Source: Bradyrhizobium sp. S69
Lineage (GTDB): Bacteria; Pseudomonadota; Alphaproteobacteria; Rhizobiales; Xanthobacteraceae
Assembly (NCBI RefSeq): GCF_009766005.1
Contig: NZ_LMUK01000038.1
Span: 179,195-243,194 of the forward strand
DNA length: 64,000 bases
Direction: 5' to 3'
The position numbers and the translations under genes were made by a program. The notes beneath the pieces were generated by a model, which made no database searches, was not told the DNA's origin, and saw only the letters and a list, made by a program, of their open reading frames with translations. This document shows positions 1-64,000 of the stretch, piece by piece; positions within the stretch are counted from its first letter, which is position 1, and every line of letters starts with the position of its first letter.

Positions 1-2
1 CG

Positions 3-677
3 GGTAAGCCGTCTTCGGCGCAGGTCGTGGTGTTCGATCCCAACAACTACGCGCAGAACGTGCTGACGGCCGCTCGCGCGTTGCAGCAGATCAATAATCA
101 GATCACGTCGCTGCAGAATCAGGCCCAGTCCCTGATCAACCAGGCGAGGAACCTCGCCAACCTGCCGTTCTCGTCATTGCAACAGCTTCAGCAATCAATC
201 CAGCGCACCCAACAGCTTCTGAACCAGGCGCAGCGGATCGCGTACGACGTCGGGCAGATCAACAACGCGTTTTCCACGACTTACGCGCCGGCATCGGCGT
301 CCGTATCCAACCAGGCGCTGATATCAAACGCGCAATCCCGCTGGCAGACGTCAGTCGCAGCACTTCAGGACGCACTCAAAGTGCAAGCCGGTGTTGTCGG
401 AAATCTCGACACCAACCGTACCCAGATGTCGGCGCTGGTGACGTCGAGTCAATCGGCCACGGGTGCCCTCCAAGCAACGCAGGCTGGCAATCAGCTCGTC
501 GCTCTGCAAGCCCAGCAACTCGCTGACCTCACCGCGGCTGTTGCGGCTCAAGGACGGGCACAGAGCCTCGAAGCAGCCCAGCGTACCACCGCGCAGGATC
601 AGGGCAGGGAGCAGCTCCGTCGCTTCCTCCTACCTGGCGTCGGCTACCAGCCCACTACTGTTCAGATGTTCCACTAA
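3..677 (+). CDS. trbJ: TrbJ, conjugal transfer protein (5' end outside window)
   Basis: TrbJ is a periplasmic VirB5-like component of the Trb mating-pair apparatus. The visible protein is rich in Gln, Asn and Ala and strongly helical, with the family-typical start FDPNNYAQNVLTAARALQQI and many heptad-like LQQ/NQ patterns. The frame is open back to base 3, and the codons before FDPNNY read as a signal-peptide end (Ser-Ser-Ala-Gln), so the true start lies upstream of the window. Its stop overlaps the trbK start (TAATG). The order J-K-L-F-G is that of rhizobial trb operons. Confidence 0.85.
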   Translation, partial: GKPSSAQVVVFDPNNYAQNVLTAARALQQINNQITSLQNQAQSLINQARNLANLPFSSLQQLQQSIQRTQQLLNQAQRIAYDVGQINNAFSTTYAPASASVSNQALISNAQSRWQTSVAALQDALKVQAGVVGNLDTNRTQMSALVTSSQSATGALQATQAGNQLVALQAQQLADLTAAVAAQGRAQSLEAAQRTTAQDQGREQLRRFLLPGVGYQPTTVQMFH

Positions 678-1048
678 TGATGCCGCACCTCACACCTCGC
701 CAGTTCGCGCGGATCGCAGCCGTCGGCTTTGTCGTGTTGATCGTCGCGTTAACGATCGTGCAGAGCCGGCATAGCGAACAGACCGTCGTTGTTGCGCCGC
801 TTGAGCACCGCGACGCGGAGACGCTCGTCGAAGAACTCGCTCGCTGCCGAACGATCACATCCGATGAAACCGCTGCGCTCGAGGCCTGCCGGCGGACGTG
901 GGCCGAGAACCGTCGTCAATTCTTTGGGTCGGCGCCATCTCCGCAGTCGCCAGCCGATCCGGTCCTGAAGGCGCTCGGCGCGCCGGAGAAGAGCCAGGAC
1001 CGGGTCGTGCCACGCGAAGTTGAACCTCAACAAGGCGAGGCACGCTGA
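677..1048 (+). CDS. trbK: TrbK-alt, putative entry exclusion protein
   Basis: This is a 123-residue protein with a single N-terminal membrane segment (about residues 12-29). Its polar tail contains the paired-cysteine pattern seen in the alternative TrbK family, here LARCRTI and ALEACRRTW. It sits exactly between trbJ and trbL and overlaps both by a few bases, as expected for translational coupling. TrbK proteins are proposed to stop a donor cell from receiving a second copy of the element. The assignment relies on position, size and the Cys pattern. The C-terminal tail is variable and uninformative. Confidence 0.75.
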   Translation: MMPHLTPRQFARIAAVGFVVLIVALTIVQSRHSEQTVVVAPLEHRDAETLVEELARCRTITSDETAALEACRRTWAENRRQFFGSAPSPQSPADPVLKALGAPEKSQDRVVPREVEPQQGEAR

Positions 1049-2235
1049 TGGGCGGCACCGGCGTTATCGATAACTTTCTCTCGGTCTTCACCAATTATAT
1101 CGATTCTGGATTCGGGTTGCTCAGCGGTGAGGTGGCATTCCTCGCCACAACGCTTGCAGCGATCGATATCACTCTCGCGGCGATATTCTGGAGCTGGGCT
1201 GCGGACGAAGACATCATTGCCCGGCTGGCGAAGAAGACGCTGTTCGTCGGCGTATTCGCCTACCTGATCGGTAACTGGAACAATCTGGCCCGCATTGTCT
1301 TCGAGAGCTTTGCCGGACTTGGCCTCAAGGCGTCCGGCACCGGCATGTCCACCTCGGATTTCCTGAGCCCCGGCCGGGTCGCACAGGTCGGAATTGATGC
1401 CGGACGCCCGATCCTCGATTCGATCTCCGGCTTGATGGGCTACATCAGCTTCTTTGAAAACTTCGTTCAGATCACAGTTCTGCTGTTCGCCTGGATCGTG
1501 GTGCTGCTGGCGTTCTTTATCCTGGCAATCCAACTCTTTGTCACCCTGATCGAATTTAAGCTGACCACGCTCGCTGGCTTCGTGCTGATTCCGTTTGGCC
1601 TGTTCGGAAAAACCGCGTTCGCCGCCGAACGTGTGCTCGGCAACGTCATCTCGTCGGGTGTCAAGGTGCTGGTGCTTGCCGTCATCGTCGGTATCGGCTC
1701 GACTTTATTCTCCCAGTTTACAACGGGATTCGCGGGCAATCAGCCAACCATCGAAAGTGCCATGTCCATGGTGCTGGCGGCGCTCTCGCTGTTGGGCCTA
1801 GGCATTTTTGGCCCCGGTATCGCCAACGGCATTGTCTCCGGAGGTCCGCAACTCGGCGCCGGCGCCGCAATCGGTACGGGCGTCGCTGCGGGTGGCGTGG
1901 TTGCCGCGAGCGTTGCTGGTGCCGGGCTTGCTGCGGGAGCAGCAGGTGGAGCACTGGCTGGTGCTAGCAGAGGCAGTGCGTCAGTTGTCGCTGCAGCTTC
2001 AAATACCGCCAGCCCTCTCCCTCGTACTGCAGGTGCAATGTCGAGTGCGGTTACGCAAGGGCACGGTGCAACTTCCAGCGGGTCACCTTCTGCCAGCGGG
2101 CCGCCACCATGGGCAACGCGCATGAAGCGCGCGCAGACCATGAGCCACGGCGCCTCCGCGGCAACCCATTCTGTTCGCTCCGTCGATCATGCCGGTGGCG
2201 GTGCGTCCGTCGATCTCTCCGAAGGTGAAAGCTGA
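1048..2235 (+). CDS. trbL: TrbL, polytopic inner-membrane channel protein
   Basis: TrbL is the VirB6-like membrane protein of the Trb type IV secretion system. The 395-residue product has several hydrophobic helices between residues 20 and 270, including FAWIVVLLAFFILAIQLF and the family-typical stretch LTTLAGFVLIPFGLFGKTAF. An Ala/Gly-rich segment follows (about 270-310), then a Ser/Pro-rich cytosolic tail. It overlaps trbK at its start and trbF at its end. Length and domain order look complete. Confidence 0.9.
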   Translation: MGGTGVIDNFLSVFTNYIDSGFGLLSGEVAFLATTLAAIDITLAAIFWSWAADEDIIARLAKKTLFVGVFAYLIGNWNNLARIVFESFAGLGLKASGTGMSTSDFLSPGRVAQVGIDAGRPILDSISGLMGYISFFENFVQITVLLFAWIVVLLAFFILAIQLFVTLIEFKLTTLAGFVLIPFGLFGKTAFAAERVLGNVISSGVKVLVLAVIVGIGSTLFSQFTTGFAGNQPTIESAMSMVLAALSLLGLGIFGPGIANGIVSGGPQLGAGAAIGTGVAAGGVVAASVAGAGLAAGAAGGALAGASRGSASVVAAASNTASPLPRTAGAMSSAVTQGHGATSSGSPSASGPPPWATRMKRAQTMSHGASAATHSVRSVDHAGGGASVDLSEGES

Positions 2236-2918
2236 TGTTCAAACGTCCCTCCGTTCGCTACGGGCGTATGCCTGAGCCCGAAACTCCCTATCAGAAGGCA
2301 GCACAAGTCTGGGATGAGCGTATTGGCTCAGCCCGCGTTCAGGCCAAGAACTGGCGACTGATGGCATTCGGCTGTCTGATGCTATCGGGCGGTCTTGCGT
2401 CAGGTCTCGTTTGGCAATCCCTCCGCGGCACGGTGACGCCGTGGGTAGTCCAGGTCGATCATCTCGGTCAGGCCCAGGCCGTAGCGCCGGCCGACGGCAG
2501 TTATCAGCTGACCGATCCCCAGATCGCGTTCCACCTGGCGCGCTTTATCGAGGACGTGCGTGGATTGCAAGCCGACGGCATCGTGCTGCGCCAGGACTGG
2601 CTGCGCGCCTACGACTTCACCACGGACCGTGGCGCCGCCGCGCTCAACGATTATGCGCGCACCAACGACCCTTTCGTCAATTTGGGCAAGCTGCAGATTT
2701 CGATCGAGGTCACCAGCGTCATCCGCGCTTCACCGGCCTCGTTCCGCGTCGCCTGGATCCAGCGCTCTTATGAAAACGGCAGCCTGAGCGCGACCGAGCG
2801 CTGGACCGCAATCCTCACCGTCGTGATCGATACGCCGCGCGATGCCGATCGCCTGCGCAAGAATCCTCTTGGGGTTTACGTCAACGCCATCAACTGGTCG
2901 AAGGAGCTGGGGCAATGA
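2235..2918 (+). CDS. trbF: TrbF, VirB8-like conjugation protein
   Basis: This is a 227-residue bitopic protein. A short cytosolic N-terminus with the typical TPYQKAAQVWDERIGSARVQ motif is followed by one membrane segment (about 44-64) and a periplasmic VirB8-like domain containing DRGAAALNDYARTNDPF and FRVAWIQRSYENG. VirB8-like proteins bridge the inner membrane to the periplasmic core of the secretion channel. Length is normal for the family. The stop overlaps the trbG start by 4 nt. Confidence 0.92.
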   Translation: MFKRPSVRYGRMPEPETPYQKAAQVWDERIGSARVQAKNWRLMAFGCLMLSGGLASGLVWQSLRGTVTPWVVQVDHLGQAQAVAPADGSYQLTDPQIAFHLARFIEDVRGLQADGIVLRQDWLRAYDFTTDRGAAALNDYARTNDPFVNLGKLQISIEVTSVIRASPASFRVAWIQRSYENGSLSATERWTAILTVVIDTPRDADRLRKNPLGVYVNAINWSKELGQ

Positions 2919-3397
2919 GATCATCTTCTATTCGCAAAACCGCATTGCCGGTTCTGTTGTTTTCGGTTTCCGCGCTTGCCGGCTGCGCTGTTCCGTTAAA
3001 GCCCCCGCCAGCGATCTCCTATGACGACGCAGAGCCGGCCGTGCAACTCGCCGATCCGCCCAAGCCGGTCGAAGTTGTCGAAATGCCAAAGCTGTTGCCG
3101 CTTCCTGGCCAACTCAAGCCGCTGCACGGCGCGCCTTCGAAGCCGGAGTCTGGCGATCCCCGTAAACGGGTCGAGAAAGCCAATGCCGCGGCCCGGGTGC
3201 AGCCGACTCGCAACGGCTACGTCAACGCGGTGCAAGTCTACCCATTCTCGCCGGGCGCGCTCTATCAGGTCTATGCCGCGCCGGGACAGGTGACGGATGT
3301 CGCCCTGCAGGAGGGCGAGCAACTGGTCGGTTCCGGCCCGGTCGCGGCCGGGGATACGGTGCGCTGGATCATCGGCGACACCGAGAGCGGGGCCGGC
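2915..3397 (+). pseudogene. trbG: TrbG, VirB9-like protein, 3'-truncated
   Basis: The first 161 residues match TrbG/VirB9: a lipoprotein-type signal with the lipobox LAGC (Cys24), a proline-rich linker, and the start of the beta domain (VQVYPFSPGALYQVYAAPG and DTVRWIIGDTESGAG). Family members run to roughly 300 residues or more. Here the similarity stops at about base 3397, and the frame continues only 29 codons, through antisense regulator sequence, to a stop at 3485-3487. The lost part would hold the C-terminal beta-sandwich. The following genes, trbH and trbI, are absent. A deletion that joined trbG to the convergent LuxR gene explains the structure. Confidence 0.85.
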
Positions 3398-4027
3398 CGT
3401 GCGATGTGTAATGCCGAGAATGTGCCCGATCTCCCGGGCAGACTTGCCCTGCGCCGCCCATTCGAGGCATTCAAATTCGCGAGGTGATAAAGACACGCCG
3501 TCGACGACCCGATCAGGAGACAGTTTGCGTCGAACATGCGAGTGAAAATAGATCGCCATAAGCTGAAGCACGTGTCTTTGCGCTTCGACATGTCGAGAGA
3601 AGGCGGTACCGCGATGCTCGTCTGCCGCAAAAGTAACAGCAGCGATCGGACCACGACCATCGTGGATAGGAATTGTAAAGCCACACGCGATGCCAAATCC
3701 AGCGGCGTCCTCGAATAATTCCCGCTGCGGACGTGATAGGTGGCTCGCCCTCGAGTTGAGCCCCCATTGAAAGGGCTCGGTATCTTCGAGGGCCTGAGCT
3801 ATCACGGGATCAAAGCGTTCGTAGCGGTTTTTTAAATACCGCGCCGTCCAGGTAGACGGATATGTCGATATCAGTTGCGGAGAGCCACTTTTTCGGCCGG
3901 GTAAGCATAGATAGGCGAAACAAGACAGGTCCAGTGCTTGAGTCGCCTCTATCATGCTTTCCCGAAGCGCCGTTACATCGGTGCTTTCGGAGAGACGATC
4001 GATGTAGGTCTGAAAGATGCGGTGCAT
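3397..4027 (-). pseudogene. LuxR-type autoinducer-binding regulator, 3'-truncated
   Basis: Reading leftward from an ATG at 4027, about 211 residues match quorum-sensing LuxR/TraR proteins. The autoinducer-binding domain spans about residues 10-165 (YLKNRYERFDPV, FEDAAGFGIACGFTIPIHD, AVTFAAD). The start of the LuxR helix-turn-helix follows (LSPREFECLEWAAQGKSARE, then IGHILGITHRT). Homology ends inside the recognition region, at the same base where trbG ends. The open frame then runs on antisense through trbG to 2996, giving a 343-residue chimera that is unlikely to bind DNA. In related elements such regulators control trb/tra expression. Confidence 0.85.
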
Positions 4028-4092
4028 TTCGATACAATATGGATAAGGCTAGATGGCCGTGCCCAATTAGCTGAGCCCAATCGCCGATTTAT
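4028..4092. other. Short gap between two leftward gene remnants
   Basis: This 65-nt spacer upstream of the LuxR remnant and downstream of the dehydrogenase fragment holds no gene. An AT-rich stretch (about 4030-4060) could have been the regulator promoter. I see no clear -35/-10 pair. Confidence 0.3.
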
Positions 4093-4935
4093 CTATATTC
4101 CGACCGCTTCGTAGCGTGCAGCGATTCTCCTGAGTGCGATTACATAGGCCGCCGTGCGCAGATCGACGATTCCTTTGTCTCCGTTCCAGAGCTCAGACAT
4201 CTCGCGGTAAGCGCTCCGCATCTTCTCTTCCAATCCCGAGCGGACAAGATCGATTTCCCGACCACCGGCCAGAACACTCTCGAAATCGGCTCGGGGAAAC
4301 TTGAGACCGGTCATCTTTTCCACAGCGGCTGCAAGCGTTAGAGCCTCATGCTGCCGCCGACGTCGCTCCATCAGGCCGAAGGCCATATGGGTGATGTTTT
4401 TAACCCATTCGAAATAGCTGACGGTGACGCCACCGGCATTGGCAAACAGATCCGGAATGATGATTTTACCTCTCCGACGAAGTTCTCGATCAGCCTCGAA
4501 TGTCACTGGACCATTGGCTGCTTCTGCGACGATCTTCGCCCTTATGTCCGCGGCATTGTCGATGTTGATGACACCTTCGAGGGCGGCAGGCACAAGGATA
4601 TAGCAATCGAGCTTTAACAGGGCATCGCCGTCAGTCAAGAATCGCCCGCCCCGAAAGCCTGCAAAGCTCTTCGCCTCGTCAAAATGCTCCTTCAAATGAA
4701 CTACGTTTATGCCGTCTGGTTGCAAGACCGCCCCGTTCTGTTCAAGAACTGCGACAATTTTGCATCCGTCCTCGGCGAGGAACTTGGCGACGTGCCAACC
4801 GACGTTTCCGAAGCCCTGAACCACCACCGAGCGGCCATTCAGGGTTGAGGGAAGACCGGTACGTGCCAAGTCGATCGGAGTGTTGAAGAACTCGCGAAGC
4901 GCGAATTGCACTCCTCGGCCCGCGGCCTCCCCCAG
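4093..4935 (-). pseudogene. Glutamate dehydrogenase, C-terminal half only
   Basis: The leftward frame encodes the NAD(P)-binding half of a Glu/Leu/Phe/Val dehydrogenase. It shows the Rossmann motif VVVQGFGNVGWHVAKFL, then ILVPAALEGVI, AEAANGPVTFEAD and PDLFANAGGVTVSYFEWVKN, and ends with a normal C-terminus (AAYVIALRRIAARYEAVGI). The homologous reading starts near EAAGRGVQFALREFF (about 4930). The N-terminal substrate domain with the catalytic lysine loop is missing, and the sequence upstream does not continue the family in any frame I followed. It is probably cargo or a recombination by-product of the element. Confidence 0.8.
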
Positions 4936-5576
4936 CTTCAGCTTACGTTCGAACGGTTGAACAACAATCTGCGGGTGACGGTGCCGTGATGGCGTGACCC
5001 ACGCTCTCTCTTGAGATCGTCGCCTTTGTTCGGCGCGCCGCTGGCGTGGAGGCTTTAATCGAAGACGCCCTTCGTCCCGACACCTCCAGGTCGATCACGG
5101 CCGGAGCGAATTGCAATCTCGCATGTGTCGCGGCTCCGAATATTGCCCCCTTTCGGCGTCCCACATTAGCCTTGGGTGCCGATTGGGAGTCAAAAGCCAC
5201 GCCGATCCACAGTCGAACGGCGATTTACCATTCTTGAGCGCCAGAAGCGCCCACGCTGCAGCTATCGCAAATGGAAGCCACACTTCCCGGAAAATACGGG
5301 ACAACAGGGGTTTGTGTTTTGCCCAAAAGGATTTCATCTGCGCTTTCGCAGGAATCGCTTGTGGAGATGAGCTGGTTGCCGCGCGGTGTTTCCTCGGGCG
5401 TACGCGCATACTTGAACTTGTGGTCGGGTGAGTAGACCTGCCGATCTGCACCGTTCGGCATTGTGCTGGTGCAGACTGCGACGGTCCAGCACGAGATGCA
5501 CAAGCATCAACGACCATCACACGAGCTTTCCACGGATTGAACTGGGCAACATTAACCACGCCTGATGATCGGTGAC
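4936..5576. other. Degenerate region, no convincing gene
   Basis: About 640 nt lie between the dehydrogenase fragment and the integrase stop. Several short overlapping frames exist. The best is leftward from about 5337 to 5095 (80 residues) with one hydrophobic segment, WLPFAIAAAWALLAL. It has no clear ribosome binding site and no family I recognise. The stretch looks like decayed element sequence. Confidence 0.4.
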
Positions 5577-6945
5577 TCAGGCCTGCGCGCCTCCCTTGAT
5601 CGGCATCACCTTCTTGGGATCGAGCCAGTAGTCGATCCGATCAGCCCAATGCTGCATCAGCTTTGTGCGCGAGCCGATCAGCGCGAGCGGTCCGTGCTTT
5701 TTGTAGAGCCCTTCCACCGTAGAGTTATCGAGATGCGCGAGCTGCAGCTCGACGACATCGCCATCCCATGCCTTGGCGTCCTTGATCTCTTCGTGGTGAG
5801 ATAGGGTCGAGAAGGTGGTCCGGAATCCGTGGGCACAATGATCTGTCTTGGTGTCAATGCCAAGCAGCCGCAAGCGCTTGTTGAGCGTGTTGTTTGATAG
5901 CGGTGCGTCCTTCGAGCAGGAAAACGCGTACCGGCGATGCCCGGTCAGCTTCTGAACGCTGCGCAGGATTGCTACTGCCTGGCGTGACAAAGGCACGACA
6001 TGGTCCCAACCGGTCTTCATTTTGACGGCTGGAATAGTCCAGCGTTCGGCATCCCAATCGACCTCGCTCCACTCCATTTCATTGACCATGCCGGGGCGGG
6101 GAATGGTCAGCGCATCGAAGCGCAAGGCAAGGCCGACAACGTCACTAAACCTCGCTCTCGTCCACGGTGCGCTGATGAGCTTGAACACGCGCGTCACGTC
6201 GCGTGGTTCGGTGACGCCGGGACGCGGCGTCGAAATGTTGGCAATCATCTGCCCATTCAGGTTGCGGAATGGATTGTAGCCGTCGCCTTCGGCGTCGGCA
6301 TAGTTGCAGATTTGCTCACCGATGCTGCGCACGCGGTCGCGGTCCAGCTTTCCCTCGGCTTCGTATGAACGCATGAACGCGAGCACGTCCGGACGCTTGA
6401 TGTCCTCCCTACACAGCTTGCCGAAGCGAGCCTTGACGTAGCCGACGCGCAGCTCGAGCACCTCGATGGTCTTGGGGTCGCGCACCGCGACGATCCTGCC
6501 GCGTTTGACTTTCTCCACCTTCTTCTTCGCAAGCCACTCGTCGGCCCATTGCTCGAAAAGGCCGGGCGGCCGCCTGCCTGTGCTTGTCGAGCTGCTTCTC
6601 GGTGCTCGGGTCTTTGCCTTCCTTGAGCAGGTCTTTGGCCTTGTCGCGCTCGCGCCGCGCGTCGGCGAGTGAGAACGTGCCATCCTTGCCGCTGCCGTAA
6701 GGGCCGATGGAGTAGGTTTTCTGACGGCTGTGGAAGCGGTAGCCCATCCGCCAGAGCTTGGAGGCAGCGTTGCCGGGCCTGCTCTCGTCCGGCGTGACGA
6801 AGAGATAGAGACCGCCGCCGGTCACGTCGGAAATCTTGGCGGGGCTCCAGGCGTCCTTGTCGAATTTCGGTCGGGCAGCGCGGCAGTCGACGTCGGTCCT
6901 GATCTGCTTGGGGTTGGCGCACGCGCCATCGTTCTTGCGGGCCAT
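5577..6945 (-). pseudogene. P4-type tyrosine integrase, frameshifted
   Basis: Site-specific recombinase of the DUF4102/P4 integrase family. The N-terminal arm-binding domain is read from MARKNDGAC (6945) with KISDVTGGGLYLFVTP, WRMGYRF and YSIGPYGSGKDGTFSLADAR. The core and catalytic parts lie in a second frame (FEQWADEWLAKKK onward): the region around TIPRPGMVNEMEWSEVDW with the first Arg, CAHGFRTTFSTL (His-x-x-Arg), QLAHLDNSTVEGLYKKH with the catalytic Tyr, and the typical end LMQHWADRIDYWL. The frame changes within about 6558-6580, a GC-rich run. The total length is not a multiple of three. It is either a pseudogene or an assembly error. Confidence 0.85.
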
Positions 6946-7223
6946 CTGCTCAATTCCCTTCGGTCGGAATAGCGAAAGTCGCCGTGAACGTTTGTTCTCC
7001 CCGATACCAACAAAAATACCAACAAATCGGACGGCTGGGATCGGATGAGAACAAACGGTGACGAACACCGCTGAAGTGCCTATTTTTCAAGGGTTTCCGA
7101 GCACTTCGCGGACGGTTGCGGACGCTTTAGAACGGGTTTGAACAGCCTAGTTGGTGCCCCTGTAAGGTACTGGCTATGGACGAGCCGACCGCTCTTCCCA
7201 AACCAGATCGAAGGAGATGTCCC

Positions 7224-7592
7224 GTGACCAATTTCAATCTTGTGGTGCTCTACGTCCAGGATTCAGGTGCCAGTGCCGCCTTCTACCAAACGCTTCTGGA
7301 GCGCAATATTGTGCAATCTTCGCCCAAATTTTCGGTGTTGCCACTTGATGGGGGAGCCATGCTGGGGCTTTGGCAGCGCGAGGACGTCGAACCGCGCGCC
7401 GGCAACGAATCCGGTGGCGGCGAAATTGCGTTTACCGTCGCCGATGCCGACGCGGTACGTGCAACCCATGAGGCGTGGAAAGCGCGTGGCGCCAAAATCG
7501 CGCAGGCTCCGACCAAGCTGCCTTTCGGGCACACGTTCGTCGCCCTCGACCCCGACGGACACCGCTTGCGGGTCTTCGCGCCGCCGGCGTGA
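7224..7592 (+). CDS. VOC family (glyoxalase/bleomycin-resistance fold) protein
   Basis: This is a 122-residue protein with the vicinal-oxygen-chelate pattern: NLVVLYVQDSGASAAFYQTLL at the first strand/helix, FSVLPLDGGAMLGLW in the middle and HTFVALDPDGHRLRVFAP at the end. A Glu/His metal set is not certain from sequence alone. I chose GTG at 7224 because AAGGAG sits 7 nt upstream; a longer frame opens at 7176. Its substrate is unknown. It begins the core genome next to the integrase. A strong hairpin follows at 7628-7665. Confidence 0.85.
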   Translation: MTNFNLVVLYVQDSGASAAFYQTLLERNIVQSSPKFSVLPLDGGAMLGLWQREDVEPRAGNESGGGEIAFTVADADAVRATHEAWKARGAKIAQAPTKLPFGHTFVALDPDGHRLRVFAPPA

Positions 7593-7627
7593 TGGACGCG
7601 TATAAGGACACCGCTGAAAAGGACCGA

Positions 7628-7665
7628 TCGGGAAGCGCGCCTGCTGCCGTAGGCGCGCTTCCCGA
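7628..7665. terminator. 15-bp perfect hairpin after VOC gene
   Basis: Arms tcgggaagcgcgcct and its exact complement enclose an 8-nt loop (gctgccgt). The position, 35 nt after the VOC stop, suits transcription termination. No T-run follows, so it may act as an mRNA stabiliser or be a repeat unit instead. Confidence 0.55.
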
Positions 7666-7908
7666 CCTGATTGATCGGGACGAGCTAATACACCCTGTCG
7701 CCTCGTTGTCGCACAGCACTGCTATCTGCCCTTTTACAAGACAGGGTGTCTGATTCGAATTCAGACCCATCGGGTGCGGAATGGGGGCATTCCGTTTCAA
7801 GCAGAGCGATCGGCCCATTAGGGCGCGAGGCCGGCGCAACTGTGTCCATGTGAACGTCATCGCGCTGTCACGGGATTGTGTTAGGTGCCTTCCATGGGAA
7901 GTGACTCG
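7666..7908. other. Intergenic region upstream of phosphoesterase
   Basis: This gap holds no convincing gene. It probably contains the promoter of the phosphoesterase-glycosyltransferase pair. A short inverted repeat (gaattc and flanks, about 7755-7768) is visible, but nothing I can assign. Confidence 0.3.
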
Positions 7909-8706
7909 ATGAGTGAGGAGAGCCCCGAAAGGCGCTTCCGCACTTTGTTTATCTCCGACGTCCACCTCGGCGCCCGCGGCTCGCAGGCCGAACGATTGCT
8001 GGACTTCCTTCGCGTCCACGACGCCGACACCATCTACCTGGTCGGCGATATCGTCGATGGCTGGGCGCTGAAATCCAACTGGCACTGGCCGCAATCGCAC
8101 AACGACTTCGTGCAGAAGATGCTGCGCAAGGCGCGCAAGGGCGCCAAGGTCATCTACGTGCCCGGCAATCACGACGAGTTCCTGCGGAACTATTACGGCA
8201 CCCATTTCGGCGGCATCGATGTCGTCGAAAACACCATCCATACCGGGGTCGATGGCCGGCGTTACCTGGTCATTCACGGCGATATCTTCGACCTCGTGGT
8301 GCAGAACGCGCGCTGGCTCGCCCATCTCGGCGACAAGGCCTATGATTTCGCGATCCAGATGAACCGCCTGGTCAACTTCTTCCGCCGCGCCTTCGGCGTG
8401 CCCTATTGGTCGCTGTCGCAATGGGCCAAGCAGAAGGTGAAGAACGCGGTCAATTATATCGGCGCGTTCGAAAAAACGCTCGCCGCCGAAGCCCGCCGCC
8501 ACGGCGCCGATGGCGTGATCTGCGGCCACATCCATTACGCCGTGATCCGTGACGATGACGGCATCCGCTACATGAATTGCGGCGACTGGGTCGAGAGCTG
8601 CACCGCGCTGGTCGAGCATGAAGACGGCCGCTTCGAAATCATCACCTGGACCGATCCGTTACGCCGGCTGGCGCCAGTGCCTGCCGTGACGGCGCGCGCC
8701 GCCTGA
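7909..8706 (+). CDS. LpxH-like UDP-2,3-diacylglucosamine diphosphatase family phosphoesterase
   Basis: Calcineurin-like metallophosphoesterase with all metal motifs visible: ISDVHLG (D-x-H), LVGDIVDGW (GD), YVPGNHDEF (GNHD), VIHGDIFD and VICGHIHYA (GH-x-H). This is the COG2908 LpxH layout, including a helical insertion before the GH motif. Known LpxH cleaves UDP-2,3-diacylglucosamine in lipid A synthesis, but many alphaproteobacteria use LpxI for that step, so the true substrate is uncertain. The ATG at 7909 has GGAAG 7 nt upstream; GTG 7885 and ATG 7894 are alternatives. The stop overlaps the start of the glycosyltransferase (TGATG), pointing to coupled translation. Confidence 0.85.
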   Translation: MSEESPERRFRTLFISDVHLGARGSQAERLLDFLRVHDADTIYLVGDIVDGWALKSNWHWPQSHNDFVQKMLRKARKGAKVIYVPGNHDEFLRNYYGTHFGGIDVVENTIHTGVDGRRYLVIHGDIFDLVVQNARWLAHLGDKAYDFAIQMNRLVNFFRRAFGVPYWSLSQWAKQKVKNAVNYIGAFEKTLAAEARRHGADGVICGHIHYAVIRDDDGIRYMNCGDWVESCTALVEHEDGRFEIITWTDPLRRLAPVPAVTARAA

Positions 8707-9761
8707 TGCGGATCCTGGTCGCGACGGATGCGTGGCACCCCCAAGTCAACGGGGTGGTTCGCACGCTCGCGATGATGGCGGAAGCGGCGAAAGAATTCGG
8801 CGACGAGGTCTCCTTCCTCACGCCGGAATCGTTCCGCACCTTCGCGATGCCGAGCTATCCTGATTTGCGGCTGGCGCTGCCGGGCCCGACCAAGACCGCG
8901 CGACTGATCGAGGCGGCGCGGCCCGACAGCATTCACATCGCGACCGAAGGGCCGATCGGGCTATTGGTGCGGCGCTACTGCCGCAAGCACGGTCTCGCCT
9001 TTACCACCAGCTTTCACACCCGCTTCCCGGAATACATCTCGGCGCGGTTGCCGATTCCCGAATCCTGGATATGGGCCGCGCTGCGCCGCTTCCATGGCCC
9101 GAGCCAGGCCGTGATGGCGGCGACGCCTGCGCTCGCCACCGAGTTGCGCCAGCGCGGCTTTCGCAACGTGGTGCTATGGCCGCGCGGCGTCGATGCGAAA
9201 CTGTTTCATCCTCGCGCCGTCGACCTCGGATTGCCGCGACCGGTGTTTGTCTGCGTCGGCCGGCTCGCGGTCGAAAAAAATCTCGAAGCCTTTCTCGATC
9301 TCGATCTGCCCGGAACCAAGCTGATTGTCGGCGATGGACCGGCGCGGGCATCACTGGCCCGCAAATACCCGCAAGCGGTGTTTCTCGGCGCGCGCCAGGG
9401 CGAAGAACTGGCGCAGGCTTATGCGGCCTCCGACGTCTTCGTGTTCCCGAGTCGGACCGACACGTTTGGCCTGGTGCTGCTGGAGGCCCTTGCCAGCGGC
9501 TTGCCGGTCGCGGCATTTCCCGTCACCGGTCCCCGCGACGTGATCGGCGCGGAACCGGTTGGGGTATTGGATGAAGATTTGCGCACTGCGTGCCTGCAAG
9601 CGCTGAAAATCGCGCCGCAAGCCTGCCTGGAGTTTGCCGCAAAACACACCTGGGAAGCCTCGGCGCGGGCGTTTGTCGACCAGATGGCCGACATCCGCCA
9701 TGCCGATCCCGCCAGCGAGGCGGTCGAATTCGAGCCCGAGCACCCGAGTTTCGTCGCCTGA
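8706..9761 (+). CDS. GT4-type glycosyltransferase
   Basis: A 351-residue group 1 glycosyltransferase. The N-terminal Rossmann half starts MRILVATDAWHPQVNGVVRT, with the acceptor-side Gly and His (FTTSFHTRFPEY). The C-terminal half has the donor motifs VCVGRLAVEKNLEAFL, LIVGDGPARASL and the E-x7-E stretch SRTDTFGLVLLEALASGLPV. It is translationally coupled to the upstream phosphoesterase. In other alphaproteobacteria related pairs act on membrane lipids or polysaccharide; here the sugar and acceptor are unknown. The acidic C-terminal tail (EAVEFEPEHPSF) is not conserved in the family as far as I know. Confidence 0.9.
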   Translation: MRILVATDAWHPQVNGVVRTLAMMAEAAKEFGDEVSFLTPESFRTFAMPSYPDLRLALPGPTKTARLIEAARPDSIHIATEGPIGLLVRRYCRKHGLAFTTSFHTRFPEYISARLPIPESWIWAALRRFHGPSQAVMAATPALATELRQRGFRNVVLWPRGVDAKLFHPRAVDLGLPRPVFVCVGRLAVEKNLEAFLDLDLPGTKLIVGDGPARASLARKYPQAVFLGARQGEELAQAYAASDVFVFPSRTDTFGLVLLEALASGLPVAAFPVTGPRDVIGAEPVGVLDEDLRTACLQALKIAPQACLEFAAKHTWEASARAFVDQMADIRHADPASEAVEFEPEHPSFVA

Positions 9762-9810
9762 GCGCTTCGCGCCGCTTGCCGCTAGGGCCGCCGACGCGAT
9801 AGAGTTCGGC

Positions 9811-10809
9811 ATGACCGATCAAACCCAGGTTCCCCAATCTCTGCCCGTGACATCGGCCGATGTCGATGCCGCGGCAAAAGTGATCGCGCCGTTCGCGGTG
9901 CGCACGCCGTTGTTGTCGCCGTCGGTTCTCAGCGAGCGGGTCGGCGCCAGGGTGTTCCTGAAACCGGAGCTGCTGCAGCGGACCGGCTCGTTCAAATTCC
10001 GCGGCGCCTTCAACAAGCTGTCGTCGATCCCGATGAGTGCGCGCGGCGGCGGCGTGGTGGCGTTCTCGTCCGGCAATCACGCCCAGGGCGTGGCGGCGGC
10101 GGCGAAGATCCTGAACATGCAGGCGACCATCGTGATGCCCGCGGATGCGCCGCTGTCCAAGCGCGAACGCACCAAGGGCTATGGCGCCGAAGTCGTGCTG
10201 TACGAGCGCGCGGGGGAGGATCGCGAGGCGATCGCCGGCGAGATCGCCCGCAAGCGCGGCGCGACCATTGTGCCGCCCTATGACGACCCGCTCGTGATTG
10301 CCGGCCAGGGCACGCTGGGCCGCGAAATCGCCGAGGACATGGCCGCACTCGGCCTTGCGCCCGATATCGTGGTCGCGCCGGCCTCCGGCGGCGGCCTGAT
10401 CGCGGGCGTGGCGACCGCGGTGAAGGCGCGGTTTCCGCAGGCCGCGATCATCGTCGCCGAACCGGAAGAATATAACGATCACGGGCTGTCGCTGCGCGCG
10501 GGCCATCGCGAAGCCCATCACGCCACCGGCCGCACCATCTGCGATGCGTTGATGGCCGCGATACCCGGCAAGATCACGTTCTCGATCAACAGCCAGTTGC
10601 TGGCGCAGGGCGTCACCGCCTCCGAGGACGAGGTGAGGGCGGCCGTCGCCTTTGCCTATCGCGAGCTAAAACTCGTGGTCGAGCCCGGCGGCGCCGTCGG
10701 CCTCGCAGCGCTTCTCGCGGGCCGGATCGACGTGCAAGGCAAGAACGTCGTGATCGTGCTGTCCGGCGGCAATGTCGATGCGGATCTGTTCGCGCGGCTG
10801 GTGGCGTAA
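9811..10809 (+). CDS. Threonine/serine dehydratase, PLP-dependent
   Basis: A 332-residue fold-type II PLP enzyme. The PLP lysine lies in RTGSFKFRGAFNK, the substrate loop is SSGNHAQGVAAAA, and the phosphate-binding loop is APASGGGLIAGVA. The length has no room for a C-terminal ACT domain, so this is the catabolic/serine-racemase-like type, not the isoleucine-regulated biosynthetic IlvA. Expected reaction: L-threonine (or serine) to 2-oxo acid and ammonia. ATG 9811 begins the homology; the longer open frame upstream only runs through the glycosyltransferase. It is followed by a palindromic repeat that probably ends transcription. Confidence 0.88.
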   Translation: MTDQTQVPQSLPVTSADVDAAAKVIAPFAVRTPLLSPSVLSERVGARVFLKPELLQRTGSFKFRGAFNKLSSIPMSARGGGVVAFSSGNHAQGVAAAAKILNMQATIVMPADAPLSKRERTKGYGAEVVLYERAGEDREAIAGEIARKRGATIVPPYDDPLVIAGQGTLGREIAEDMAALGLAPDIVVAPASGGGLIAGVATAVKARFPQAAIIVAEPEEYNDHGLSLRAGHREAHHATGRTICDALMAAIPGKITFSINSQLLAQGVTASEDEVRAAVAFAYRELKLVVEPGGAVGLAALLAGRIDVQGKNVVIVLSGGNVDADLFARLVA

Positions 10810-10817
10810 TTAGAAAC

Positions 10818-10899
10818 GTCATTGCGAGGAGCACTTGCGACGAAGCAATCCAGTCCTTGCTTGTTGTTCTGGATTGCTTCGCTGACGCTCGCAATGACG
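10818..10899. repeat. Dispersed palindromic repeat, likely bidirectional terminator
   Basis: The left arm begins cgtcattgcgaggagc and continues cgaagcaatccag. The right arm mirrors it (ctggattgcttcg, then gctcgcaatgacg) around a loop of about 15 nt. I recognise this sequence as a very common repeat of Bradyrhizobium genomes. It fills the gap between two convergent genes. A diverged half-copy with gtcatttcgaggagcgaagc is at about 30,217-30,243. Confidence 0.8.
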
Positions 10900-10905
10900 G
10901 TGCTG

Positions 10906-12162
10906 CTACGAAAACAGCGCGATCTTCTCGATTTGGCTGAGGCGCCGGATCGCGGCCAGCGGATCGGGGCCTGTGGTCGTGGGCATTCGCAATAGTCCAT
11001 TGGCGATCAGGGTCGCGCCGAGCGAAGGTTCGGGTTCAGGCTCGAATGCAGGCTGAGGCGGAGCAGCAGCGGGCGGCTCGATGGCCGGCGCGATCTGCGG
11101 CGCGACCAACGTCTCTTCCGTGACCGACGTCTCCTCCGCGACCAACATCTCCTCGGCGGCTTGCTCCGGTGGTTCCCAGGAGATTTCTTCTGCCGTCGAT
11201 GCGATCATCGCGGGCTCGGCAGCCGGCGAATCTGCAAGCTGGGTCTCATAGCCGTCGATATCCGCATCGCCATCCTCATCGGATGGATCATAGGCGGACA
11301 TTTCGGCCGCGATCATGTCGAGTACCGCCTCGTCCTGCGCGTCGGCGTCCTCGGCGCTGACGTCGGCCGCTTCGGCGACTTGCTCGCTGGCCTCAGGGTG
11401 CGTTTCGGCGATGGCCTGCGCGGTGGCAACGGGCGCTTCGACCGGCACGGTCTCGGCCGATAGCGCCTGCGTGTCGGCGACAGCTTGGGCGACATCTGGG
11501 AGTGGCTGGGCCGGCTCGATATCGGCGGCAGGCATTTCGCTCGATGGCGCAGGCGAGGGCGATGCCGTGGCCTCCACGCTAGCCTCTGCGGGGGTATCGG
11601 CAGACGCCTCGTCGCTTTCGTCAAATGCCGCGATGCTGTTGCCGATCAGGTCGAACGCTGAGCCCAATGCGGCGTGCGGGTCAGCCGACGAAATGTCGCC
11701 GCAGCTGGCCTCGATGGCGCTGACCTGCGAATCCAACAGATCGCAAATCCGGCCGTCGGCGCCGATCTCGCGCCAGCGCCAGGAGATTTCCCGAATCACC
11801 CGCGCGCCCTTGCGCACCGGCGCCAGATGCTGCTCCAGCGCGAGGCCGTCGATCGCGGCCGTGGCGGCCACTCTGGCCTCGCTCAGTGCGGCCTTGATGG
11901 CGGCGATCGCATCGCTAAGCCCGGTGTCGGGCACCGGTTCGGGCTCCGGCTGCTTCTGGGCGGCGAGCGATTGTTCGATTTTAGCGACCGCGTCGAGCAC
12001 CATGCGGGTGTCGGCGTTGCGGTTGCGCTTGGCATATTCGCCGAGAAACCAGCGGCCCCGCGACGTCTCCATGAAGGCTTCGCTGATCGCGTCGTAATCT
12101 TCCTCGCGCGGCTGGGCCGCGCGGGCGGAGATCGGCGATAGGGCAAATGCTTCGTCGGCCAT
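10906..12162 (-). CDS. Conserved hypothetical, acidic Ala/Pro/Glu-rich protein
   Basis: Two parts are visible. The N-terminal about 190 residues look folded: AISEAFMETSRGRWFLGEYA followed by KRNRNADTRMVLDAVAKIEQ, and a helical segment ending in FDLIGNSIAAFDES. The rest is low complexity, rich in Ala, Glu, Pro and Val, and very acidic, ending with a conserved-looking tail (DPLAAIRRLSQIEKIALFS). I recall the GRWFL-EYA-RNRNADT motif from hypothetical proteins of Rhizobiales; no function is known to me. No membrane segment or signal peptide is seen. I prefer ATG 12162; the frame opens at 12210. Confidence 0.75.
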   Translation of the reverse strand: MADEAFALSPISARAAQPREEDYDAISEAFMETSRGRWFLGEYAKRNRNADTRMVLDAVAKIEQSLAAQKQPEPEPVPDTGLSDAIAAIKAALSEARVAATAAIDGLALEQHLAPVRKGARVIREISWRWREIGADGRICDLLDSQVSAIEASCGDISSADPHAALGSAFDLIGNSIAAFDESDEASADTPAEASVEATASPSPAPSSEMPAADIEPAQPLPDVAQAVADTQALSAETVPVEAPVATAQAIAETHPEASEQVAEAADVSAEDADAQDEAVLDMIAAEMSAYDPSDEDGDADIDGYETQLADSPAAEPAMIASTAEEISWEPPEQAAEEMLVAEETSVTEETLVAPQIAPAIEPPAAAPPQPAFEPEPEPSLGATLIANGLLRMPTTTGPDPLAAIRRLSQIEKIALFS

Positions 12163-12237
12163 GCTAAACTCATCGCGCAAATCACCGCGCGTTACGTTAA
12201 CGATCACCACGATCTCAAGCGAATCGCAATTGAATTG

Positions 12238-13452
12238 ATGCCTGCCGAATCACAAATCCCCATCGCATCGCCGAATCAGGTCAGGCGATTCGCGCGCTGG
12301 CTGAGCCTGTTCTACGGCACTACGTTCGGCCTCGGCGGCACCTATCTGCCGTTCTTCCCGGTGTGGCTGAAGGCCATCGGCATCGATCCGTCATGGATCG
12401 GCATGATCGCTGCGGCCCCCGCGGTGACGCGGTTCACCGTGCTGCCGTTTGTCACCGGCTTGGCCGAACGACATCGCGCGGTGCGCGGCGCGATGATCGC
12501 AACCGCCTTCGCAACCGCGTCCGGATTTCTCCTGATCGGCACCCAGCACGCGCCACTCGCGGTATTTCTGCTGTTTGCGCTCACCGCATCGGTATGGACG
12601 CCGATGGTGCCGCTGACTGATGCCTATGCGTTGCGCGGCGTGGCGCGCTACGGCCTCGATTACGGGCCGGTGCGGTTGTGGGGCTCGGTGGCCTTCATCC
12701 TGGGCGCGCTGGTATGCGGGCTCTTGGTCGATATCATCGCGGCCCGGCACCTGATCTGGGTGATCGGCGCGATGGCTTCGCTCGGCGCTGTGATCGGCCT
12801 TGGGTTGCAGCCGCTGGATCAGCCGAAGAGGGCGCCAAGCGAGCTTCACGGCGCGCGCGCGCTGCTGCGCGATCCCGGCTTTTGCGCCATCATCCTGGCT
12901 TCCGCGCTGATTCAGGGCAGCCACGCCGCTTATTATGCGTTCAGTTCGATCAGTTGGCAGGCCGGCGGTCTCAGCGGGCTGACGATTGCGGGATTGTGGG
13001 CGCTCGGCGTCATCGCCGAAATCGTGGTGTTCGCGCTGTCGCCGCGATTTACGCTGGCGCCATCGATCCTGGTCGTGGTCAGCGCCTTGAGCGCGGTTGC
13101 ACGCTGGACCTTGACCGCGCAGGAGCCGCCGATCGCGCTCCTCGCTCTGATCCAGCTTTCGCATGGGTTGACCTTCGGGCTGACCCAGGTCGGCATCATG
13201 AGCCTCTTGGTCTATCGCGTCCCCGGCCATATGATGGCGAGGGGGCAGGGCTACCTCGCGGCTTGTTCCGGTATCGTCAGCGCCAGCGCATCTATCCTCT
13301 CGGGCGCGGTCTATGCGCGATACGGCCAGGGAGTTTATTACGTCATGGCCGCGATGGCGTTGTCAGGCGCGGTCGTGATGTGGTTCGCCCGGCGCCGGCT
13401 GGCGGATCATCCCGCCAGCGATCATCCCCAGAGCGTTGCCTCCGGCGGATAG
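12238..13452 (+). CDS. MFS transporter, HcaT/nucleoside-symporter-like
   Basis: A 404-residue protein with 12 predicted membrane helices, of the MFS_1-like group. Marks are the start RWLSLFYGTTFGLGGTYLPF then FPVWLKAIG, the family motif YGPVRLWGSVAFILGALVCG between helices 4 and 5, and QGSHAAYYAFSSISWQAGGLS in the second half. Members include the 3-phenylpropionate transporter HcaT; the substrate here is unknown. ATG 12238 is preferred to the TTG at 12235. Its 3' end overlaps the convergent epimerase gene by 31 bp. Confidence 0.85.
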   Translation: MPAESQIPIASPNQVRRFARWLSLFYGTTFGLGGTYLPFFPVWLKAIGIDPSWIGMIAAAPAVTRFTVLPFVTGLAERHRAVRGAMIATAFATASGFLLIGTQHAPLAVFLLFALTASVWTPMVPLTDAYALRGVARYGLDYGPVRLWGSVAFILGALVCGLLVDIIAARHLIWVIGAMASLGAVIGLGLQPLDQPKRAPSELHGARALLRDPGFCAIILASALIQGSHAAYYAFSSISWQAGGLSGLTIAGLWALGVIAEIVVFALSPRFTLAPSILVVVSALSAVARWTLTAQEPPIALLALIQLSHGLTFGLTQVGIMSLLVYRVPGHMMARGQGYLAACSGIVSASASILSGAVYARYGQGVYYVMAAMALSGAVVMWFARRRLADHPASDHPQSVASGG

Positions 13453-14417
13453 ACCAGGCTGCCGTCGTAGCGCAATCCGCCGTCGCGGTCGCGCTTGAGC
13501 AGCAGCGGACCGTCGAGATCGACAAATCGCGCCGCGCCGGCCAACAGCATTGCCGGCGCCATCGCCAGCGAGGTCGACACCATGCAGCCGACCATGATGT
13601 CGAATCCGAGCGCGCGCGCCGCATCCGCCATCTCGAGCGCTTCGGTCAGTCCGCCTGTTTTGTCGAGCTTGATGTTGATCGCATCGTAGCGCTCGCGCAG
13701 TCCCGCCAAGGTCGGGCGATCGTGCACGCTTTCGTCGGCGCAGACTGCCAGCGGCCGCTTGATCTTCGCCAGCGCTTCGTCGCGGCCGGCCGGCAGCGGC
13801 TGTTCCACACAAATGACGCCGGCTGCTGCGCATTCGGCGAGATGTTGTTCCAGATTGTCCGGCGTCCATGCCTCGTTGGCGTCGACGATGAGTTCACAAT
13901 CGGGTGCGGCCTGGCGCACGGCCTTGATTCGCGCGCCGTCGCCATCGCCGCCGAGCTTGATCTTGAGCAGCCGCCGGTGCGCGGCCTCGGCCGTCGCCGC
14001 CGCCATCGCCTCCGGCGTTCCGAGCGAGATGGTATAGGCGGTGGTGCAGGGGCGCGGGGCAGGGCGCCCCAGCATGTCCCAGACGCGCTGTCCGCTGGTT
14101 TTGGCTTCCAGATCGAGCCATGCGCAATCCAGCGCGTTGCGGGCCGCGCCCGCCGGCATCGCCTGCTGCAGCGCCTGCCGGTCGAGCCCGCGCCTCAACG
14201 CCTCCCGCATCGATTTGAGCGCGGCCAGTGTTGCCTCCGGCGTCTCGCCATAGCGCGGATAGGGAACGCATTCGCCGCGTCCGGTCAGGCCGCCACGGCT
14301 GAGTTCCGCCACCACCGTCACCGCCTCGGTCTTGGCGCCACGGCTGATCGTGAAGGAACCGGCGATCGGCCAGCGTTCGATTCGGGCGGAAAATTTTAGA
14401 TGGTGGCTGGAAGTCAT
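13422..14417 (-). CDS. Dipeptide epimerase (L-Ala-D/L-Glu epimerase type), enolase superfamily
   Basis: A 331-residue mandelate-racemase/enolase family member. Lysines of the KxK motif are in LLKIKLGGDGD, metal ligands in IVDANEAW, ICVEQPL and VCADESVHD, and the opposite-face lysine in AINIKLDKTGGLTEAL. The C-terminal FVDLDGPLLL fits dipeptide epimerases (the conserved Asp-x-Asp region). The expected role is epimerisation of L-Ala-D-Glu from murein peptide for recycling. It is convergent with the MFS gene, which could import the substrate, though that link is inference only. Confidence 0.88.
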   Translation of the reverse strand: MTSSHHLKFSARIERWPIAGSFTISRGAKTEAVTVVAELSRGGLTGRGECVPYPRYGETPEATLAALKSMREALRRGLDRQALQQAMPAGAARNALDCAWLDLEAKTSGQRVWDMLGRPAPRPCTTAYTISLGTPEAMAAATAEAAHRRLLKIKLGGDGDGARIKAVRQAAPDCELIVDANEAWTPDNLEQHLAECAAAGVICVEQPLPAGRDEALAKIKRPLAVCADESVHDRPTLAGLRERYDAINIKLDKTGGLTEALEMADAARALGFDIMVGCMVSTSLAMAPAMLLAGAARFVDLDGPLLLKRDRDGGLRYDGSLVYPPEATLWG

Positions 14418-14569
14418 TTTAATATCTGGCCAATTTCTGAACCGTATGCTTGCCCGGCGGGACTAAGTATGGCTGGGTACGGGCCGTTTCTACAAGCAGG
14501 CGGCGGCGTGGTGGGAACTTTCATCGTGATGATCAGAGCGTTTTCGAACAGGCGCGGGGAGCGGGCATC

Positions 14570-15703
14570 GTGAGCGGTGACCCGACACTGGAGCGCATTG
14601 CCCAGGGCAATGGCCTCGCGCTGTGCGCGGGCGGATCGTGGACCGCGCGCTTTGCGCCGCTGCTCGAGCCGCTGGTGGCCGATGCCGAAAAGCTGACCGG
14701 AAGCCGGCCCAATATTTTCATCGACGTCTCGCAGGTCGACAAGCTCGACACGTTCGGCGCCTGGCTGATCGAGCGGCTGCGCCGCAGCCTGACGCAAGGC
14801 GGCGTCGAGGCCAAGATCGCAGGGCTTTCGGACAATTATTCCAGCCTGGTCGATGAAGTGCGCCGGGTCAAAGTCGCACCCGCCGCCGGCACGACGTCGG
14901 TGACCATCACGGGGATGCTGGATCAGGTCGGCCGCAGCGTGGCCGGCTTCGGCACCACGATCGTCGAACTGGTCGACATGCTCGGTGCGGTTCTCGCCGC
15001 CAGCGGCAGGGTCTTGATTCATCCGACCAGCTTTCGCCTGACCTCGACCGTGCATCATCTCGAACAGGTCTGCTGGCGCGCGGTGCCGATCGTGGGCCTG
15101 ATCACCTTCCTGATCGGCTGCATCATCGCCCAGCAGGGCATCTTCCATTTCCGCCGCTTCGGCGCCGACATCTTCGTGGTCGACATGCTGGGCGTGCTGG
15201 TGCTGCGCGAGATCGGCGTGCTGCTGGTGGCGATCATGGTGGCGGGCCGCTCGGGCAGCGCCTACACCGCCGAACTCGGCTCGATGAAAATGCGCGAGGA
15301 GATCGACGCGCTGCGCACCATGGGTTTCGACCCGATCGAGGTCTTGATCCTGCCGCGGATGCTGGCGCTGGTCATCGCGCTGCCGATCCTGGCCTTTATC
15401 GGCGCGATGGCGGCACTCTATGGCGGCGGGCTGGTGGCGTGGCTGTATGGCGGGGTCGATCCCGAAGCGTTCCTGCTGCGCTTGCGCGATGCGATCTCGA
15501 TCGACCATTTCACCGTCGGCCTCATCAAGGCGCCGGTGATGGCGGCGGTGATCGGGCTCGTCGCCTGCGTCGAGGGGCTCGCGGTCGAGGGCAGCGCCGA
15601 ATCGCTCGGAGCGCACACGACGTCTTCCGTGGTGAAGGGGATCTTCTTCGTCATCGTGATGGATGGCGTGTTTGCGATCTTCTTTGCGTCGATCGGAATG
15701 TGA
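14570..15703 (+). CDS. mlaE: MlaE-type ABC lipid transporter permease with N-terminal STAS domain
   Basis: Inner-membrane permease of the Mla/Mce lipid transport system. Residues 1-105 form a STAS-like domain (IFIDVSQVDKLDTFGAWLIE), here fused to the permease; in E. coli the STAS protein MlaB is separate. The rest is the MlaE fold, with IAQQGIFHFRRFGAD, LREIGVLLVAIMVAGRSGSA and YTAELGSMKMREEIDALRTM, the conserved permease loop. I chose GTG 14570, the position where homology begins, with GGGGA about 10 nt upstream. The stop abuts the mlaF start. Confidence 0.9.
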   Translation: MSGDPTLERIAQGNGLALCAGGSWTARFAPLLEPLVADAEKLTGSRPNIFIDVSQVDKLDTFGAWLIERLRRSLTQGGVEAKIAGLSDNYSSLVDEVRRVKVAPAAGTTSVTITGMLDQVGRSVAGFGTTIVELVDMLGAVLAASGRVLIHPTSFRLTSTVHHLEQVCWRAVPIVGLITFLIGCIIAQQGIFHFRRFGADIFVVDMLGVLVLREIGVLLVAIMVAGRSGSAYTAELGSMKMREEIDALRTMGFDPIEVLILPRMLALVIALPILAFIGAMAALYGGGLVAWLYGGVDPEAFLLRLRDAISIDHFTVGLIKAPVMAAVIGLVACVEGLAVEGSAESLGAHTTSSVVKGIFFVIVMDGVFAIFFASIGM

Positions 15704-15704
15704 C

Positions 15705-16523
15705 ATGACTCCAGTAAGTGACATGACATCAAAAAGCACCTTGGCGCCCGAAATTGCCCCTGAGATCTCCGACGCCATCATCCGGGTTCGCGATATCACC
15801 GTGCAGTTCGGTTCGACGCGCGTGCTCGACGGGCTCAATCTCGACGTCAAGCGCGGCGAAATCCTGGGCTTCGTCGGCCCGTCCGGCGCCGGCAAGTCGG
15901 TGTTGACGCGCACCATCATCGGCCTGGTGCCGAAGGTCGCGGGACACATTGAAGTGTTCGGGGTCGATCTCGATGCCGCGAGCACCCGCGAGCGGCGTGG
16001 CGTCGAGCGCCGCTGGGGCATCCTGTTCCAGCAAGGCGCGCTGTTTTCCTCGCTGACGGTGCGGCAGAATATCCAGTTCCCGGTGCGCGAATATCTCAAC
16101 GTGTCGCAGCGGCTGCTCGACGAGATCATGGTGGCCAAGCTCGGCATGGTCGGCCTGCGTCCCGAAGTGGCCGACCGTTTCCCCTCAGAACTCTCCGGCG
16201 GCATGATCAAGCGCGTGGCGCTGGCGCGCGCGCTCGCGCTCGATCCCGAGCTTGTCTTCCTCGATGAGCCGACCTCGGGCCTCGATCCGATCGGCGCCGG
16301 CGATTTCGACGAGCTGGTCCGCACCCTCCAGCGAACTTTAGGACTGACGGTTTTCATGGTAACCCACGATCTGGATAGTCTTTATACCGCTTGCGATCGT
16401 ATCGCCGTTTTAGGGAACGGTAAGATCATTGCCGCAGGATCGATGGCCGACATGCAGGCCTCGCAGCATCCCTGGTTGAGGTCCTATTTCCACGGCAAGC
16501 GTGCCCGCGCGGTCATGGGTTAG
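15705..16523 (+). CDS. mlaF: MlaF-type ABC transporter ATP-binding protein
   Basis: A 272-residue ATPase with Walker A GPSGAGKS, Q-loop LFQQGALFSSLTVRQN, signature LSGGMIKRVALARALA, Walker B ELVFLDEPTSGLDP and the switch His in VTHDLD. This is the cytoplasmic engine of the Mla/Mce lipid transporter. ATG 15705 overlaps nothing and is 1 nt after the mlaE stop; ATG 15723 is possible. The stop codon TAG (16521-16523) lies inside the first unit of a 14-nt tandem repeat. Confidence 0.92.
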   Translation: MTPVSDMTSKSTLAPEIAPEISDAIIRVRDITVQFGSTRVLDGLNLDVKRGEILGFVGPSGAGKSVLTRTIIGLVPKVAGHIEVFGVDLDAASTRERRGVERRWGILFQQGALFSSLTVRQNIQFPVREYLNVSQRLLDEIMVAKLGMVGLRPEVADRFPSELSGGMIKRVALARALALDPELVFLDEPTSGLDPIGAGDFDELVRTLQRTLGLTVFMVTHDLDSLYTACDRIAVLGNGKIIAAGSMADMQASQHPWLRSYFHGKRARAVMG

Positions 16524-16572
16524 GGAACTTGGGTTAGCGAGCTTGGGTTAGGGAATCTGGGTTAGGCGAACT
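16517..16572 (+). repeat. Four 14-nt tandem units spanning the mlaF stop
   Basis: Units gggttagggaactt, gggttagcgagctt, gggttagggaatct and gggttaggcgaact follow each other without gaps at 16517, 16531, 16545 and 16559. The first carries the mlaF stop codon. They lie between mlaF and mlaD, about 65-120 nt upstream of the mlaD start. Confidence 0.9.
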
Positions 16573-16636
16573 TTGCGATAGCGTTTGGGTTGGTAGGCCA
16601 GTGGCCTAATTAGTTTTCGGTACCGGAGTTGTTTTG

Positions 16637-17497
16637 ATGGAAACGCGGGCGAATTACGTCCTGATCGGAACGTTCACGCTGGCAGTGATCGCCGCGGCGT
16701 TCGGCTTTGTGATGTGGTTTCAGAGCCTCCACACCACCAAGGCGCGCGCTCCGCTGCGGATCATCTTCGAAGGGCCGGCCTCCGGTCTGCGCAATGGCGG
16801 CAGCGTCAATTTCAACGGTATTAGGATAGGCGAAGTGATCTCCGTCAAGCTGGACAATCCACGCCGCGTGGTTGCGCTCGCCATGATCGAGAACAATGCC
16901 CCGCTCCGCAAGGACACCCTGGTGGGGCTCGAATTCCAGGGCCTGACGGGGGTCGCGGCGATTTCGCTCAAAGGCGGCCAGGAGGCCGCGCCGCCGGTGC
17001 CGCTGGATGAAGATGGCGTTCCGGTGCTGACCGCCGATCCCAACGCCTTGCAGGATGTGACCGAAGCGATCCGCGGCACGCTGCAGAACATCAACCGGGT
17101 GGTCGCCGACAACCAGCAGGCGGTGAAGAACTCGCTGCATAACCTGGAAACCTTCACTGCGTCGCTGGCGCGCAACTCCGACAAGATCGACAATGTCATG
17201 CTCAAGGTCGATGGCGTGATGTCCAAGGCCGATAGCCTGATGCTCGGGCTCGACACGTTGGCCGGCGGCAAGGACGGCGGCGAGCTGTTCCTGACGGTGA
17301 AATCGATCCGCGAACTGGCCGAGGATTTCGACAAGCGCTCAGGCGCCTTGATGACCGATGGCCGCCGTACGCTCGGCGATATCAGCCGCGCCGTGAACAA
17401 TCTCGACAAGAATCCGACGCGGCTGTTGTTCGGCCCGTCCACCACCGCCTCGACCCCGGCGTCGACACCCGCGGCGACCGAGCGGAAGCGGCCGTAA
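16637..17497 (+). CDS. mlaD: MlaD/MCE-domain protein
   Basis: A 286-residue lipid-binding partner of the MlaEF transporter. An N-terminal membrane anchor (about 8-28, IGTFTLAVIAAAFGFVMWF) precedes the MCE domain (about 38-118: FEGPASGLRNGGSVNFNGIR, IGEVISVKLD, GLEFQGLTGVAAISLKGG). A long helical tail (140-250) with repeating DK/DN patterns follows and may form the periplasmic tunnel. ATG 16637 has GGAG 8 nt upstream. It is separated from mlaF by 113 nt, which contain the 14-nt repeats. The Pro/Thr/Ser tail is low complexity. Confidence 0.92.
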   Translation: METRANYVLIGTFTLAVIAAAFGFVMWFQSLHTTKARAPLRIIFEGPASGLRNGGSVNFNGIRIGEVISVKLDNPRRVVALAMIENNAPLRKDTLVGLEFQGLTGVAAISLKGGQEAAPPVPLDEDGVPVLTADPNALQDVTEAIRGTLQNINRVVADNQQAVKNSLHNLETFTASLARNSDKIDNVMLKVDGVMSKADSLMLGLDTLAGGKDGGELFLTVKSIRELAEDFDKRSGALMTDGRRTLGDISRAVNNLDKNPTRLLFGPSTTASTPASTPAATERKRP

Positions 17498-17622
17498 ACG
17501 CGGGCGTTACGGCCACGCTCCGACCGGCTTCACCAGCGGGATGAGATTAGATTGAGCCGCTCCGGCGCAAATCGGGTGAGGGCTCTTATACCAAACGAGA
17601 GGCCCTAACCCCTCACCCGGCG

Positions 17623-17663
17623 CGGAGCCTGTCAACGGGCGCGCATTCGCGCGACCCGTTGGC
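17623..17663 (-). repeat. 41-bp palindromic repeat unit (copy 1)
   Basis: The unit reads cggagcctgtcaacgggcgc... and contains the hairpin core with arms gcgcgc and gcgcg around attc. A copy differing at one base and inverted is at 20437-20477. It sits between ggcgc and gcc flanks inside the larger repeat. Confidence 0.85.
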
Positions 17664-17668
17664 GCCGA

Positions 17669-17750
17669 CCTCTCCCAATCGAAGTCGGATATATCCGACT
17701 TCGATCAATATGATGCCCAACTCGGGTAAACCCGAGTTGGGTGGGAGAGG
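17669..17750. repeat. Cruciform-like repeat: outer stem with two perfect inner palindromes
   Basis: Outer arms cctctccc (17669-17676) and gggagagg (17743-17750) enclose a 28-bp perfect palindrome (17678-17705, half-arm atcgaagtcggata) and an 11-bp-arm hairpin (17716-17741, cccaactcggg, loop taaa). Confidence 0.85.
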
Positions 17751-17912
17751 TGAAGGGAAGTCACGGCCGATTCAATCAATCATCTTGATCCAGCCGTGCG
17801 GGTCGCGACCGCGTCATTTCCACTTATCGCAAAGATGGCTTCCGACCCCGCCGCTTTCGCCGGGTCTCGCCCGTCGGCATGTTGCGGCTATCACAGAGAT
17901 AGAGGTCGAGAC

Positions 17913-18185
17913 GTGAAGATGTACCTGGTTTCATTGGGCGCGGGCGTCCTCGTTGGCGTCATTTACAGCGTGTTGCAGGTTCGCTCGCCGGCGCCGCCGC
18001 TCATCGCACTCATTGGTCTGCTTGGCATGCTGTTCGGTGAGCAAGTCATCCCGGTCAGCAGGGCGCTTGTCGATCGGCCGGGATTTCTCCAGATGGGGAC
18101 CCGGCCGGCGCAGGCCGACCGCACCGCGCACCATCCTGATGGCGGGTCGGGACACGACGATCGATCCGCGCCGCCGACGAAATGA
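17913..18185 (+). CDS. XapX domain (DUF1427-type) small membrane protein
   Basis: The first 50 residues are the XapX domain: KMYLVSLGAGVLVGVIYSVL, QVRSPAPPLIALIGLLGMLF, GEQVIPV, two membrane helices with the typical RSPAPP turn. XapX was named after the xanthosine operon of E. coli, but its role is unknown. The polar tail (HPDGGSGHDDRSAPPTK) is not part of the domain. Start GTG 17913 has AGAGG 7 nt upstream; ATG 17919 is possible. It is followed after 36 nt by the YCII-type gene. Confidence 0.8.
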   Translation: MKMYLVSLGAGVLVGVIYSVLQVRSPAPPLIALIGLLGMLFGEQVIPVSRALVDRPGFLQMGTRPAQADRTAHHPDGGSGHDDRSAPPTK

Positions 18186-18221
18186 CTTGGCGCGCGCGTA
18201 ACGATGGAACGGGAACGAGCT

Positions 18222-18593
18222 ATGTCCAAAGCCTATCGCGAGATTCGAGATCTCACGTCGTCTAACCTTCGCAAGAGGGTGTGCATCGCGTTCAGCTATC
18301 CGACCATCTCTCAGGAGGAAATGCTGCCTTATGTCGCCGAACATCTGCGGTACATGGCAGCGCATGAGGATGAGATATTGATGTCGGGCCCCATCATCAA
18401 AGAGGGCCAGATTGTCGGCGAGGGCATCACCGTCCTTTTGACGGATAGTGAAGTGAAGGCCGCCGGATTCATGCGCCATGAACCGCTGGTCCGGCGAGGC
18501 TTGCGGCGTTTCGAGATCAAGACGTGGGAGCTGCGCGAAGGCACGTTGAACGTGGTCGCGAAACTTTCGGAGAGCAAGTTCACGCTTCGATGA
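18222..18593 (+). CDS. YCII-related small protein
   Basis: About 123 residues of a dimeric alpha-beta barrel type seen in YCII-like proteins: FSYPTISQEEMLPYVAEHLR, ILMSGPIIKEGQIVGEGITV, and FEIKTWELREGTLNVVAKLS. YciI itself has a His/Asp pair proposed as catalytic; I see YMAAHEDEILMSGP, which carries a similar His-Glu-Asp. Function unknown. ATG 18222 is preferred to 18204. It is probably co-transcribed with the XapX gene. Confidence 0.6.
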   Translation: MSKAYREIRDLTSSNLRKRVCIAFSYPTISQEEMLPYVAEHLRYMAAHEDEILMSGPIIKEGQIVGEGITVLLTDSEVKAAGFMRHEPLVRRGLRRFEIKTWELREGTLNVVAKLSESKFTLR

Positions 18594-18630
18594 GGCGAGG
18601 GGCTTCAGCTTGCGTGAGCCCTCGCGCGTT

Positions 18631-20316
18631 TCATCGATCGAGCTTTCGATACGGCCGGTAGCGCGGCTCCCAGACATAGGCGTCGATACGCGCGTCCAGT
18701 TCCGCGGCCTCACATTGCTCGGCGACGCCATCGATCTGCGCCCGGCGCGCGACCGCCTTGGCCATCAGGACGGATACGTTCCGCAAATCCGATATCGGCG
18801 GCAGCAAACGTGGCATGGCATCGGAAGCAACCGCTCCGATGCTCGACAGCGTCACCGCAGCGGCCATGAACATCCCGTCGGTGACCCGGCGCGCCCCGGA
18901 AGCGAGAATACCGAGCCCCATGCCGGGAAAGATGTAGGAGTTGTTGGTCTGGGTAATGCGATAGGTCCGGCCGTTCCAGTTCACCGGAGCAAACGGGCTG
19001 CCGGAGCCGATCAGGGCACGCCCGTCGGTCCAGGAAACCAGTTGCTCGGCTGTGGCTTCACTGCGGGAAGTCGGGTTGGAAAGAGGAAAGATCACCGGTC
19101 GGTCGACCTGCTGCGCCATGGCGCGCACGACCGCCTCGGTGAACGCGCCGGCCTGGCCGGACACGCCGATCAAGACCGTCGGTTTCGCGTTGATCACAAC
19201 ATCCAGCAAGCCGATGCCGCCAGCATTCTGTTGCGCCCAGCCTGCAACGGCGTTCTTGGCCTGAACGAACGGCTTCTGGGCTTCGGTGATTCCCGGCATG
19301 CCCTCGACCAGCAGGCCGTCGCGATCGACCGCGAAGAAATTACGGCGCGCGGCGGCTTCATCCGCGCCGGCTTCGATCATCGCTTGCAGGATCAGCGTGG
19401 CGATCCCGCATCCGGCCGATCCCGCGCCCAAAAGGGCAATGCGCTGCTCCGTCAGGGGCAGGCCTGTCACCTTGACCGCCGTCATCAGGCTGGCCGCCGC
19501 GACCGCGGCGGTGCTCTGGATGTCGTCATTGAAGGTGCAGAGCCGGTCACGGTAGCGCGCCAACAGCCGGCCGGCATTGTGGCCGGCGAAATCTTCCCAT
19601 TGCAGCAGCACGTCCGGCCACCGCTCCACCACCGCCGCCACGAACTCTTCGACGAATGCGTCGTAGTCAGTCTCGCCGATACGCTCATGCCGCCAGCCCA
19701 CATAGATCTGGTCGGTGAGACGGTCGCGATTGTTGGTGCCGACGTCGAGCAATATCGGCAGCGTGAAGTCGGGGTGGATGCCGGCGCATCCGGTATAGAG
19801 CGCGAGCTTGCCGATCGAGATGCCCATGCCGCCCGCGCCTTGATCGCCCAGACCAAGGATGCGCTCGCCGTCGCTGACGACAATGACCCGCACCTTGTCG
19901 AAGCGCGGGTCGGCCAGTATCTCGCGAATTTTATGCCGGTTCGGGTAGCTCAAAAACAGCCCGCGCGGCTTGCGCCAGATCTCGCTGAAGCGCTGGCATC
20001 CCTCGCCGACGGTCGGCGTATAGACTAGCGGAAGCACTTCCTCGAGATTGCGGGTCACCAGCGCGTAGAACAGCGTTTCGTTGGTGTCCTGCAGATCGCG
20101 CAAGAAGGCGTAGCGCTCGAAGTCGGTCTGGTAGGCGCGCAGCACCTGTAGGCGGCGCGCGACCTGATCGTCGAGCGAGCCGACATGCGGTGGCAGCAGT
20201 CCGTGCAGGTGGAAGGCGTCACGCTCTTCGGTGCTGAACGCCGTGCCTTTGTTCAGCATCGGCGTGTTGACGAGCTCATAGCCCGTGCGATCGGTCTCGA
20301 TCGGTCCATTCCACAT
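18631..20316 (-). CDS. maeA: NAD-dependent malic enzyme (MaeA/SfcA type)
   Basis: A 561-residue malic enzyme of the eukaryote/SfcA-like length. It shows LVYTPTVGEGCQRFSEIWRK, the malate/metal region (VVSDGERILGLGDQGAGGMG), catalytic Lys in ISIGKLALYTGCAG, metal ligands in QWEDFAGHNAGRLL and FNDDIQSTAAVAAASL, and dinucleotide binding in IALLGAGSAGCGIA. It oxidatively decarboxylates malate to pyruvate with NAD+ (preferred in this group), important for growth on C4 acids in rhizobia. Start ATG 20316 with GGAG upstream. Single gene; no operon partners are visible. Confidence 0.93.
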   Translation of the reverse strand: MWNGPIETDRTGYELVNTPMLNKGTAFSTEERDAFHLHGLLPPHVGSLDDQVARRLQVLRAYQTDFERYAFLRDLQDTNETLFYALVTRNLEEVLPLVYTPTVGEGCQRFSEIWRKPRGLFLSYPNRHKIREILADPRFDKVRVIVVSDGERILGLGDQGAGGMGISIGKLALYTGCAGIHPDFTLPILLDVGTNNRDRLTDQIYVGWRHERIGETDYDAFVEEFVAAVVERWPDVLLQWEDFAGHNAGRLLARYRDRLCTFNDDIQSTAAVAAASLMTAVKVTGLPLTEQRIALLGAGSAGCGIATLILQAMIEAGADEAAARRNFFAVDRDGLLVEGMPGITEAQKPFVQAKNAVAGWAQQNAGGIGLLDVVINAKPTVLIGVSGQAGAFTEAVVRAMAQQVDRPVIFPLSNPTSRSEATAEQLVSWTDGRALIGSGSPFAPVNWNGRTYRITQTNNSYIFPGMGLGILASGARRVTDGMFMAAAVTLSSIGAVASDAMPRLLPPISDLRNVSVLMAKAVARRAQIDGVAEQCEAAELDARIDAYVWEPRYRPYRKLDR

Positions 20317-20422
20317 GCGGCGGCTCCTTGTGCGTGGTCCATCTGCCCCGTTGGAACAGCCCGGTCAATATGACAGCGCCATCATGTGGTTCAAACAAAC
20401 GCGGGGGATCGGAACGGCGCGG

Positions 20423-20562
20423 TAGAGCGTTTTCGAGCCAACGGGTCGCGCGAATGCGCGCCCGATGACAGGCTCCGTGGGCACCGGTTCGCGTGAAGAA
20501 AACGCGTCAAAACAAAAGACTAGAGCCCCGTTCCGATTCCATCGGAACGGAAAAGGCTCTAG
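20423..20562 (+). repeat. Dispersed repeat A, copy 1, containing a nested 41-bp unit
   Basis: The element begins tagagcgttttcgagc and resumes gtgggcaccggttcgcgtga, then cgcgtcaaaacaaaagac, and ends with a hairpin (agagcc, ccgttccgat, tcc, atcggaacgg, aaaaggctct). Bases 20437-20477 are an inserted copy of the 41-bp unit seen at 17623. The hairpin end overlaps the stop codon of the LysR gene and may end its transcription. Confidence 0.85.
20437..20477 (+). repeat. 41-bp palindromic repeat unit (copy 2), nested
   Basis: Starts gccaacgggtcgcgcgaatg and ends tgacaggctccg. It matches the reverse complement of 17623-17663 at 40 of 41 bases and interrupts repeat A, which is uninterrupted at 23228-23332. 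Confidence 0.88.
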
Positions 20563-21491
20563 GTAGCAATCTTGAATGTCAGTTCATCGGTTGTTTCTTT
20601 CCTGGCTCCGCCCATCGCGTGAACCACGTGATCGACAAACAAACGGATCCGGGGAGGGACCGGCTTGCCCGGAGCGAACACCGCGTACAATTCGATGGTC
20701 GCGCAGCGATACCCCGGCAGTAACTCGACGAGTCGTCCGGCGGCCAGATCGTGAGCGATGTCCCAGTGCGCTTCCCAGGATATGCCTTCACCAGAAAGCG
20801 CCCACTCATGCAGAACCGAACCGTCGCCGCTGGACAGGCTTCCCGAAACATGGGCCTCGTAATCGGTTCCTTCGCGGCTGAAGCGCCATAGATCGACGAG
20901 ACGGTGGCGCCGCGCCAGACGCAGGCAGTTGTGTTCGCTGAGCTCGCCGGGGGACGTCGGAGCACCCTTGCGCGCGATATAGGAAGGCGCCGCGCAGACG
21001 ATCTGGCTCGTCGTCGCGACCTTTCTCGCGATCATCGTCGGATCGCTCGGAAGCCCGAAGCGGAACACGAGATCGAAGCCGTCGGCTTCGTTTTCGAGGC
21101 CGACATCCGAGAGCACGAGATGCGCGTCGAGGCCGGGATGCTGGGCTGCGAAGGCCGCAAGCAGCGGCGCAAGTTGCCGGCGTCCAAAATCCGCGGGAGC
21201 TCCGACCCGCAGCAAGCCACGCGCCGCCCCGCCGCGCGAGGCGACCTCGGCTTCCGCGTCGCGAATTTGTTCGAGGATCGTCTTGCATCGCTCGTACAGC
21301 AGCAGGCCTTCGTCGGTAAGCCGGAACCGGCGAGAGCTGCGCTCGGCCAATCGAACACCAAGTTTTGCTTCCAACGCCGACAGCCGCCGGCTTACCGCGG
21401 CCGGAGAGGATTGCAGGGCAAGTGCTGCGGCGGATATTCCGCCGGTCTCGACGATGGTGCGAAACAGCGCAAATTCGGAAACTGAATCCAA
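20559..21491 (-). CDS. LysR family transcriptional regulator
   Basis: A 310-residue regulator. The winged helix-turn-helix spans residues 3-62 (FALFRTIVETGGISAAALAL, SPAAVSRRLSALEAKLGVRL), followed by the effector domain (LLRVGAPADFGRRQLAPLLA, LRLARRHRLVDLW, GEGISWEAHWDIAHDLAAGR). I chose TTG at 21491, since a good GGGAGG lies just upstream (aacaatt spacer) and homology starts there; longer frames start at 21599. Its stop lies at the edge of repeat A. Target genes are unknown. It is divergent from mipZ, with about 210 nt between them. Confidence 0.87.
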   Translation of the reverse strand: MDSVSEFALFRTIVETGGISAAALALQSSPAAVSRRLSALEAKLGVRLAERSSRRFRLTDEGLLLYERCKTILEQIRDAEAEVASRGGAARGLLRVGAPADFGRRQLAPLLAAFAAQHPGLDAHLVLSDVGLENEADGFDLVFRFGLPSDPTMIARKVATTSQIVCAAPSYIARKGAPTSPGELSEHNCLRLARRHRLVDLWRFSREGTDYEAHVSGSLSSGDGSVLHEWALSGEGISWEAHWDIAHDLAAGRLVELLPGYRCATIELYAVFAPGKPVPPRIRLFVDHVVHAMGGARKETTDELTFKIAT

Positions 21492-21705
21492 AATTGTTCC
21501 TCCCGCCGACGGATGCCTGCCGGCGACGGCATCCAACTTACCATTTATTGCTGCCGGCGTGGCGGCGGCAACGGCTGCGCGTGCCGTGCTGCGCCGCACA
21601 GGATGCGCCGTCTATGGTCGTCTGCGCTTGCGGGAACCCGGCGAATCAAAGCTAATTGCGCGGACCTGCCAGAGTGAAGCTTCATCATGTTTCGAAGGCG
21701 GTCCA

Positions 21706-22575
21706 ATGTTGGTTGAACACGCAATACGCGCGCGGTCGGCGCGGGTGATCGTCGTCGGTAACGAAAAGGGCGGCTCGGGCAAGTCCACCGTCGCCATGCA
21801 CATCGCCATCGCCCTGACCAAGTCGGGACAGAACGCTGCCACCATCGACCTCGATACGCGGCAGAAGAGCTTTACCCGTTACATCGAGAACCGGCGCGCC
21901 TGGGCCCGGCAAGCCACCCGCAAGCTCGATATTCCCGAACATTTCTGTTTCGGAAATCTCAATTACCCGAGCGCCGACGAAGAGGCCGCCGGCTGCAAGG
22001 CGCTCGAGGACACCGTCGATACGCTGGCCGACCGCTATGGTGTCGTCGTGATCGACACCCCGGGGCAAGACAGCTATCTGGCGCGGCATGCGCATTCGCT
22101 GGCGGACATCCTGATCACGCCGCTGAACGACAGTTTCGTCGACCTCGACGTGCTCGGCAGCGTCGATCCCGCGACGCTGAGCGTCACCGGCGTCAGTCAC
22201 TACGCGCAGATGGTCGAGCATGCGCGCGGTCAGCGCCGGGTTCGCGATTCCGGCACCATCGACTGGATCGTGTTGCGCAACCGGTTGTCGACGCTCGGCT
22301 CACGCAACAAGCGCGTGGTCGGCGAAGCCTTGCAGGAGCTCTCGCGCCGGCTGAACTTCCGTCACATCGATGGGCTGGCCGAACGGGTGATCTTTCGCGA
22401 ATTCTATCCGCGCGGACTGACCGCGGTCGATGATCTCGATGAGGCAACCTTGAACGCGCGCCCCACGATGTCGCACATCACCGCGCGGCTGGAGATGCTG
22501 AAACTGCTGGCGGCGATGGGACTGGATCGCGCGATGACGAGCGCGACCGTCGATCAGGGCCGCGACGCGGCTTGA
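21706..22575 (+). CDS. mipZ: MipZ-type ParA-like division-plane ATPase
   Basis: A 289-residue P-loop ATPase with the deviant Walker A NEKGGSGKSTVAMHIA, switch I IDLDTRQKSFTRYIENRRAW, Walker B VVIDTPGQDSYLARHAH and the MipZ-typical NDSFVDLDVLGSVDP, IDWIVLRNRLST and VIFREFYPRGLTAVDDL. In Caulobacter MipZ forms a ParB-anchored gradient that blocks FtsZ assembly near the poles. Start ATG 21706 (AAGGCGG upstream). It is not next to parAB here. Close similarity to the known family makes the call firm. Confidence 0.92.
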   Translation: MLVEHAIRARSARVIVVGNEKGGSGKSTVAMHIAIALTKSGQNAATIDLDTRQKSFTRYIENRRAWARQATRKLDIPEHFCFGNLNYPSADEEAAGCKALEDTVDTLADRYGVVVIDTPGQDSYLARHAHSLADILITPLNDSFVDLDVLGSVDPATLSVTGVSHYAQMVEHARGQRRVRDSGTIDWIVLRNRLSTLGSRNKRVVGEALQELSRRLNFRHIDGLAERVIFREFYPRGLTAVDDLDEATLNARPTMSHITARLEMLKLLAAMGLDRAMTSATVDQGRDAA

Positions 22576-22592
22576 GACCCGGCAGCGAACCA

Positions 22593-23729
22593 TCAAGCCA
22601 TTTGCGGTCGCCACGCAATGACGCCCTCTGTCCGTGCGCGCACTTCAGGTGATGCAAGACAGGTCGCCACGGCCTCGAAACCGGGAAATCCAGGATACGG
22701 ACGGACCGTGGTTGGGGGGCTGTGATTGGCCGGGCAAAGGATGATTGATTCGTCGTTGCCCACGGCGTCCAGATCCAGAATCGAATTGGATCGCGTAAGA
22801 AAAAACAGCGGTCGAAGTTCGGGACCACGGCGGCGCAGGCGTGCGATCAGAGCTTCCTGGGTGGCCTTGTCGAGCCCCTGTTCCAGCATGTCGATGACCA
22901 GGGCGCTCGGGCCCTCGGTTTCCAACCCGGCGATCAGGCAGACCAGAGCCTCCGAAACGGTGGCACCGTCATCGACCAGCCACGCCAGCGTCTGATCGAC
23001 CCGCGACTTGAGGGCCGGATCGCCGTCCAGCCGTGGTTTGGCCGCCGCGTCCCCGTGCATGAGCCGATCCAGGCCGAGGAATGCGGCGCCCGGCAGGGTC
23101 TCGGCGATGCGCTTGGCCAGTTGCGTCTTGCCGCTGCCCAGCGGTCCAATGACGTAGTTCAGGGAGCGGATGTCTTGCAATTCAAACCGTTCGCCACCCC
23201 AAGGCCAGGGCAGGTCGAACGCGACGCCAGAGCCTTTTCCGTTCCGATGGAATCGGAACGGGGCTCTGGTCTTTTGTTCTGACGCGTTTTCTTCACGCGA
23301 ACCGGTGCCCACTTCGCTCGAAAACGCTCTAAATCTGGCGGACGGTCTCATCAGGTTTGCGAGTTCGCGGGCGACCGGCGCCCGCCCGCCGGCGAGGTCG
23401 GCCCGCAAGCGGCGGACCTTATCGACGGCATCGACGAGTTGATGAACGCGATCTTCGAGCGCCGCCTGATGCGCGGCCAGTGCCGGTTCAAGACTCTCGG
23501 AGCAGCCTTCCAGCACGCGCGCCACCTGGCTGAGGCTAAGGCCGAGTTCGCGCAACGCCGCGATCTCGGCAACGCGGGCCATCTCGTCGGGACCGTAGGC
23601 GCGCCAACCGGCCGCGGTGCGGACCGGGGCGATGAGACCGCGCTGCTCGTAGAGCCGCAACGCCTTGGCGGAAACGCCCAGCCGCTTGGCGGCCTCGGAA
23701 GGACTCAGGAAGGATGCGGCGGAGTTCAC
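22593..23729 (-). CDS. MerR-type regulator fused to a P-loop ATPase domain
   Basis: A 378-residue two-domain protein. Residues 5-75 are a MerR winged helix (SEAAKRLGVSAKALRLYEQR, GLIAPVRTAAGWRAYG), and 80-115 a coiled coil. Residues 133-168 are encoded by a copy of dispersed repeat A. An ABC/AAA-like ATPase domain then starts with Walker A GPLGSGKTQLAK (about 195-206) and SALVIDMLEQGLDKATQEAL as a Walker-B-like stretch. Such MerR-ATPase fusions occur in Bradyrhizobium and may couple ATP or ligand state to gene control; targets are unknown. No metal-binding cysteines are seen. It is convergent with mipZ, 17 nt apart. Confidence 0.8.
   Translation of the reverse strand: MNSAASFLSPSEAAKRLGVSAKALRLYEQRGLIAPVRTAAGWRAYGPDEMARVAEIAALRELGLSLSQVARVLEGCSESLEPALAAHQAALEDRVHQLVDAVDKVRRLRADLAGGRAPVARELANLMRPSARFRAFSSEVGTGSREENASEQKTRAPFRFHRNGKGSGVAFDLPWPWGGERFELQDIRSLNYVIGPLGSGKTQLAKRIAETLPGAAFLGLDRLMHGDAAAKPRLDGDPALKSRVDQTLAWLVDDGATVSEALVCLIAGLETEGPSALVIDMLEQGLDKATQEALIARLRRRGPELRPLFFLTRSNSILDLDAVGNDESIILCPANHSPPTTVRPYPGFPGFEAVATCLASPEVRARTEGVIAWRPQMA
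23228..23332 (-). repeat. Dispersed repeat A, copy 2, inside the merR-ATPase gene
   Basis: On the minus strand it reads tagagcgttttcgagcgaag, then tgggcaccggttcgcgtgaa, then the same terminal hairpin as the copy at 20423. It is a multiple-of-three interruption that stays open and encodes the linker FRAFSSEVGTGSREENASEQ plus about 15 more residues. Confidence 0.9.
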
Positions 23730-23861
23730 GAATCACCTCGACATTGGCTGACCGCACCCCTTATCGGGGCGGCCCCAAGGGTCGGGTCAAGTGGCAATCC
23801 GCCAATTCTGGACAATTTCGCGCGCGATCAAGCCGCGCTTGGTCGCGTGATTCGAGGCTTG

Positions 23862-24544
23862 CTAGGTTGGTTTTTCGTCTCTTTGCAGCTGAGGTTTTTC
23901 ATACAAGACCGCGTTCAACAAAGAACGGTGCACCTCGATCTTTCCGTTGTAGCTGATCAATCCCAGCTTGCGAAATTTGTTCAGGAAGAAGCTCACCCGC
24001 GATCGGGTCGTTCCGATCATCTCCGCCAGGGTTGCTTGACTGATCGAAGCATCGATCGGCGTTGGCTTCTCATCCTTTCCGAAATGGCCAGCAGAAGAAG
24101 AAGGCGCGCGAGCCGTTTCTCGCTCGAATTGAATAGCTGGTCGATCAGATCTTCTTCCGTGCGATTGCTCCGGGTTACCAGGTAAGTCACGAAAAGCTCT
24201 GAAAACGCAGGCTGCTTGCGAAGCGCCGCCAGCATCGCCTTCCGCGTTATCGAGGTGACAAGGCACTCCTCCAGAGCCTTCGCGGTTCCGATGCGGACGG
24301 TCTGACCATTCAGACATCCCTCACCAAAAAACTGCGAAGGATTCAAGATGCCGACGACCGCTTCTTTGCCCTGCTCGGAAACGACGGTCACCTTGACCGC
24401 GCCGGACTGGATGTAAAAAATCTTATCGGCCTCTTCGCCTTGGGCGTAGATGATCCGGCCTTTACGGTACTTGGTTATCGTCTTGCCGACCCCGACTTTG
24501 GCGAGAAACATTTGGGGATCGAATTGTCGCTTTGCTGACTTCAC
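23862..24544 (-). pseudogene. Crp/Fnr family regulator, one-base frameshift
   Basis: The cyclic-nucleotide-type sensor domain is read from 24544 (YRKGRIIYAQGEEADKIFYI, QSGAVKVTVVSEQGKEAVVG, NPSQFFGEGCLNGQ) to about LARLLLLLA. The helix-turn-helix is in the next frame: HFGKDEKPTPIDASISQATL, AEMIGTTRSRVSFFLNKFRK, LGLISYNGKIEVHRSLLNAV. Homologues read ...LLLLANFGKDEK, so one A seems missing near 24084-24087 (gaaatggcc where gaaattggcc is expected). Restoring one base gives 227 codons, the usual length. No Fe-S cysteine cluster is seen, so it is not a classical FNR. A perfect 16-bp palindrome lies 51 nt upstream. Confidence 0.85.
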
Positions 24545-24594
24545 AAGCCTCTCCTTTGGACCGGCGATGTCTAAATATTAAAAATGGGGTGTTG

Positions 24595-24612
24595 TGGTCA
24601 ATATTGACCAAC
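24595..24612. promoter_or_regulatory. Palindromic operator candidate TGGTCAATATTGACCA
   Basis: A 16-bp perfect palindrome lies in the intergenic region between the Crp-type gene (leftward) and the zinc-ribbon gene (rightward). A matching half-site (caatattgaccag) recurs at about 26,490, upstream of the second zinc-ribbon gene. Crp/Fnr regulators bind such two-fold sites. The link to this regulator is inference. Confidence 0.5.
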
Positions 24613-24703
24613 AAACCCGTTTTAGGGGTGAGAAAATCACCCAATCAGTAGCCGGTGTCCGGCAGCGCGTCGCGCACCCGCTTGATCCAAGAGGGGGTCC
24701 TGC

Positions 24704-24943
24704 ATGCTCGGCTCTCATGCACTACCCGCCGGTCCGCCGCTCGGCACCCTGGAGCGCCCGCGCTGTCAGCACTGCCAGACCCGCACGATCCTCGGCCGCT
24801 CGGCGCCCGGCCCGGCAGGTTACGAATTCCGCACTTTCGAGTGCCCCAGATGTGACCGTGTCCAGCGAACCCTGGTGGTCAGCGACCCCATGAGCGGCGA
24901 CGCGAGAGGGTGGCTTCGTGGAGAGCTTAAATCCCCGGACTAG
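24704..24943 (+). CDS. Small zinc-ribbon-like protein (paralogue 1)
   Basis: A 79-residue protein with ERPRCQHCQTRTILGRSAPG and FECPRCDRVQRTLVVSDPM: two C-x2-C knuckles about 28 residues apart, as in rubredoxin or zinc-ribbon folds. It ends GWLRGELKSPD. A close relative is encoded at 26605-26829 and a more distant one at 26842-27024. GAGGGGG lies 6 nt upstream of ATG 24704. I recall many such proteins in Bradyrhizobium but no known function; metal binding or RNA/protein binding is plausible. Confidence 0.75.
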   Translation: MLGSHALPAGPPLGTLERPRCQHCQTRTILGRSAPGPAGYEFRTFECPRCDRVQRTLVVSDPMSGDARGWLRGELKSPD

Positions 24944-25032
24944 ATTGTGGCAATCTCCCGACACATTAAAAATGGCGGCCGCCGCGGCCATATCCAGCAG
25001 TTGCAAGCTGCATCAGCGAACTGAGGCCCGGC

Positions 25033-25245
25033 ATGCGTAACAGGAATAAGGTCGTATTTTTGACGGCGGACCATCTGGACGAGCAGGCGGATGCGCGCGC
25101 CAGTGAGGCGAACCGATTACCCGAAGGAGAGGCAAGGCAGAATGCGCTTCGGAGCGCGGCACAGTTGAGGGTGTACGCTTCCATGAAGCGCGTGCTCACC
25201 CCACAACTGCCAAATCGAAATAATAGACGCGGATCGGAAGGCTAG
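25033..25245 (+). CDS. Small hypothetical protein
   Basis: A 70-residue polar, helical protein: LTADHLDEQADARASEANRL, PEGEARQNALRSAAQLRVYA. The pattern (a helix, PEGEAR-type turn, second helix) is reminiscent of small Bradyrhizobium proteins of unknown function. No strong ribosome site is visible. It ends 4 nt before the kinase gene and may be co-transcribed with it. Confidence 0.55.
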   Translation: MRNRNKVVFLTADHLDEQADARASEANRLPEGEARQNALRSAAQLRVYASMKRVLTPQLPNRNNRRGSEG

Positions 25246-25249
25246 CGGA

Positions 25250-26371
25250 ATGTCGGACTTTGAGCCTACCTCGCGGCCCCCTAACGGCCATCTCTTCACA
25301 GCGAGGAGTGTTCTTGCCGACGCGCCCTTCCGGCGAAAACCGCTGAGCACTTCCATCAAGGTGGTCGCGAGGGCAGCGCGTGCCGCCCTCGGTTTGCGTC
25401 CCGCCCAACAGCCCTTCGAATTGCCCGCGCGGCTGTTCGAACAACTGCCGTTTGCGGTTTATGTGTGTGACCGGGACGGCCTGGTGCTGCGATACAACCG
25501 CCGCGCTGCCGAACAATGGGGCCGGTCGCCCAAACCCGGCGATCCCAACGAACGGTTTTGCGGATCACATCGAATGTTCCGCCCCGACGGCAGTCTGCTC
25601 CCGCACCATCAATGCCCCATGGCGGATGTGCTGCGCACCGGCATCTCCGTGCGCGAACGGGAAGTCCACATCGAGCGACCTGACGGCGTGCGCGGCATCG
25701 CGCTCATCGACATCGAGGCCATCAAGGACGGCGACGGGAACATTGTCGGCGCGGTCAACTGCTTCCAGGATATAACGGAGCGCAAACGCAGCGAGGCGCA
25801 ATTCGTCAATCTCGCGCACGAGGCCGAGCATCGCGTCAAGAACATCTTGTCCACCGTGCTGGCGACGGTGCGTCTCTCTCGCGCCGATACGCCCGATGAT
25901 CTCAAGCACGTGATCGAAGGGCGCATCAATGCCCTCGCAAAGGTCCATGGGTTGTTCGTGCAGTCGCGCTGGACCGGAGCTGAGCTCCACACGCTGGTCA
26001 CGCAGGAGCTTTCGCCTTATAGCGGCGCCACAGAGGGGCGCGTGCGAATTGAGGGACCATCCTTGATGCTGGAGCCGAATGCGGCTCAGACGATTGCGAT
26101 CTCCCTGCATGAACTCGCCACCAACGCGGCAAAATACGGCTCGCTATCGGCAGCGGATGGCCGCGTTGAAGTCGCCTGGTCGCGTACGGCAGACCGGCGG
26201 CTCAGTTTGCGCTGGGTTGAATTCGGTGGGCCGACCGTCACGCCGCCCACCCACCGGGGGTTCGGCACGCGCGTGATAGAAAAGATAATTGTAGGCCAAC
26301 TGGGGGGTGAGGTGCATTTCGATTGGCGCGACCAGGGGCTGGCGTGCGAGATCGCCCTGCCGCTTGCCTAG
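25250..26371 (+). CDS. PAS domain HWE-family sensor histidine kinase
   Basis: A 373-residue soluble kinase. A PAS domain (about 60-175: FEQLPFAVYVCDRDGLVLRY and ending CFQDITERKRSEAQF) precedes the HWE phosphoacceptor region with His194 in AHEAEHRVKNILSTVLATVR. The ATPase domain has ELATNAAKYGSLS (N-box) and LRWVEFGGP, the WxE motif that names the family, then RGFGTRVIEKII. HWE kinases are abundant in Rhizobiales, and several feed the PhyR-EcfG general stress pathway; no partner regulator is beside it here. No membrane segment is seen. Confidence 0.9.
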   Translation: MSDFEPTSRPPNGHLFTARSVLADAPFRRKPLSTSIKVVARAARAALGLRPAQQPFELPARLFEQLPFAVYVCDRDGLVLRYNRRAAEQWGRSPKPGDPNERFCGSHRMFRPDGSLLPHHQCPMADVLRTGISVREREVHIERPDGVRGIALIDIEAIKDGDGNIVGAVNCFQDITERKRSEAQFVNLAHEAEHRVKNILSTVLATVRLSRADTPDDLKHVIEGRINALAKVHGLFVQSRWTGAELHTLVTQELSPYSGATEGRVRIEGPSLMLEPNAAQTIAISLHELATNAAKYGSLSAADGRVEVAWSRTADRRLSLRWVEFGGPTVTPPTHRGFGTRVIEKIIVGQLGGEVHFDWRDQGLACEIALPLA

Positions 26372-26604
26372 TGTTGTCGTCATCCTCCTGCCATCGCCTG
26401 TGAGAGTGAGGCGGCTGGCTCAGGCGGCCATTTGGCAGGCGGCTGCCTCGGTCCGGCACGGCCCGTGAACACTTTCACCTGAATGAGCAATATTGACCAG
26501 TGTGCGGCGTCTGAAGGCCGCATACTCGGTGATCACCGTCCGTCAGCGGCATCCACCGGTGACAGAGAGTTCGGTAACGCTCCCGCCCAATACGGGGAAG
26601 TGTC
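26372..26604. other. Intergenic region with a half-operator
   Basis: This gap holds no gene. At about 26,487-26,500 the sequence gcaatattgaccag repeats half of the palindrome at 24595. The rest presumably carries the promoter for the following small genes. Confidence 0.4.
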
Positions 26605-26829
26605 ATGACCTCCATTCCGCAATCCCTGACGACAATTGAGCGCCCGCGCTGTTCCCGCTGCCAAACGCGGATGATGCTGGAACGGGTATCATCGGGGCCG
26701 ATCGGCTTCGAACACCGGCTGTTCGAATGCCCCAAATGCGATCACGTTGAGATCAGCGTCATTTCATCCGATCCCTTCAAATCGAACGCGCTCGGTTGGC
26801 TTACCGGAGAACTCAGAACACCGAACTGA
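26605..26829 (+). CDS. Small zinc-ribbon-like protein (paralogue 2)
   Basis: This 74-residue relative of the 24704 protein has IERPRCSRCQTRMMLERVSS, FECPKCDHVEISVISSDPF and the end GWLTGELRTPN. The two C-x2-C pairs and the spacing are the same. GGGGAAG lies upstream of ATG 26605. The third paralogue starts 12 nt downstream, so the two are probably one transcript. Confidence 0.75.
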   Translation: MTSIPQSLTTIERPRCSRCQTRMMLERVSSGPIGFEHRLFECPKCDHVEISVISSDPFKSNALGWLTGELRTPN

Positions 26830-26841
26830 GGGAGCAACACA

Positions 26842-27024
26842 ATGCTGGATACACAAAACCAGGGGCCGCAATGCACCGCTTGCGGTTCACCGATGAAGTT
26901 GACGGCGATCGAGCCGAGTGCGTTCGGCCATGATTTGCGAACCTTTACCTGTCCGCATTGCAGAAGGGTTCAGCGGCATATTATCGAAAGTACCGCGACC
27001 GAGGCTTGGCCGAAGATGAGTTGA
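26842..27024 (+). CDS. Small zinc-ribbon-like protein (paralogue 3)
   Basis: A 60-residue protein with CTACGSPMKLTAIEPS and RTFTCPHCRRVQRHIIEST, so C-x2-C pairs as in the two others but with a shorter tail. GGAG lies 7 nt upstream of ATG 26842. It follows paralogue 2 closely. Function unknown; a metal-binding fold is inferred. Confidence 0.72.
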   Translation: MLDTQNQGPQCTACGSPMKLTAIEPSAFGHDLRTFTCPHCRRVQRHIIESTATEAWPKMS

Positions 27025-27036
27025 TCGGTGACATCG

Positions 27037-27237
27037 ATGTATCAGCGCGATGAGTGCATAAACCAGGCTTCCATCTGTCGAGAGCAGGCCAAGGCCGATC
27101 CTGCGCGTTACGACGATTGGATAGATCAGGCGACCGTGTGGCATCAGCGCGCCATCCAGGCCCGACGCGGGAAAGCGGTGACCTACGACATTCGTGATGG
27201 GCGTATGATCCCGAAGCGGCCACGTATCGATTCTTGA
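27037..27237 (+). CDS. Small hypothetical protein
   Basis: About 66 residues, MYQRDECINQASICREQAKA then DPARYDDWIDQATVWHQRAI, ending DGRMIPKRPRIDS. The layout (helical start, YDDWIDQA, WHQRA) resembles a small family I recall from Bradyrhizobium, without known function. ATG 27037 is preferred to GTG 27028. It follows the zinc-ribbon genes by 12 nt, so it likely shares their transcript. Confidence 0.6.
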   Translation: MYQRDECINQASICREQAKADPARYDDWIDQATVWHQRAIQARRGKAVTYDIRDGRMIPKRPRIDS

Positions 27238-27294
27238 TCGGGAGACTCTCGACCAATAGCTCGCGTTTGACCGATCGCCGCCATTTGCAATTAA

Positions 27295-27308
27295 AGACCG
27301 ATTGGTCT
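27295..27308. promoter_or_regulatory. TetR operator upstream of tetR gene
   Basis: agaccgattggtct: 5-bp arms agacc/ggtct around gatt. It overlaps a tatata -10-like run just before the ATG at 27321. The same core (gaccgattggtct) occurs at 27979-27991, upstream of the transporter. Confidence 0.75.
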
Positions 27309-27320
27309 ATATATACGACC

Positions 27321-27935
27321 ATGACACCGCAAACCCCCATGCCGTTGCCGCGTGGCCGGCCCCGTGGCTTCGACACGGAAGCCGCTGTCGAGCGTGCCAT
27401 GGCTGTGTTCTGGTCGCGCGGCTATCACGGCACGGCGCTTCCGGACCTGCTTCGGGCGACCAAGCTGTCGCGTGGCAGCCTTTATGCCGCCTTCGGGGGC
27501 AAGCACGCGCTGTTCCTGCGTGCGCTCGATCGCTATATCGCCGACGCGCTGGCGCGGATGGACGCAGAGCTCGATCCGCGCCACCCGCCGGTTGATGGTT
27601 TGCGGGCCTTGCTGGCGGGTTACGTCGACCGCACCAGCGGCGCCAGTGGCCGGCGTGGATGCCTGCTGGTGGCCACCGCGATGGAATTGGCCGATCACGA
27701 TCCGGATGTCGAAAGTCGCATCCGCGGTTTCTTCAAAGCCATGGAGACCAAGACCGCCGGCGCACTGTCGCGCGCGAAGGCCGCGGGCGAACTGGCGGCC
27801 GGTGTCGAGCCTGCAAGCGCCGCGCGCATACTGCTCTGCTTCGTCGAGGGACTTCGGGTGATCGGTAAAACCGGACCCGCACGAACCATGTCGCAAGCCA
27901 CCGCCGACGCTCTGCTCGACCGCTTCATCAGCTAG
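27321..27935 (+). CDS. TetR/AcrR family regulator
   Basis: A 204-residue repressor. The helix-turn-helix spans about residues 12-58 (RGRPRGFDTEAAVERAMAVF, WSRGYHGTALPDLLRATKLS, RGSLYAAFGGKHALF), followed by a ligand domain with GRRGCLLVATAMELADHDPD, typical of the YcdC/COG1309 group with a conserved Cys in GRRGCL. It probably represses itself and the downstream EamA exporter, because both promoters hold the same inverted repeat. ATG 27321 starts the homology; the frame is open upstream. Confidence 0.9.
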   Translation: MTPQTPMPLPRGRPRGFDTEAAVERAMAVFWSRGYHGTALPDLLRATKLSRGSLYAAFGGKHALFLRALDRYIADALARMDAELDPRHPPVDGLRALLAGYVDRTSGASGRRGCLLVATAMELADHDPDVESRIRGFFKAMETKTAGALSRAKAAGELAAGVEPASAARILLCFVEGLRVIGKTGPARTMSQATADALLDRFIS

Positions 27936-27977
27936 CTCAGCCCGCGGACGCTGCCCAGGTTATGCGCGCCTATATCT

Positions 27978-27991
27978 GGACCGATTGGTCT
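27978..27991. promoter_or_regulatory. TetR operator upstream of EamA gene
   Basis: ggaccgattggtct shares the core gaccgattggtct with the operator at 27295. It lies 15 nt before the transporter start, suited to repression. Confidence 0.75.
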
Positions 27992-28006
27992 TAAAAAGAG
28001 GATGCC

Positions 28007-28873
28007 ATGTCTTTCATTCAGATCGCCTGCGCGGTGCTGGTGCCGCTGCTCTGGGGCTATCAGTTCGTCGCCATCAAGGTGGGCGTGGTGCAGTTTCCGC
28101 CGCTTTTCTTTCTCGGATTGCGCTTCCTCGCCATGGCACTGCTGCTGATCCCTTTCGTCAAAAGACCGACACGTCAGGAGTTCGGCCCGATCGCTCTGAT
28201 CTCGGTCTTCCTGGGCGGACTGAATTTCGGATTGTTCTATGTGGGCATGGGGCTCGGTTCGGGCAGCATCTCTGCCGTCGCCTATCAACTCAACACGCCC
28301 TTCACCGTGCTGTTGGCGTGGCTGCTGCTGGCGGAGAGGCCGTCGCTGATGACGTCCGCCGGTGTGTTGCTCGCCTTCGGCGGTGTGGTGGTGTTGGCGG
28401 CCGGGCCGGGCCTGTCGGCAAATGCGTTACCGATCCTGCTGGTGGCCGGCGCAGCCTTCGCGTTCGCGGTCGCCAACGTCCTGACCAAGCGCCACGGCCC
28501 GTTCGATCCTTTGATGTTGACGGGGTGGTCGTCGCTTTTCACGGTGCCGCAGGTGATGTTGATGTCGCTGTTCACGGAACACGGACAACTGATGACCCTC
28601 GTCACGGCGGACGAACGTGGCTGGATGGCGCTCGCCTACACCATTTTCATCGGGGGAATTGCAGGCTTCGGCCTCTGGTTCTGGCTGATCGGGCGTTGCA
28701 CCATGGCCCGCGTGGCGCCGTTCGCCCTGCTGCTTCCGGTGTTCGCGCTGATCTCGAGCGTGTTGTTCCTCGGCGACCGCGTGACCCCGACATTGGCGAT
28801 CGGGGCGCTACTCGCGATCGCGGGCGTCGCCATCACGCAAGTGAGGCCGATCGCTCGACCGGATTTAACGTGA
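28007..28873 (+). CDS. EamA (DMT) family exporter
   Basis: A 288-residue protein with ten predicted helices in two EamA repeats: LVPLLWGYQFVAIKVGVVQF starts the first, TGWSSLFTVPQVMLMSLF lies in the second, and PVFALISSVLFLGDRVTP then IGALLAIAGVAITQ end it. LNTPFTVLLAWLLLAERPS is the typical end of repeat one. Members export amino acids or other small metabolites. The shared operator suggests control by the adjacent TetR protein. ATG 28007 has AGAGGA upstream. Confidence 0.9.
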   Translation: MSFIQIACAVLVPLLWGYQFVAIKVGVVQFPPLFFLGLRFLAMALLLIPFVKRPTRQEFGPIALISVFLGGLNFGLFYVGMGLGSGSISAVAYQLNTPFTVLLAWLLLAERPSLMTSAGVLLAFGGVVVLAAGPGLSANALPILLVAGAAFAFAVANVLTKRHGPFDPLMLTGWSSLFTVPQVMLMSLFTEHGQLMTLVTADERGWMALAYTIFIGGIAGFGLWFWLIGRCTMARVAPFALLLPVFALISSVLFLGDRVTPTLAIGALLAIAGVAITQVRPIARPDLT

Positions 28874-29030
28874 AGTCGCCTCTGACGACTTCCGCCATTG
28901 CGCAGCAACGATCGATCGGCATCGTGCAAGCGCTACGGCGGGAAAACGCATGACGATTCCATGGGAGTTATTAAACGACCATTAACCCGAGGGTAGCACC
29001 AATGGCCGCTACGCTGAGGAAGGATCGATC

Positions 29031-29405
29031 GTGAACCAGAGATCGTTTGGCCGTCGTGGGGATCCGCAGCCTTCATTCGGTCGTTCGATGGGGACAACCG
29101 AAACCGTGGCCCAAGCCGCGAGGGTCCCGTCCACCGCGCCCTCTATCGAGCGGCCCGTGCGCTTGCCGGAAAAAATCGAGCTCCCTTCGCTCGATGACGA
29201 ATTGCGACAATGGAAGCTTGCACGCAAACGAAACTTCGAGATCCCATGGCGTCCGCTTTCGCTGATGGCGACGCTGTGTTTCGGCATCGGCTCCTTCGTG
29301 TTGCCTGATTCAGTGAACGATAACGTAGAATGGCTGCTCTATGCTTTGGCGGCGGCGAGCCTGTATGCAGGCTTTCGTAAACGTCGCCGGGACACCAAGA
29401 GCTGA
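29031..29405 (+). CDS. Hypothetical protein with C-terminal membrane helices
   Basis: A 124-residue protein. The polar N-terminus contains RPVRLPEKIELPSLDDELRQ WKLARKRNFEIPWRP. Two hydrophobic segments (LSLMATLCFGIGSFVLP, and WLLYALAAASLYAGF) then end in RKRRRDTKS. I recall similar proteins in Bradyrhizobium; function unknown. GTG 29031 has AAGGA at proper distance. It is the last gene before a long repeat-rich gap. Confidence 0.7.
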   Translation: MNQRSFGRRGDPQPSFGRSMGTTETVAQAARVPSTAPSIERPVRLPEKIELPSLDDELRQWKLARKRNFEIPWRPLSLMATLCFGIGSFVLPDSVNDNVEWLLYALAAASLYAGFRKRRRDTKS

Positions 29406-29735
29406 TCTGATGGGTCGCTTGTCCGCTCATCTCACCCGCAAGCGTGGCCGTCACTGCGCTGAACACCATCCTTCGAGACGCGGCCAAGCGGCCGCTCCTC
29501 ACGGGCGAACGCAGCGCGTTCGTCCCGGGGATGACGCTTCTTTTTGCTTGCGCGCAAAATCTAATTTGTTGGCTCGATTCTATCTGATTTGGCCTGTCCA
29601 TCGCTTCACATCTCCACGACATTTCTGATTTTCAGAAATTATCCTTGACTCTCGGCCCAAATCAGCTGCTTATTCCCTGCCATCCCGTCCCGAGGAGAGG
29701 GGGCGTTGGCCATCGTCACTGACGTTGGGGCGGGG
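29406..29735. other. Gene-free stretch
   Basis: No gene is seen. A repeat-like segment (about 29,465-29,540: ccatccttcgagacg ... cgtcccggggatgacg) resembles short Bradyrhizobium palindromic repeats. An AT-rich patch follows at 29,560-29,660. Confidence 0.4.
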
Positions 29736-30088
29736 AGCGGTGGACGCGGATGCGCTTTTGACGAACGGCGCTGATGCGGACGGCAAAGTCGTGTGGTCCT
29801 GACGCCCCGATGGCAGGTGTCAAGTTCTTGAGAAGCTCACGCTTCTTAGGGACGACGGTGACAAGCAAGCCAGGTCTCGCCGGGGAGAGCACGATATAAG
29901 CTGTAAAACCATTGCGCAGGGAAGGCCGGACTGCTTCCGCTGAACCTGTATGCTCGTGTGCGTTTTTGTTTGCTACTTTTGCACGCGAGACCGCGGGTGC
30001 AGCGCGCACCCGGTCTTCCCTGCGCCCTCTCGTTTTTGGGGGCAAACGAATTTGCAAACCTCGGGCGGATGCCGTCGCGAGAATGCCC
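29736..30088 (+). repeat. Structured dispersed repeat element (about 350 nt)
   Basis: I recognise the phrases gacggcaaagtcgtgtgg, taagctgtaaaaccattgcg, cctgtatgctcgtgtgcg and aaacctcgggcggat as parts of an element repeated many times in Bradyrhizobium and relatives. A 16-bp long-range stem is visible: gcgcagggaaggccgg (29914-29929) against ccggtcttccctgcgc (30010-30025, one mismatch), with a nested stem cgggtgc/gcacccg. No protein is supported. Whether it is transcribed is unknown. Confidence 0.65.
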
Positions 30089-30195
30089 ACGTTCGTCATC
30101 GTCCGCGAAGGCGGACGATCCAGTATTCCGAGGCGTCAGTGATGGAATCGGAACTCGCGGCGTAATGGATACCCGCCTTCGCGGGTATGACGGCG
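30089..30195. repeat. Two short palindromic repeats
   Basis: Hairpins cgtccgc-gaag-gcggacg (about 30,099-30,118) and atacccgc-cttc-gcgggtat (about 30,169-30,189) follow the larger element. Both are common Bradyrhizobium-type repeat units by recollection. Confidence 0.65.
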
Positions 30196-30277
30196 GTGGG
30201 TGGAGTATCGTCATCAGCGTCATTTCGAGGAGCGAAGCGAAGCAAGCCTCTGTTCTCGGCCCGCTCTTCACCCAAAC

Positions 30278-30310
30278 GAAAACGGAGGCATCGCTGCCTC
30301 CGTTTCTTTA
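30278..30310 (-). terminator. Rho-independent-like terminator of the giant gene
   Basis: Arms aaacggaggca and tgcctccgttt with loop tcgc, followed on the minus strand by ttttcgttt. It lies 30 nt past the stop of the leftward gene at 30340. Confidence 0.75.
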
Positions 30311-30339
30311 TTCGCTATTCGCCACTCGCTATTCGCGGC

Positions 30340-33300
30340 TCATCCCAGCCGTCCCGCCGCATGCGCCAGCAGGGTGTAGACCATGCCGGTCTCGGAGGTG
30401 AGGTGGCTGCGCAGGGCCTGCGGGCCGCGCTCGTCGCGGGCGACTTCGTCGAGCAGGCGCTCGAACTCGGCGATGTAGCGGTCGACCGTCTGCTTGAAAT
30501 TGCGGTCGGCGCGATATTTGCGGGCGACCTCGTCAAAAGCCTTCTGGCCGGCCGGCGTGTAGAGCCGCTTGGTGAAGGCCTTGCTCTCGCCGCGCTGATA
30601 GCGATCCCACATCTCGGCGGCGAGGTTGCGATCCATCAGGCGTCCGATGTCGAGCGACAGGGATTCCAGCGGGTTGACGCTCGATGCCGGCGGCTGCGGC
30701 GGACGGCTGCGCGGGATCTCCGGATTGCCGGCGCCGGTGTCGGCGCGGTTGAGCAGGCCGGAAAGCCATCCGTCATTGCTGCCATCGGCACTGGCGGGAC
30801 TGACCGGCGGAGCTTCGGTGCGCCGCGGGGCGGGCATGCCGAGGTCCGGTGGCGGCAGGCTCGATGCGCTGCTGGCGGTTTCGCGCATCCGCGGCGCTGG
30901 CGGCGGGGGCGGCGGCGCGGAACGCGGGGCGGCGTAGGTTTCGCCACGTCCGCCGACGGTTGCCAGCATCGGCTCTTCCTCGCGCTGCACGCTGGCGCGG
31001 CCGCTGCTCGCGCTCACCACGTCGAGCCCGCGGCCGTGGCGCGCCACGATCCGGTTGAGCTCGGCCAGCGCCTCGATCTGATCGACGATTACCTTGCGCA
31101 TCTGCGAGGTGCTCTCGGCGGCTTCCTGCGGCATCTCCAGCACGCCACGGCGAAGTTCGTTGCGCGTGGCTTCCAGCTCGTGCTGCATTTCGCCGGCCAT
31201 CTGCTTCATGCTCGAGACCATGTTCGCGAACTTGTCGGCGGACTCCCGGAACATGGCGTCCGCTTCCTGAGTGCCCTGCTGGTAGAGCTGGCTCATGGTG
31301 TCGGCGGTGAGCCGGCGCTCTTCCTCGGCGGACTGACGGACCGCCTCGAACTGCCGGGTGATCGCAGCCGAACCGGCGCCGGCGGTTTCCGCCACCACGC
31401 GGGCGATGTCGCGGGCGCGCTCTTCGGCGGCCGCCAGCGATTCATCGAGCAGGCTGGTGAACCGCGACAGCCGCTGATCGAGATCGGTGGTTCGCAGATC
31501 GATGGTGGTGACCAGCGATTCCAGCGTCGCCTTGCGCTCGGCGACCGACGCGGTGGTGCTGCGGTTGCTTTGTTCGACCACGGTTGCGGCCTCGACCAGC
31601 GTCTTGCCGTGGGTTTCGAACTGGGTCGACAGCGTGCCGAGGTTATCCAGCGCTTCGGAGGTCTTGCCGTTGAACACGTTCAACTGGTCTTCCAGCGCCT
31701 GCGAGGCGATGCCGTTGCGCGAGGTGACGTCGTTCATCGCGGTGACGAAATCGGCGACACGGGTCACCAGCGCGCGCTCCAGCGAGTTGAGGTTGTCGTG
31801 GGCGCCGGTGAGCACTTCCTGCAGCAGGATATTGCCTTCACGCAGCCGCTCGAACAACGCCACCGTGTCGGTGCGCAGGATCTTGCTGGTTTCCTGCATC
31901 TCGGTGACCGCCGCGATCGAGACCTGACGCGACTGCTCGATCGCGGTCCGCGACGACAGCTCGAGGTCTTTCAGCGACTTGTTGACCGCCCCGGTGGCCA
32001 ATTCGCCGGCCGAGGTAATGGTTCGCGCGACGTCGCTGCCGTTGGTGGTCAACGACTGCGAGAAGGCCTGGCCGCGGGTTTCGATGGCGCGCAGCGCCTC
32101 CGACGTGACGCGGTCGATATCGAGCGTGAGCTGGCTGGTCTTGCCGCTGATGGCGTCGACCAGCGTCCCGCGCTTGCCGTCGATCATCTGCGACAGCCGA
32201 TCGGTCTGCTGCTGCACATAGGTGACGATTTCGTCGGTCTTGCCGGTCATGGTGGAACCGAACGAGCCGCTGGCGGCGAGCACCGAGCGCTCGATATCGG
32301 CCGAGGTCGACTTGATCTTGGAGCTGATCTCGTTCGACGCGGCGACCAGCGCGCTCTGTGCATTGACCGCCGAGGTCTGGATATTGTCGGTTGTGGTGAC
32401 GGTGACCACACCGAGCGAGCGCTCGATTTCGATGGAGATCGCTCTGATCTGGCTCGCAGCGTCGGACGAGGTCGCGGCGAACGAGCTTTGCGCCTCGCGG
32501 GCGCTGTTGAGGATCGAGGTCGCGGTATCCGCGCCGACCGCCGTCAGGGTGCGTTCGACATCGATCGCCAGCGACTTGACGTGGTTGGCGGCCTCCGAGG
32601 AAGCGCTGACCAGCATGCTCTGCGCGTCGCGGGCGCCGGAGGTGATCTGTTCGGCGGTGGCGGTGCCTGCCATCGACAGCGAGCGCTGCATGTCGGCAGC
32701 GAGCGACTTGACCTGGCTGGCCGCGTCGGCGGACGCCGTGACGAGAACGCTCTGGGCTTCGCGCGCCCCCGATGTGATCGTCTCTGCGGTCGACGTTCCC
32801 GCGCTCGACAGCGAGCGCTGCATGTCAGCGGCGAGCGACTTGACCTGGCTCGCAGCATCGGCGGAAGCCGTGACGAGAACGCTCTGGGCTTCGCGCGCCC
32901 CCGATGTGATCGTCTCCGCGGTGGACGTTCCCGCGCTCGACAGCGAACGCTGCACGTCGGCGGACAACGACTTGATCTGATTGGCCACTTCCGTGGAAGC
33001 CGAAAGCAGCGTGCCGTGGGCGTCGCGTGCGCCGGCGGTAATTGCGTCGGCGGTCGATGTTCCCGCCATCGACAGCGAGCGCTGGACATCGGCGGCGAGC
33101 GACTTGACCTGGCTCGCGGCATCCGCGGAAGCGGTGACCAACGTGGTCTGGACTTCACGGGCGCCCGACAGGATCGACGAGGCGGTAGCGCTGCCGGCGG
33201 CCGAGAGCGTTCGCTCGACGTCGGCCGACAGCAGCCTGATCTGGGTAGCCGCTTCCCCGGACGAGGCAACCAGGGTTGCCTGGGCTTCGCGGGCGCTGGT

Positions 33301-36081
33301 CAGGATCGAGTTCGCAGCGCCAGTGCCGACCGCGGTGAGGGCGCTTTCGACTTCCGAGGACGTCAGCTTCAATTGGGCGCCGACGTCGGAGGAAACCGAC
33401 AGCAGCGATTGTTGCGCGGTGCGCGCGCCGGTCTGGATGGTCTCGCTGGTGTTGACCACGAGGTTGGTCAGCGAGCGCTCGGCGTCCTCGACATGCGACC
33501 TGATCCCGGCGGACAATTCCTCGGCGCGTGCCATCAGGCCGTCGCTGGCCTGGCGGCCGCTGCTTTCGATACGGCCTGCCACGGCTTCGACGCGCGAGCC
33601 CAGCAGGTCCTCGAACTGCGAGACCCGGGTGTCGATATCGGCGGCGACCGCGCCGACACGGGTTTCGATACCCTGATGAATCTCCTGGAACCGCGCCGTG
33701 ATGGCGTCGGTGAGCTGGGCGCTGCGGCCATCGATGGTCTGGGTCGCGGTGGTGATGCGCTGGTCGACGGCGTCGACCGCGAGCGCGGTGCCGGCGGTGA
33801 GGGAGGTGGCGAGGTGGGTGAGCCGCGAGTCGATCGACTGGATCGCCTGCGTTGCGCCGTCCGTCAGCGTCAATGTCAGTTGCGTGAGGCGGGTGTCGAT
33901 CGAGTGGATCGCCTGCGTCGTGCCGTCCGTCACCGACGTGGTCAGGTGCGTGAGGCGGCTGTCGATCGAATGGATCGCCTGCGCGGCGCCGTCGGTCAGC
34001 GACGTCGACAAATGGGCGATGCGGCCATCGATGGTCTCGGTGACCGATTTGGCGCGCGTATCGAACGTGTTCTCGAGCAGGCCGAGCCGGCCGTCGATGG
34101 TATCCGTCACCGCCTTGGCGCGGGTATCGAAGGTCTCTTCCAGCGACGCGAGCCGGCTACCCAGGGTTTCGGTGACCGACTTGGCACGGGTATCGAACGT
34201 CTGTTCCAGCGATTGGGCGCGGGTATCGAAGGTATGTTCCAGCGATTGCAGGTGTCCGCCGACGGATTCGTCGAAGGTCCTGATCTTGGTGTCGAGCGAG
34301 GTATCGAGATCGGCGACGCGATTGCCGAGCGTGGTCTCGAATTGCAGCAGGCGCTGGTCGAGCGAAGCGGTGATCTCGCCGCTGTTCGAGGTCAGGCGGT
34401 TGTCGAAGGTGTCGACATAGGTCTTGAGGCTTTCGGAGATGTCCTGCGTGCGCTGGCCCATCCGCTCGACGATCTCACCGCCGAAGGTTTTGACGGTGCG
34501 GTCGAATTCCGAGATGTGACGGGTAATCAGCGCGCCCAGCGTGCCGGAGTCGCGGGCGAATCTTTCGGCGAGGTCGCCGCCCTGGTTCTTCACCAGTTCG
34601 TCGAACGCGCTCATCTGCAAGGACAGCGAATCGTGCGCGGTTTCGGTCTGGCTGACGACCTTGGCCATCAGCGAACTGACGGTGGCGTCGAGCGCGTCGC
34701 TGGCCTTGTCGCCGCTGTTCATGATCTGGTTCGCCAGCCGATTGCCGGCGTCGTCGATCTTGCTGACCAGATCGCCGCTGCGCAGTTCCAGCTCAAGCAG
34801 CAGCGAGTCGGAGGAGTTTTTCAGCGAGTCGTGAACCTGTTCGGTGCGGTCGGAAATGCCGTCGACGATGGTGGAGGAACGCTGCTCGAATTCGCTGGTA
34901 ATGCGGTCGATGCGCTCGTTCAGCATCTCGTGGACGCGGTCGGCGAGATCGACGAACTCGTCGTGTACGTGCCCGGTCTTGAAATTGAGGCTGGTGGTGA
35001 GGCGCTCGCTGGCGTCGAGCACCGCGCGGGTGGTCTCGGCGCTGGCTTCCTCGAGGCGGTCGAGCAGGTCGCCGCCGCGCTCGCCGAGCGCCAGGATCAT
35101 GTTGTCGCCGGCGTTGCTCAGCGCGCTGGTGATGTGGGCGCCGCGCTCCTCGAGCGCGCCGGTGATGCTTTTGGCGACTTCATCGACGCGCGATGCGATG
35201 GCGTCCGAGATCAGCGCGATGTCGTGGCGCAGGTCGATCTGCACGCCGGAAATGGCGCTGCGAACCTGTTCGGCCTGACCGACCAGATTGTCGCGCTGAT
35301 GGGCGATGTCCTGCAGCAGCGCGCGGATGCGCACTTCATTGTCGCTGTAGGCGCGTTCCAGCGCGGAGACTTCGTTGGCAACCAGGGTTTCGAGTTCGCC
35401 GGCGCGCGCGATTGCGCGTTCGACGCCGTCGCCCATCGCCGCGACTTCGCGGCGGATCGCCTGGCCGACGGTGACCATGGAGTCGCTCGCAGCACCCTCG
35501 GGCTCGGAGAAGCGGATCGCGACCTGCGCCATCGACTGCGCGATCATGCGCAATTCCTGGCCGCGCCAGGACAGCGCCGCGAGGAAATACAGCAGCAGCA
35601 CCGGTGCGACGAACAGCGCCGCAAGCCCGGCCAGCGCCAGGGTGCCACCGCTGCCCTGGCCCACCAAGGCCTGCAGCGAGGGCAGGAAGCTGATCGTCAA
35701 CAAGGCCGCGCCGACCACCCAGACCACGGTGAAAAGCGTCGCGAGCGTAAAAGCGCTGCGGGCGGGGCGGCCCTTCTGGATGGCTTGCAGGATCTGCCCG
35801 ATGGTTTCGCGGTCGTCATTGGCGGCGCGTCGGGGCGTGGTCGGGCGCGGTTCTTCGATCGGATCGAAGATCGGCCGGTCGTTGCCGGGCCGGGCCTCGA
35901 AGGTCGGCTCGTTGAAGATCGGCGGCGGCGAGGCCTGAGACGTCATCTCATCGTGGAGCCCATCGTGATCGCGATCATGGTCGGTCCCGGAATGCGAGAC
36001 GTCGCTGATGTTCAGGGCTTCCTGAATGGCAGAAAGCGCGACTTCGGTAGGGTCTTTGGCCTTCTTGGGATTGTTCGCCAT
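30340..36081 (-). CDS. Giant coiled-coil membrane protein, GPR/RgsE-like growth pole protein
   Basis: A 1,913-residue protein. An acidic N-terminus (1-105) precedes two membrane helices (about 111-131 and 147-171). A helical domain of about 1,400 residues follows with apolipoprotein-like heptad/hendecad repeats, then a Pro-rich stretch (about 1,710-1,790) and a folded end (DRNLAAEMWDRYQRGESKAF, YTLLAHAAGRLG). Between about residues 900 and 1,290 run eight or nine 44-residue repeats. In Agrobacterium and Sinorhizobium, a protein of this size and architecture (GPR/RgsE) forms a ring at the growing pole and is needed for polar growth. Homology is inferred from architecture. A long antisense frame exists only as a shadow. 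Confidence 0.82.
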   Translation of the reverse strand: MANNPKKAKDPTEVALSAIQEALNISDVSHSGTDHDRDHDGLHDEMTSQASPPPIFNEPTFEARPGNDRPIFDPIEEPRPTTPRRAANDDRETIGQILQAIQKGRPARSAFTLATLFTVVWVVGAALLTISFLPSLQALVGQGSGGTLALAGLAALFVAPVLLLYFLAALSWRGQELRMIAQSMAQVAIRFSEPEGAASDSMVTVGQAIRREVAAMGDGVERAIARAGELETLVANEVSALERAYSDNEVRIRALLQDIAHQRDNLVGQAEQVRSAISGVQIDLRHDIALISDAIASRVDEVAKSITGALEERGAHITSALSNAGDNMILALGERGGDLLDRLEEASAETTRAVLDASERLTTSLNFKTGHVHDEFVDLADRVHEMLNERIDRITSEFEQRSSTIVDGISDRTEQVHDSLKNSSDSLLLELELRSGDLVSKIDDAGNRLANQIMNSGDKASDALDATVSSLMAKVVSQTETAHDSLSLQMSAFDELVKNQGGDLAERFARDSGTLGALITRHISEFDRTVKTFGGEIVERMGQRTQDISESLKTYVDTFDNRLTSNSGEITASLDQRLLQFETTLGNRVADLDTSLDTKIRTFDESVGGHLQSLEHTFDTRAQSLEQTFDTRAKSVTETLGSRLASLEETFDTRAKAVTDTIDGRLGLLENTFDTRAKSVTETIDGRIAHLSTSLTDGAAQAIHSIDSRLTHLTTSVTDGTTQAIHSIDTRLTQLTLTLTDGATQAIQSIDSRLTHLATSLTAGTALAVDAVDQRITTATQTIDGRSAQLTDAITARFQEIHQGIETRVGAVAADIDTRVSQFEDLLGSRVEAVAGRIESSGRQASDGLMARAEELSAGIRSHVEDAERSLTNLVVNTSETIQTGARTAQQSLLSVSSDVGAQLKLTSSEVESALTAVGTGAANSILTSAREAQATLVASSGEAATQIRLLSADVERTLSAAGSATASSILSGAREVQTTLVTASADAASQVKSLAADVQRSLSMAGTSTADAITAGARDAHGTLLSASTEVANQIKSLSADVQRSLSSAGTSTAETITSGAREAQSVLVTASADAASQVKSLAADMQRSLSSAGTSTAETITSGAREAQSVLVTASADAASQVKSLAADMQRSLSMAGTATAEQITSGARDAQSMLVSASSEAANHVKSLAIDVERTLTAVGADTATSILNSAREAQSSFAATSSDAASQIRAISIEIERSLGVVTVTTTDNIQTSAVNAQSALVAASNEISSKIKSTSADIERSVLAASGSFGSTMTGKTDEIVTYVQQQTDRLSQMIDGKRGTLVDAISGKTSQLTLDIDRVTSEALRAIETRGQAFSQSLTTNGSDVARTITSAGELATGAVNKSLKDLELSSRTAIEQSRQVSIAAVTEMQETSKILRTDTVALFERLREGNILLQEVLTGAHDNLNSLERALVTRVADFVTAMNDVTSRNGIASQALEDQLNVFNGKTSEALDNLGTLSTQFETHGKTLVEAATVVEQSNRSTTASVAERKATLESLVTTIDLRTTDLDQRLSRFTSLLDESLAAAEERARDIARVVAETAGAGSAAITRQFEAVRQSAEEERRLTADTMSQLYQQGTQEADAMFRESADKFANMVSSMKQMAGEMQHELEATRNELRRGVLEMPQEAAESTSQMRKVIVDQIEALAELNRIVARHGRGLDVVSASSGRASVQREEEPMLATVGGRGETYAAPRSAPPPPPPAPRMRETASSASSLPPPDLGMPAPRRTEAPPVSPASADGSNDGWLSGLLNRADTGAGNPEIPRSRPPQPPASSVNPLESLSLDIGRLMDRNLAAEMWDRYQRGESKAFTKRLYTPAGQKAFDEVARKYRADRNFKQTVDRYIAEFERLLDEVARDERGPQALRSHLTSETGMVYTLLAHAAGRLG
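32700..32964 (-). repeat. Two nearly identical 132-nt intragenic repeats
   Basis: Two tandem units encode the same 44 residues (SADVQRSLSSAGTSTAETIT then SGAREAQSVLVTASADAASQ) apart from one or two changes. DNA identity is high enough (for example gagaacgctctgggcttcgc in both) to suggest a recent duplication or gene conversion. Confidence 0.85.
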
Positions 36082-36465
36082 GTTGAGTCTGCGCCCTCGT
36101 TTTACTTTTTACGCATCCGGCTGATCTTGCGGGTGTTTCGCAAGCGTCAGACCGGTCTTCCCCAGCGGCGCGCAAGGCGCGACGTCGCTCGCCTTGTCCG
36201 CTACATCCGCAAACATCCTATTGGCAGAGCGGTGCGAATGAAATGGCCGGGATTAATACAATCTTAATCATCGTTAACAGCACAGCGGCGTAAAGCCTTA
36301 AGAGCCCTGCAAATTCCCGCTTGCCCGCGCCAATCTCGACGACTTTTCGTCAAAAAAGCGGCGGACTTGCGGCAAGTACGCAAAACGTTCCGTTAACCAT
36401 TTCTGTGGTTGGCTGGCCAAACTGCGTTGCCGAAACCGCCCGCGCAGGGAATTTGGATCACTGCC
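36082..36465. promoter_or_regulatory. Divergent promoter region
   Basis: These 384 nt separate the giant gene from the Hpt gene. An AT-rich patch (ttaatacaatcttaatcatc, about 36,252-36,271) suits promoters. No further gene is seen. Confidence 0.4.
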
Positions 36466-36861
36466 ATGCCGCTAAACGTCGAACGGATCGAATGGATGCC
36501 ATCACCGCCGCTCGCTCCCGATGATGGTCCGATCGATAGCGCCCATCTTGATCGGATGACGCTGGGCGATGCCAGCCTCGAGCGCGAAGTGCTGGCGATG
36601 TTTTCGGGCCAGGCGGTCGGCCTGATCGACCGTCTCGCCACCACATTGCCTTCGGATGCCGAACCTTCGGAAGCGCTGGCGCTCGCGCACACGCTGAAAG
36701 GCTCGGCGCGGGCGATCGGTGCATTTCGTGTCGCCGATGCCGCCGAAGGCCTGGAAACCGCGATCCGGCACGGCGACGATCCGGCCGAGGCGCTGGCGAG
36801 GCTGAAGGATGCGGTCGCCGAGGCGCGGACGGCGATAGACACGATCCTGCGCCGTTCCTGA
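36466..36861 (+). CDS. Hpt domain phosphotransfer protein
   Basis: A 131-residue protein made almost only of an Hpt four-helix bundle: LEREVLAMFSGQAVGLIDRL, then the phosphorylation motif ALALAHTLKGSARAIGAFRV with the acceptor His, and AEGLETAIRHGDDPAEAL. Hpt proteins pass phosphate between response regulators in phosphorelays; in alphaproteobacteria one links to CtrA control (ChpT is unrelated in sequence). The partner kinase is unknown. ATG 36466 is chosen over TTG 36409. Confidence 0.9.
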   Translation: MPLNVERIEWMPSPPLAPDDGPIDSAHLDRMTLGDASLEREVLAMFSGQAVGLIDRLATTLPSDAEPSEALALAHTLKGSARAIGAFRVADAAEGLETAIRHGDDPAEALARLKDAVAEARTAIDTILRRS

Positions 36862-36958
36862 TCCGCCCGCTCCGTCAAATTCCCCGCACTAGCGCAGAGC
36901 GGATCGACCCGTTATAGGACAGCTCGCACCTTTCTTAATCCCGCCAGCACGAGCGATC

Positions 36959-37279
36959 ATGGCCAAAATCACCTTCATCGACCATTCCGGCGAATCCCGC
37001 GTTATTGAAGTCGAAAACGGCGCGACCGTGATGGAAGCGGCGATCCGCAATGCCGTCCCGGGGATCGAGGCGGAATGTGGCGGGGCTTGCGCCTGCGCGA
37101 CCTGCCACGTCTATGTCGACGAGGCCTGGCGCGAAAAGGTCGGCGCGCCGACGCCGATGGAAGAGGACATGCTGGATTTCGGCTTCGATGTACGGCCGAA
37201 CTCGCGGCTGTCCTGCCAGATCAAGGTCAGCGACGCGCTCGATGGCCTCGTGGTGAGCACCCCCGAGCGGCAAGCCTGA
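36959..37279 (+). CDS. 2Fe-2S ferredoxin (adrenodoxin type)
   Basis: A 106-residue ferredoxin. Cysteine ligands appear in [15 protein letters not shown] (C-x5-C-x2-C) and [17 protein letters not shown], the vertebrate/ISC-FdxB-like pattern with [20 protein letters not shown] before the last Cys. It likely serves Fe-S assembly, P450 or other monooxygenase systems. The ferredoxin-NADP reductase encoded 700 nt downstream, on the same strand, is a plausible electron donor. Confidence 0.93.
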
Positions 37280-37294
37280 TTTATCGGGCCAGAC

Positions 37295-38994
<1,700 letters not shown>

Positions 38995-39056
38995 TTTAGT
39001 TCCAAATCGATTCGCGGTGCCGGCGGTCTGCGTAATGATCGTCACGGAAGGCAATT

Positions 39057-39123
39057 GAGGACTTAGGGCATGAGGACTTGGCCAGGGACTTGATTAAGGA
39101 CCTGGTCTAAGGACTTGGCGACC
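39057..39123 (+). repeat. Degenerate 13-nt tandem repeat
   Basis: Successive units gaggacttagggcat, gaggacttggcca, gggacttgattaa, ggacctggtctaa and ggacttggcgacc. After the first 15-nt unit the spacing is exactly 13 nt. It lies 63 nt after the reductase stop. Confidence 0.75.
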
Positions 39124-39243
39124 GTATTTTTGACGGGCCTCGGCGGTTTCGGGGAACCATAAAGCCACATCGGGCACTGGCACCGTCCGCGAAATGGCCT
39201 TAGTCTGCGGTCATTAGTTTGTGAATTGGTCAGGTGAATGATG

Positions 39244-39825
39244 ATGCGGATAGTTGTATCCAAGCTTCGACTGGCATTGCCGATCATCGCCGGCGTTGCG
39301 CTGGCGTTTGCCCTCCTGTTGCCCGCGAAGGCCGCGGAGCCTTCGGCGGCCGGCCTTTGGCAGAAGCTCGAGAACGGCAAACCGGTGGTGTGGTTTCTCA
39401 TCATCGATCATGACGGCGTCAACTTCGAGGGCGTGATCGCCAAGGAATTCCCGCTGCCCGGCGAAGATACCAACGACATCTGTTCGAAATGCACCGACGA
39501 TCGCAAGAACGCGCCGGTGCAGGGAATTTCCTTCATCCGGGACATGAAGCGCAGCGGCCTGAAGTATGAAGACGGCAACGTGCTCGATCCGCGCGATGGC
39601 AAGATCTATCATGCGAAGATGACCGTCAGTCCCGACGGCCAGCAACTGACGATGCGCGGCTATCTCGGCATATCGCTGTTCGGCAAGGACGAAATCTGGT
39701 ACCGCATCCCGGATACGTCGATCGCACAGATTGACCCCGCCATCGTCGCGAAATATTTGCCGCAGCAGGCGGCGGCCATGAAGCCGCTGCCCCCCGCCAA
39801 GAAGGGCGCCGTGCCCGCGCACTGA
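39244..39825 (+). CDS. DUF2147 domain secreted protein
   Basis: A protein of about 193 residues with a Sec signal peptide ([24 protein letters not shown]). The domain shows [69 protein letters not shown] and [20 protein letters not shown], the DUF2147 pattern. A Cys-x2-Cys pair is present (ICSKC). Function unknown; likely periplasmic. Three consecutive ATGs occur; the third (39244) has the best distance to AGGTG. Confidence 0.88.
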
Positions 39826-39841
39826 TTTGGCGCTTCCGATC

Positions 39842-41851
39842 TCAGCGGGCGTCCGGCGCGATAGCTGGCGGCGCCTGCAACGGCGATACCGGTTCGGAAG
39901 TCACTTCGGGCACCTCGAGGTCGAGCCGAAGCACGGAAGTGGCGGCCGGCAACGCGGCATCGGCCATCGCGGCGTGACCTTCGGCGGAGGGATGGATGGC
40001 GCCGCCGTAGACCGCCGACAGAATTCCCCATGTCGCATCATGGATATCGGAAGGTTGCATCGAGGACGGCAAGCCCTGTGGGTAGGTCATCGCCGCGAAG
40101 TAGCTGTCATTGGCGTCGCGAATCCAGCGCGCGCGCGGCAGATAGGCGCGATATTCGCCGGCGCTGCGGCCGCACATCATCGGCTGGCTGGCCGCCGCGA
40201 CGATGTCCGAATTGAAGCTATCGCCCTTGTCGGAGAAGCAGCTGCGATCGAATTCCGGATCGCTCTCCGCGCGTGCGCAGAATCCGTGATTGGCGAACGC
40301 GGCCTGATGGGCATCGACGAACGTCATGCGATCGCCCGCGGGATCGCGGCACAACACGCCCGATTGACACAGCGCCAGCGCTTTAAGTTGCGGGAGGAAT
40401 TCGTTCTGGACGAAGCCGCTCACGCTGGCGAGCCGCTCGGGGTTGGCGTTGAACGACGGATGGATATCGAATCCGGCCCGGCCGCCGGGGCAGGGCGCGC
40501 CGCCCGATAGCACCGGGTTGGCATAGGACACGTAAATGACGCGCGAGAGGTCGCCAACCAGCGGCTTCAGCCCATCGCGAAGCTTGGCGAAGCTGCGTGG
40601 CAGGTCCCGCGTCAGCTCCGCGCGCGAATCTTCGACCGATCCGATCAAGCCTCCGCGGATAAACAGCTCGCGTTCGGTCCGCGCGTCGACGATGGTGTCG
40701 GCGACCAGCCCGGAAAAATTGATGTCGTTGGCTCCGACCGACAGCAGCACCAGATCGAGCCTGCGGTCCGGCTGCCGGCGCTTCGCGGCGTTGAGGGCTT
40801 CGCGTAGGTCGGACAATTGGGCATTGACGGTGCCCGAGCAGTTGTTGGCGAATTTGCCCGGCGGGCATTCGCGCGCGCGCTGCGCGCCGAACAGCCCGTC
40901 GGCGATGGTGGCGCCGGTGCATGCCAGCGGCAGGTAAGTCACCGCGATATGCGGATATCGTACCGCGAGCGCCAGCGCGGTCCGGGTCTGGTAGCTGTAC
41001 AGCGAACGATGGCAGGCGGCATTGAACCAGAGCGCGGCCTGGCGTTGCCAGACCTGTAGCGAGTCCGGTGCTTCGCAGGCGCGGCCGCCTTTATAGCCGG
41101 CGCGGCTCGGGCGATAATACTGGTCGCTCTCGCTACCCAAATAGGATCGGAAGCAGAAACCCTCATCCGAGAGTGCGACCGGCCGGTCCGGGTTGCCTTC
41201 GCCCGAAGCGATGCTGTCGCCTAGGCCTGCGATCAGGATGTCGCGCACCGCGATCGCCGACGTCACGCGCTGCGGTGCATCGGCACTGGAGACATCGACG
41301 GTGACATTGGTGGCGCGGCCGTAACGAGCCCGCAGGTTGACCGGCTCGGCGCAGTCGAGCGTCGATTGCCGCGGGCTGTCGCCGTCGTCGAACGACCAAG
41401 CACAGATCGCACCGACCGGAACCTGGCCGGTGAGCCGAACGGTGATCGGATGATCGGTCGGCGTCAAATAGCTTTCCTTGACGTTGTCGCGCGTGCAGGG
41501 CTCGGTCACGTGCCCGGTCAGATCGATACAGAGGCGGTTCACGGTATTACGTGCCCAGCCGCGGCCGTCGCTTTGCGCTTCCAGTGCCCGTTCCGAGGCC
41601 AGGATATCGCCGGCCTGCGCGCTGTCGCTATGAAGCAGGAAATCGCGTTCTTCGCGGAACAGCCGGAAGCGGTTGCGAACCTCCCAGGAAATCTGCATCG
41701 AACCGTCTGGCGCGCCCTGCGCTGCCGCTGGCGCACCCTGTGCTGCCCCCGGCGCACCTTGTGCTACGGCCGGCGTTTGCGTGATGGCGGGTACGATCGC
41801 TGCGGTGAGCAGCGCGCAGAGGAATATCGAACGGAGGTGAATTCGCATCAT
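39842..41851 (-). CDS. Secreted SGNH/GDSL-like hydrolase
   Basis: About 669 residues with a signal peptide (SIFLCALLTAAIVPAI) and an Ala/Gln/Gly/Pro repeat (GAPGAAQGAPAAAQGAP) just after it. Block I is IAGLGDSIASGEGNPDRP with the nucleophile Ser, block III LSVGANDINFSGL, and block V GGAIHPSAEGHAAM. Block V lacks the usual Asp three residues before His (Gly here). A beta domain of about 230 residues precedes the hydrolase part. Lipase, esterase or O-acetyl-glycan esterase activity is possible; the substrate is unknown. ATG 41851 or 41848. Confidence 0.82.
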   Translation of the reverse strand: MMRIHLRSIFLCALLTAAIVPAITQTPAVAQGAPGAAQGAPAAAQGAPDGSMQISWEVRNRFRLFREERDFLLHSDSAQAGDILASERALEAQSDGRGWARNTVNRLCIDLTGHVTEPCTRDNVKESYLTPTDHPITVRLTGQVPVGAICAWSFDDGDSPRQSTLDCAEPVNLRARYGRATNVTVDVSSADAPQRVTSAIAVRDILIAGLGDSIASGEGNPDRPVALSDEGFCFRSYLGSESDQYYRPSRAGYKGGRACEAPDSLQVWQRQAALWFNAACHRSLYSYQTRTALALAVRYPHIAVTYLPLACTGATIADGLFGAQRARECPPGKFANNCSGTVNAQLSDLREALNAAKRRQPDRRLDLVLLSVGANDINFSGLVADTIVDARTERELFIRGGLIGSVEDSRAELTRDLPRSFAKLRDGLKPLVGDLSRVIYVSYANPVLSGGAPCPGGRAGFDIHPSFNANPERLASVSGFVQNEFLPQLKALALCQSGVLCRDPAGDRMTFVDAHQAAFANHGFCARAESDPEFDRSCFSDKGDSFNSDIVAAASQPMMCGRSAGEYRAYLPRARWIRDANDSYFAAMTYPQGLPSSMQPSDIHDATWGILSAVYGGAIHPSAEGHAAMADAALPAATSVLRLDLEVPEVTSEPVSPLQAPPAIAPDAR

Positions 41852-41928
41852 GGCGCGTTTGACGTCATTGGTGGGGCGGAAATATGAGCGATCGATGTTT
41901 TGCTGCTGGACGCCAGACCCAGCCGGCA

Positions 41929-42543
41929 TCAATCGAAGCTGGCATCGGAGGGCAATCCTGCGGTTCTGAAACAGACCCGCTGCAGCCGCTTGACCAGGCG
42001 GCTGCGAACGATCCGCTTTTCCTTCAAATAGGCGTCGTCGATGATGCCGTGCATGCCGCTGAACAGGAACACGGCGGTAAAGTGCGCGTCGTCGATCGAC
42101 CATGCCCCCGCATCGGCGCCGGCACCCAGCAGCGAGGTCAGATGGTCGATGACGAGATTGTCGACCAGGCCTTCGCGCGTCGGCGCGCGGGCTTCATGGA
42201 ACAGCATGTCGTGAAGTGTGATGGAATCGAGATAGAATGTCACGCTGGCTTCGGCCCAAGCCGCAAGCCTTCCCGCCCAGTCCTGTTCGGACGTCGCCGC
42301 CAGCGCGGTCTCGATGCACGCGAGGTGCTTTTCCGCGAAGCGTTCGCCCAACGCTGCGAGCAGCGCCTGCTTGGATTCGAAGTGCAGATAGACCGTTCCC
42401 TTGGCGACATCGGCGCCCGCGGCGACCTGGTCGATGGTGGTCGATCCGACGCCCTGTTCGAGAAACAGGCGCTCGGCGGCGTCGATGATTTCTTCGCGCC
42501 GAACCTCGGGCGGCTTGGTGCGCGGGCGGAGCTTTTGCGTCAT
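41929..42543 (-). CDS. TetR/AcrR family regulator
   Basis: A 204-residue repressor. The helix-turn-helix is in the first 60 residues (REEIIDAAERLFLEQGVGST, TIDQVAAGADVAKGTVYLHF, ESKQALL). The ligand domain ends with LVKRLQRVCFRTAG. It starts 13 nt after the MFS gene on the same strand and so is probably co-transcribed with it. A perfect inverted repeat just before the MFS start (43820-43838) is a good candidate operator. Confidence 0.9.
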   Translation of the reverse strand: MTQKLRPRTKPPEVRREEIIDAAERLFLEQGVGSTTIDQVAAGADVAKGTVYLHFESKQALLAALGERFAEKHLACIETALAATSEQDWAGRLAAWAEASVTFYLDSITLHDMLFHEARAPTREGLVDNLVIDHLTSLLGAGADAGAWSIDDAHFTAVFLFSGMHGIIDDAYLKEKRIVRSRLVKRLQRVCFRTAGLPSDASFD

Positions 42544-42556
42544 CGGATCTTGCGCC

Positions 42557-43809
42557 TCATTCCAGCCGCTCCACGTTGCGCAGCGCTGGAAACAGCTTCA
42601 TCCATAACAGCGCCACGGCGACCGTTCCAACGCCGCCCAGCACGGCGGCCGGCATCGCGCCGAGCAACGCCGCGGTGAGGCCGCTCTCGAACTGGCCGAG
42701 CTGATTGGAGGCATTGATGAACAGGAAATTGACCGCGCCGACCCGGCCGCGCATCGCATCCGGCGTTGCCAGTTGCACCAGCGAGGTCCGGATTACCACG
42801 CTCACCATATCGGCGGCGCCCATCACCGCCAGCGCCAGCAGCGAGAGCCAGATCAGATGCGAGAGCGCGAACACCACGGTGGCGAGACCGAAGACGATCA
42901 CCGCCTGAAACATCCGCATGCCGACCCGGCGTTTGATCGCATGGCGGGCCAGCGCGGCCGTCATCAGCTGGGCGCCGGCCGCGGGCGCCGCGCGCAGCAC
43001 GCCGAGCCCCCATGGCCCGGTTTGCAGAATGTCGTGCGCATAAATCGGCAGCAGCGCGGTGGCGCCGCCGAGCAGCACCGCGAACAGATCCAGCGAGATC
43101 GTTCCCAGGATTGCGGGGTTGTCGCGCACGAATCTGACGCCGGCGAATAGATCGTCGAAGGTCGGCGGCTCTTTCGGCAGCACGTCGCCTTGCAGGCGGA
43201 TCAGGCCAGTGAGGATTCCCGCCAGCAGCGAGAATGTCGCCATCAGCACATAGGCCCACCCGGCGCGATCGCATAAGCGAGGCCGCCGGTCGCCGGGCCC
43301 GAGATCGCCGCGGCCTGAAAGGCACCGGAGGAAATCGCGGTGGCGCGTTGCAGGGATCCTGGCGGCACGATGCCGGGCAGCAGTGCCGCTCCGGCCGGCC
43401 CTTCAAACGCCGCGGTGATGCCGAGCAGCGTCAGGCTTGCGAAAATCTCCGGCGCGGTCAGCCATCCGGCGAAGGTGCCCCAGGCCAGCACAGCCGTGAT
43501 CAGCGCCTCGGCGATTTGGCAGATCTGCGCGACCCGCCTGCGGTCGTAGCGATCGGCGGCATGGCCCGCGGCGAACACCAAGAGCGCCGAGGGGATGAAC
43601 TGCACCAGCCCGACCATGCCGAGCTGGAAGGCGCTGCCGGTCAACTGATAGATTTGCCAGCCGACCGCGACGGTGGCGATCTGGTAGGAATATTCCGAAA
43701 GGCTGCGCGCCGCGAGATAGAACAGGAACGAGCGTTGGCCGAACAGGTTTTCGGGCCCGGCAGACGACGCAGCAGCAGGCGCCGGATCAGGGGATGAAGG
43801 GGCAGGCAT
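42557..43809 (-). pseudogene. MFS exporter of the EntS type, one-base frameshift
   Basis: The first half is read from 43809 (GQRSFLFYLAARSLSEYSYQ, IATVAVGWQIYQLTGSAFQL, FAAGHAADRYDRRRVAQICQ) to GGLAYAIAPGGP. Homology then continues in another frame with YVLMATFSLLAGILTGLIRL to the end. One base seems missing at about 43251-43260 (ggtgggcc-tatgtg). Adding it gives 417 residues and 12 helices, the normal MFS_3 length. These proteins export siderophores or drugs. It is a pseudogene or a sequencing error. The regulator gene follows directly. Confidence 0.85.
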
Positions 43810-43819
43810 GCGATAAAAT

Positions 43820-43838
43820 GACTGACCGTCGGTCAGTC
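43820..43838. promoter_or_regulatory. TetR operator before MFS-tetR operon
   Basis: gactgacc-gtc-ggtcagtc: 8-bp perfect arms, 10 nt upstream of the MFS start. Its form is typical of TetR operators. Confidence 0.78.
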
Positions 43839-43891
43839 GTCAAGCCGTTTGCCAAGCTCTGTCGCCGCGGCAGGCTCCAGCTTTCTCGGCG

Positions 43892-44959
43892 TCAGGCTTG
43901 CTGCTTGAAGCGCTTTACCGGCTGCGGCAGGGGGGTAACGTTGGGCGGCGGCCCATTCTCGACCAGTCTGCGGCGTTTCTGCCAGGGCAGCGCGACATTG
44001 AGCCAGAACTCGCGGGCGCCCATGATGGAGATCGCTATTCCGAACGGAATCACGAAATACAGCACCCGGAATACCAGCAGCGTGGCCAGCAATTGCTCGC
44101 GGCCGAATTCCGGCAGCGCCACCAGCATCGCGGCGTCGAACACCCCGAGGCTGCCCGGCGCATGACTGGCGAAGCCGAGCAGGGTCGCCAGGATGAATAC
44201 GACGGCCAGCGAGACGAAATCGATGTGCGGCTCTGCCGGCATCAACAGATACATCGCCAGCGAGCAGAATCCGAGATCGACCACGCCGATCAGCATTTGC
44301 AGCAGCGTCAGCCGGGCCGAGGGCAGCACGACCTTCCAGCCGTTCTGTCCGAGTTCGCGACGGTCCTTGCCCATTCCAAGCCAGACGAAATAAGCCGTGA
44401 TCCCGGCCAAGCAGCCAAGCGCCATCAGCCGGTTGATGGTTGGCGGCAGCAGATCCATGGCGCCGGCGGCCGAGGGATGCCACACGAGGCCGAAGCCGAG
44501 CACCAGGAGATTGCCGAGCCAGAAGGTCAATCCGGAGAGAAAGCAGATCTTGGCGACATCGATGGCGTTGAGCCCGTAGTCCGAATAGATCCGGAAACGG
44601 ATCGCGCCGCCGGTGAACACGGTGGCGCCGATGTTGTGGCCGATCGTATAACTGGTGAAGCTCGACATTGCCGCGATGCGGTACGGCACGTGTTTCTTGC
44701 CGATGGTCCGCAGCGCGAAGAAATCATAGAATGTCAGCGTGCAAAACGCCCCGATCACGCACAACGCAGCCAGCGCGATGTGGTGCGGGGATATGTCCGT
44801 CAGCGCCGTCAGAATCACGCCGGTATCGACACCCTTGAGGGTGCGGACCAGTGTCGTGATCGCAAGGGCAATGATCAGCAGGCTCGCGGCGATACCGAGC
44901 CGCTTCCAGCCAATCCGTTCCTTGAAGCCACGCCCCAGCGTGGTCAGCAGTCGATGCAT
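43892..44959 (-). CDS. YbhN/UPF0104 (LPG synthase TM-like) membrane protein
   Basis: A 355-residue integral membrane protein with about eight helices. Family marks are FTSYTIGHNIGATVFTGGAI RFRIYSDYGL, FLSGLTFWLGNLLVLG, and GFASHAPGSLGVFDAAML. These resemble the flippase-like transmembrane domain of MprF (lysyl-phosphatidylglycerol synthase), without the synthase domain. Lipid handling is plausible, function unproven. It starts at ATG 44959 and is divergent from the DUF892 gene. Confidence 0.87.
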   Translation of the reverse strand: MHRLLTTLGRGFKERIGWKRLGIAASLLIIALAITTLVRTLKGVDTGVILTALTDISPHHIALAALCVIGAFCTLTFYDFFALRTIGKKHVPYRIAAMSSFTSYTIGHNIGATVFTGGAIRFRIYSDYGLNAIDVAKICFLSGLTFWLGNLLVLGFGLVWHPSAAGAMDLLPPTINRLMALGCLAGITAYFVWLGMGKDRRELGQNGWKVVLPSARLTLLQMLIGVVDLGFCSLAMYLLMPAEPHIDFVSLAVVFILATLLGFASHAPGSLGVFDAAMLVALPEFGREQLLATLLVFRVLYFVIPFGIAISIMGAREFWLNVALPWQKRRRLVENGPPPNVTPLPQPVKRFKQQA

Positions 44960-45360
44960 TCATCCTCCCGGCGGGGCGGCGACAAGTCTTTGCTCGAAGC
45001 CATTGATGCCAAAGGGCGGCCAATCGCTCCATCGGCAAAGATACATAGGGCAAAAAGCTTTCGATGTGCAGTCCTTGACAACGCCAGCTTCAGCCCCCGG
45101 AAGACGCCGCTGTCACACGCCATACATATGTCATGGTGCACCGGATTCGAGTCTTGAAATCCAGCGCGCGACACCCACCGCCTTGCGTCCTGTCGCGTGG
45201 GATCACTGCTCGCATTCCTTGTTCCATCGTTACGTTTCGCCTTCGGCAGTAACATCGCGGCGGCCGGCCGGTTAGCGTCGTACCAGCCATCGAACATATC
45301 GGCACCGCGAGGACGAAAGCGCTCGGCGCCGTTGTGTTCCATCAACAAGGAATCGGCGCA
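44960..45360. other. Divergent intergenic region, no gene seen
   Basis: These 401 nt separate the YbhN-like and DUF892 genes. Short frames exist on both strands but none has a convincing start or family. ttgaca at about 45,074 could be a -35 element for rightward transcription. I see no repeat. Confidence 0.35.
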
Positions 45361-45867
45361 ATGGGACTTTTTACCAAGGACATTAAGACGATGGACGATC
45401 TGTTCGTGCATCAGCTGCAGGATATCTACTATGCCGAAAAGCAGCTCGTGAAGGCGCTGCCGAAAATGGCCGATAAGGCCTCCGATAAGCAGCTAAAACA
45501 GGGTTTCCTGACCCATCTCGAGGAAACCAAAATCCATGTTCAACGCCTTGAGCAAGTGTTCAAGATGCATGGCGCCGAAGTGAAGGCAGTGAATTGTCCG
45601 GCGATCGACGGCATCATCACGGAAGCGGACGAGGTCGCCGGTGAGGTCGAGGACAAGAAGGTGCTCGACGCCGCGTTGATCAACGCGGCACAGGCCGCCG
45701 AGCACTATGAGATCGTGCGCTACGGCAGTCTGATCGCCTGGGCAAGGCAGCTCGGCCGCAACGATTGCGCCAGCGTGCTGCAGAAGACGCTCGATGAAGA
45801 AAAGGCGACCGATCAGAAACTGACCTCGCTGGCGGAAGGCAAGATCAATCTGCGCGCCGCGAGTTAG
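45361..45867 (+). CDS. DUF892 (YciE/YciF-like) ferritin-like protein
   Basis: A 168-residue four-helix protein. DLFVHQLQDIYYAEKQLVKA, LPKMADKASDKQLKQGFLTH, LEETKIHVQRLEQVFKMHG and AAEHYEIVRYGSLIAWARQL carry the Glu and His residues that bind a di-iron centre in this family (E..E-x2-H in helices 2 and 4). YciE/YciF proteins are stress-induced. AAGGAA lies 8 nt upstream of ATG 45361. A terminator hairpin follows at 45903-45937. Confidence 0.92.
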   Translation: MGLFTKDIKTMDDLFVHQLQDIYYAEKQLVKALPKMADKASDKQLKQGFLTHLEETKIHVQRLEQVFKMHGAEVKAVNCPAIDGIITEADEVAGEVEDKKVLDAALINAAQAAEHYEIVRYGSLIAWARQLGRNDCASVLQKTLDEEKATDQKLTSLAEGKINLRAAS

Positions 45868-45902
45868 TCCGAAAACAGGCCGCAAAGCACGCCGAATGAG
45901 GC

Positions 45903-45937
45903 AAAACGCCGCGCCGGGATCGTCCGCGCGGCGTTTT
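45903..45937 (+). terminator. Terminator after DUF892 gene
   Basis: 12-bp perfect arms aaaacgccgcgc / gcgcggcgtttt with an 11-nt loop, ending in tttt. Confidence 0.8.
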
Positions 45938-46079
45938 CCGTCTTGCGGTATCGGGCCCACGGATCGCCAAACCGCTGAATCGGATCCACGGTGACGGAGA
46001 TAGTTCGATCTCCTTCGAAGTGTCTGTCCTGAACAGGGGCATTTGTCAGACGTTGGTACCTCGAATTTGGAGGTAACCC

Positions 46080-47510
46080 ATGCCAAGCACATCGCTCAGG
46101 TTCTCGTCTTCTTCGGCCGCCGAAACCAGCTCGCGCGTCGCGCCGGAATCGCCGCCGTCGAAGCTCTCGACGAGGCTGACCCTGGCGGCCATGAGCCTCG
46201 GTTACGCGGTGGTCCAGCTCGACGTTACCATCGTCAACACCGCGCTCAACAGCATCGGCGGCTCGCTCGGCGGCGGCGTGTCGCAGCTGCAATGGGTGGT
46301 CAGCGCCTACACGATTGCGTTTGCCGCATTCATTCTGACGGCCGGCGCGCTCGGCGATCGGATCGGCGCCAAGCGAATATTCATCGCCGGCTTTGCGATC
46401 TTCACCGCCGCGTCGGTGGCCTGCGCGTTGTTGCCCAACGCCACCATCCTGATCGCGGCAAGGGCGGTCCAGGGATTGGGCGCGGCGATACTCGTTCCCA
46501 ACTCGCTGGCGTTGCTCAGCCACGCTTATCCCGATGACAAAGCGCGTGGTCGCGCGGTGGGCATCTGGGCCGCCGGCGCCAGCCTTGCGCTCACGGCGGG
46601 GCCGTTGGTCGGCGGCGGCCTGATCGCGCTGGTCGGCTGGCGATCGATCTTCCTGGTCAATTTGCCGATCGGCATCGCCGGTCTGTGGTTAAGCTCGCGC
46701 TATGCGAGCGAAACCACGCGCTCGCCGCAGCGTGAGATCGACCTGCCGGGCCAACTCGCAGCGATCGCAGCTCTTGGCTGTCTGGCCGGGGCGATCATCG
46801 AAGGCGGCGCGCTCGGCTGGAGCAACGCGATCGTGATCGGCGGTTTTGCGGCCGCGGCGGTTCTGGCGGTGCTGTTCGTCTGGCAGGAACGTCGCGCGCC
46901 GCAGCCGATGCTGCCGCTGTCGCTGTTCCGGCACCGGATATTCGCGCTGACGGCGCTGACAGGCCTTCTCGTCAACGTCGCCTTCTACGGATTGATCTTC
47001 GTGTTCAGCCTGTATTTCCAGCAGGTCAATGGCTGGTCGGCATTCGCGACCGGGCTTGCCTTCGTTCCGATGATGGCCGCGGTGCTGCCGGTCAACCTCG
47101 TCGCCTCGCGTGTGGCGGAACGCCTAGGTGCGCCCGCGACGATCGCGATCGGCGCGGCCTTGTCGGCGTTTGGATGCCTCGCGCTGCTCGGAATTGGGCA
47201 GGGCACGAGCTATTGGGCGATCTGCGCGCAGCTTATCGTCATTGGCGGCGGCCTCGGCCTGCTGGTGCCGCCGCTGACGTCGACCCTGCTCGGCAGCGTC
47301 GAGAAACAGCGCTCCGGAATTGCTGCCGGCGTGCTCAACGCGACCCGGCAGACCGGCAGCGTGCTGGGCGTGGCCCTGTTCGGCTCGCTGGCCGGCCAGG
47401 CCGACGCGATGGTTTCGGGCGCGCATGCGTCGCTGCTGATTTCCGCAGGCCTGCTGCTGGTGGGCGGTGCGGCGATCTGGTGGGGCGCGCCTCGTCGGCC
47501 GTCGCAATGA
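46080..47510 (+). CDS. MFS drug exporter, DHA2 (EmrB/QacA) family
   Basis: A 476-residue transporter. Motifs: LDVTIVNTALNSIGGSLGGG (motif D1), QWVVSAYTIAFAAFILTAGA LGDRIGAKR (motif A), GAAILVPNSLALL, and GIWAAGASLALTAGPLVGGG (motif C, antiporter). The length and spacing fit 13-14 helices. It is likely a proton-driven exporter of toxic compounds; the substrate is unknown. The start ATG 46080 has GGAGG just upstream. No regulator is adjacent. Confidence 0.92.
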   Translation: MPSTSLRFSSSSAAETSSRVAPESPPSKLSTRLTLAAMSLGYAVVQLDVTIVNTALNSIGGSLGGGVSQLQWVVSAYTIAFAAFILTAGALGDRIGAKRIFIAGFAIFTAASVACALLPNATILIAARAVQGLGAAILVPNSLALLSHAYPDDKARGRAVGIWAAGASLALTAGPLVGGGLIALVGWRSIFLVNLPIGIAGLWLSSRYASETTRSPQREIDLPGQLAAIAALGCLAGAIIEGGALGWSNAIVIGGFAAAAVLAVLFVWQERRAPQPMLPLSLFRHRIFALTALTGLLVNVAFYGLIFVFSLYFQQVNGWSAFATGLAFVPMMAAVLPVNLVASRVAERLGAPATIAIGAALSAFGCLALLGIGQGTSYWAICAQLIVIGGGLGLLVPPLTSTLLGSVEKQRSGIAAGVLNATRQTGSVLGVALFGSLAGQADAMVSGAHASLLISAGLLLVGGAAIWWGAPRRPSQ

Positions 47511-47518
47511 CGAGACCG

Positions 47519-47953
47519 CTAGGCCTTGCGCAGCGCAAACAGCGCGCCGCAAAACGCCATCGTCGCGCCGAGGCACAGCGCGGCGAGGCCCGCGAGCACG
47601 CCCGATGTCGTCGGGATCGGGCTCGGCGCGGAGGCGGCCTGACCGGCGCCGGCCAGCAGCAATACGCCGACCGCGATCAGGAACTGGCGCATCCGCTGCG
47701 GAATTTGTCCGGATGCTGCGCTTTGCATCAGCGTTCCCGTGAAATAGCCGCCGCAGAAGCCGACGGTTGCGATCAGCCACCACGCGATCGCCGCACCCGC
47801 CGGGATGAATTCATCGCTGCCGGATCGCCAGAGGCCACCTAGATCCAGTCCGAAGCGGGCGCCCAGCATGTGCACGGCCAGCGCCAGCAGCACGCCCGAA
47901 ATCATCGCGCCGGCGAGGATCAGGCGGCGCGGAAAATAGATCGTTTCGGCCAT
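47519..47953 (-). CDS. Hypothetical membrane protein
   Basis: A 144-residue protein with four hydrophobic segments: LILAGAMISGVLLALAVHML, AAIAWWLIATVGFCGGYFTG, FLIAVGVLLLAGAGQAA and LAGLAALCLGATMAFCGALF. The central cytosolic or periplasmic loop is RSGSDEFIP. I do not recognise a family. ATG 47953 is preferred to 47989. Convergent with the DHA2 exporter, 8 nt apart. Confidence 0.7.
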   Translation of the reverse strand: MAETIYFPRRLILAGAMISGVLLALAVHMLGARFGLDLGGLWRSGSDEFIPAGAAIAWWLIATVGFCGGYFTGTLMQSAASGQIPQRMRQFLIAVGVLLLAGAGQAASAPSPIPTTSGVLAGLAALCLGATMAFCGALFALRKA

Positions 47954-48049
47954 ACTCTGCTTGTAAGATAAAGCCGGCCGGCCGCGCAAGCCGACGCGGC
48001 GCGTTTCAAGATTCTTTTGGCAACCACTTTTATCTGAGGTCTAGACCCC

Positions 48050-48484
48050 ATGACCATCGGGCTTTTGGCGCTGACGGTGGCGGCCCTGTTCACGGGAGCT
48101 GCGATCTACGTCAACGTCGCCGAACAGCCGGCGCGGCTGATGCTGGATGATCGCGCGCTGCTGACCGAGTGGAAACCATCCTACAAGCGCGGCGCCGCGA
48201 TGCAGGCATCGCTCGCGCTAGTCGGTTTTGTGCTCGGGATGGTCGCCTGGTGGCAGCAGTCTCATCCGGGCTTTCTGGTTGGCGCTATCGCGATCATCGC
48301 GCCGTGGCCGTGGACGCTGCTCGTCATCAAGCCGGTCAATGATGCGCTGCTCGCGACCGCGCCGGAACAGGCCGGGCCGCCATCGCGGGCGCTGATCGAA
48401 AGATGGGGCGGGCTGCATGCGGCGCGCACCGCCTTGGGAGCGCTCGCGTCATTGGCGTTTCTTTGGGCCTGTCTGTCGCGATAG
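48050..48484 (+). CDS. DUF1772 membrane protein
   Basis: A 144-residue four-helix membrane protein, with the DUF1772 start LTVAALFTGAAIYVNVAEQP ARL, then WKPSYKRGAAMQASLALVGF and a conserved end WGGLHAARTALGALASLAFL. The same fold group includes fungal anthrone oxygenases. No bacterial function is firmly known to me. The next gene starts 15 nt downstream, suggesting an operon. Confidence 0.85.
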   Translation: MTIGLLALTVAALFTGAAIYVNVAEQPARLMLDDRALLTEWKPSYKRGAAMQASLALVGFVLGMVAWWQQSHPGFLVGAIAIIAPWPWTLLVIKPVNDALLATAPEQAGPPSRALIERWGGLHAARTALGALASLAFLWACLSR

Positions 48485-48499
48485 TCTGGACATTCCCGC

Positions 48500-49096
48500 A
48501 TGAAGAACGATCCAGCAGACGAGGCCACCACCCGCTACGCCTACAAGGCATCGCTGGTCGGTGCGGCGCATCAGTTCGAACTGACGAGCGAGGGCCTTAG
48601 CTGGCGTATCGGCGGCAAGTCCGGCCTGTGGCCTTACGCCGCGATATCAGGGATTCGGTTGTCGTACCGTCCGGTGTCGATGCAATCGCGCCGCTTCCGC
48701 GCCGACCTCGATGGCGCGGGCCTTCAGCACAGCCTTGGGCGCATCGTGCTGTTGTCGACAAGCTGGCAGACCTCGGTGCTGATGGCGCCACAGGACCGCG
48801 ACTATCGCGCCTTCGTCGTCGCGCTGCACCGGCGGATGGCAGAGGCCGGCAGCAACGCCGTGCTGACAGGCGGTCTCAAGCCGCGGGTTTATCTCGCGGC
48901 GCTGGTGCTGCTGGCGTTGGTCGCAGTGGCGATGGCGGGATTGCTGGTCCGCGCCGTCGTGACCGGTGAGTTGGCTGGCATCCTGTTTCTGCTCGGCTTT
49001 GCCGCGCTGTTCGGCTGGCAGGTCGGCGGCTTTGTCAGGCGCAACCGGCCGCAGACCTACACGTTCGATCATCTCCCCGAGGCGCTGCTGCCGTAA
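48500..49096 (+). CDS. Hypothetical protein with two C-terminal membrane helices
   Basis: A 198-residue protein. A beta-rich cytosolic part (HQFELTSEGLSWRIGGKSGL WPYAAISGIRLSYRP, IVLLSTSWQTSVLMAPQDRD) resembles a PH-like domain. Two helices follow (LAALVLLALVAVAMAGLLV and LAGILFLLGFAALFGWQVGG), and it ends RNRPQTYTFDHLPEALLP. Function unknown. It is likely translated with the DUF1772 gene. Confidence 0.75.
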   Translation: MKNDPADEATTRYAYKASLVGAAHQFELTSEGLSWRIGGKSGLWPYAAISGIRLSYRPVSMQSRRFRADLDGAGLQHSLGRIVLLSTSWQTSVLMAPQDRDYRAFVVALHRRMAEAGSNAVLTGGLKPRVYLAALVLLALVAVAMAGLLVRAVVTGELAGILFLLGFAALFGWQVGGFVRRNRPQTYTFDHLPEALLP

Positions 49097-49201
49097 GCAA
49101 GCTGCGCAATACCGCCTCGCAATCAAGCGCAATGAAAATTGACTTTGCGATTGTATCGACGCGATGCATCGTTCTCGTCGCTGTGAATAATAGGGCGGGC
49201 T

Positions 49202-49786
49202 GTGAAAGATCCGACAAGGCTGCCGTCCGAGGCGGAAATTGCCGAGATCAATGCGAGGCATCTGATCCGCACGCCGATCAAGCCTGCCGATCTGTTGTTT
49301 GTGTTCGGGACCCGCGAGGATGTCGCGCGTCGTGTCGATGAGGCCTTTCGGCTGTGGCGCGAAGGCTTGTTTCGCTGGTCGATCGTCAGCGGCGGCGTGA
49401 CGCCGGGATCCAGCCTTTCGGAGTGCGCCATACTGCGCGACGCGATGATCGCGCGGGGCATCCCGGCCGAAAGGATTCTCAGCGAAGATCGCGCGATGAA
49501 TACCGGCGAGAATGTGATTTTCTCGCTGCCCGTGATCGACGTCGCGCTGGGACTAAGGAACGTCCGTAGCGTGATCTGTCTCGGCAACACCTGGACCGCG
49601 CGCCGCTATGCGATGACATTGCAGCGGCACTGGCCGGAGGTGGAGAAGATGCTGGTCACCGTCGACAGCTTTGCTGCGCCGCGGGCGCTCTGGCACACCG
49701 ATCCCGAATTCTCTCGTCGCGTGCTCAGCGAATGGGACAAGATCGAGCCCTACCTGGCGAAAGGCTTTATCGCGGCATGGCCGTGA
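49202..49786 (+). CDS. YdcF/DUF218 family protein
   Basis: A 194-residue cytosolic protein of the DUF218 (SanA/YdcF) fold: DLLFVFGTREDVARRVDEAF, WSIVSGGVTPGSSLSECAIL, RILSEDRAMNTGENVIFSLP and ICLGNTWTARRYAMTLQRHW. The acidic and Asn residues in the pocket (S-E-x..; T-x-E-N) are those typical of the family. E. coli YdcF binds S-adenosylmethionine, but the enzymatic role is unclear. Start GTG 49202. Single gene. Confidence 0.87.
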   Translation: MKDPTRLPSEAEIAEINARHLIRTPIKPADLLFVFGTREDVARRVDEAFRLWREGLFRWSIVSGGVTPGSSLSECAILRDAMIARGIPAERILSEDRAMNTGENVIFSLPVIDVALGLRNVRSVICLGNTWTARRYAMTLQRHWPEVEKMLVTVDSFAAPRALWHTDPEFSRRVLSEWDKIEPYLAKGFIAAWP

Positions 49787-49843
49787 TGTGGGATGCGCCG
49801 CAAAGGACGACAGAAGAGGCGAGGGCGGCCGGACCCGATCGAT

Positions 49844-51187
49844 CTATTCGGTCGAATCGAAATCTTCTTCCCTAGCGTTCAGCATTCCCGACAACATCCG
49901 CAGGCCCACCTCAAGTTGCTCGATCGCCGGCGCGGCCAGCGCCAGCCGTACCGCGTTCGGCGCGTGCCCGGGCGTCACAGCGAAGGTCGTCGATGGCGTC
50001 AGCGCGATGTCCCGCCGCGCCGCGGCGGCAACGAAGGTCTGCGACCGCCAATGCGGCGGCAGCGACAGCCATAGATGGTAGGATTTGCTGTTGGTCTGGA
50101 TTTCGAAGCCGGAAAGATATTTCGCCGCCATTTGCTGGCGCTTTGCCGCATCGATGCGCTTGAGTCGTGACAGCTCCGAAGCGGTGCCGTCGTCCATCAG
50201 CCGCTGCCCGGCGGCGAACGCATAGCCCGACGCCGTCCATCCGCCCGATCGCACCGAGGCCATGACGCTCTCGCGCAGGCGCGGCGGCGGCACGATGAAA
50301 CCGAGCGCCAGCCCCGGTGCCACCTTCTTGGAGAGGCTGTCGAGCACGATGCAGCGATCCGGCGCGAGCGCGGCAAGCGGCGCTTCGTCGTCGAGGAAGC
50401 CATAAACGGTGTCTTCGATGATAGGCAGATCGAGCTTCTCGACGACGCGGATGAGGTCGGCGCGCCGTCCCGGCGGCATCGTGATGCCAAGCGGATTTTG
50501 AATGATGGGTTGAAGATACAGCGCCGACAGATGCGCATCGCGATGCGCCTTTTGCACGGCATCCGGGCGAACGCCATGTTCATCCATGGCGAGCGGCACC
50601 AGCGTCACGCCGAGCCTTGCCGCGATGCCCTTGATGAACGGATAGGTCAGGCTCTCGACGCCGCAACGGCCGCCGGGCGCCACCACCGCGGCAAGTGCCG
50701 CGGCGATGCATTGCCGGCCGTTGGCGGTGAACACGATCTGCCCGGCGTCCGGCGACCAATCCTTGCGCGCCAGAAACGCCGCCGAAACGGTTCTTGCGGC
50801 CTGCGTTCCGGTGCTGGTGGCCTGTCGCAACGCGACTTCGAGCGCTTCCGGCCGGTTTAATCCATCCAGGCTTTTGGAGATCAAGGCCGACTGCGTCGGC
50901 AGCAGCGGATAGTTGAATTCGAAATCGATGCGCGCGCCGCGCGGTTCGGGCGGGGCGGCGCTGCCGCGGCGCGCCTGTCCCGAAATGAAGGTGCCGCGTC
51001 CGACCTCGCCGACCACGAGGCCTCGGCGCAACAATTCAGTGTAGACGCGGCTCGCGGTCGAGACCGCGATCCCGCGCTCATAGGCAAAGCTGCGCTGCGG
51101 CGGCAGGCGATCGCCGGCTTTGAGCGCGCCGCTGGCGATCTCGACCGCAACGGCGTCGGCAAGCTTCAGATACTCGAATTTCGACAT
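49844..51187 (-). CDS. MocR/GntR-type regulator with aminotransferase-like domain
   Basis: A 447-residue protein. Residues 8-70 are a GntR winged helix (ADAVAVEIASGALKAGDRLP PQRSFAYERGIAVSTASRVY), followed by a fold-type I PLP domain. The PLP lysine is K287 in SLSKKVAPGLALGFI, the Asn in QPIIQNPLG and the Asp in IEDTVYGF. MocR proteins sense PLP or amines. Two exact 12-nt direct repeats (ttgcaccgagat) lie immediately upstream of its start, in the region shared with the divergent DUF1127 gene. They fit MocR binding. Confidence 0.92.
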   Translation of the reverse strand: MSKFEYLKLADAVAVEIASGALKAGDRLPPQRSFAYERGIAVSTASRVYTELLRRGLVVGEVGRGTFISGQARRGSAAPPEPRGARIDFEFNYPLLPTQSALISKSLDGLNRPEALEVALRQATSTGTQAARTVSAAFLARKDWSPDAGQIVFTANGRQCIAAALAAVVAPGGRCGVESLTYPFIKGIAARLGVTLVPLAMDEHGVRPDAVQKAHRDAHLSALYLQPIIQNPLGITMPPGRRADLIRVVEKLDLPIIEDTVYGFLDDEAPLAALAPDRCIVLDSLSKKVAPGLALGFIVPPPRLRESVMASVRSGGWTASGYAFAAGQRLMDDGTASELSRLKRIDAAKRQQMAAKYLSGFEIQTNSKSYHLWLSLPPHWRSQTFVAAAARRDIALTPSTTFAVTPGHAPNAVRLALAAPAIEQLEVGLRMLSGMLNAREEDFDSTE

Positions 51188-51189
51188 TA

Positions 51190-51272
51190 TTGCACCGAGA
51201 TCAATGTTTTACTTGCACCGAGATATGTATCGGATCATTTATCCTCCATCAAGCCCGCGATTGCACTGAGGA
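51190..51272. promoter_or_regulatory. Direct-repeat operator candidates for MocR protein
   Basis: ttgcaccgagat occurs at 51190-51201 and 51213-51224 (23 nt apart), with a weaker copy ttgcactgagga at 51261-51272 (48 nt from the second). Such spaced direct repeats are typical MocR sites. They lie in the divergent promoter region. Confidence 0.7.
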
Positions 51273-51370
51273 GTGCCCGAGCAATCCTTACGTCAGGGCG
51301 CAGCCGCCGTTGTCAGGCGTTTGCGTCGACGGCTCCGCTTTGCCGCGCGGAAGCCAATTGGAGACCGACC

Positions 51371-51598
51371 ATGAGCACGATGTCCCCGACCGCCACACGG
51401 CCCGCGACCGCCGGCCCGTTTGTCCGCTGGATCGGAGCATGCGCGCACGCGCTCGCCGTCTATTTCGACCGCCGGGCCGCGATCAAGGCGCTTCACGAAC
51501 TGGACGATCGCGGGCTCCGCGATATCGGGCTCGCACGCTGTCACATCGAGGCGGCGGTGGGCGGCGCGCTCAATCCGGAGATGGGGCGGCTTCGATAA
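51371..51598 (+). CDS. DUF1127 small protein
   Basis: A 75-residue protein ending with the DUF1127 (YjiS-like) motif: FDRRAAIKALHELDDRGLRD IGLARCHIEAAV. The N-terminal part is not conserved. DUF1127 proteins of alphaproteobacteria include small stress or phosphate-responsive proteins, some RNA-binding. It is divergent from the MocR gene and 54 nt before the methyltransferase gene, so MocR control of both is inferred. Confidence 0.88.
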   Translation: MSTMSPTATRPATAGPFVRWIGACAHALAVYFDRRAAIKALHELDDRGLRDIGLARCHIEAAVGGALNPEMGRLR

Positions 51599-51652
51599 AG
51601 CCCCAAGCGCGCTTCGCGCGTTCCGGCCCGGCAGAAATCAAGGAGAACAATT

Positions 51653-52435
51653 ATGACCATCACGGTCGATCATCACCCGCGCCATCACGGCGGGCCGCGG
51701 GCGGGACGTCTCGCCGGCCTTGTCAGCCGTTGCTACGGCATGATGGCTTACGCGAGCTTCCTTGCATCGTTTCTCTATGCCATCGGCTTCGTCAGCAACC
51801 TTGTCGTTCCCAAGAGCATCGACACCGGGGTGGTCTGGCCGCCATTCGTCGCGTTCTGCATCGATCTGCAACTGCTCTGCGTGTTCGCCGTCCAGCATGG
51901 CGGCATGGCGCGGCCGAGCTTCAAGCGCCTGTCGACGGGCCGTGTCTCGCCGTTGGTCGCGCGCAGCACTTTCCTGTTGTGCACCAGCCTCACGCTGATC
52001 CTGCTGTTCGCGGCGTGGCAGCCATTGCCCGCGCTGGTGTGGCAGGCGGAAAATCCGATTACCGCGGCGGTGATCCAAGCGCTGTCGTTGCTCGGCTGGT
52101 CGATCGCGCTGCACAGCATCTTGCTGGTCAGCCGTTTTGATCTCTTCGGCCTCAAGCAGCGGCTGCTGAGCTTCGCCGGCCGGAGCGAGATCGCGACACC
52201 GTTCCGGACGCCCGGGCTCTATGGTGTAGTCAGGCACCCGATCTATCTGGGTCTCATGATCGCGTTGTGGGCCGCGCCGGTGATGACCGCGGGACATCTG
52301 CTGTTGGCCAGCCTTGCGACCGCCTTTATGTGCGCCGGCATCTGGCTGGAGGAACGCGATCATCTCGCTCTGTTCGGCGATCGCTACCGGCAATATCGCG
52401 CGCGGGTCGCGATGCTGCTGCCCGGTCTGTTCTGA
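51653..52435 (+). CDS. MddA-like methanethiol S-methyltransferase (ICMT fold)
   Basis: A 260-residue membrane enzyme with about six helices. It shows YASFLASFLYAIGFVSNLVV PKSIDTG, VFAVQHGGMARPSFKRL, GLYGVVRHPIYLGLMIALWA (the isoprenylcysteine methyltransferase motif RHPxYxG) and EERDHLALFGDRYRQYRARV AMLLP. MddA methylates methanethiol to dimethyl sulfide with SAM and is known in Bradyrhizobium. Length and the paired MARP / RHPIYLG marks agree, but activity is not shown. AAGGAG precedes ATG 51653. It may be regulated by the MocR protein upstream. Confidence 0.8.
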   Translation: MTITVDHHPRHHGGPRAGRLAGLVSRCYGMMAYASFLASFLYAIGFVSNLVVPKSIDTGVVWPPFVAFCIDLQLLCVFAVQHGGMARPSFKRLSTGRVSPLVARSTFLLCTSLTLILLFAAWQPLPALVWQAENPITAAVIQALSLLGWSIALHSILLVSRFDLFGLKQRLLSFAGRSEIATPFRTPGLYGVVRHPIYLGLMIALWAAPVMTAGHLLLASLATAFMCAGIWLEERDHLALFGDRYRQYRARVAMLLPGLF

Positions 52436-52448
52436 GGCCTAGGCTTTT

Positions 52449-52874
52449 TTAATGCCGCACCACCAGCACCGAGCATTTGGCGTAACGCACGACATGGCCG
52501 GCATTGGAACCGAGGAAATAGGTCCGCATCGCCGGCCGGTGCGACGTCATCACGATCAGGTCGGCCTTGATCGCCGCGGCTTCTTCCAGGATCTCGTGAT
52601 AGATGCCGCCCTGCCGCACCACGCTTGAAATGCGCGCGGCGTCGATGCCGGATTCGCGCGCGACGATCGTAAGCGCCTCTTCGGAGGTTTGCCGCTGCTG
52701 GCTGTCGAAATCGGCCGGCACATATTCCGCCAGCATCACCGGCGTCATCGGCAGCACGTTGAGCAGCCGCACCGCGCCGCGCCAAGTTTGCGACAGCGTC
52801 GCCGCGGTCGCAATCGCAGGCTTCGCCAGATCGGTATCGGCGAGATCGATCGGCACGAGAATCGAGTTGAACAT
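52449..52874 (-). CDS. Universal stress protein UspA family
   Basis: A 141-residue single-domain USP: FNSILVPIDLADTDLAKPAI at the start, RISSVVRQGGIYHEILEEAA in the middle and LIVMTSHRPAMRTYFLGSNA GHVVRYAKCSVLVVRH at the end. The ATP-binding glycine motif appears as GS-N-AGHVV, with the usual G-x9-G-S/T shape modified. GGGAGG lies 5 nt upstream of ATG 52874. Convergent with the methyltransferase gene. Confidence 0.9.
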   Translation of the reverse strand: MFNSILVPIDLADTDLAKPAIATAATLSQTWRGAVRLLNVLPMTPVMLAEYVPADFDSQQRQTSEEALTIVARESGIDAARISSVVRQGGIYHEILEEAAAIKADLIVMTSHRPAMRTYFLGSNAGHVVRYAKCSVLVVRH

Positions 52875-52947
52875 CTGCGCCTCCCTGTCCGTCATCAACA
52901 TAACATATATCGATAACCCGGCGCGGCCAGCTCAATCGTTCAAGGCT

Positions 52948-53487
52948 TCAGTCGGCCTGCTTCAAAAGCTTGGGGCTGACGAAGCGCACGAGACGTCCGC
53001 GGCGGAATGCCACATCGGCCCAGTCGTCGACCGCGAAATCGAAGATCGCAAGGCCCGACGTCGGCAGGTTGTCGGTCAGTGCCTTGCGCGCGGCGGGCTC
53101 GCCGCCGCCGTCGGTCAGGGCCAGCCCCAGTTCGTGCATTCCGGGATTGTGCCCGACGATCAGCAGCCGCTTGGGGTCGGTGGCGCAGGCCGCGTGGATG
53201 GTTTGCAGCAATTGCGCGGGATCGGCGCCATAGAGTTCCGGCAGCAGTTCCACCTGCGGCGGCGGCACGACATCCTTCATCGCGGCCCAGGCCAGCTCCC
53301 AGGTCTGGTGCGCCCGGGTCGCTGGCGACACCAGCACGGTGCCGGGAAACGGCGGATGGCTGGCGATAAAGCCGCCGATCTCAGCAGCGTCCCTGCGGCC
53401 GCGGTCGTCGAGGCGGCGGTCCTGATCGCGGCCGCTCGGCGCGTCGCTCTCGGTCTTGGCGTGACGCAGCAGCATCAAACGGCGCAT
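52948..53487 (-). CDS. SixA-type histidine phosphatase
   Basis: A 179-residue phosphatase: MLLRHAKTESD (the RHG-type motif with the phospho-accepting His), VSPATRAHQTWELAW, ELYGADPAQLLQTIHAA, and LLIVGHNPGMHELGLAL with the second His. The best match is SixA, which removes phosphate from histidine phosphotransfer domains; its target here may be any phosphorelay. ATG 53487 is well placed at the homology start. It is divergent from the oxidase gene. Confidence 0.9.
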   Translation of the reverse strand: MRRLMLLRHAKTESDAPSGRDQDRRLDDRGRRDAAEIGGFIASHPPFPGTVLVSPATRAHQTWELAWAAMKDVVPPPQVELLPELYGADPAQLLQTIHAACATDPKRLLIVGHNPGMHELGLALTDGGGEPAARKALTDNLPTSGLAIFDFAVDDWADVAFRRGRLVRFVSPKLLKQAD

Positions 53488-53596
53488 GGTGCAATCTCGA
53501 TTCGTTTCAGTCTTCCCGCAACTCCCGCGGATTAATGTACAGACTTTAGGCCCAGAGCAAGGTGACAAGCGCCCGATCGGTCCGTAAGAAAACGCC

Positions 53597-55066
53597 ATGA
53601 GCGAGACGCCCCCCAGCGCGACCACCCGAGCCGATCCGGCCGCGATACCCGAGCGCTCGCGGCTTTCGTTCGACCTGGATGCGGATATCTGCGTGATCGG
53701 CGCGGGGCTCGCGGGGCTCACGGTGGCGCTGGAGGCGGCGCGCCTCGGCGCCAGCGTCGCCGTGCTGGAGGGCCGCCATGTCGGCTGGAACGCCTCCGGC
53801 CATCAGCTCGGCACGGTGATGCCGGGCTACGGCCTTTCGATCGGCGAGCTGATCGCCCGCGTCGGCATCGAAGACGCCCGCGAGCTCTGGTCGCTGTCGA
53901 AGCAGGGCGCGGAACGGGTGCGGGCCAATGCCGCCGAACAGTTGATGCCGGGCATGGCCTTGAGCGAGGGGGCGCTGGAGGTTTCCAACGTCGATGTCGG
54001 CGATCAATTGATCAGCCGGTTGCAGATGCTGAGCGAGGATTTTGAGACCGAAGTGGAGGGCTGGCAGGTCGATCGCGTGCGCGCGGAGCTCAAGACCGGG
54101 CGTTATTTCCACGGCATGTATTATCCCAAGGCGTTCCAGATCGACGGCCGCCAATACATCCATGGCCTGGCCGCGCTGGCGCGGCGGGCGGGGGCACGGA
54201 TTTTCGAGGACACGCCGGTCGTCAGCATCGATTCATCGGGGATTCGCAAGCGCATCGTGACGCCATCGGCGCGGTTGCGCGCCGCGCATATCGTGCTTGC
54301 CGGCAACATCCATCTCGGCGCGCCGCTGCGGCGGCTGTCGGAAACGCTGCTGCCGGTCTCGCGCTACGCCGCCGTCACTGCGCCGCTCGGCGCGCGGCTG
54401 GCCGAGGCGGTCACGTTCCAGGGCTCGGTGATGGACAGCGACGGCGTCGATCAGTTCCGCATCGTCGACGGCGACCGCTTGATGTGGGCCTCGCCGGAGA
54501 CCACTTGGGCGGCGCGGCCGGAGCGCTACGCCGGCGCCATCGCGCGGCGGATCCGGACGATTTTTCCCCAGCTCGGCAAGGTCGAGATCACCGAGACCTT
54601 CGGCGGCGCGGTTGGGCAGACCGTGCACGGTATGCCCCAGATCGGCCAGTTGCGCCGCGGCCTGTGGGTGGCGAGCGGTTTTGGGCGCCAGGGCCTGAAC
54701 ACCTCGGCGATCGCCGGGCACTTGATTGCGCGCAGCATTCTCTGGGGCGACGATCGCTGGCGGCTGTTCTCGCCGTTCGAACTGGTGTGGGCGGGTGGCC
54801 CGACCGGCCGGGTCGCCGGACATCTCGTCGGCCTCTGGAGCAGGGGAAGTTCCGCGACCGCCGGCGCGCTGGCCCGCTATCGGGAAAGAGCCCGGGTCCA
54901 GGAAAATCTCCGCGAGGCGCGCCGCCTCGAAGCCAACCGTCAGGCGGGAACCCGGCCGCCGGGTGCTCGCCCGTCACGTCCTCGCCCGCCGCCAGGCCAG
55001 CCGCGTCCCGAACGCCCGACGCCGCCGCCAGCTGCGGCCGATCCCGGTGAAGGCGCCGGCGGGTAG
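53597..55066 (+). CDS. FAD-dependent amine/glycine oxidase family protein (PuuB-like)
   Basis: A 489-residue DAO family oxidase. FAD motif ADICVIGAGLAGLTVALEAA, then GWNASGHQLGTVMPGYGLSI, KAFQIDGRQYIHGLAALARR and the C-terminal FAD clamp VASGFGRQGLNTSAIAGHLI. It may oxidise an amine such as a polyamine or N-methyl amino acid. The last about 65 residues are Arg/Pro/Gly rich and lack family similarity, so the real domain ends near residue 425. Single gene. Confidence 0.85.
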   Translation: MSETPPSATTRADPAAIPERSRLSFDLDADICVIGAGLAGLTVALEAARLGASVAVLEGRHVGWNASGHQLGTVMPGYGLSIGELIARVGIEDARELWSLSKQGAERVRANAAEQLMPGMALSEGALEVSNVDVGDQLISRLQMLSEDFETEVEGWQVDRVRAELKTGRYFHGMYYPKAFQIDGRQYIHGLAALARRAGARIFEDTPVVSIDSSGIRKRIVTPSARLRAAHIVLAGNIHLGAPLRRLSETLLPVSRYAAVTAPLGARLAEAVTFQGSVMDSDGVDQFRIVDGDRLMWASPETTWAARPERYAGAIARRIRTIFPQLGKVEITETFGGAVGQTVHGMPQIGQLRRGLWVASGFGRQGLNTSAIAGHLIARSILWGDDRWRLFSPFELVWAGGPTGRVAGHLVGLWSRGSSATAGALARYRERARVQENLREARRLEANRQAGTRPPGARPSRPRPPPGQPRPERPTPPPAAADPGEGAGG

Positions 55067-55191
55067 GGCGCTTGCGCGGGCCCTCGCAGAAAAGTGAGAA
55101 ATTTAGGCCCCAACCGGCGTAACTTCTCCCCGGGCGTGCCGTATCTCGTGGTGAACCCCGCCCGATTCCGCGGAACGCCAAGGAGACCATC

Positions 55192-55692
55192 ATGATCGAT
55201 CGCCGTATCCTGCTCGCATCCGTCGCCGGTCTGTTCGGCTTCATGTCGCTGCGCTGGTTGCGCGCCGCCCCGGCCCAGGCTGCCGAGAAATTCGAGGTCG
55301 AAAAGACCGAGGCGGAATGGCGCGCACAGTTGACGCCGCAGCAATATGCCATCCTGCGCGAGGAGGGCACCGAGCGGCCGAATTCGAGCCCGCTCTTGAA
55401 GGAACATCGCAAGGGCATCTTCGCTTGCGCCGGCTGCGACCTGCCGCTGTTCTCCTCGGAGACCAAATTCGAAAGCGGCACCGGTTGGCCGAGTTTTTAT
55501 CAGCCGCTAGCGAACGCGGTCGGCAAGCACGATGACCGCACCTTCGGCATGTTGCGCAGCGAAATTCACTGCCGCCGCTGCGGCGGTCATCTCGGCCACG
55601 TCTTCGACGACGGACCGAAGCCGACCGGCCTGCGCTACTGCATGGACGGTTTTGCGTTGCAGTTTCATCCGGCGGCGGCGCAGGCGTCTTAG
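55192..55692 (+). CDS. msrB: Methionine-R-sulfoxide reductase MsrB, exported
   Basis: A 166-residue protein. An N-terminal signal with twin Arg (DRRILLASVAGLFGFMSL ... AAPAQAAE) suggests export by Tat or Sec. The MsrB domain has zinc ligands in FACAGCDLPLFSS and HCRRCGGHLGHVF, FESGTGWPSFYQP, and the catalytic Cys in GLRYCMDGFALQF. It repairs methionine sulfoxide in periplasmic proteins. AAGGAG precedes ATG 55192. Terminator at 55776. Confidence 0.93.
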   Translation: MIDRRILLASVAGLFGFMSLRWLRAAPAQAAEKFEVEKTEAEWRAQLTPQQYAILREEGTERPNSSPLLKEHRKGIFACAGCDLPLFSSETKFESGTGWPSFYQPLANAVGKHDDRTFGMLRSEIHCRRCGGHLGHVFDDGPKPTGLRYCMDGFALQFHPAAAQAS

Positions 55693-55701
55693 CTTCTTTT
55701 A

Positions 55702-55741
55702 ACGCGTTTCTTCGCGCGAACCAGTACCCGCTTCGCTCGAT
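55702..55741 (-). repeat. Diverged partial copy of dispersed repeat A
   Basis: acgcgtttcttcgcgcgaac followed by cagtacccgcttcgctcga matches, with a few changes, the first half of the repeat seen at 20423 and 23228. The hairpin half is missing. Confidence 0.75.
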
Positions 55742-55775
55742 TTCGCCCGGCAATTGTTGCCCGCCCGGCAAATGT

Positions 55776-55806
55776 GCCCCGGTCCCTGGACCGGGGCTTT
55801 TGTTTT
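55776..55806 (+). terminator. Terminator of msrB
   Basis: Arms gccccggtc / gaccggggc with loop cctg, followed by ttttgtttt. A classic intrinsic terminator. Confidence 0.88.
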
Positions 55807-55836
55807 AAGCGGCTGATATAGCGCGGCTTTTGTTTT

Positions 55837-55852
55837 TGGCACGGCGCTTGCG
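55837..55852 (+). promoter_or_regulatory. Sigma-54 promoter of flgE
   Basis: tggcacggcgcttgc has the -24 TGGCAC and -12 TTGC elements with GG and GC exactly 10 nt apart. It lies 73 nt upstream of the flgE ATG. Flagellar hook genes of alphaproteobacteria are commonly sigma-54 dependent. Confidence 0.85.
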
Positions 55853-55924
55853 ATGTCTCCTTCGACGACGGTCACGGCCAGGCAATGCCGGCCGGTCGCT
55901 CGAATCGAATGTGGAGACGATGTT

Positions 55925-58132
55925 ATGGGTATCTTCGATGCGCTCAATACCGCGGTGGGCGGCCTGCAATCGCAATCCTACGCGCTGCAAAACATCTCCG
56001 GCAACATCGCGAATGCCTCGACCATCGGCTACAAGGGCATCGACACCACCTTCGAGGATCTCGTTGCCCAATCGTCGGGGCCGACCTCGCAGGTCGCTGG
56101 CGGCGTCCAGGCGTTTTCCCAGCAGACGTTGACCACGGCGGGCACCGTCACCGCATCGACCGTTGCAACCAACATGGCGATCAACGGCGACGGCTTCTTC
56201 TCGGTACAGAAGCCCACCAGCACCGTGGATAATCAGCCGGTCTTCAACGGCGTCACCGACTATACGAGGGCCGGCGATTTTCAGGTCAACGCCAACGGCA
56301 ATCTGGTCAACGGCGCCGGATATTATCTGATGGGCGTCACGGTCGATCCGAAGACCGGCAACCCGCTCGGCAGCGTCGCGAACGTTCTCCAGTTCCAGAA
56401 CAACTTCATCCCGGCGCAAGCCACCAGCACCCTTCAATACGCCGCCAACCTGCCGACCACGCCCACGACCACGGCGAGCGCCACCGCGGCTGCCGGCACG
56501 ATCACCGCCGCCGGCGGTTTGAACACCGGCGACTTCACCGAGAACCCGACGGTGTTGGGCACGCCTCCGCAGCCTTACGGCAACTCCTCGGCGACCGGCA
56601 CCGCCGAAGCGGGCACAACAGGACCGATCAGTGCCGCGACATTGCTTTCCAGCGCGGCAACCGGCAGCGCGACCGGAACTGCCGTCACAGTCGGCGGCAC
56701 GGCAATCACGGGCGCAACCGTGTTGTCCACAATGAGCCCTGCTTTCACCAACGGCTCCACCCTCGTCGTCAACGGCAAGACGATTACCTTCAGCAGCACT
56801 GCGACCACCAGCACCAGCAGCACTGGCGGTACCATCAGCCTGAGCGGGACGGTTCAAGATATCCTCACGGCGATCGATCAAATCTCGGGTACGAGCGCGA
56901 CGACCGCGCCATCGACCATCAGCGGCACCGGCGCGATCACGCTGAATGATAACGCGGGCAATCTGACGATCACGAGCTCGCCCGCGAGTGATCTCGCGGT
57001 GCTTGGCTTCAGCGGTAGCAGCATCACCACCCCCAACGCCCTGGCGAGCAGCTATGCCGCGACCGACAGTATCACCGTCACCACCTCAACCGGTCCCGTG
57101 ACCATCGCGTTTTACAACGGCGGCACTGCTCCCACCGATACCGCCACCACCAAATATCTTAACCTGGCGAACGCGAATGTTGGAGACCTGCTGCACACCA
57201 TCGACTTGATTACCGGCAACACGACTGCGTCGACTGCGTCGAGCGTCTCCTCCACCGGCGCCGTCACACTGGACACGGGCACCGCGAACGATCTTTCGAT
57301 CTTCAGCAGCGCGGCTGGATGGGGGGCGATGGGATTGACGTCGCCAGAGACGGCAAAACGTTCCGGCGGCGGCGGGTCGGGTCAGGGTTTCGTCACCGGC
57401 GCCGACAGCACGGCTTTCACCAATGAAAGCATCAGCGGCGGCGCGGTAACTGCTTACAACGCGTCGGGAACGCCGGTTAACCTGCAAATGCGATGGGCCT
57501 TGACCTCCACGGCCGGCGGTCAGGAGACCTGGAATCTGTTTTATCAGACCGATACGACCGCAACCGGCACCCAGGTCGCGTGGCAAAATGTCGGCACCAA
57601 CTTCGTCTTCAACTCCAATGGGGCCTTAACCAGTCCGTCTGGTGCGGGCATTACCATTCCTGGCGTGACCGTGAACAATCAATTGCTTGGCGACGTGACG
57701 TTGAATGTTGGCTCCAGTGGTCTGACGAATTTTGCCACCACCACCGGCGCTGCGACCGTCAACAACTTCACACAGAATGGTTATGCCGCCGGCCAGCTTC
57801 AATCGGTCGCCATCAACGACAACGGTCTGGTAGTCGGCACCTTCTCGAACGGGCAGAATCTCGATCTAGCCCAAGTCACGCTGTCGCATTTCAACGGCAC
57901 CAACTATTTGCAGGCGCTCAGCGGCGAAGCCTACGCCGTGACCGAACAGTCCGGGCCGGCCATCGCCGGCGCGTCTGGAACGATCAGCGGTTCGTCGCTC
58001 GAAGGCTCCAACACCGACATCGCCGACGAATTCACCAAGCTGATCGTGACGCAACAGGCTTATTCGGCGAACACCAAGGTCATCACCACGGCAAACGACA
58101 TGGTTCAGGATTTGCTGAACGTACTGCGCTGA
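55925..58132 (+). CDS. flgE: Flagellar hook protein FlgE (large form)
   Basis: A 735-residue hook protein. N-terminal rod/hook motif GIFDALNTAVGGLQSQSYAL QNISGNIANASTIGYKG and C-terminal helix EGSNTDIADEFTKLIVTQQA YSANTKVITTANDMVQDLLN are typical. The centre is enlarged and Thr/Ser-rich: residues about 255-370 and 375-475 each contain a module also found in FlgL (ITF..., DIL/TAID-x-ISGT, LTITSS...LAVLGF). E. coli FlgE has 402 residues. ATG 55925 is preferred to a longer frame. First gene of flgE-flgK-flgL, after a sigma-54 promoter. Confidence 0.93.
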   Translation: MGIFDALNTAVGGLQSQSYALQNISGNIANASTIGYKGIDTTFEDLVAQSSGPTSQVAGGVQAFSQQTLTTAGTVTASTVATNMAINGDGFFSVQKPTSTVDNQPVFNGVTDYTRAGDFQVNANGNLVNGAGYYLMGVTVDPKTGNPLGSVANVLQFQNNFIPAQATSTLQYAANLPTTPTTTASATAAAGTITAAGGLNTGDFTENPTVLGTPPQPYGNSSATGTAEAGTTGPISAATLLSSAATGSATGTAVTVGGTAITGATVLSTMSPAFTNGSTLVVNGKTITFSSTATTSTSSTGGTISLSGTVQDILTAIDQISGTSATTAPSTISGTGAITLNDNAGNLTITSSPASDLAVLGFSGSSITTPNALASSYAATDSITVTTSTGPVTIAFYNGGTAPTDTATTKYLNLANANVGDLLHTIDLITGNTTASTASSVSSTGAVTLDTGTANDLSIFSSAAGWGAMGLTSPETAKRSGGGGSGQGFVTGADSTAFTNESISGGAVTAYNASGTPVNLQMRWALTSTAGGQETWNLFYQTDTTATGTQVAWQNVGTNFVFNSNGALTSPSGAGITIPGVTVNNQLLGDVTLNVGSSGLTNFATTTGAATVNNFTQNGYAAGQLQSVAINDNGLVVGTFSNGQNLDLAQVTLSHFNGTNYLQALSGEAYAVTEQSGPAIAGASGTISGSSLEGSNTDIADEFTKLIVTQQAYSANTKVITTANDMVQDLLNVLR

Positions 58133-58183
58133 TCGGCCTCGACGTGAGGCCGCTGTGACGTAATCGAAGGCGGGTAACAGATT

Positions 58184-60037
58184 ATGGGTTTGAGTTCGGC
58201 CCTTTCAATTGCGATGTCCGGCCTGTCTGCCAACCAGGCCGCGCTTTCGATCGTGTCGGGCAATGTCGCCAACGCGAACACGCCCGGCTATGTCGTTCAA
58301 ACTCCCAACCAGATCGAAGTCTCCTCCGGCGGCTCGGGCAACAGCGTCCAGGTCACCGGCGTCAACCGCCAGCTCGATCTCTACGTCCAAAGCCAGTTGC
58401 GCACGGAAACTGCCGGCGGCGCCTATGCCGACCAGACGGCCAATATTCTGGGCCAGTTGCAGGACGTCTATGGCACGCCCGGCGGCGCCGGCACGCTGGA
58501 GACGTCGTACAGCAATTTCACGACAGCATTGCAGGCGCTGTCGACCAGTCAGGGCAGTACGTCGGCGCAGACCACGGCACTGGCGGCGGCGCAATCGCTG
58601 GCGCAGTCACTCAATCAGACGTCGCAGGGCATCCAGTCGCTGCGCTCGAATGTCGAACAGGATATCAGCTCGTCGGTGACCGAAGCCAATACCGACATAA
58701 AGCAGATTGCGAGCATCAACCAGCAGCTTCAGGGCCTGAGTGCGACCGATCCCGCGGCCGCGACCTTGATGGATCAGCGCGACAACGCGATCAACGATCT
58801 GTCGACATTGATGGATGTCCATGTCTCCACCGGTACGGGCAACGAGGTCAACGTCTCCACAACTTCAGGCATGCAGCTCGTCAGCGGCTCACTCGCGTCC
58901 ACGATGAATTTCTCTTCGCCGGGGTCACTGACGGCGAATTCGCTGTACAGCACCAACCCCAGCCAGAACGGCGTCGGATCGCTCACGATCCAGCTTCCGA
59001 ACGGCGCCAGCTACGACATGGTCGCCAACAACACGATCACGTCGGGCAAGATCGCGGCCGACCTGAAATTGCGTGACCAGACCCTGGTACAGGCACAGAC
59101 CCAGGTCGATCAGCTCGCGGCATCGATGTCGAGCGCCCTGTCGAATACAACGACGGCAGGTACCGCCATCACCGGACCGCCGTCAGGCTTCAGCGTCAGT
59201 ACCTCGAATATGCTGGCCGGCAACACCATCAACCTGACCGTTACCAACGGTGCCAACACCCAGCAGCAGATATCGATCGTCAACGTCACCGATCCGACCG
59301 CGCTGCCGTTGCAGAACGCGGCGAACGCCAATCCAAAGCTTGTCGGCGCCGATTTGTCCAACGGCATCACGCCGGCCGTGCTGGCGCAACTGAATCAGGC
59401 GCTCGGCCCCAGCGTCACATTCTCGGGCTCCGGCACCACGCTGAATGTCGTAACGGATGCTGCGACGGTCAATGCCGCTTCGACCACGACGACGGCGTCA
59501 TCGCTGACCAGCGGCAGCCCGCAGCTTGCCGTGTTTACCGACGGCAATTCGCTTTATACCGGCGCGATCACGTCCTCCGGTTCGCAGATGACGGGGCTTG
59601 CGGGGCGGATCACGGTCAATTCGGCGCTGCTGAGCAATCCGCAGGATCTCAGCGTTTACAGCACGTCACCGGTGACCCCGGCCGGCGATACCACGCGTTC
59701 GGATTTTCTTTATTCGCAATTGACCTCGGGGTCGTTCAGCTATTCGCCGCAAACCGGGTTGGGATCGAACTCGTCGCCGTTCACCGGCACGATCACCAAC
59801 TACATGCAGCAGTTCCTGAGCCAGCAGGCCAACGCGTCGACCACGGCCACGCAGTTGCAGCAGGGCCAGGACGTGGTGGTCTCCAATCTGCAGCAGAAAT
59901 TCAATTCGGTAGCCGGCGTCAGCATCGACACCGAAATGTCGAACCTGATCGCGCTGCAAAATTCCTATGCCGCCAATGCTCACGTGATGTCGGTTGTTCA
60001 AAGCATGATGAACAGCCTGCTACAGGCTCAAACCTAA
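58184..60037 (+). CDS. flgK: Hook-filament junction protein FlgK
   Basis: A 617-residue junction protein. The N-terminus LSSALSIAMSGLSANQAALS IVSGNVANANTPGYV is a classical FlgK start, with ATLMDQRDNAINDLSTLMDV H about residue 195 and the C-terminal VAGVSIDTEMSNLIALQNSY AANAHVMSVVQSMMNSLLQ. It joins hook and filament together with FlgL. It lies 51 nt after flgE and 9 nt before flgL. Size is close to normal, with a moderately large variable middle. Confidence 0.94.
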   Translation: MGLSSALSIAMSGLSANQAALSIVSGNVANANTPGYVVQTPNQIEVSSGGSGNSVQVTGVNRQLDLYVQSQLRTETAGGAYADQTANILGQLQDVYGTPGGAGTLETSYSNFTTALQALSTSQGSTSAQTTALAAAQSLAQSLNQTSQGIQSLRSNVEQDISSSVTEANTDIKQIASINQQLQGLSATDPAAATLMDQRDNAINDLSTLMDVHVSTGTGNEVNVSTTSGMQLVSGSLASTMNFSSPGSLTANSLYSTNPSQNGVGSLTIQLPNGASYDMVANNTITSGKIAADLKLRDQTLVQAQTQVDQLAASMSSALSNTTTAGTAITGPPSGFSVSTSNMLAGNTINLTVTNGANTQQQISIVNVTDPTALPLQNAANANPKLVGADLSNGITPAVLAQLNQALGPSVTFSGSGTTLNVVTDAATVNAASTTTTASSLTSGSPQLAVFTDGNSLYTGAITSSGSQMTGLAGRITVNSALLSNPQDLSVYSTSPVTPAGDTTRSDFLYSQLTSGSFSYSPQTGLGSNSSPFTGTITNYMQQFLSQQANASTTATQLQQGQDVVVSNLQQKFNSVAGVSIDTEMSNLIALQNSYAANAHVMSVVQSMMNSLLQAQT

Positions 60038-60046
60038 GGCGACCCA

Positions 60047-61927
60047 ATGTCGATCAACAGCGTAAGTAGCAGTTCGCCGCTCGCCCTGGCGATACTCAAC
60101 CTCAACAACCAGATGACGAACCTGTCGACGCAGCTCGCCACCGGCGAGAAGTCGACCAGTTACTCCGGCATGGGCTCCAACGAGGGCTTCGCCATCGCCG
60201 CGAGATCGCAGCTCGCCAACATTTCCGCCTTCACCGACACCATCAGCAATGTCGGCACCCAGATCTCGGCGGCCAACACCGCGCTGCAAGCGTTGTCGAG
60301 TATCGGCAGCCAGGTGCAGAGCGCCGCGGCCGCGACGCCGGCGACGCTCGACAGCACCGGACAAACCATCGGCCAGGAGAACGCATCGGCGCAGCTGGCG
60401 TCGATGGTCGGAATTCTCAACACCCCCGCCGGCGATCGCTATATGTTTTCCGGCACCGCGACCGGCACGCCGGCAACGGTGTCGGTCGACCAGATGCTCA
60501 ACGGCACCGCGACCCAGGCCGGATTGAAAACGCTGATCTCCGAACGCGCGCAGGCCGACGGCACCACCGGCACCGGACGACTCACGATCACGCAACCGAC
60601 CTCGACTTCGGTTTCGGTTGCGGAGGATAGCGCCGGTTCGCCGTTTGGCTTGAAGCTGAGCACCGTAACATCGACACTGACCGGCGCCACCGTGACCGGG
60701 CCTTCGGGCTCGCCTGCGGCGATCTCGGTCGCACTGGGCGCCACCAATCCGAATCCGGGCGATAAGATCAGCTTCACCTTCAATCAGCCGGACGGCACCA
60801 CCACCTCGGTTCAGTTGACGGCGTCGACGTCGTCGCCGCCGCCGTCGGGAAGTTTTACGATCGGCTCCACGCCGGCGGCGACCGCCGCCAACCTGAACAC
60901 GGCCTTGAACACCGCGATCGGCACGGTGGCCAATACAACGCTGGTCGCCGCATCGGCGATTGCCGCCGGAAACGATTTCTTCGATACGTCGTCAACCGCG
61001 ACCGCGAACAATGTGGTCAGCAACCAAGCCACACCGCCCACAGCGATTACCGGCGCGACGGCGCTGTCGGGCACCCCAGGCACGGATTCGCTGAGCCCGG
61101 GGTTTGCGGCCGGCAACACCATCACCGTCAATGGCACGCCGATCACGTTCGTAGCCTCCGGTGCGACCGGCAACGAGGTCAATGTGACCGACAGCGTTCA
61201 GACGCTGCTGTCGAAGATAGATTCGATCACGGGGACCTCAACGCCATCGACCATCGATGGCGGCAAGGTCGAGATCAACACCGATGATGCCGCGAGCCTG
61301 TCGATCACAAGTAACCCTGCGGCAGCGCTGCAGGCGCTGGGCTTCACCAGCACGACGGTGACCGCGCCGCAGCCGCCGCTCCGGGTCAGTGGAACCCCAT
61401 TGAGCTCCGCGACGTCGCTGGTCAACGGCAGCGCCAACACCGTCTCCTGGTACACCGGCAATTCCGGGCCGGGATCGGCGCTCTCGTCAGCAACCGCCCA
61501 GATCGATACCGGGATCACGATACAATATGGCGCGCAGGCCAATGAATCCGCCATCCGTTCGCAGTTGCAATCGCTCGCGGTATATTCCGCCTTCACCACC
61601 CCGGCGACCGGCACAAACTCGGCCGCGCAAATCGCAGCCCTCGGTCAAAGCATAGCGACAAACCTGACGCCGCAACTCGGCCAACAGACCATCGAAGAAA
61701 TCCAATCGCAATTTGCCGCCGCGCAAACCGTGATGACGGATACCTCGGCGCGGCAAGCCCAGTCTCAAACCATGCTGCAGAACATGGTCACCAACACCGA
61801 AACCGTTTCGACGCAAACGGTCGCCACCGAGATTCTGGCATTGCAGACCGACTTGCAGGCGTCCTACCAGACCACTTCGATGCTCTCTCAACTGACCCTG
61901 ACCAAATACCTTCCGATCGGCGGCTGA
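60047..61927 (+). CDS. flgL: Hook-filament junction protein FlgL (large form)
   Basis: A 626-residue protein, about twice E. coli FlgL (317). The flagellin-like N-terminal coil (LAILNLNNQMTNLSTQLATG, STSYSGMGSNEGFAIAARSQ) and C-terminal coil (AAQTVMTDTSARQAQSQTML, TVATEILALQTDLQASYQTT) form the rod. The enlarged middle contains NTPAGDRYMFSGTATGTPA and, around residues 328-441, the module shared with FlgE (PGFAAGNTITVNGTPITF, LLSKIDSITGTSTPSTI, LSITSNPAAALQALGF). Last gene of the hook cluster seen here. Confidence 0.92.
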   Translation: MSINSVSSSSPLALAILNLNNQMTNLSTQLATGEKSTSYSGMGSNEGFAIAARSQLANISAFTDTISNVGTQISAANTALQALSSIGSQVQSAAAATPATLDSTGQTIGQENASAQLASMVGILNTPAGDRYMFSGTATGTPATVSVDQMLNGTATQAGLKTLISERAQADGTTGTGRLTITQPTSTSVSVAEDSAGSPFGLKLSTVTSTLTGATVTGPSGSPAAISVALGATNPNPGDKISFTFNQPDGTTTSVQLTASTSSPPPSGSFTIGSTPAATAANLNTALNTAIGTVANTTLVAASAIAAGNDFFDTSSTATANNVVSNQATPPTAITGATALSGTPGTDSLSPGFAAGNTITVNGTPITFVASGATGNEVNVTDSVQTLLSKIDSITGTSTPSTIDGGKVEINTDDAASLSITSNPAAALQALGFTSTTVTAPQPPLRVSGTPLSSATSLVNGSANTVSWYTGNSGPGSALSSATAQIDTGITIQYGAQANESAIRSQLQSLAVYSAFTTPATGTNSAAQIAALGQSIATNLTPQLGQQTIEEIQSQFAAAQTVMTDTSARQAQSQTMLQNMVTNTETVSTQTVATEILALQTDLQASYQTTSMLSQLTLTKYLPIGG

Positions 61928-61953
61928 TTAGCACGGTCATTCCGAGGGCAGAC

Positions 61954-63603
61954 ATGGCAACAGAGGTGTCGTCGCATGGCGCCCGGTTCGAGGCGATGGA
62001 GGATCCGAGCTTTCGGGATCGATCCCGCTCGGCCTCCGCGATGGCCACCCTGTTCGAGCCGCTGGATCGTTTGCTCGGCAGCGGCGGCGATCCACGAATC
62101 GGCATCGACCCGATCAGCGGGCTCAACGAATATGGCTGCCGGCTAGCGCCTTGTCCGGAGGTGCCGAGCTTTGCCTCGAGCACCGCGACCTCGATTTCGG
62201 GCCGCGCCTATGCGCGCGCCGGCCGTGCGCGCGAGCAATTGATGCGATCGGCCATTGCCGATGGCATCGAGGCGGCGTTCGATGCCCGCGTCGAGGCGAT
62301 GCGCCACGAATTGAGGGGCTGTCTTGGGCTGTCGCCGCACCAGGCCGACGTCGTGTTTTCGCCGTCCGGCACCGACGCGCAGCTTCAGGCGCTGTTGCTG
62401 ATCCGCGCGTTGTCGGGGTCCGCATTGACGACGATCGTCGTGGCCGCCGATCAAACCGGCAGCGGCACCGAACATACCGCGCGCGGGCATCATTTCAATG
62501 TGGTGACCGCGAACGGGATGCGGGTGCGAAAGGGCGAGCCTGTCGCGGGGCATGCCCGCTCTGTCGAGAGCATCGCGCTCGGTCTCATCGATGAGCGCGG
62601 TGAATTTCACACCGAAGCCGAGACGGATTTGCGGGTGCTCGGCGCGATCGAAGCATCGATCGCGAACGGCAACCATGTGCTGTTGCAAATCATGGATTCG
62701 TCGAAACTCGGCTGGCGGGCTCCGAGCGACCGATGCCTTGATGAAATCTCGACGCGTTGGCACGGTCAGGTCCAGGTCGTCGTCGATGCGTGCCAGATGC
62801 GGCTCGGCCGGCCGCGGCTGCGAAAATATCTCGATCGCGGATATCTCGTGATCGTCACCGGCTCGAAATTCTTCACTGGCCCCGCGTTTAGCGGCGCGCT
62901 GCTGGTGCCGGCGTCTCTCGCCGGGAAGATCGATGGCATCACTGCGATAGCGCCGGGCTTTACCGACTATTTCAGCCGCAGCGATTGGCCGTGCCATTGG
63001 CAGAACCTGCGATCGCGGTTTCCGGTTCGGGAGAATTTCGGCCAATGGCTGCGCTGGGAAGCAGCGTTAGAGGAAATCCGTGCCTATCATCGCGTGCCGG
63101 ACGCCTTCAGGCATTCGGCGCTGGCGGTGTTCGGCGAGGGCGTGCGGCAGATCATGGCGGTGACGCCATCGCTTGGCCTTTTGCCGCCGCAGCAAAGGCA
63201 CGGGGATTTTGACCTCGACGATGAAGAACTGGCTCAGCCTACGATCTTTCCGCTTCTGATCCGGCAAGGCGGCCGCGCTTTGTCGCCGGCGGATTGCCGG
63301 AAGATATATCGCGCGCTGGCGCAGGATGCGCGAGAGGCGGCGGCCGATCAGGAGATCGCGGCAAGGCCGTGTCTGATCGGGCAGCCCGTCGTGCTTGGCC
63401 GCGGCAGCCCGGATCCCGTCGCGGTGCTTCGGATCTGTGCCGGGGCGCGGCTGGTCACCGACGCCTGGTCATCGGACCAAGAGGTTGCGGGGCGCAATTT
63501 GCAGCGCCAACTCGCCGACGTCGGCGCCATCGTTTCCAGGATCGAGTGGTTGGTTGCGCATATCGACGATCTGAATTCAATGGAGGCTGGTCGTGGAGTT
63601 TGA
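61954..63603 (+). CDS. PLP-dependent fold-type I enzyme of unknown function
   Basis: A 549-residue protein. The first about 125 residues are a long N-terminal part with PSFASSTATSISGRAY. The PLP core shows VVFSPSGTDAQLQALLL (phosphate-binding Ser/Gly/Thr at 138-140), DQTGSGTEHTARGHHF, VVVDACQMRLG (Asp278, Gln281) and the Schiff-base lysine K305 in VTGSKFFTGPAFSGALL. The pattern fits the aminotransferase class V/kynureninase side of the fold, but no close known enzyme is recalled. It follows flgL by 26 nt and overlaps the next gene by 11 nt, so a two-gene unit is likely. The reaction is not assignable. Confidence 0.75.
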   Translation: MATEVSSHGARFEAMEDPSFRDRSRSASAMATLFEPLDRLLGSGGDPRIGIDPISGLNEYGCRLAPCPEVPSFASSTATSISGRAYARAGRAREQLMRSAIADGIEAAFDARVEAMRHELRGCLGLSPHQADVVFSPSGTDAQLQALLLIRALSGSALTTIVVAADQTGSGTEHTARGHHFNVVTANGMRVRKGEPVAGHARSVESIALGLIDERGEFHTEAETDLRVLGAIEASIANGNHVLLQIMDSSKLGWRAPSDRCLDEISTRWHGQVQVVVDACQMRLGRPRLRKYLDRGYLVIVTGSKFFTGPAFSGALLVPASLAGKIDGITAIAPGFTDYFSRSDWPCHWQNLRSRFPVRENFGQWLRWEAALEEIRAYHRVPDAFRHSALAVFGEGVRQIMAVTPSLGLLPPQQRHGDFDLDDEELAQPTIFPLLIRQGGRALSPADCRKIYRALAQDAREAAADQEIAARPCLIGQPVVLGRGSPDPVAVLRICAGARLVTDAWSSDQEVAGRNLQRQLADVGAIVSRIEWLVAHIDDLNSMEAGRGV

Positions 63604-64000
63604 GCGCGCCGAAGGCGCCGATCGCGTTCGCTATCCCAGCGCCGATCGGATCGGATTTGCCAGGCTCACCACGATGGCGTTTGACGGCGTCGATCTTCGG
63701 CCGTTGCGAGACCAGATCATGGCGAAGATCGCTGATGGAACGGCCGATGCCGGCGAGGGGCTCGATCTCAGCCTGATCGCGCAATTGCTGGGCGATAAGC
63801 CGACCGGGCTTGCGCTCCAGGCCGAAGTACTGGCCTTCCATCAATTGTTTCGCTCCCCCTGTTCGGCCGAGCCGCCGACGCTGCGCGTGCTGGCGCTGGC
63901 GGCGGCGATGGACATGGGCGGGAACACGCCGATCGAGTTCCTGCTTGAGCATTCGGGGATCGAACTGTTGACGCTGTATGTCGTCGATGGCGTCGAATTG
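63593..64000 (+). CDS. Hypothetical partner protein (3' end outside window)
   Basis: Open from GTG 63593 to the window end (136 codons). GGAGG sits 6 nt upstream, and the start overlaps the PLP gene. The sequence shows RIGFARLTTMAFDGVDLRPL, LDLSLIAQLLGDKPTGLALQ, AEVLAFHQLFRSPC and NTPIEFLLEHSGIELLTLYV. I recall similar Bradyrhizobium proteins of unknown function that continue for several hundred residues. Its start motif and the tight overlap suggest it works with the PLP enzyme. Confidence 0.65.
   Translation, partial: MEFERAEGADRVRYPSADRIGFARLTTMAFDGVDLRPLRDQIMAKIADGTADAGEGLDLSLIAQLLGDKPTGLALQAEVLAFHQLFRSPCSAEPPTLRVLALAAAMDMGGNTPIEFLLEHSGIELLTLYVVDGVEL

Follow-up and report, generated by a model that had tools for sequence, protein, structure and literature searches.

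The window analysed here, a stretch of 64,000 nucleotides of Bradyrhizobium sp. S69 DNA, carries on its minus strand a gene that encodes a MerR-ATPase fusion protein, and a copy of a dispersed palindromic element lies within this gene between the parts that encode the two domains (feature coordinates are listed in Table 1). The reading frame in the ORF list runs without interruption across the whole length of the gene, the insert included. Pfam MerR_1 matches residues 9–74 of the protein, the structure model has a long helix at residues 80–113, and AAA matches that fall below the Pfam cut-offs begin at residue 192; the NCBIfam models matched by the protein are all of the MerR family, and every one of them scores below its cut-off. 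A structure search with the model gave ABC-type ATPases as the best matches for the C-terminal part, and SoxR is among the matches listed. G195, G198, G200, K201 and T202 are invariant in the orthologue alignment, and we take the GPLGSGKT sequence at residues 195–202 to be a Walker A motif and the C-terminal part to be a P-loop ATPase. Across 30 orthologues 84 residues are invariant, and the window protein keeps 83 of them. The nearest orthologue (L061) is 78% identical if the gap at the insert is counted and 85% identical if it is excluded, and the two genes differ at 36, 24 and 106 first, second and third codon positions, respectively (dN/dS ~0.16); because most of this divergence predates the insertion, the ratio speaks for a constrained gene and not for function after the insertion.

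Table 1. Features of the MerR-ATPase gene, its inserted element and two further element copies
Feature	Position	Strand	Details and basis
Host gene, MerR-ATPase fusion	22593..23729	-	378 aa, GTG start, stop included; ORF list, Pfam, orthologue alignment
MerR HTH and coiled-coil part, residues 1–133	23331..23729	-	Pfam MerR_1 and modelled helix
C-terminal ATPase part, residues 168–378	22596..23228	-	Weak AAA matches, ABC-type ATPase structure matches
GPLGSGKT motif, residues 195–202	23124..23147	-	Orthologue alignment
Inserted dispersed palindromic element, 102 nt, residues 134–167 (34 codons)	23229..23330	-	Consensus match, absence from orthologues
Stem-loop of the element's second module, retained in coding RNA	23227..23269	-	RNA fold
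T-rich stretch adjoining the stem-loop	23270..23281	+ (opposite to gene)	Sequence
Second window copy of the element (L151), 137-nt form with alternative middle module	20424..20560	+	84-nt inverted match, 98%
O-antigen ligase gene with 138-nt in-frame element copy (L261)	G000:C31:161696-163033	element in reverse orientation	Pfam Wzy_C

Two overlapping minus-strand ORFs near this gene (24017–24544 and 23862–24317, together 23862–24544) look like one gene split by a frameshift or sequencing error, presumably that of a Crp/Fnr-type regulator. Elsewhere in the window, long coding-type repeat arrays with periods of 132 and 66 nt occupy 32281–34244, and a short tandem array of a 14-nt unit containing GGGTTAG lies at 16509–16564.

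The inserted copy has 2 mismatches over 102 positions to the repeat consensus, which was compiled by hand from aligned copies, and a 32-nt core of the element, with up to 3 mismatches allowed, occurs at 127 places in the 7.5 Mb genome (62 contigs) against none for a reversed-pattern control; an earlier note on this DNA had claimed a complete repeat copy in frame in the MerR-ATPase gene, and these values bear it out. The limits given there, 23228–23332, do enclose the element, but they overshoot it by one base at one end and by two at the opposite end, and the insert encodes residues 134–167 instead of 133–168, one residue fewer at each end. Pfam and the structure model agree with the placing of the repeat between the MerR coiled coil and the ATPase. 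In that model (31 sequences, mean pLDDT 77, pTM 0.55) residues 130–166 have pLDDT values below 50 and are flanked by better-modelled domains. The insertion site fits a flexible inter-domain linker that is modelled as disordered, and low pLDDT is also to be expected of a segment that lacks aligned relatives.

The insert lies exactly between the two domains, but was it the repeat that joined them? Two histories had been put forward: in one, a MerR gene and an ATPase gene became a single gene through a linker that the repeat provided; in the other, the repeat inserted into a fusion that already existed. Alignment of the orthologues decides between them: in 71/71 orthologue loci MerR and ATPase are in one frame and the 34-residue insert is absent, and the genera concerned are Bradyrhizobium and also Caulobacter, Phenylobacterium, Devosia, Mesorhizobium, Rhizobium and Variovorax. 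Since the fusion is present without the insert in all of these loci, the repeat entered the fusion and did not build it; the first history is excluded by the data seen, and we give it next to no chance. The 71 loci are made up of 29 from the 195 genomes searched (the window genome included) and 42 of the 80 loci kept from a second search for relatives, which found 91; in most of the 38 left out, the match is chiefly to the part of the protein that the element encodes. Among the 71, at least 12 duplicate another genome in the set (identical over a 300-nt probe), and one (L102) spans residues 1–193 only. Were this peptide found in species without the repeat, it would point to native coding sequence; it is present in no orthologue examined. 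A second carrier of the insert was not found among 60 relatives, so that it occurs in one genome only of those seen, and no close strain with or without it was found, the nearest orthologue being the one described above. Genomes with an empty orthologue are still rich in the repeat, with 110 places in one (G004) and 107 in another (G010).

Could the open frame be an accident in a gene that no longer functions, or the join an assembly error? An open frame is in itself slight evidence, given that three of the element's six frames are open, and the genome is assembled in 62 contigs, in which repeats can cause misjoins. However, the sequences on either side of the insert are parts of a single orthologous gene, follow one another in the correct order and frame and keep 83 of the 84 invariant residues; a misjoin at a repeat would not bring two pieces of one gene together again. 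A dead gene or a misassembly is, in our estimation, distinctly unlikely.

Copies of the element have common ends, AGAGCG...GCTCT, in the copy alignment, and most aligned copies have terminal inverted repeats (AGAGC...GCTCT) of 5–6 bp only. The first module contains a GCGTTTTC/GAAAACGC stem, the second a strong stem-loop, and a third lengthens part of the copies; an alternative middle module occurs in some copies, and the modules are in this sense exchangeable. In 62 of 99 copies the element could be delimited at both ends; these are 97–138 nt long, and the commonest lengths among them are 102 nt (20 copies), 137 nt (10) and 98 nt (9). A shorter core is present in 97/98 genomes of the genus, at a few to 164 places each, and across the order in 10/121 genomes, three of the 10 being from Bradyrhizobium itself. 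In a plasmid collection, element-like translations were found in 4 Bradyrhizobium plasmids at 6 places altogether, and no annotated gene lies over any of the 4 best places listed. The window holds a second copy (Table 1), and the TAG stop (20559–20561, minus strand) of the neighbouring ORF 20559–21599, presumably a LysR-type regulator, comes from the element copy at 20424–20561. At 17623–17663, 41 nt match the alternative middle module of 20437–20477 in inverted orientation (98%), and this is probably another copy or part of one.

The coding RNA of the MerR-ATPase gene retains the stem-loop of the second module, and the 121-nt stretch that holds it has an RNA fold z-score of −5.4. The earlier note had called this hairpin terminator-like and suggested that it might affect transcription inside the gene; as a terminator or RNA-processing site it would lower expression of the ATPase half. 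Such an effect would accord with the stability of the stem-loop in the predicted fold and with the positions of the copies, which lie more often between convergent (24) than divergent (6) genes (of the 99 copies, 34 have co-directional flanking genes and 35 are unclear, directions being called by a small codon model). However, the T-rich tail is missing on the gene's strand, where the RNA downstream of the stem-loop reads GCGUCGCG and has no U-rich run, the T-rich stretch being on the other strand. In the terminator scan the gene's strand had no terminator-like site and the opposite strand had 1 (chance expectation 0.7), and copies with co-directional flanks show no bias towards the T-rich-tail strand (22 against 12). 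The stem-loop is thus kept, but the terminator suggestion is weak, and we consider a terminator or processing site within the gene very unlikely.

Copies elsewhere had been described as lying in non-coding DNA, and this is largely but not wholly so, since 2/110 unique copies from the window genome (the window copy included) are in frame within a gene and score positively for coding on either side. The 110 copies are part of the genome's places, and out-of-frame copies that break genes fall outside the count. Scores were obtained with a discriminative codon model built on 21 window ORFs, and the margin of the window copy is small (0.30 vs 0.22 on its left side); this model replaced an earlier codon-score survey in which frames were not separated. 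Four rows passed the bare in-frame rule and two were retained; the others, L185 and a second place in L183, were discounted for negative scores on both sides and a negative left score, respectively.

The copy in the O-antigen ligase gene (Table 1) is one base longer than the usual 137-nt long form, so that the frame is kept, and the element is absent from 11/11 ligase orthologues, two of which have a few other residues at the site. In another Bradyrhizobium (G155) a 599-aa membrane protein, which has no Pfam match, contains an element-encoded stretch of 34 aa, read in the frame that the window copy also uses, and 11/11 of its orthologues (84–89% identical by piece) are empty at this site. Among 20 element matches with long open frames from the listed rows (19 in other genomes and 1 in the window genome), only one (L246) shows coding evidence on both sides; two (L245 and L260) have no spanning frame, and the rest show such evidence on one side or neither. 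In some copies among L241–L260 from other Bradyrhizobium genomes the coding signal is confined to the downstream side of a spanning open frame, as if the copy lay just upstream of a gene, and element copies so placed could lengthen annotated N-termini.

In-frame insertions recur in three genes, the frame of the window gene is intact and the element consensus is open in 3/6 frames, and all of this would accord with an exapted insert, one whose 34 residues have gained a function (for example, by altering how long the linker is that connects DNA binding with ATP hydrolysis) and are kept by selection. However, the insert occurs in only one of the genomes seen, it lies so near the repeat consensus that it bears no sign of adaptation, in-frame copies are rare, and multiples of three are not in excess among the copy lengths (24/62 placed copies); the family therefore has no general preference for coding lengths. 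Exaptation appears to us quite unlikely.

The net insert is one element at all three coding sites (102 nt in the regulator, 102 nt in the membrane protein and 138 nt in the ligase), the sites read TT^GG, CT^GG and CC^AG, and no target-site duplication common to the three mapped junctions is visible. The native right flank is backed by relatives for the membrane protein and the ligase (for the latter by the nearest relative only), and at the window copy the nearest orthologue has a different sequence and so does not fix it. A target duplication of 2 bp (TA) was considered and dropped, as the native sequence right of the membrane-protein site is GG and the nearest ligase orthologue has CCTGG. 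No transposase tied to the element was found in a search of Y1 transposases; the window genome has two Y1_Tnp genes, near which the element gave chance-level matches only, with no RAYT link. Insertion without target duplication recalls elements moved by single-strand transposases, and if it is true that the 102-nt unit enters DNA without target duplication, this would be a clue to how such elements move. A broader reading holds that an element present across the genus enters YY^RG sites without target duplication and repeatedly adds a flexible peptide, and that some of the additions, this linker among them, change function and are selected; the peptide would then be added ready-made, since the commonest form is exactly 34 codons long and 3/6 frames are open. 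We rate this broader reading as unlikely, though not negligible.

Very probably, then, the event was the insertion of a non-autonomous dispersed palindromic element of Bradyrhizobium into a MerR-ATPase gene that already existed and is conserved. The element lies between the two domains as a net insert of 102 nt, which is one element length and so leaves the frame intact whatever the codon phase; the frame it uses is open, and both domains and 83/84 invariant residues are still in place. The insert may persist because a flexible linker tolerates 34 extra residues, its effect on the protein would be neutral or mild, and selection would presumably remove insertions that break genes.

A literature search, with subscription papers mostly outside its reach, found no report of this element in proteins, and papers matching the letters of the repeat were judged unrelated from their titles. 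Rfam RF02600 (the Brucella sRNA BASRCI27) gave a whole-model match at 23179–23339 with an E-value of 2.4e-5, but its 35.8 bits are below the gathering score of 59.8 and the aligned stretch takes in flanking gene sequence. Rhizobium-specific intergenic mosaic elements (RIME; Osteras 1995) are reportedly mosaics of palindromic modules in rhizobia; compared by description, our element also has exchangeable modules, and RIME are named intergenic whereas the window copy is coding.

Several other repeat classes have been described, and the publications cited here are drawn on for the parts of their text that were available. GTAG/CGTC REPs, which include Bradyrhizobium families, are stem-loop units of 20–40 bp that lie mainly between convergent and co-directional genes, and REPs inside genes have been seen in several species (PMC3733652). 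Like them, the element is a stem-loop repeat in Bradyrhizobium with similar flanking-gene directions that sometimes lies inside ORFs; unlike them, as far as the available text goes, it is 97–138 nt long with two or three modules and lies away from the two Y1 transposase genes of the genome. A CGTC occurs within its first module. Br-REP1 and Br-REP2 of Bradyrhizobium japonicum USDA 110 are multi-palindrome repeats in 3′-UTRs (PMC5082802); they share the genus and the multi-palindrome build with the element, but the consensus sequences printed in the accessible part of that paper differ from it by eye. Like MITEs, the element has terminal inverted repeats, although of 5–6 bp only. Target-site duplication is reported in many described bacterial MITEs (PMC2229807, available text), whereas none is shared by the three coding junctions of the element.

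Close to the element by description are the Rickettsia palindromic elements (RPEs, reviewed in PMC10969869), which in the available text are palindromic insertions, reported as 105–146 bp long, in frame in conserved genes that have orthologues without them (PMC2229807, PMC10969869); nearly half are reported inside ORFs (PMC10969869), and in-frame ORF fusions also arise from Neisseria and enterobacterial repeats (PMC2229807). Both are dispersed and palindromic, of similar size and in frame in a conserved gene with empty orthologues, and they are unlike in that 2/110 copies are in frame within genes here, against the nearly half of RPEs that the accessible part of the review places in ORFs. The kind defined by the RPEs, a repeat in frame where orthologues are empty, is found here in three genes (71/71, 11/11 and 11/11 empty orthologues). 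A palindromic insertion of this kind is also said, by the title of a paper, to occur in Wolbachia. The window insertion provides a clean case of repeat DNA turned coding sequence in a free-living bacterium and revises the view in which the fusion was made by the repeat, and the many empty orthologues together with the two parallel cases make tolerance of in-frame repeat insertions testable outside Rickettsia. It is a new example of a kind of insertion known from other bacteria.
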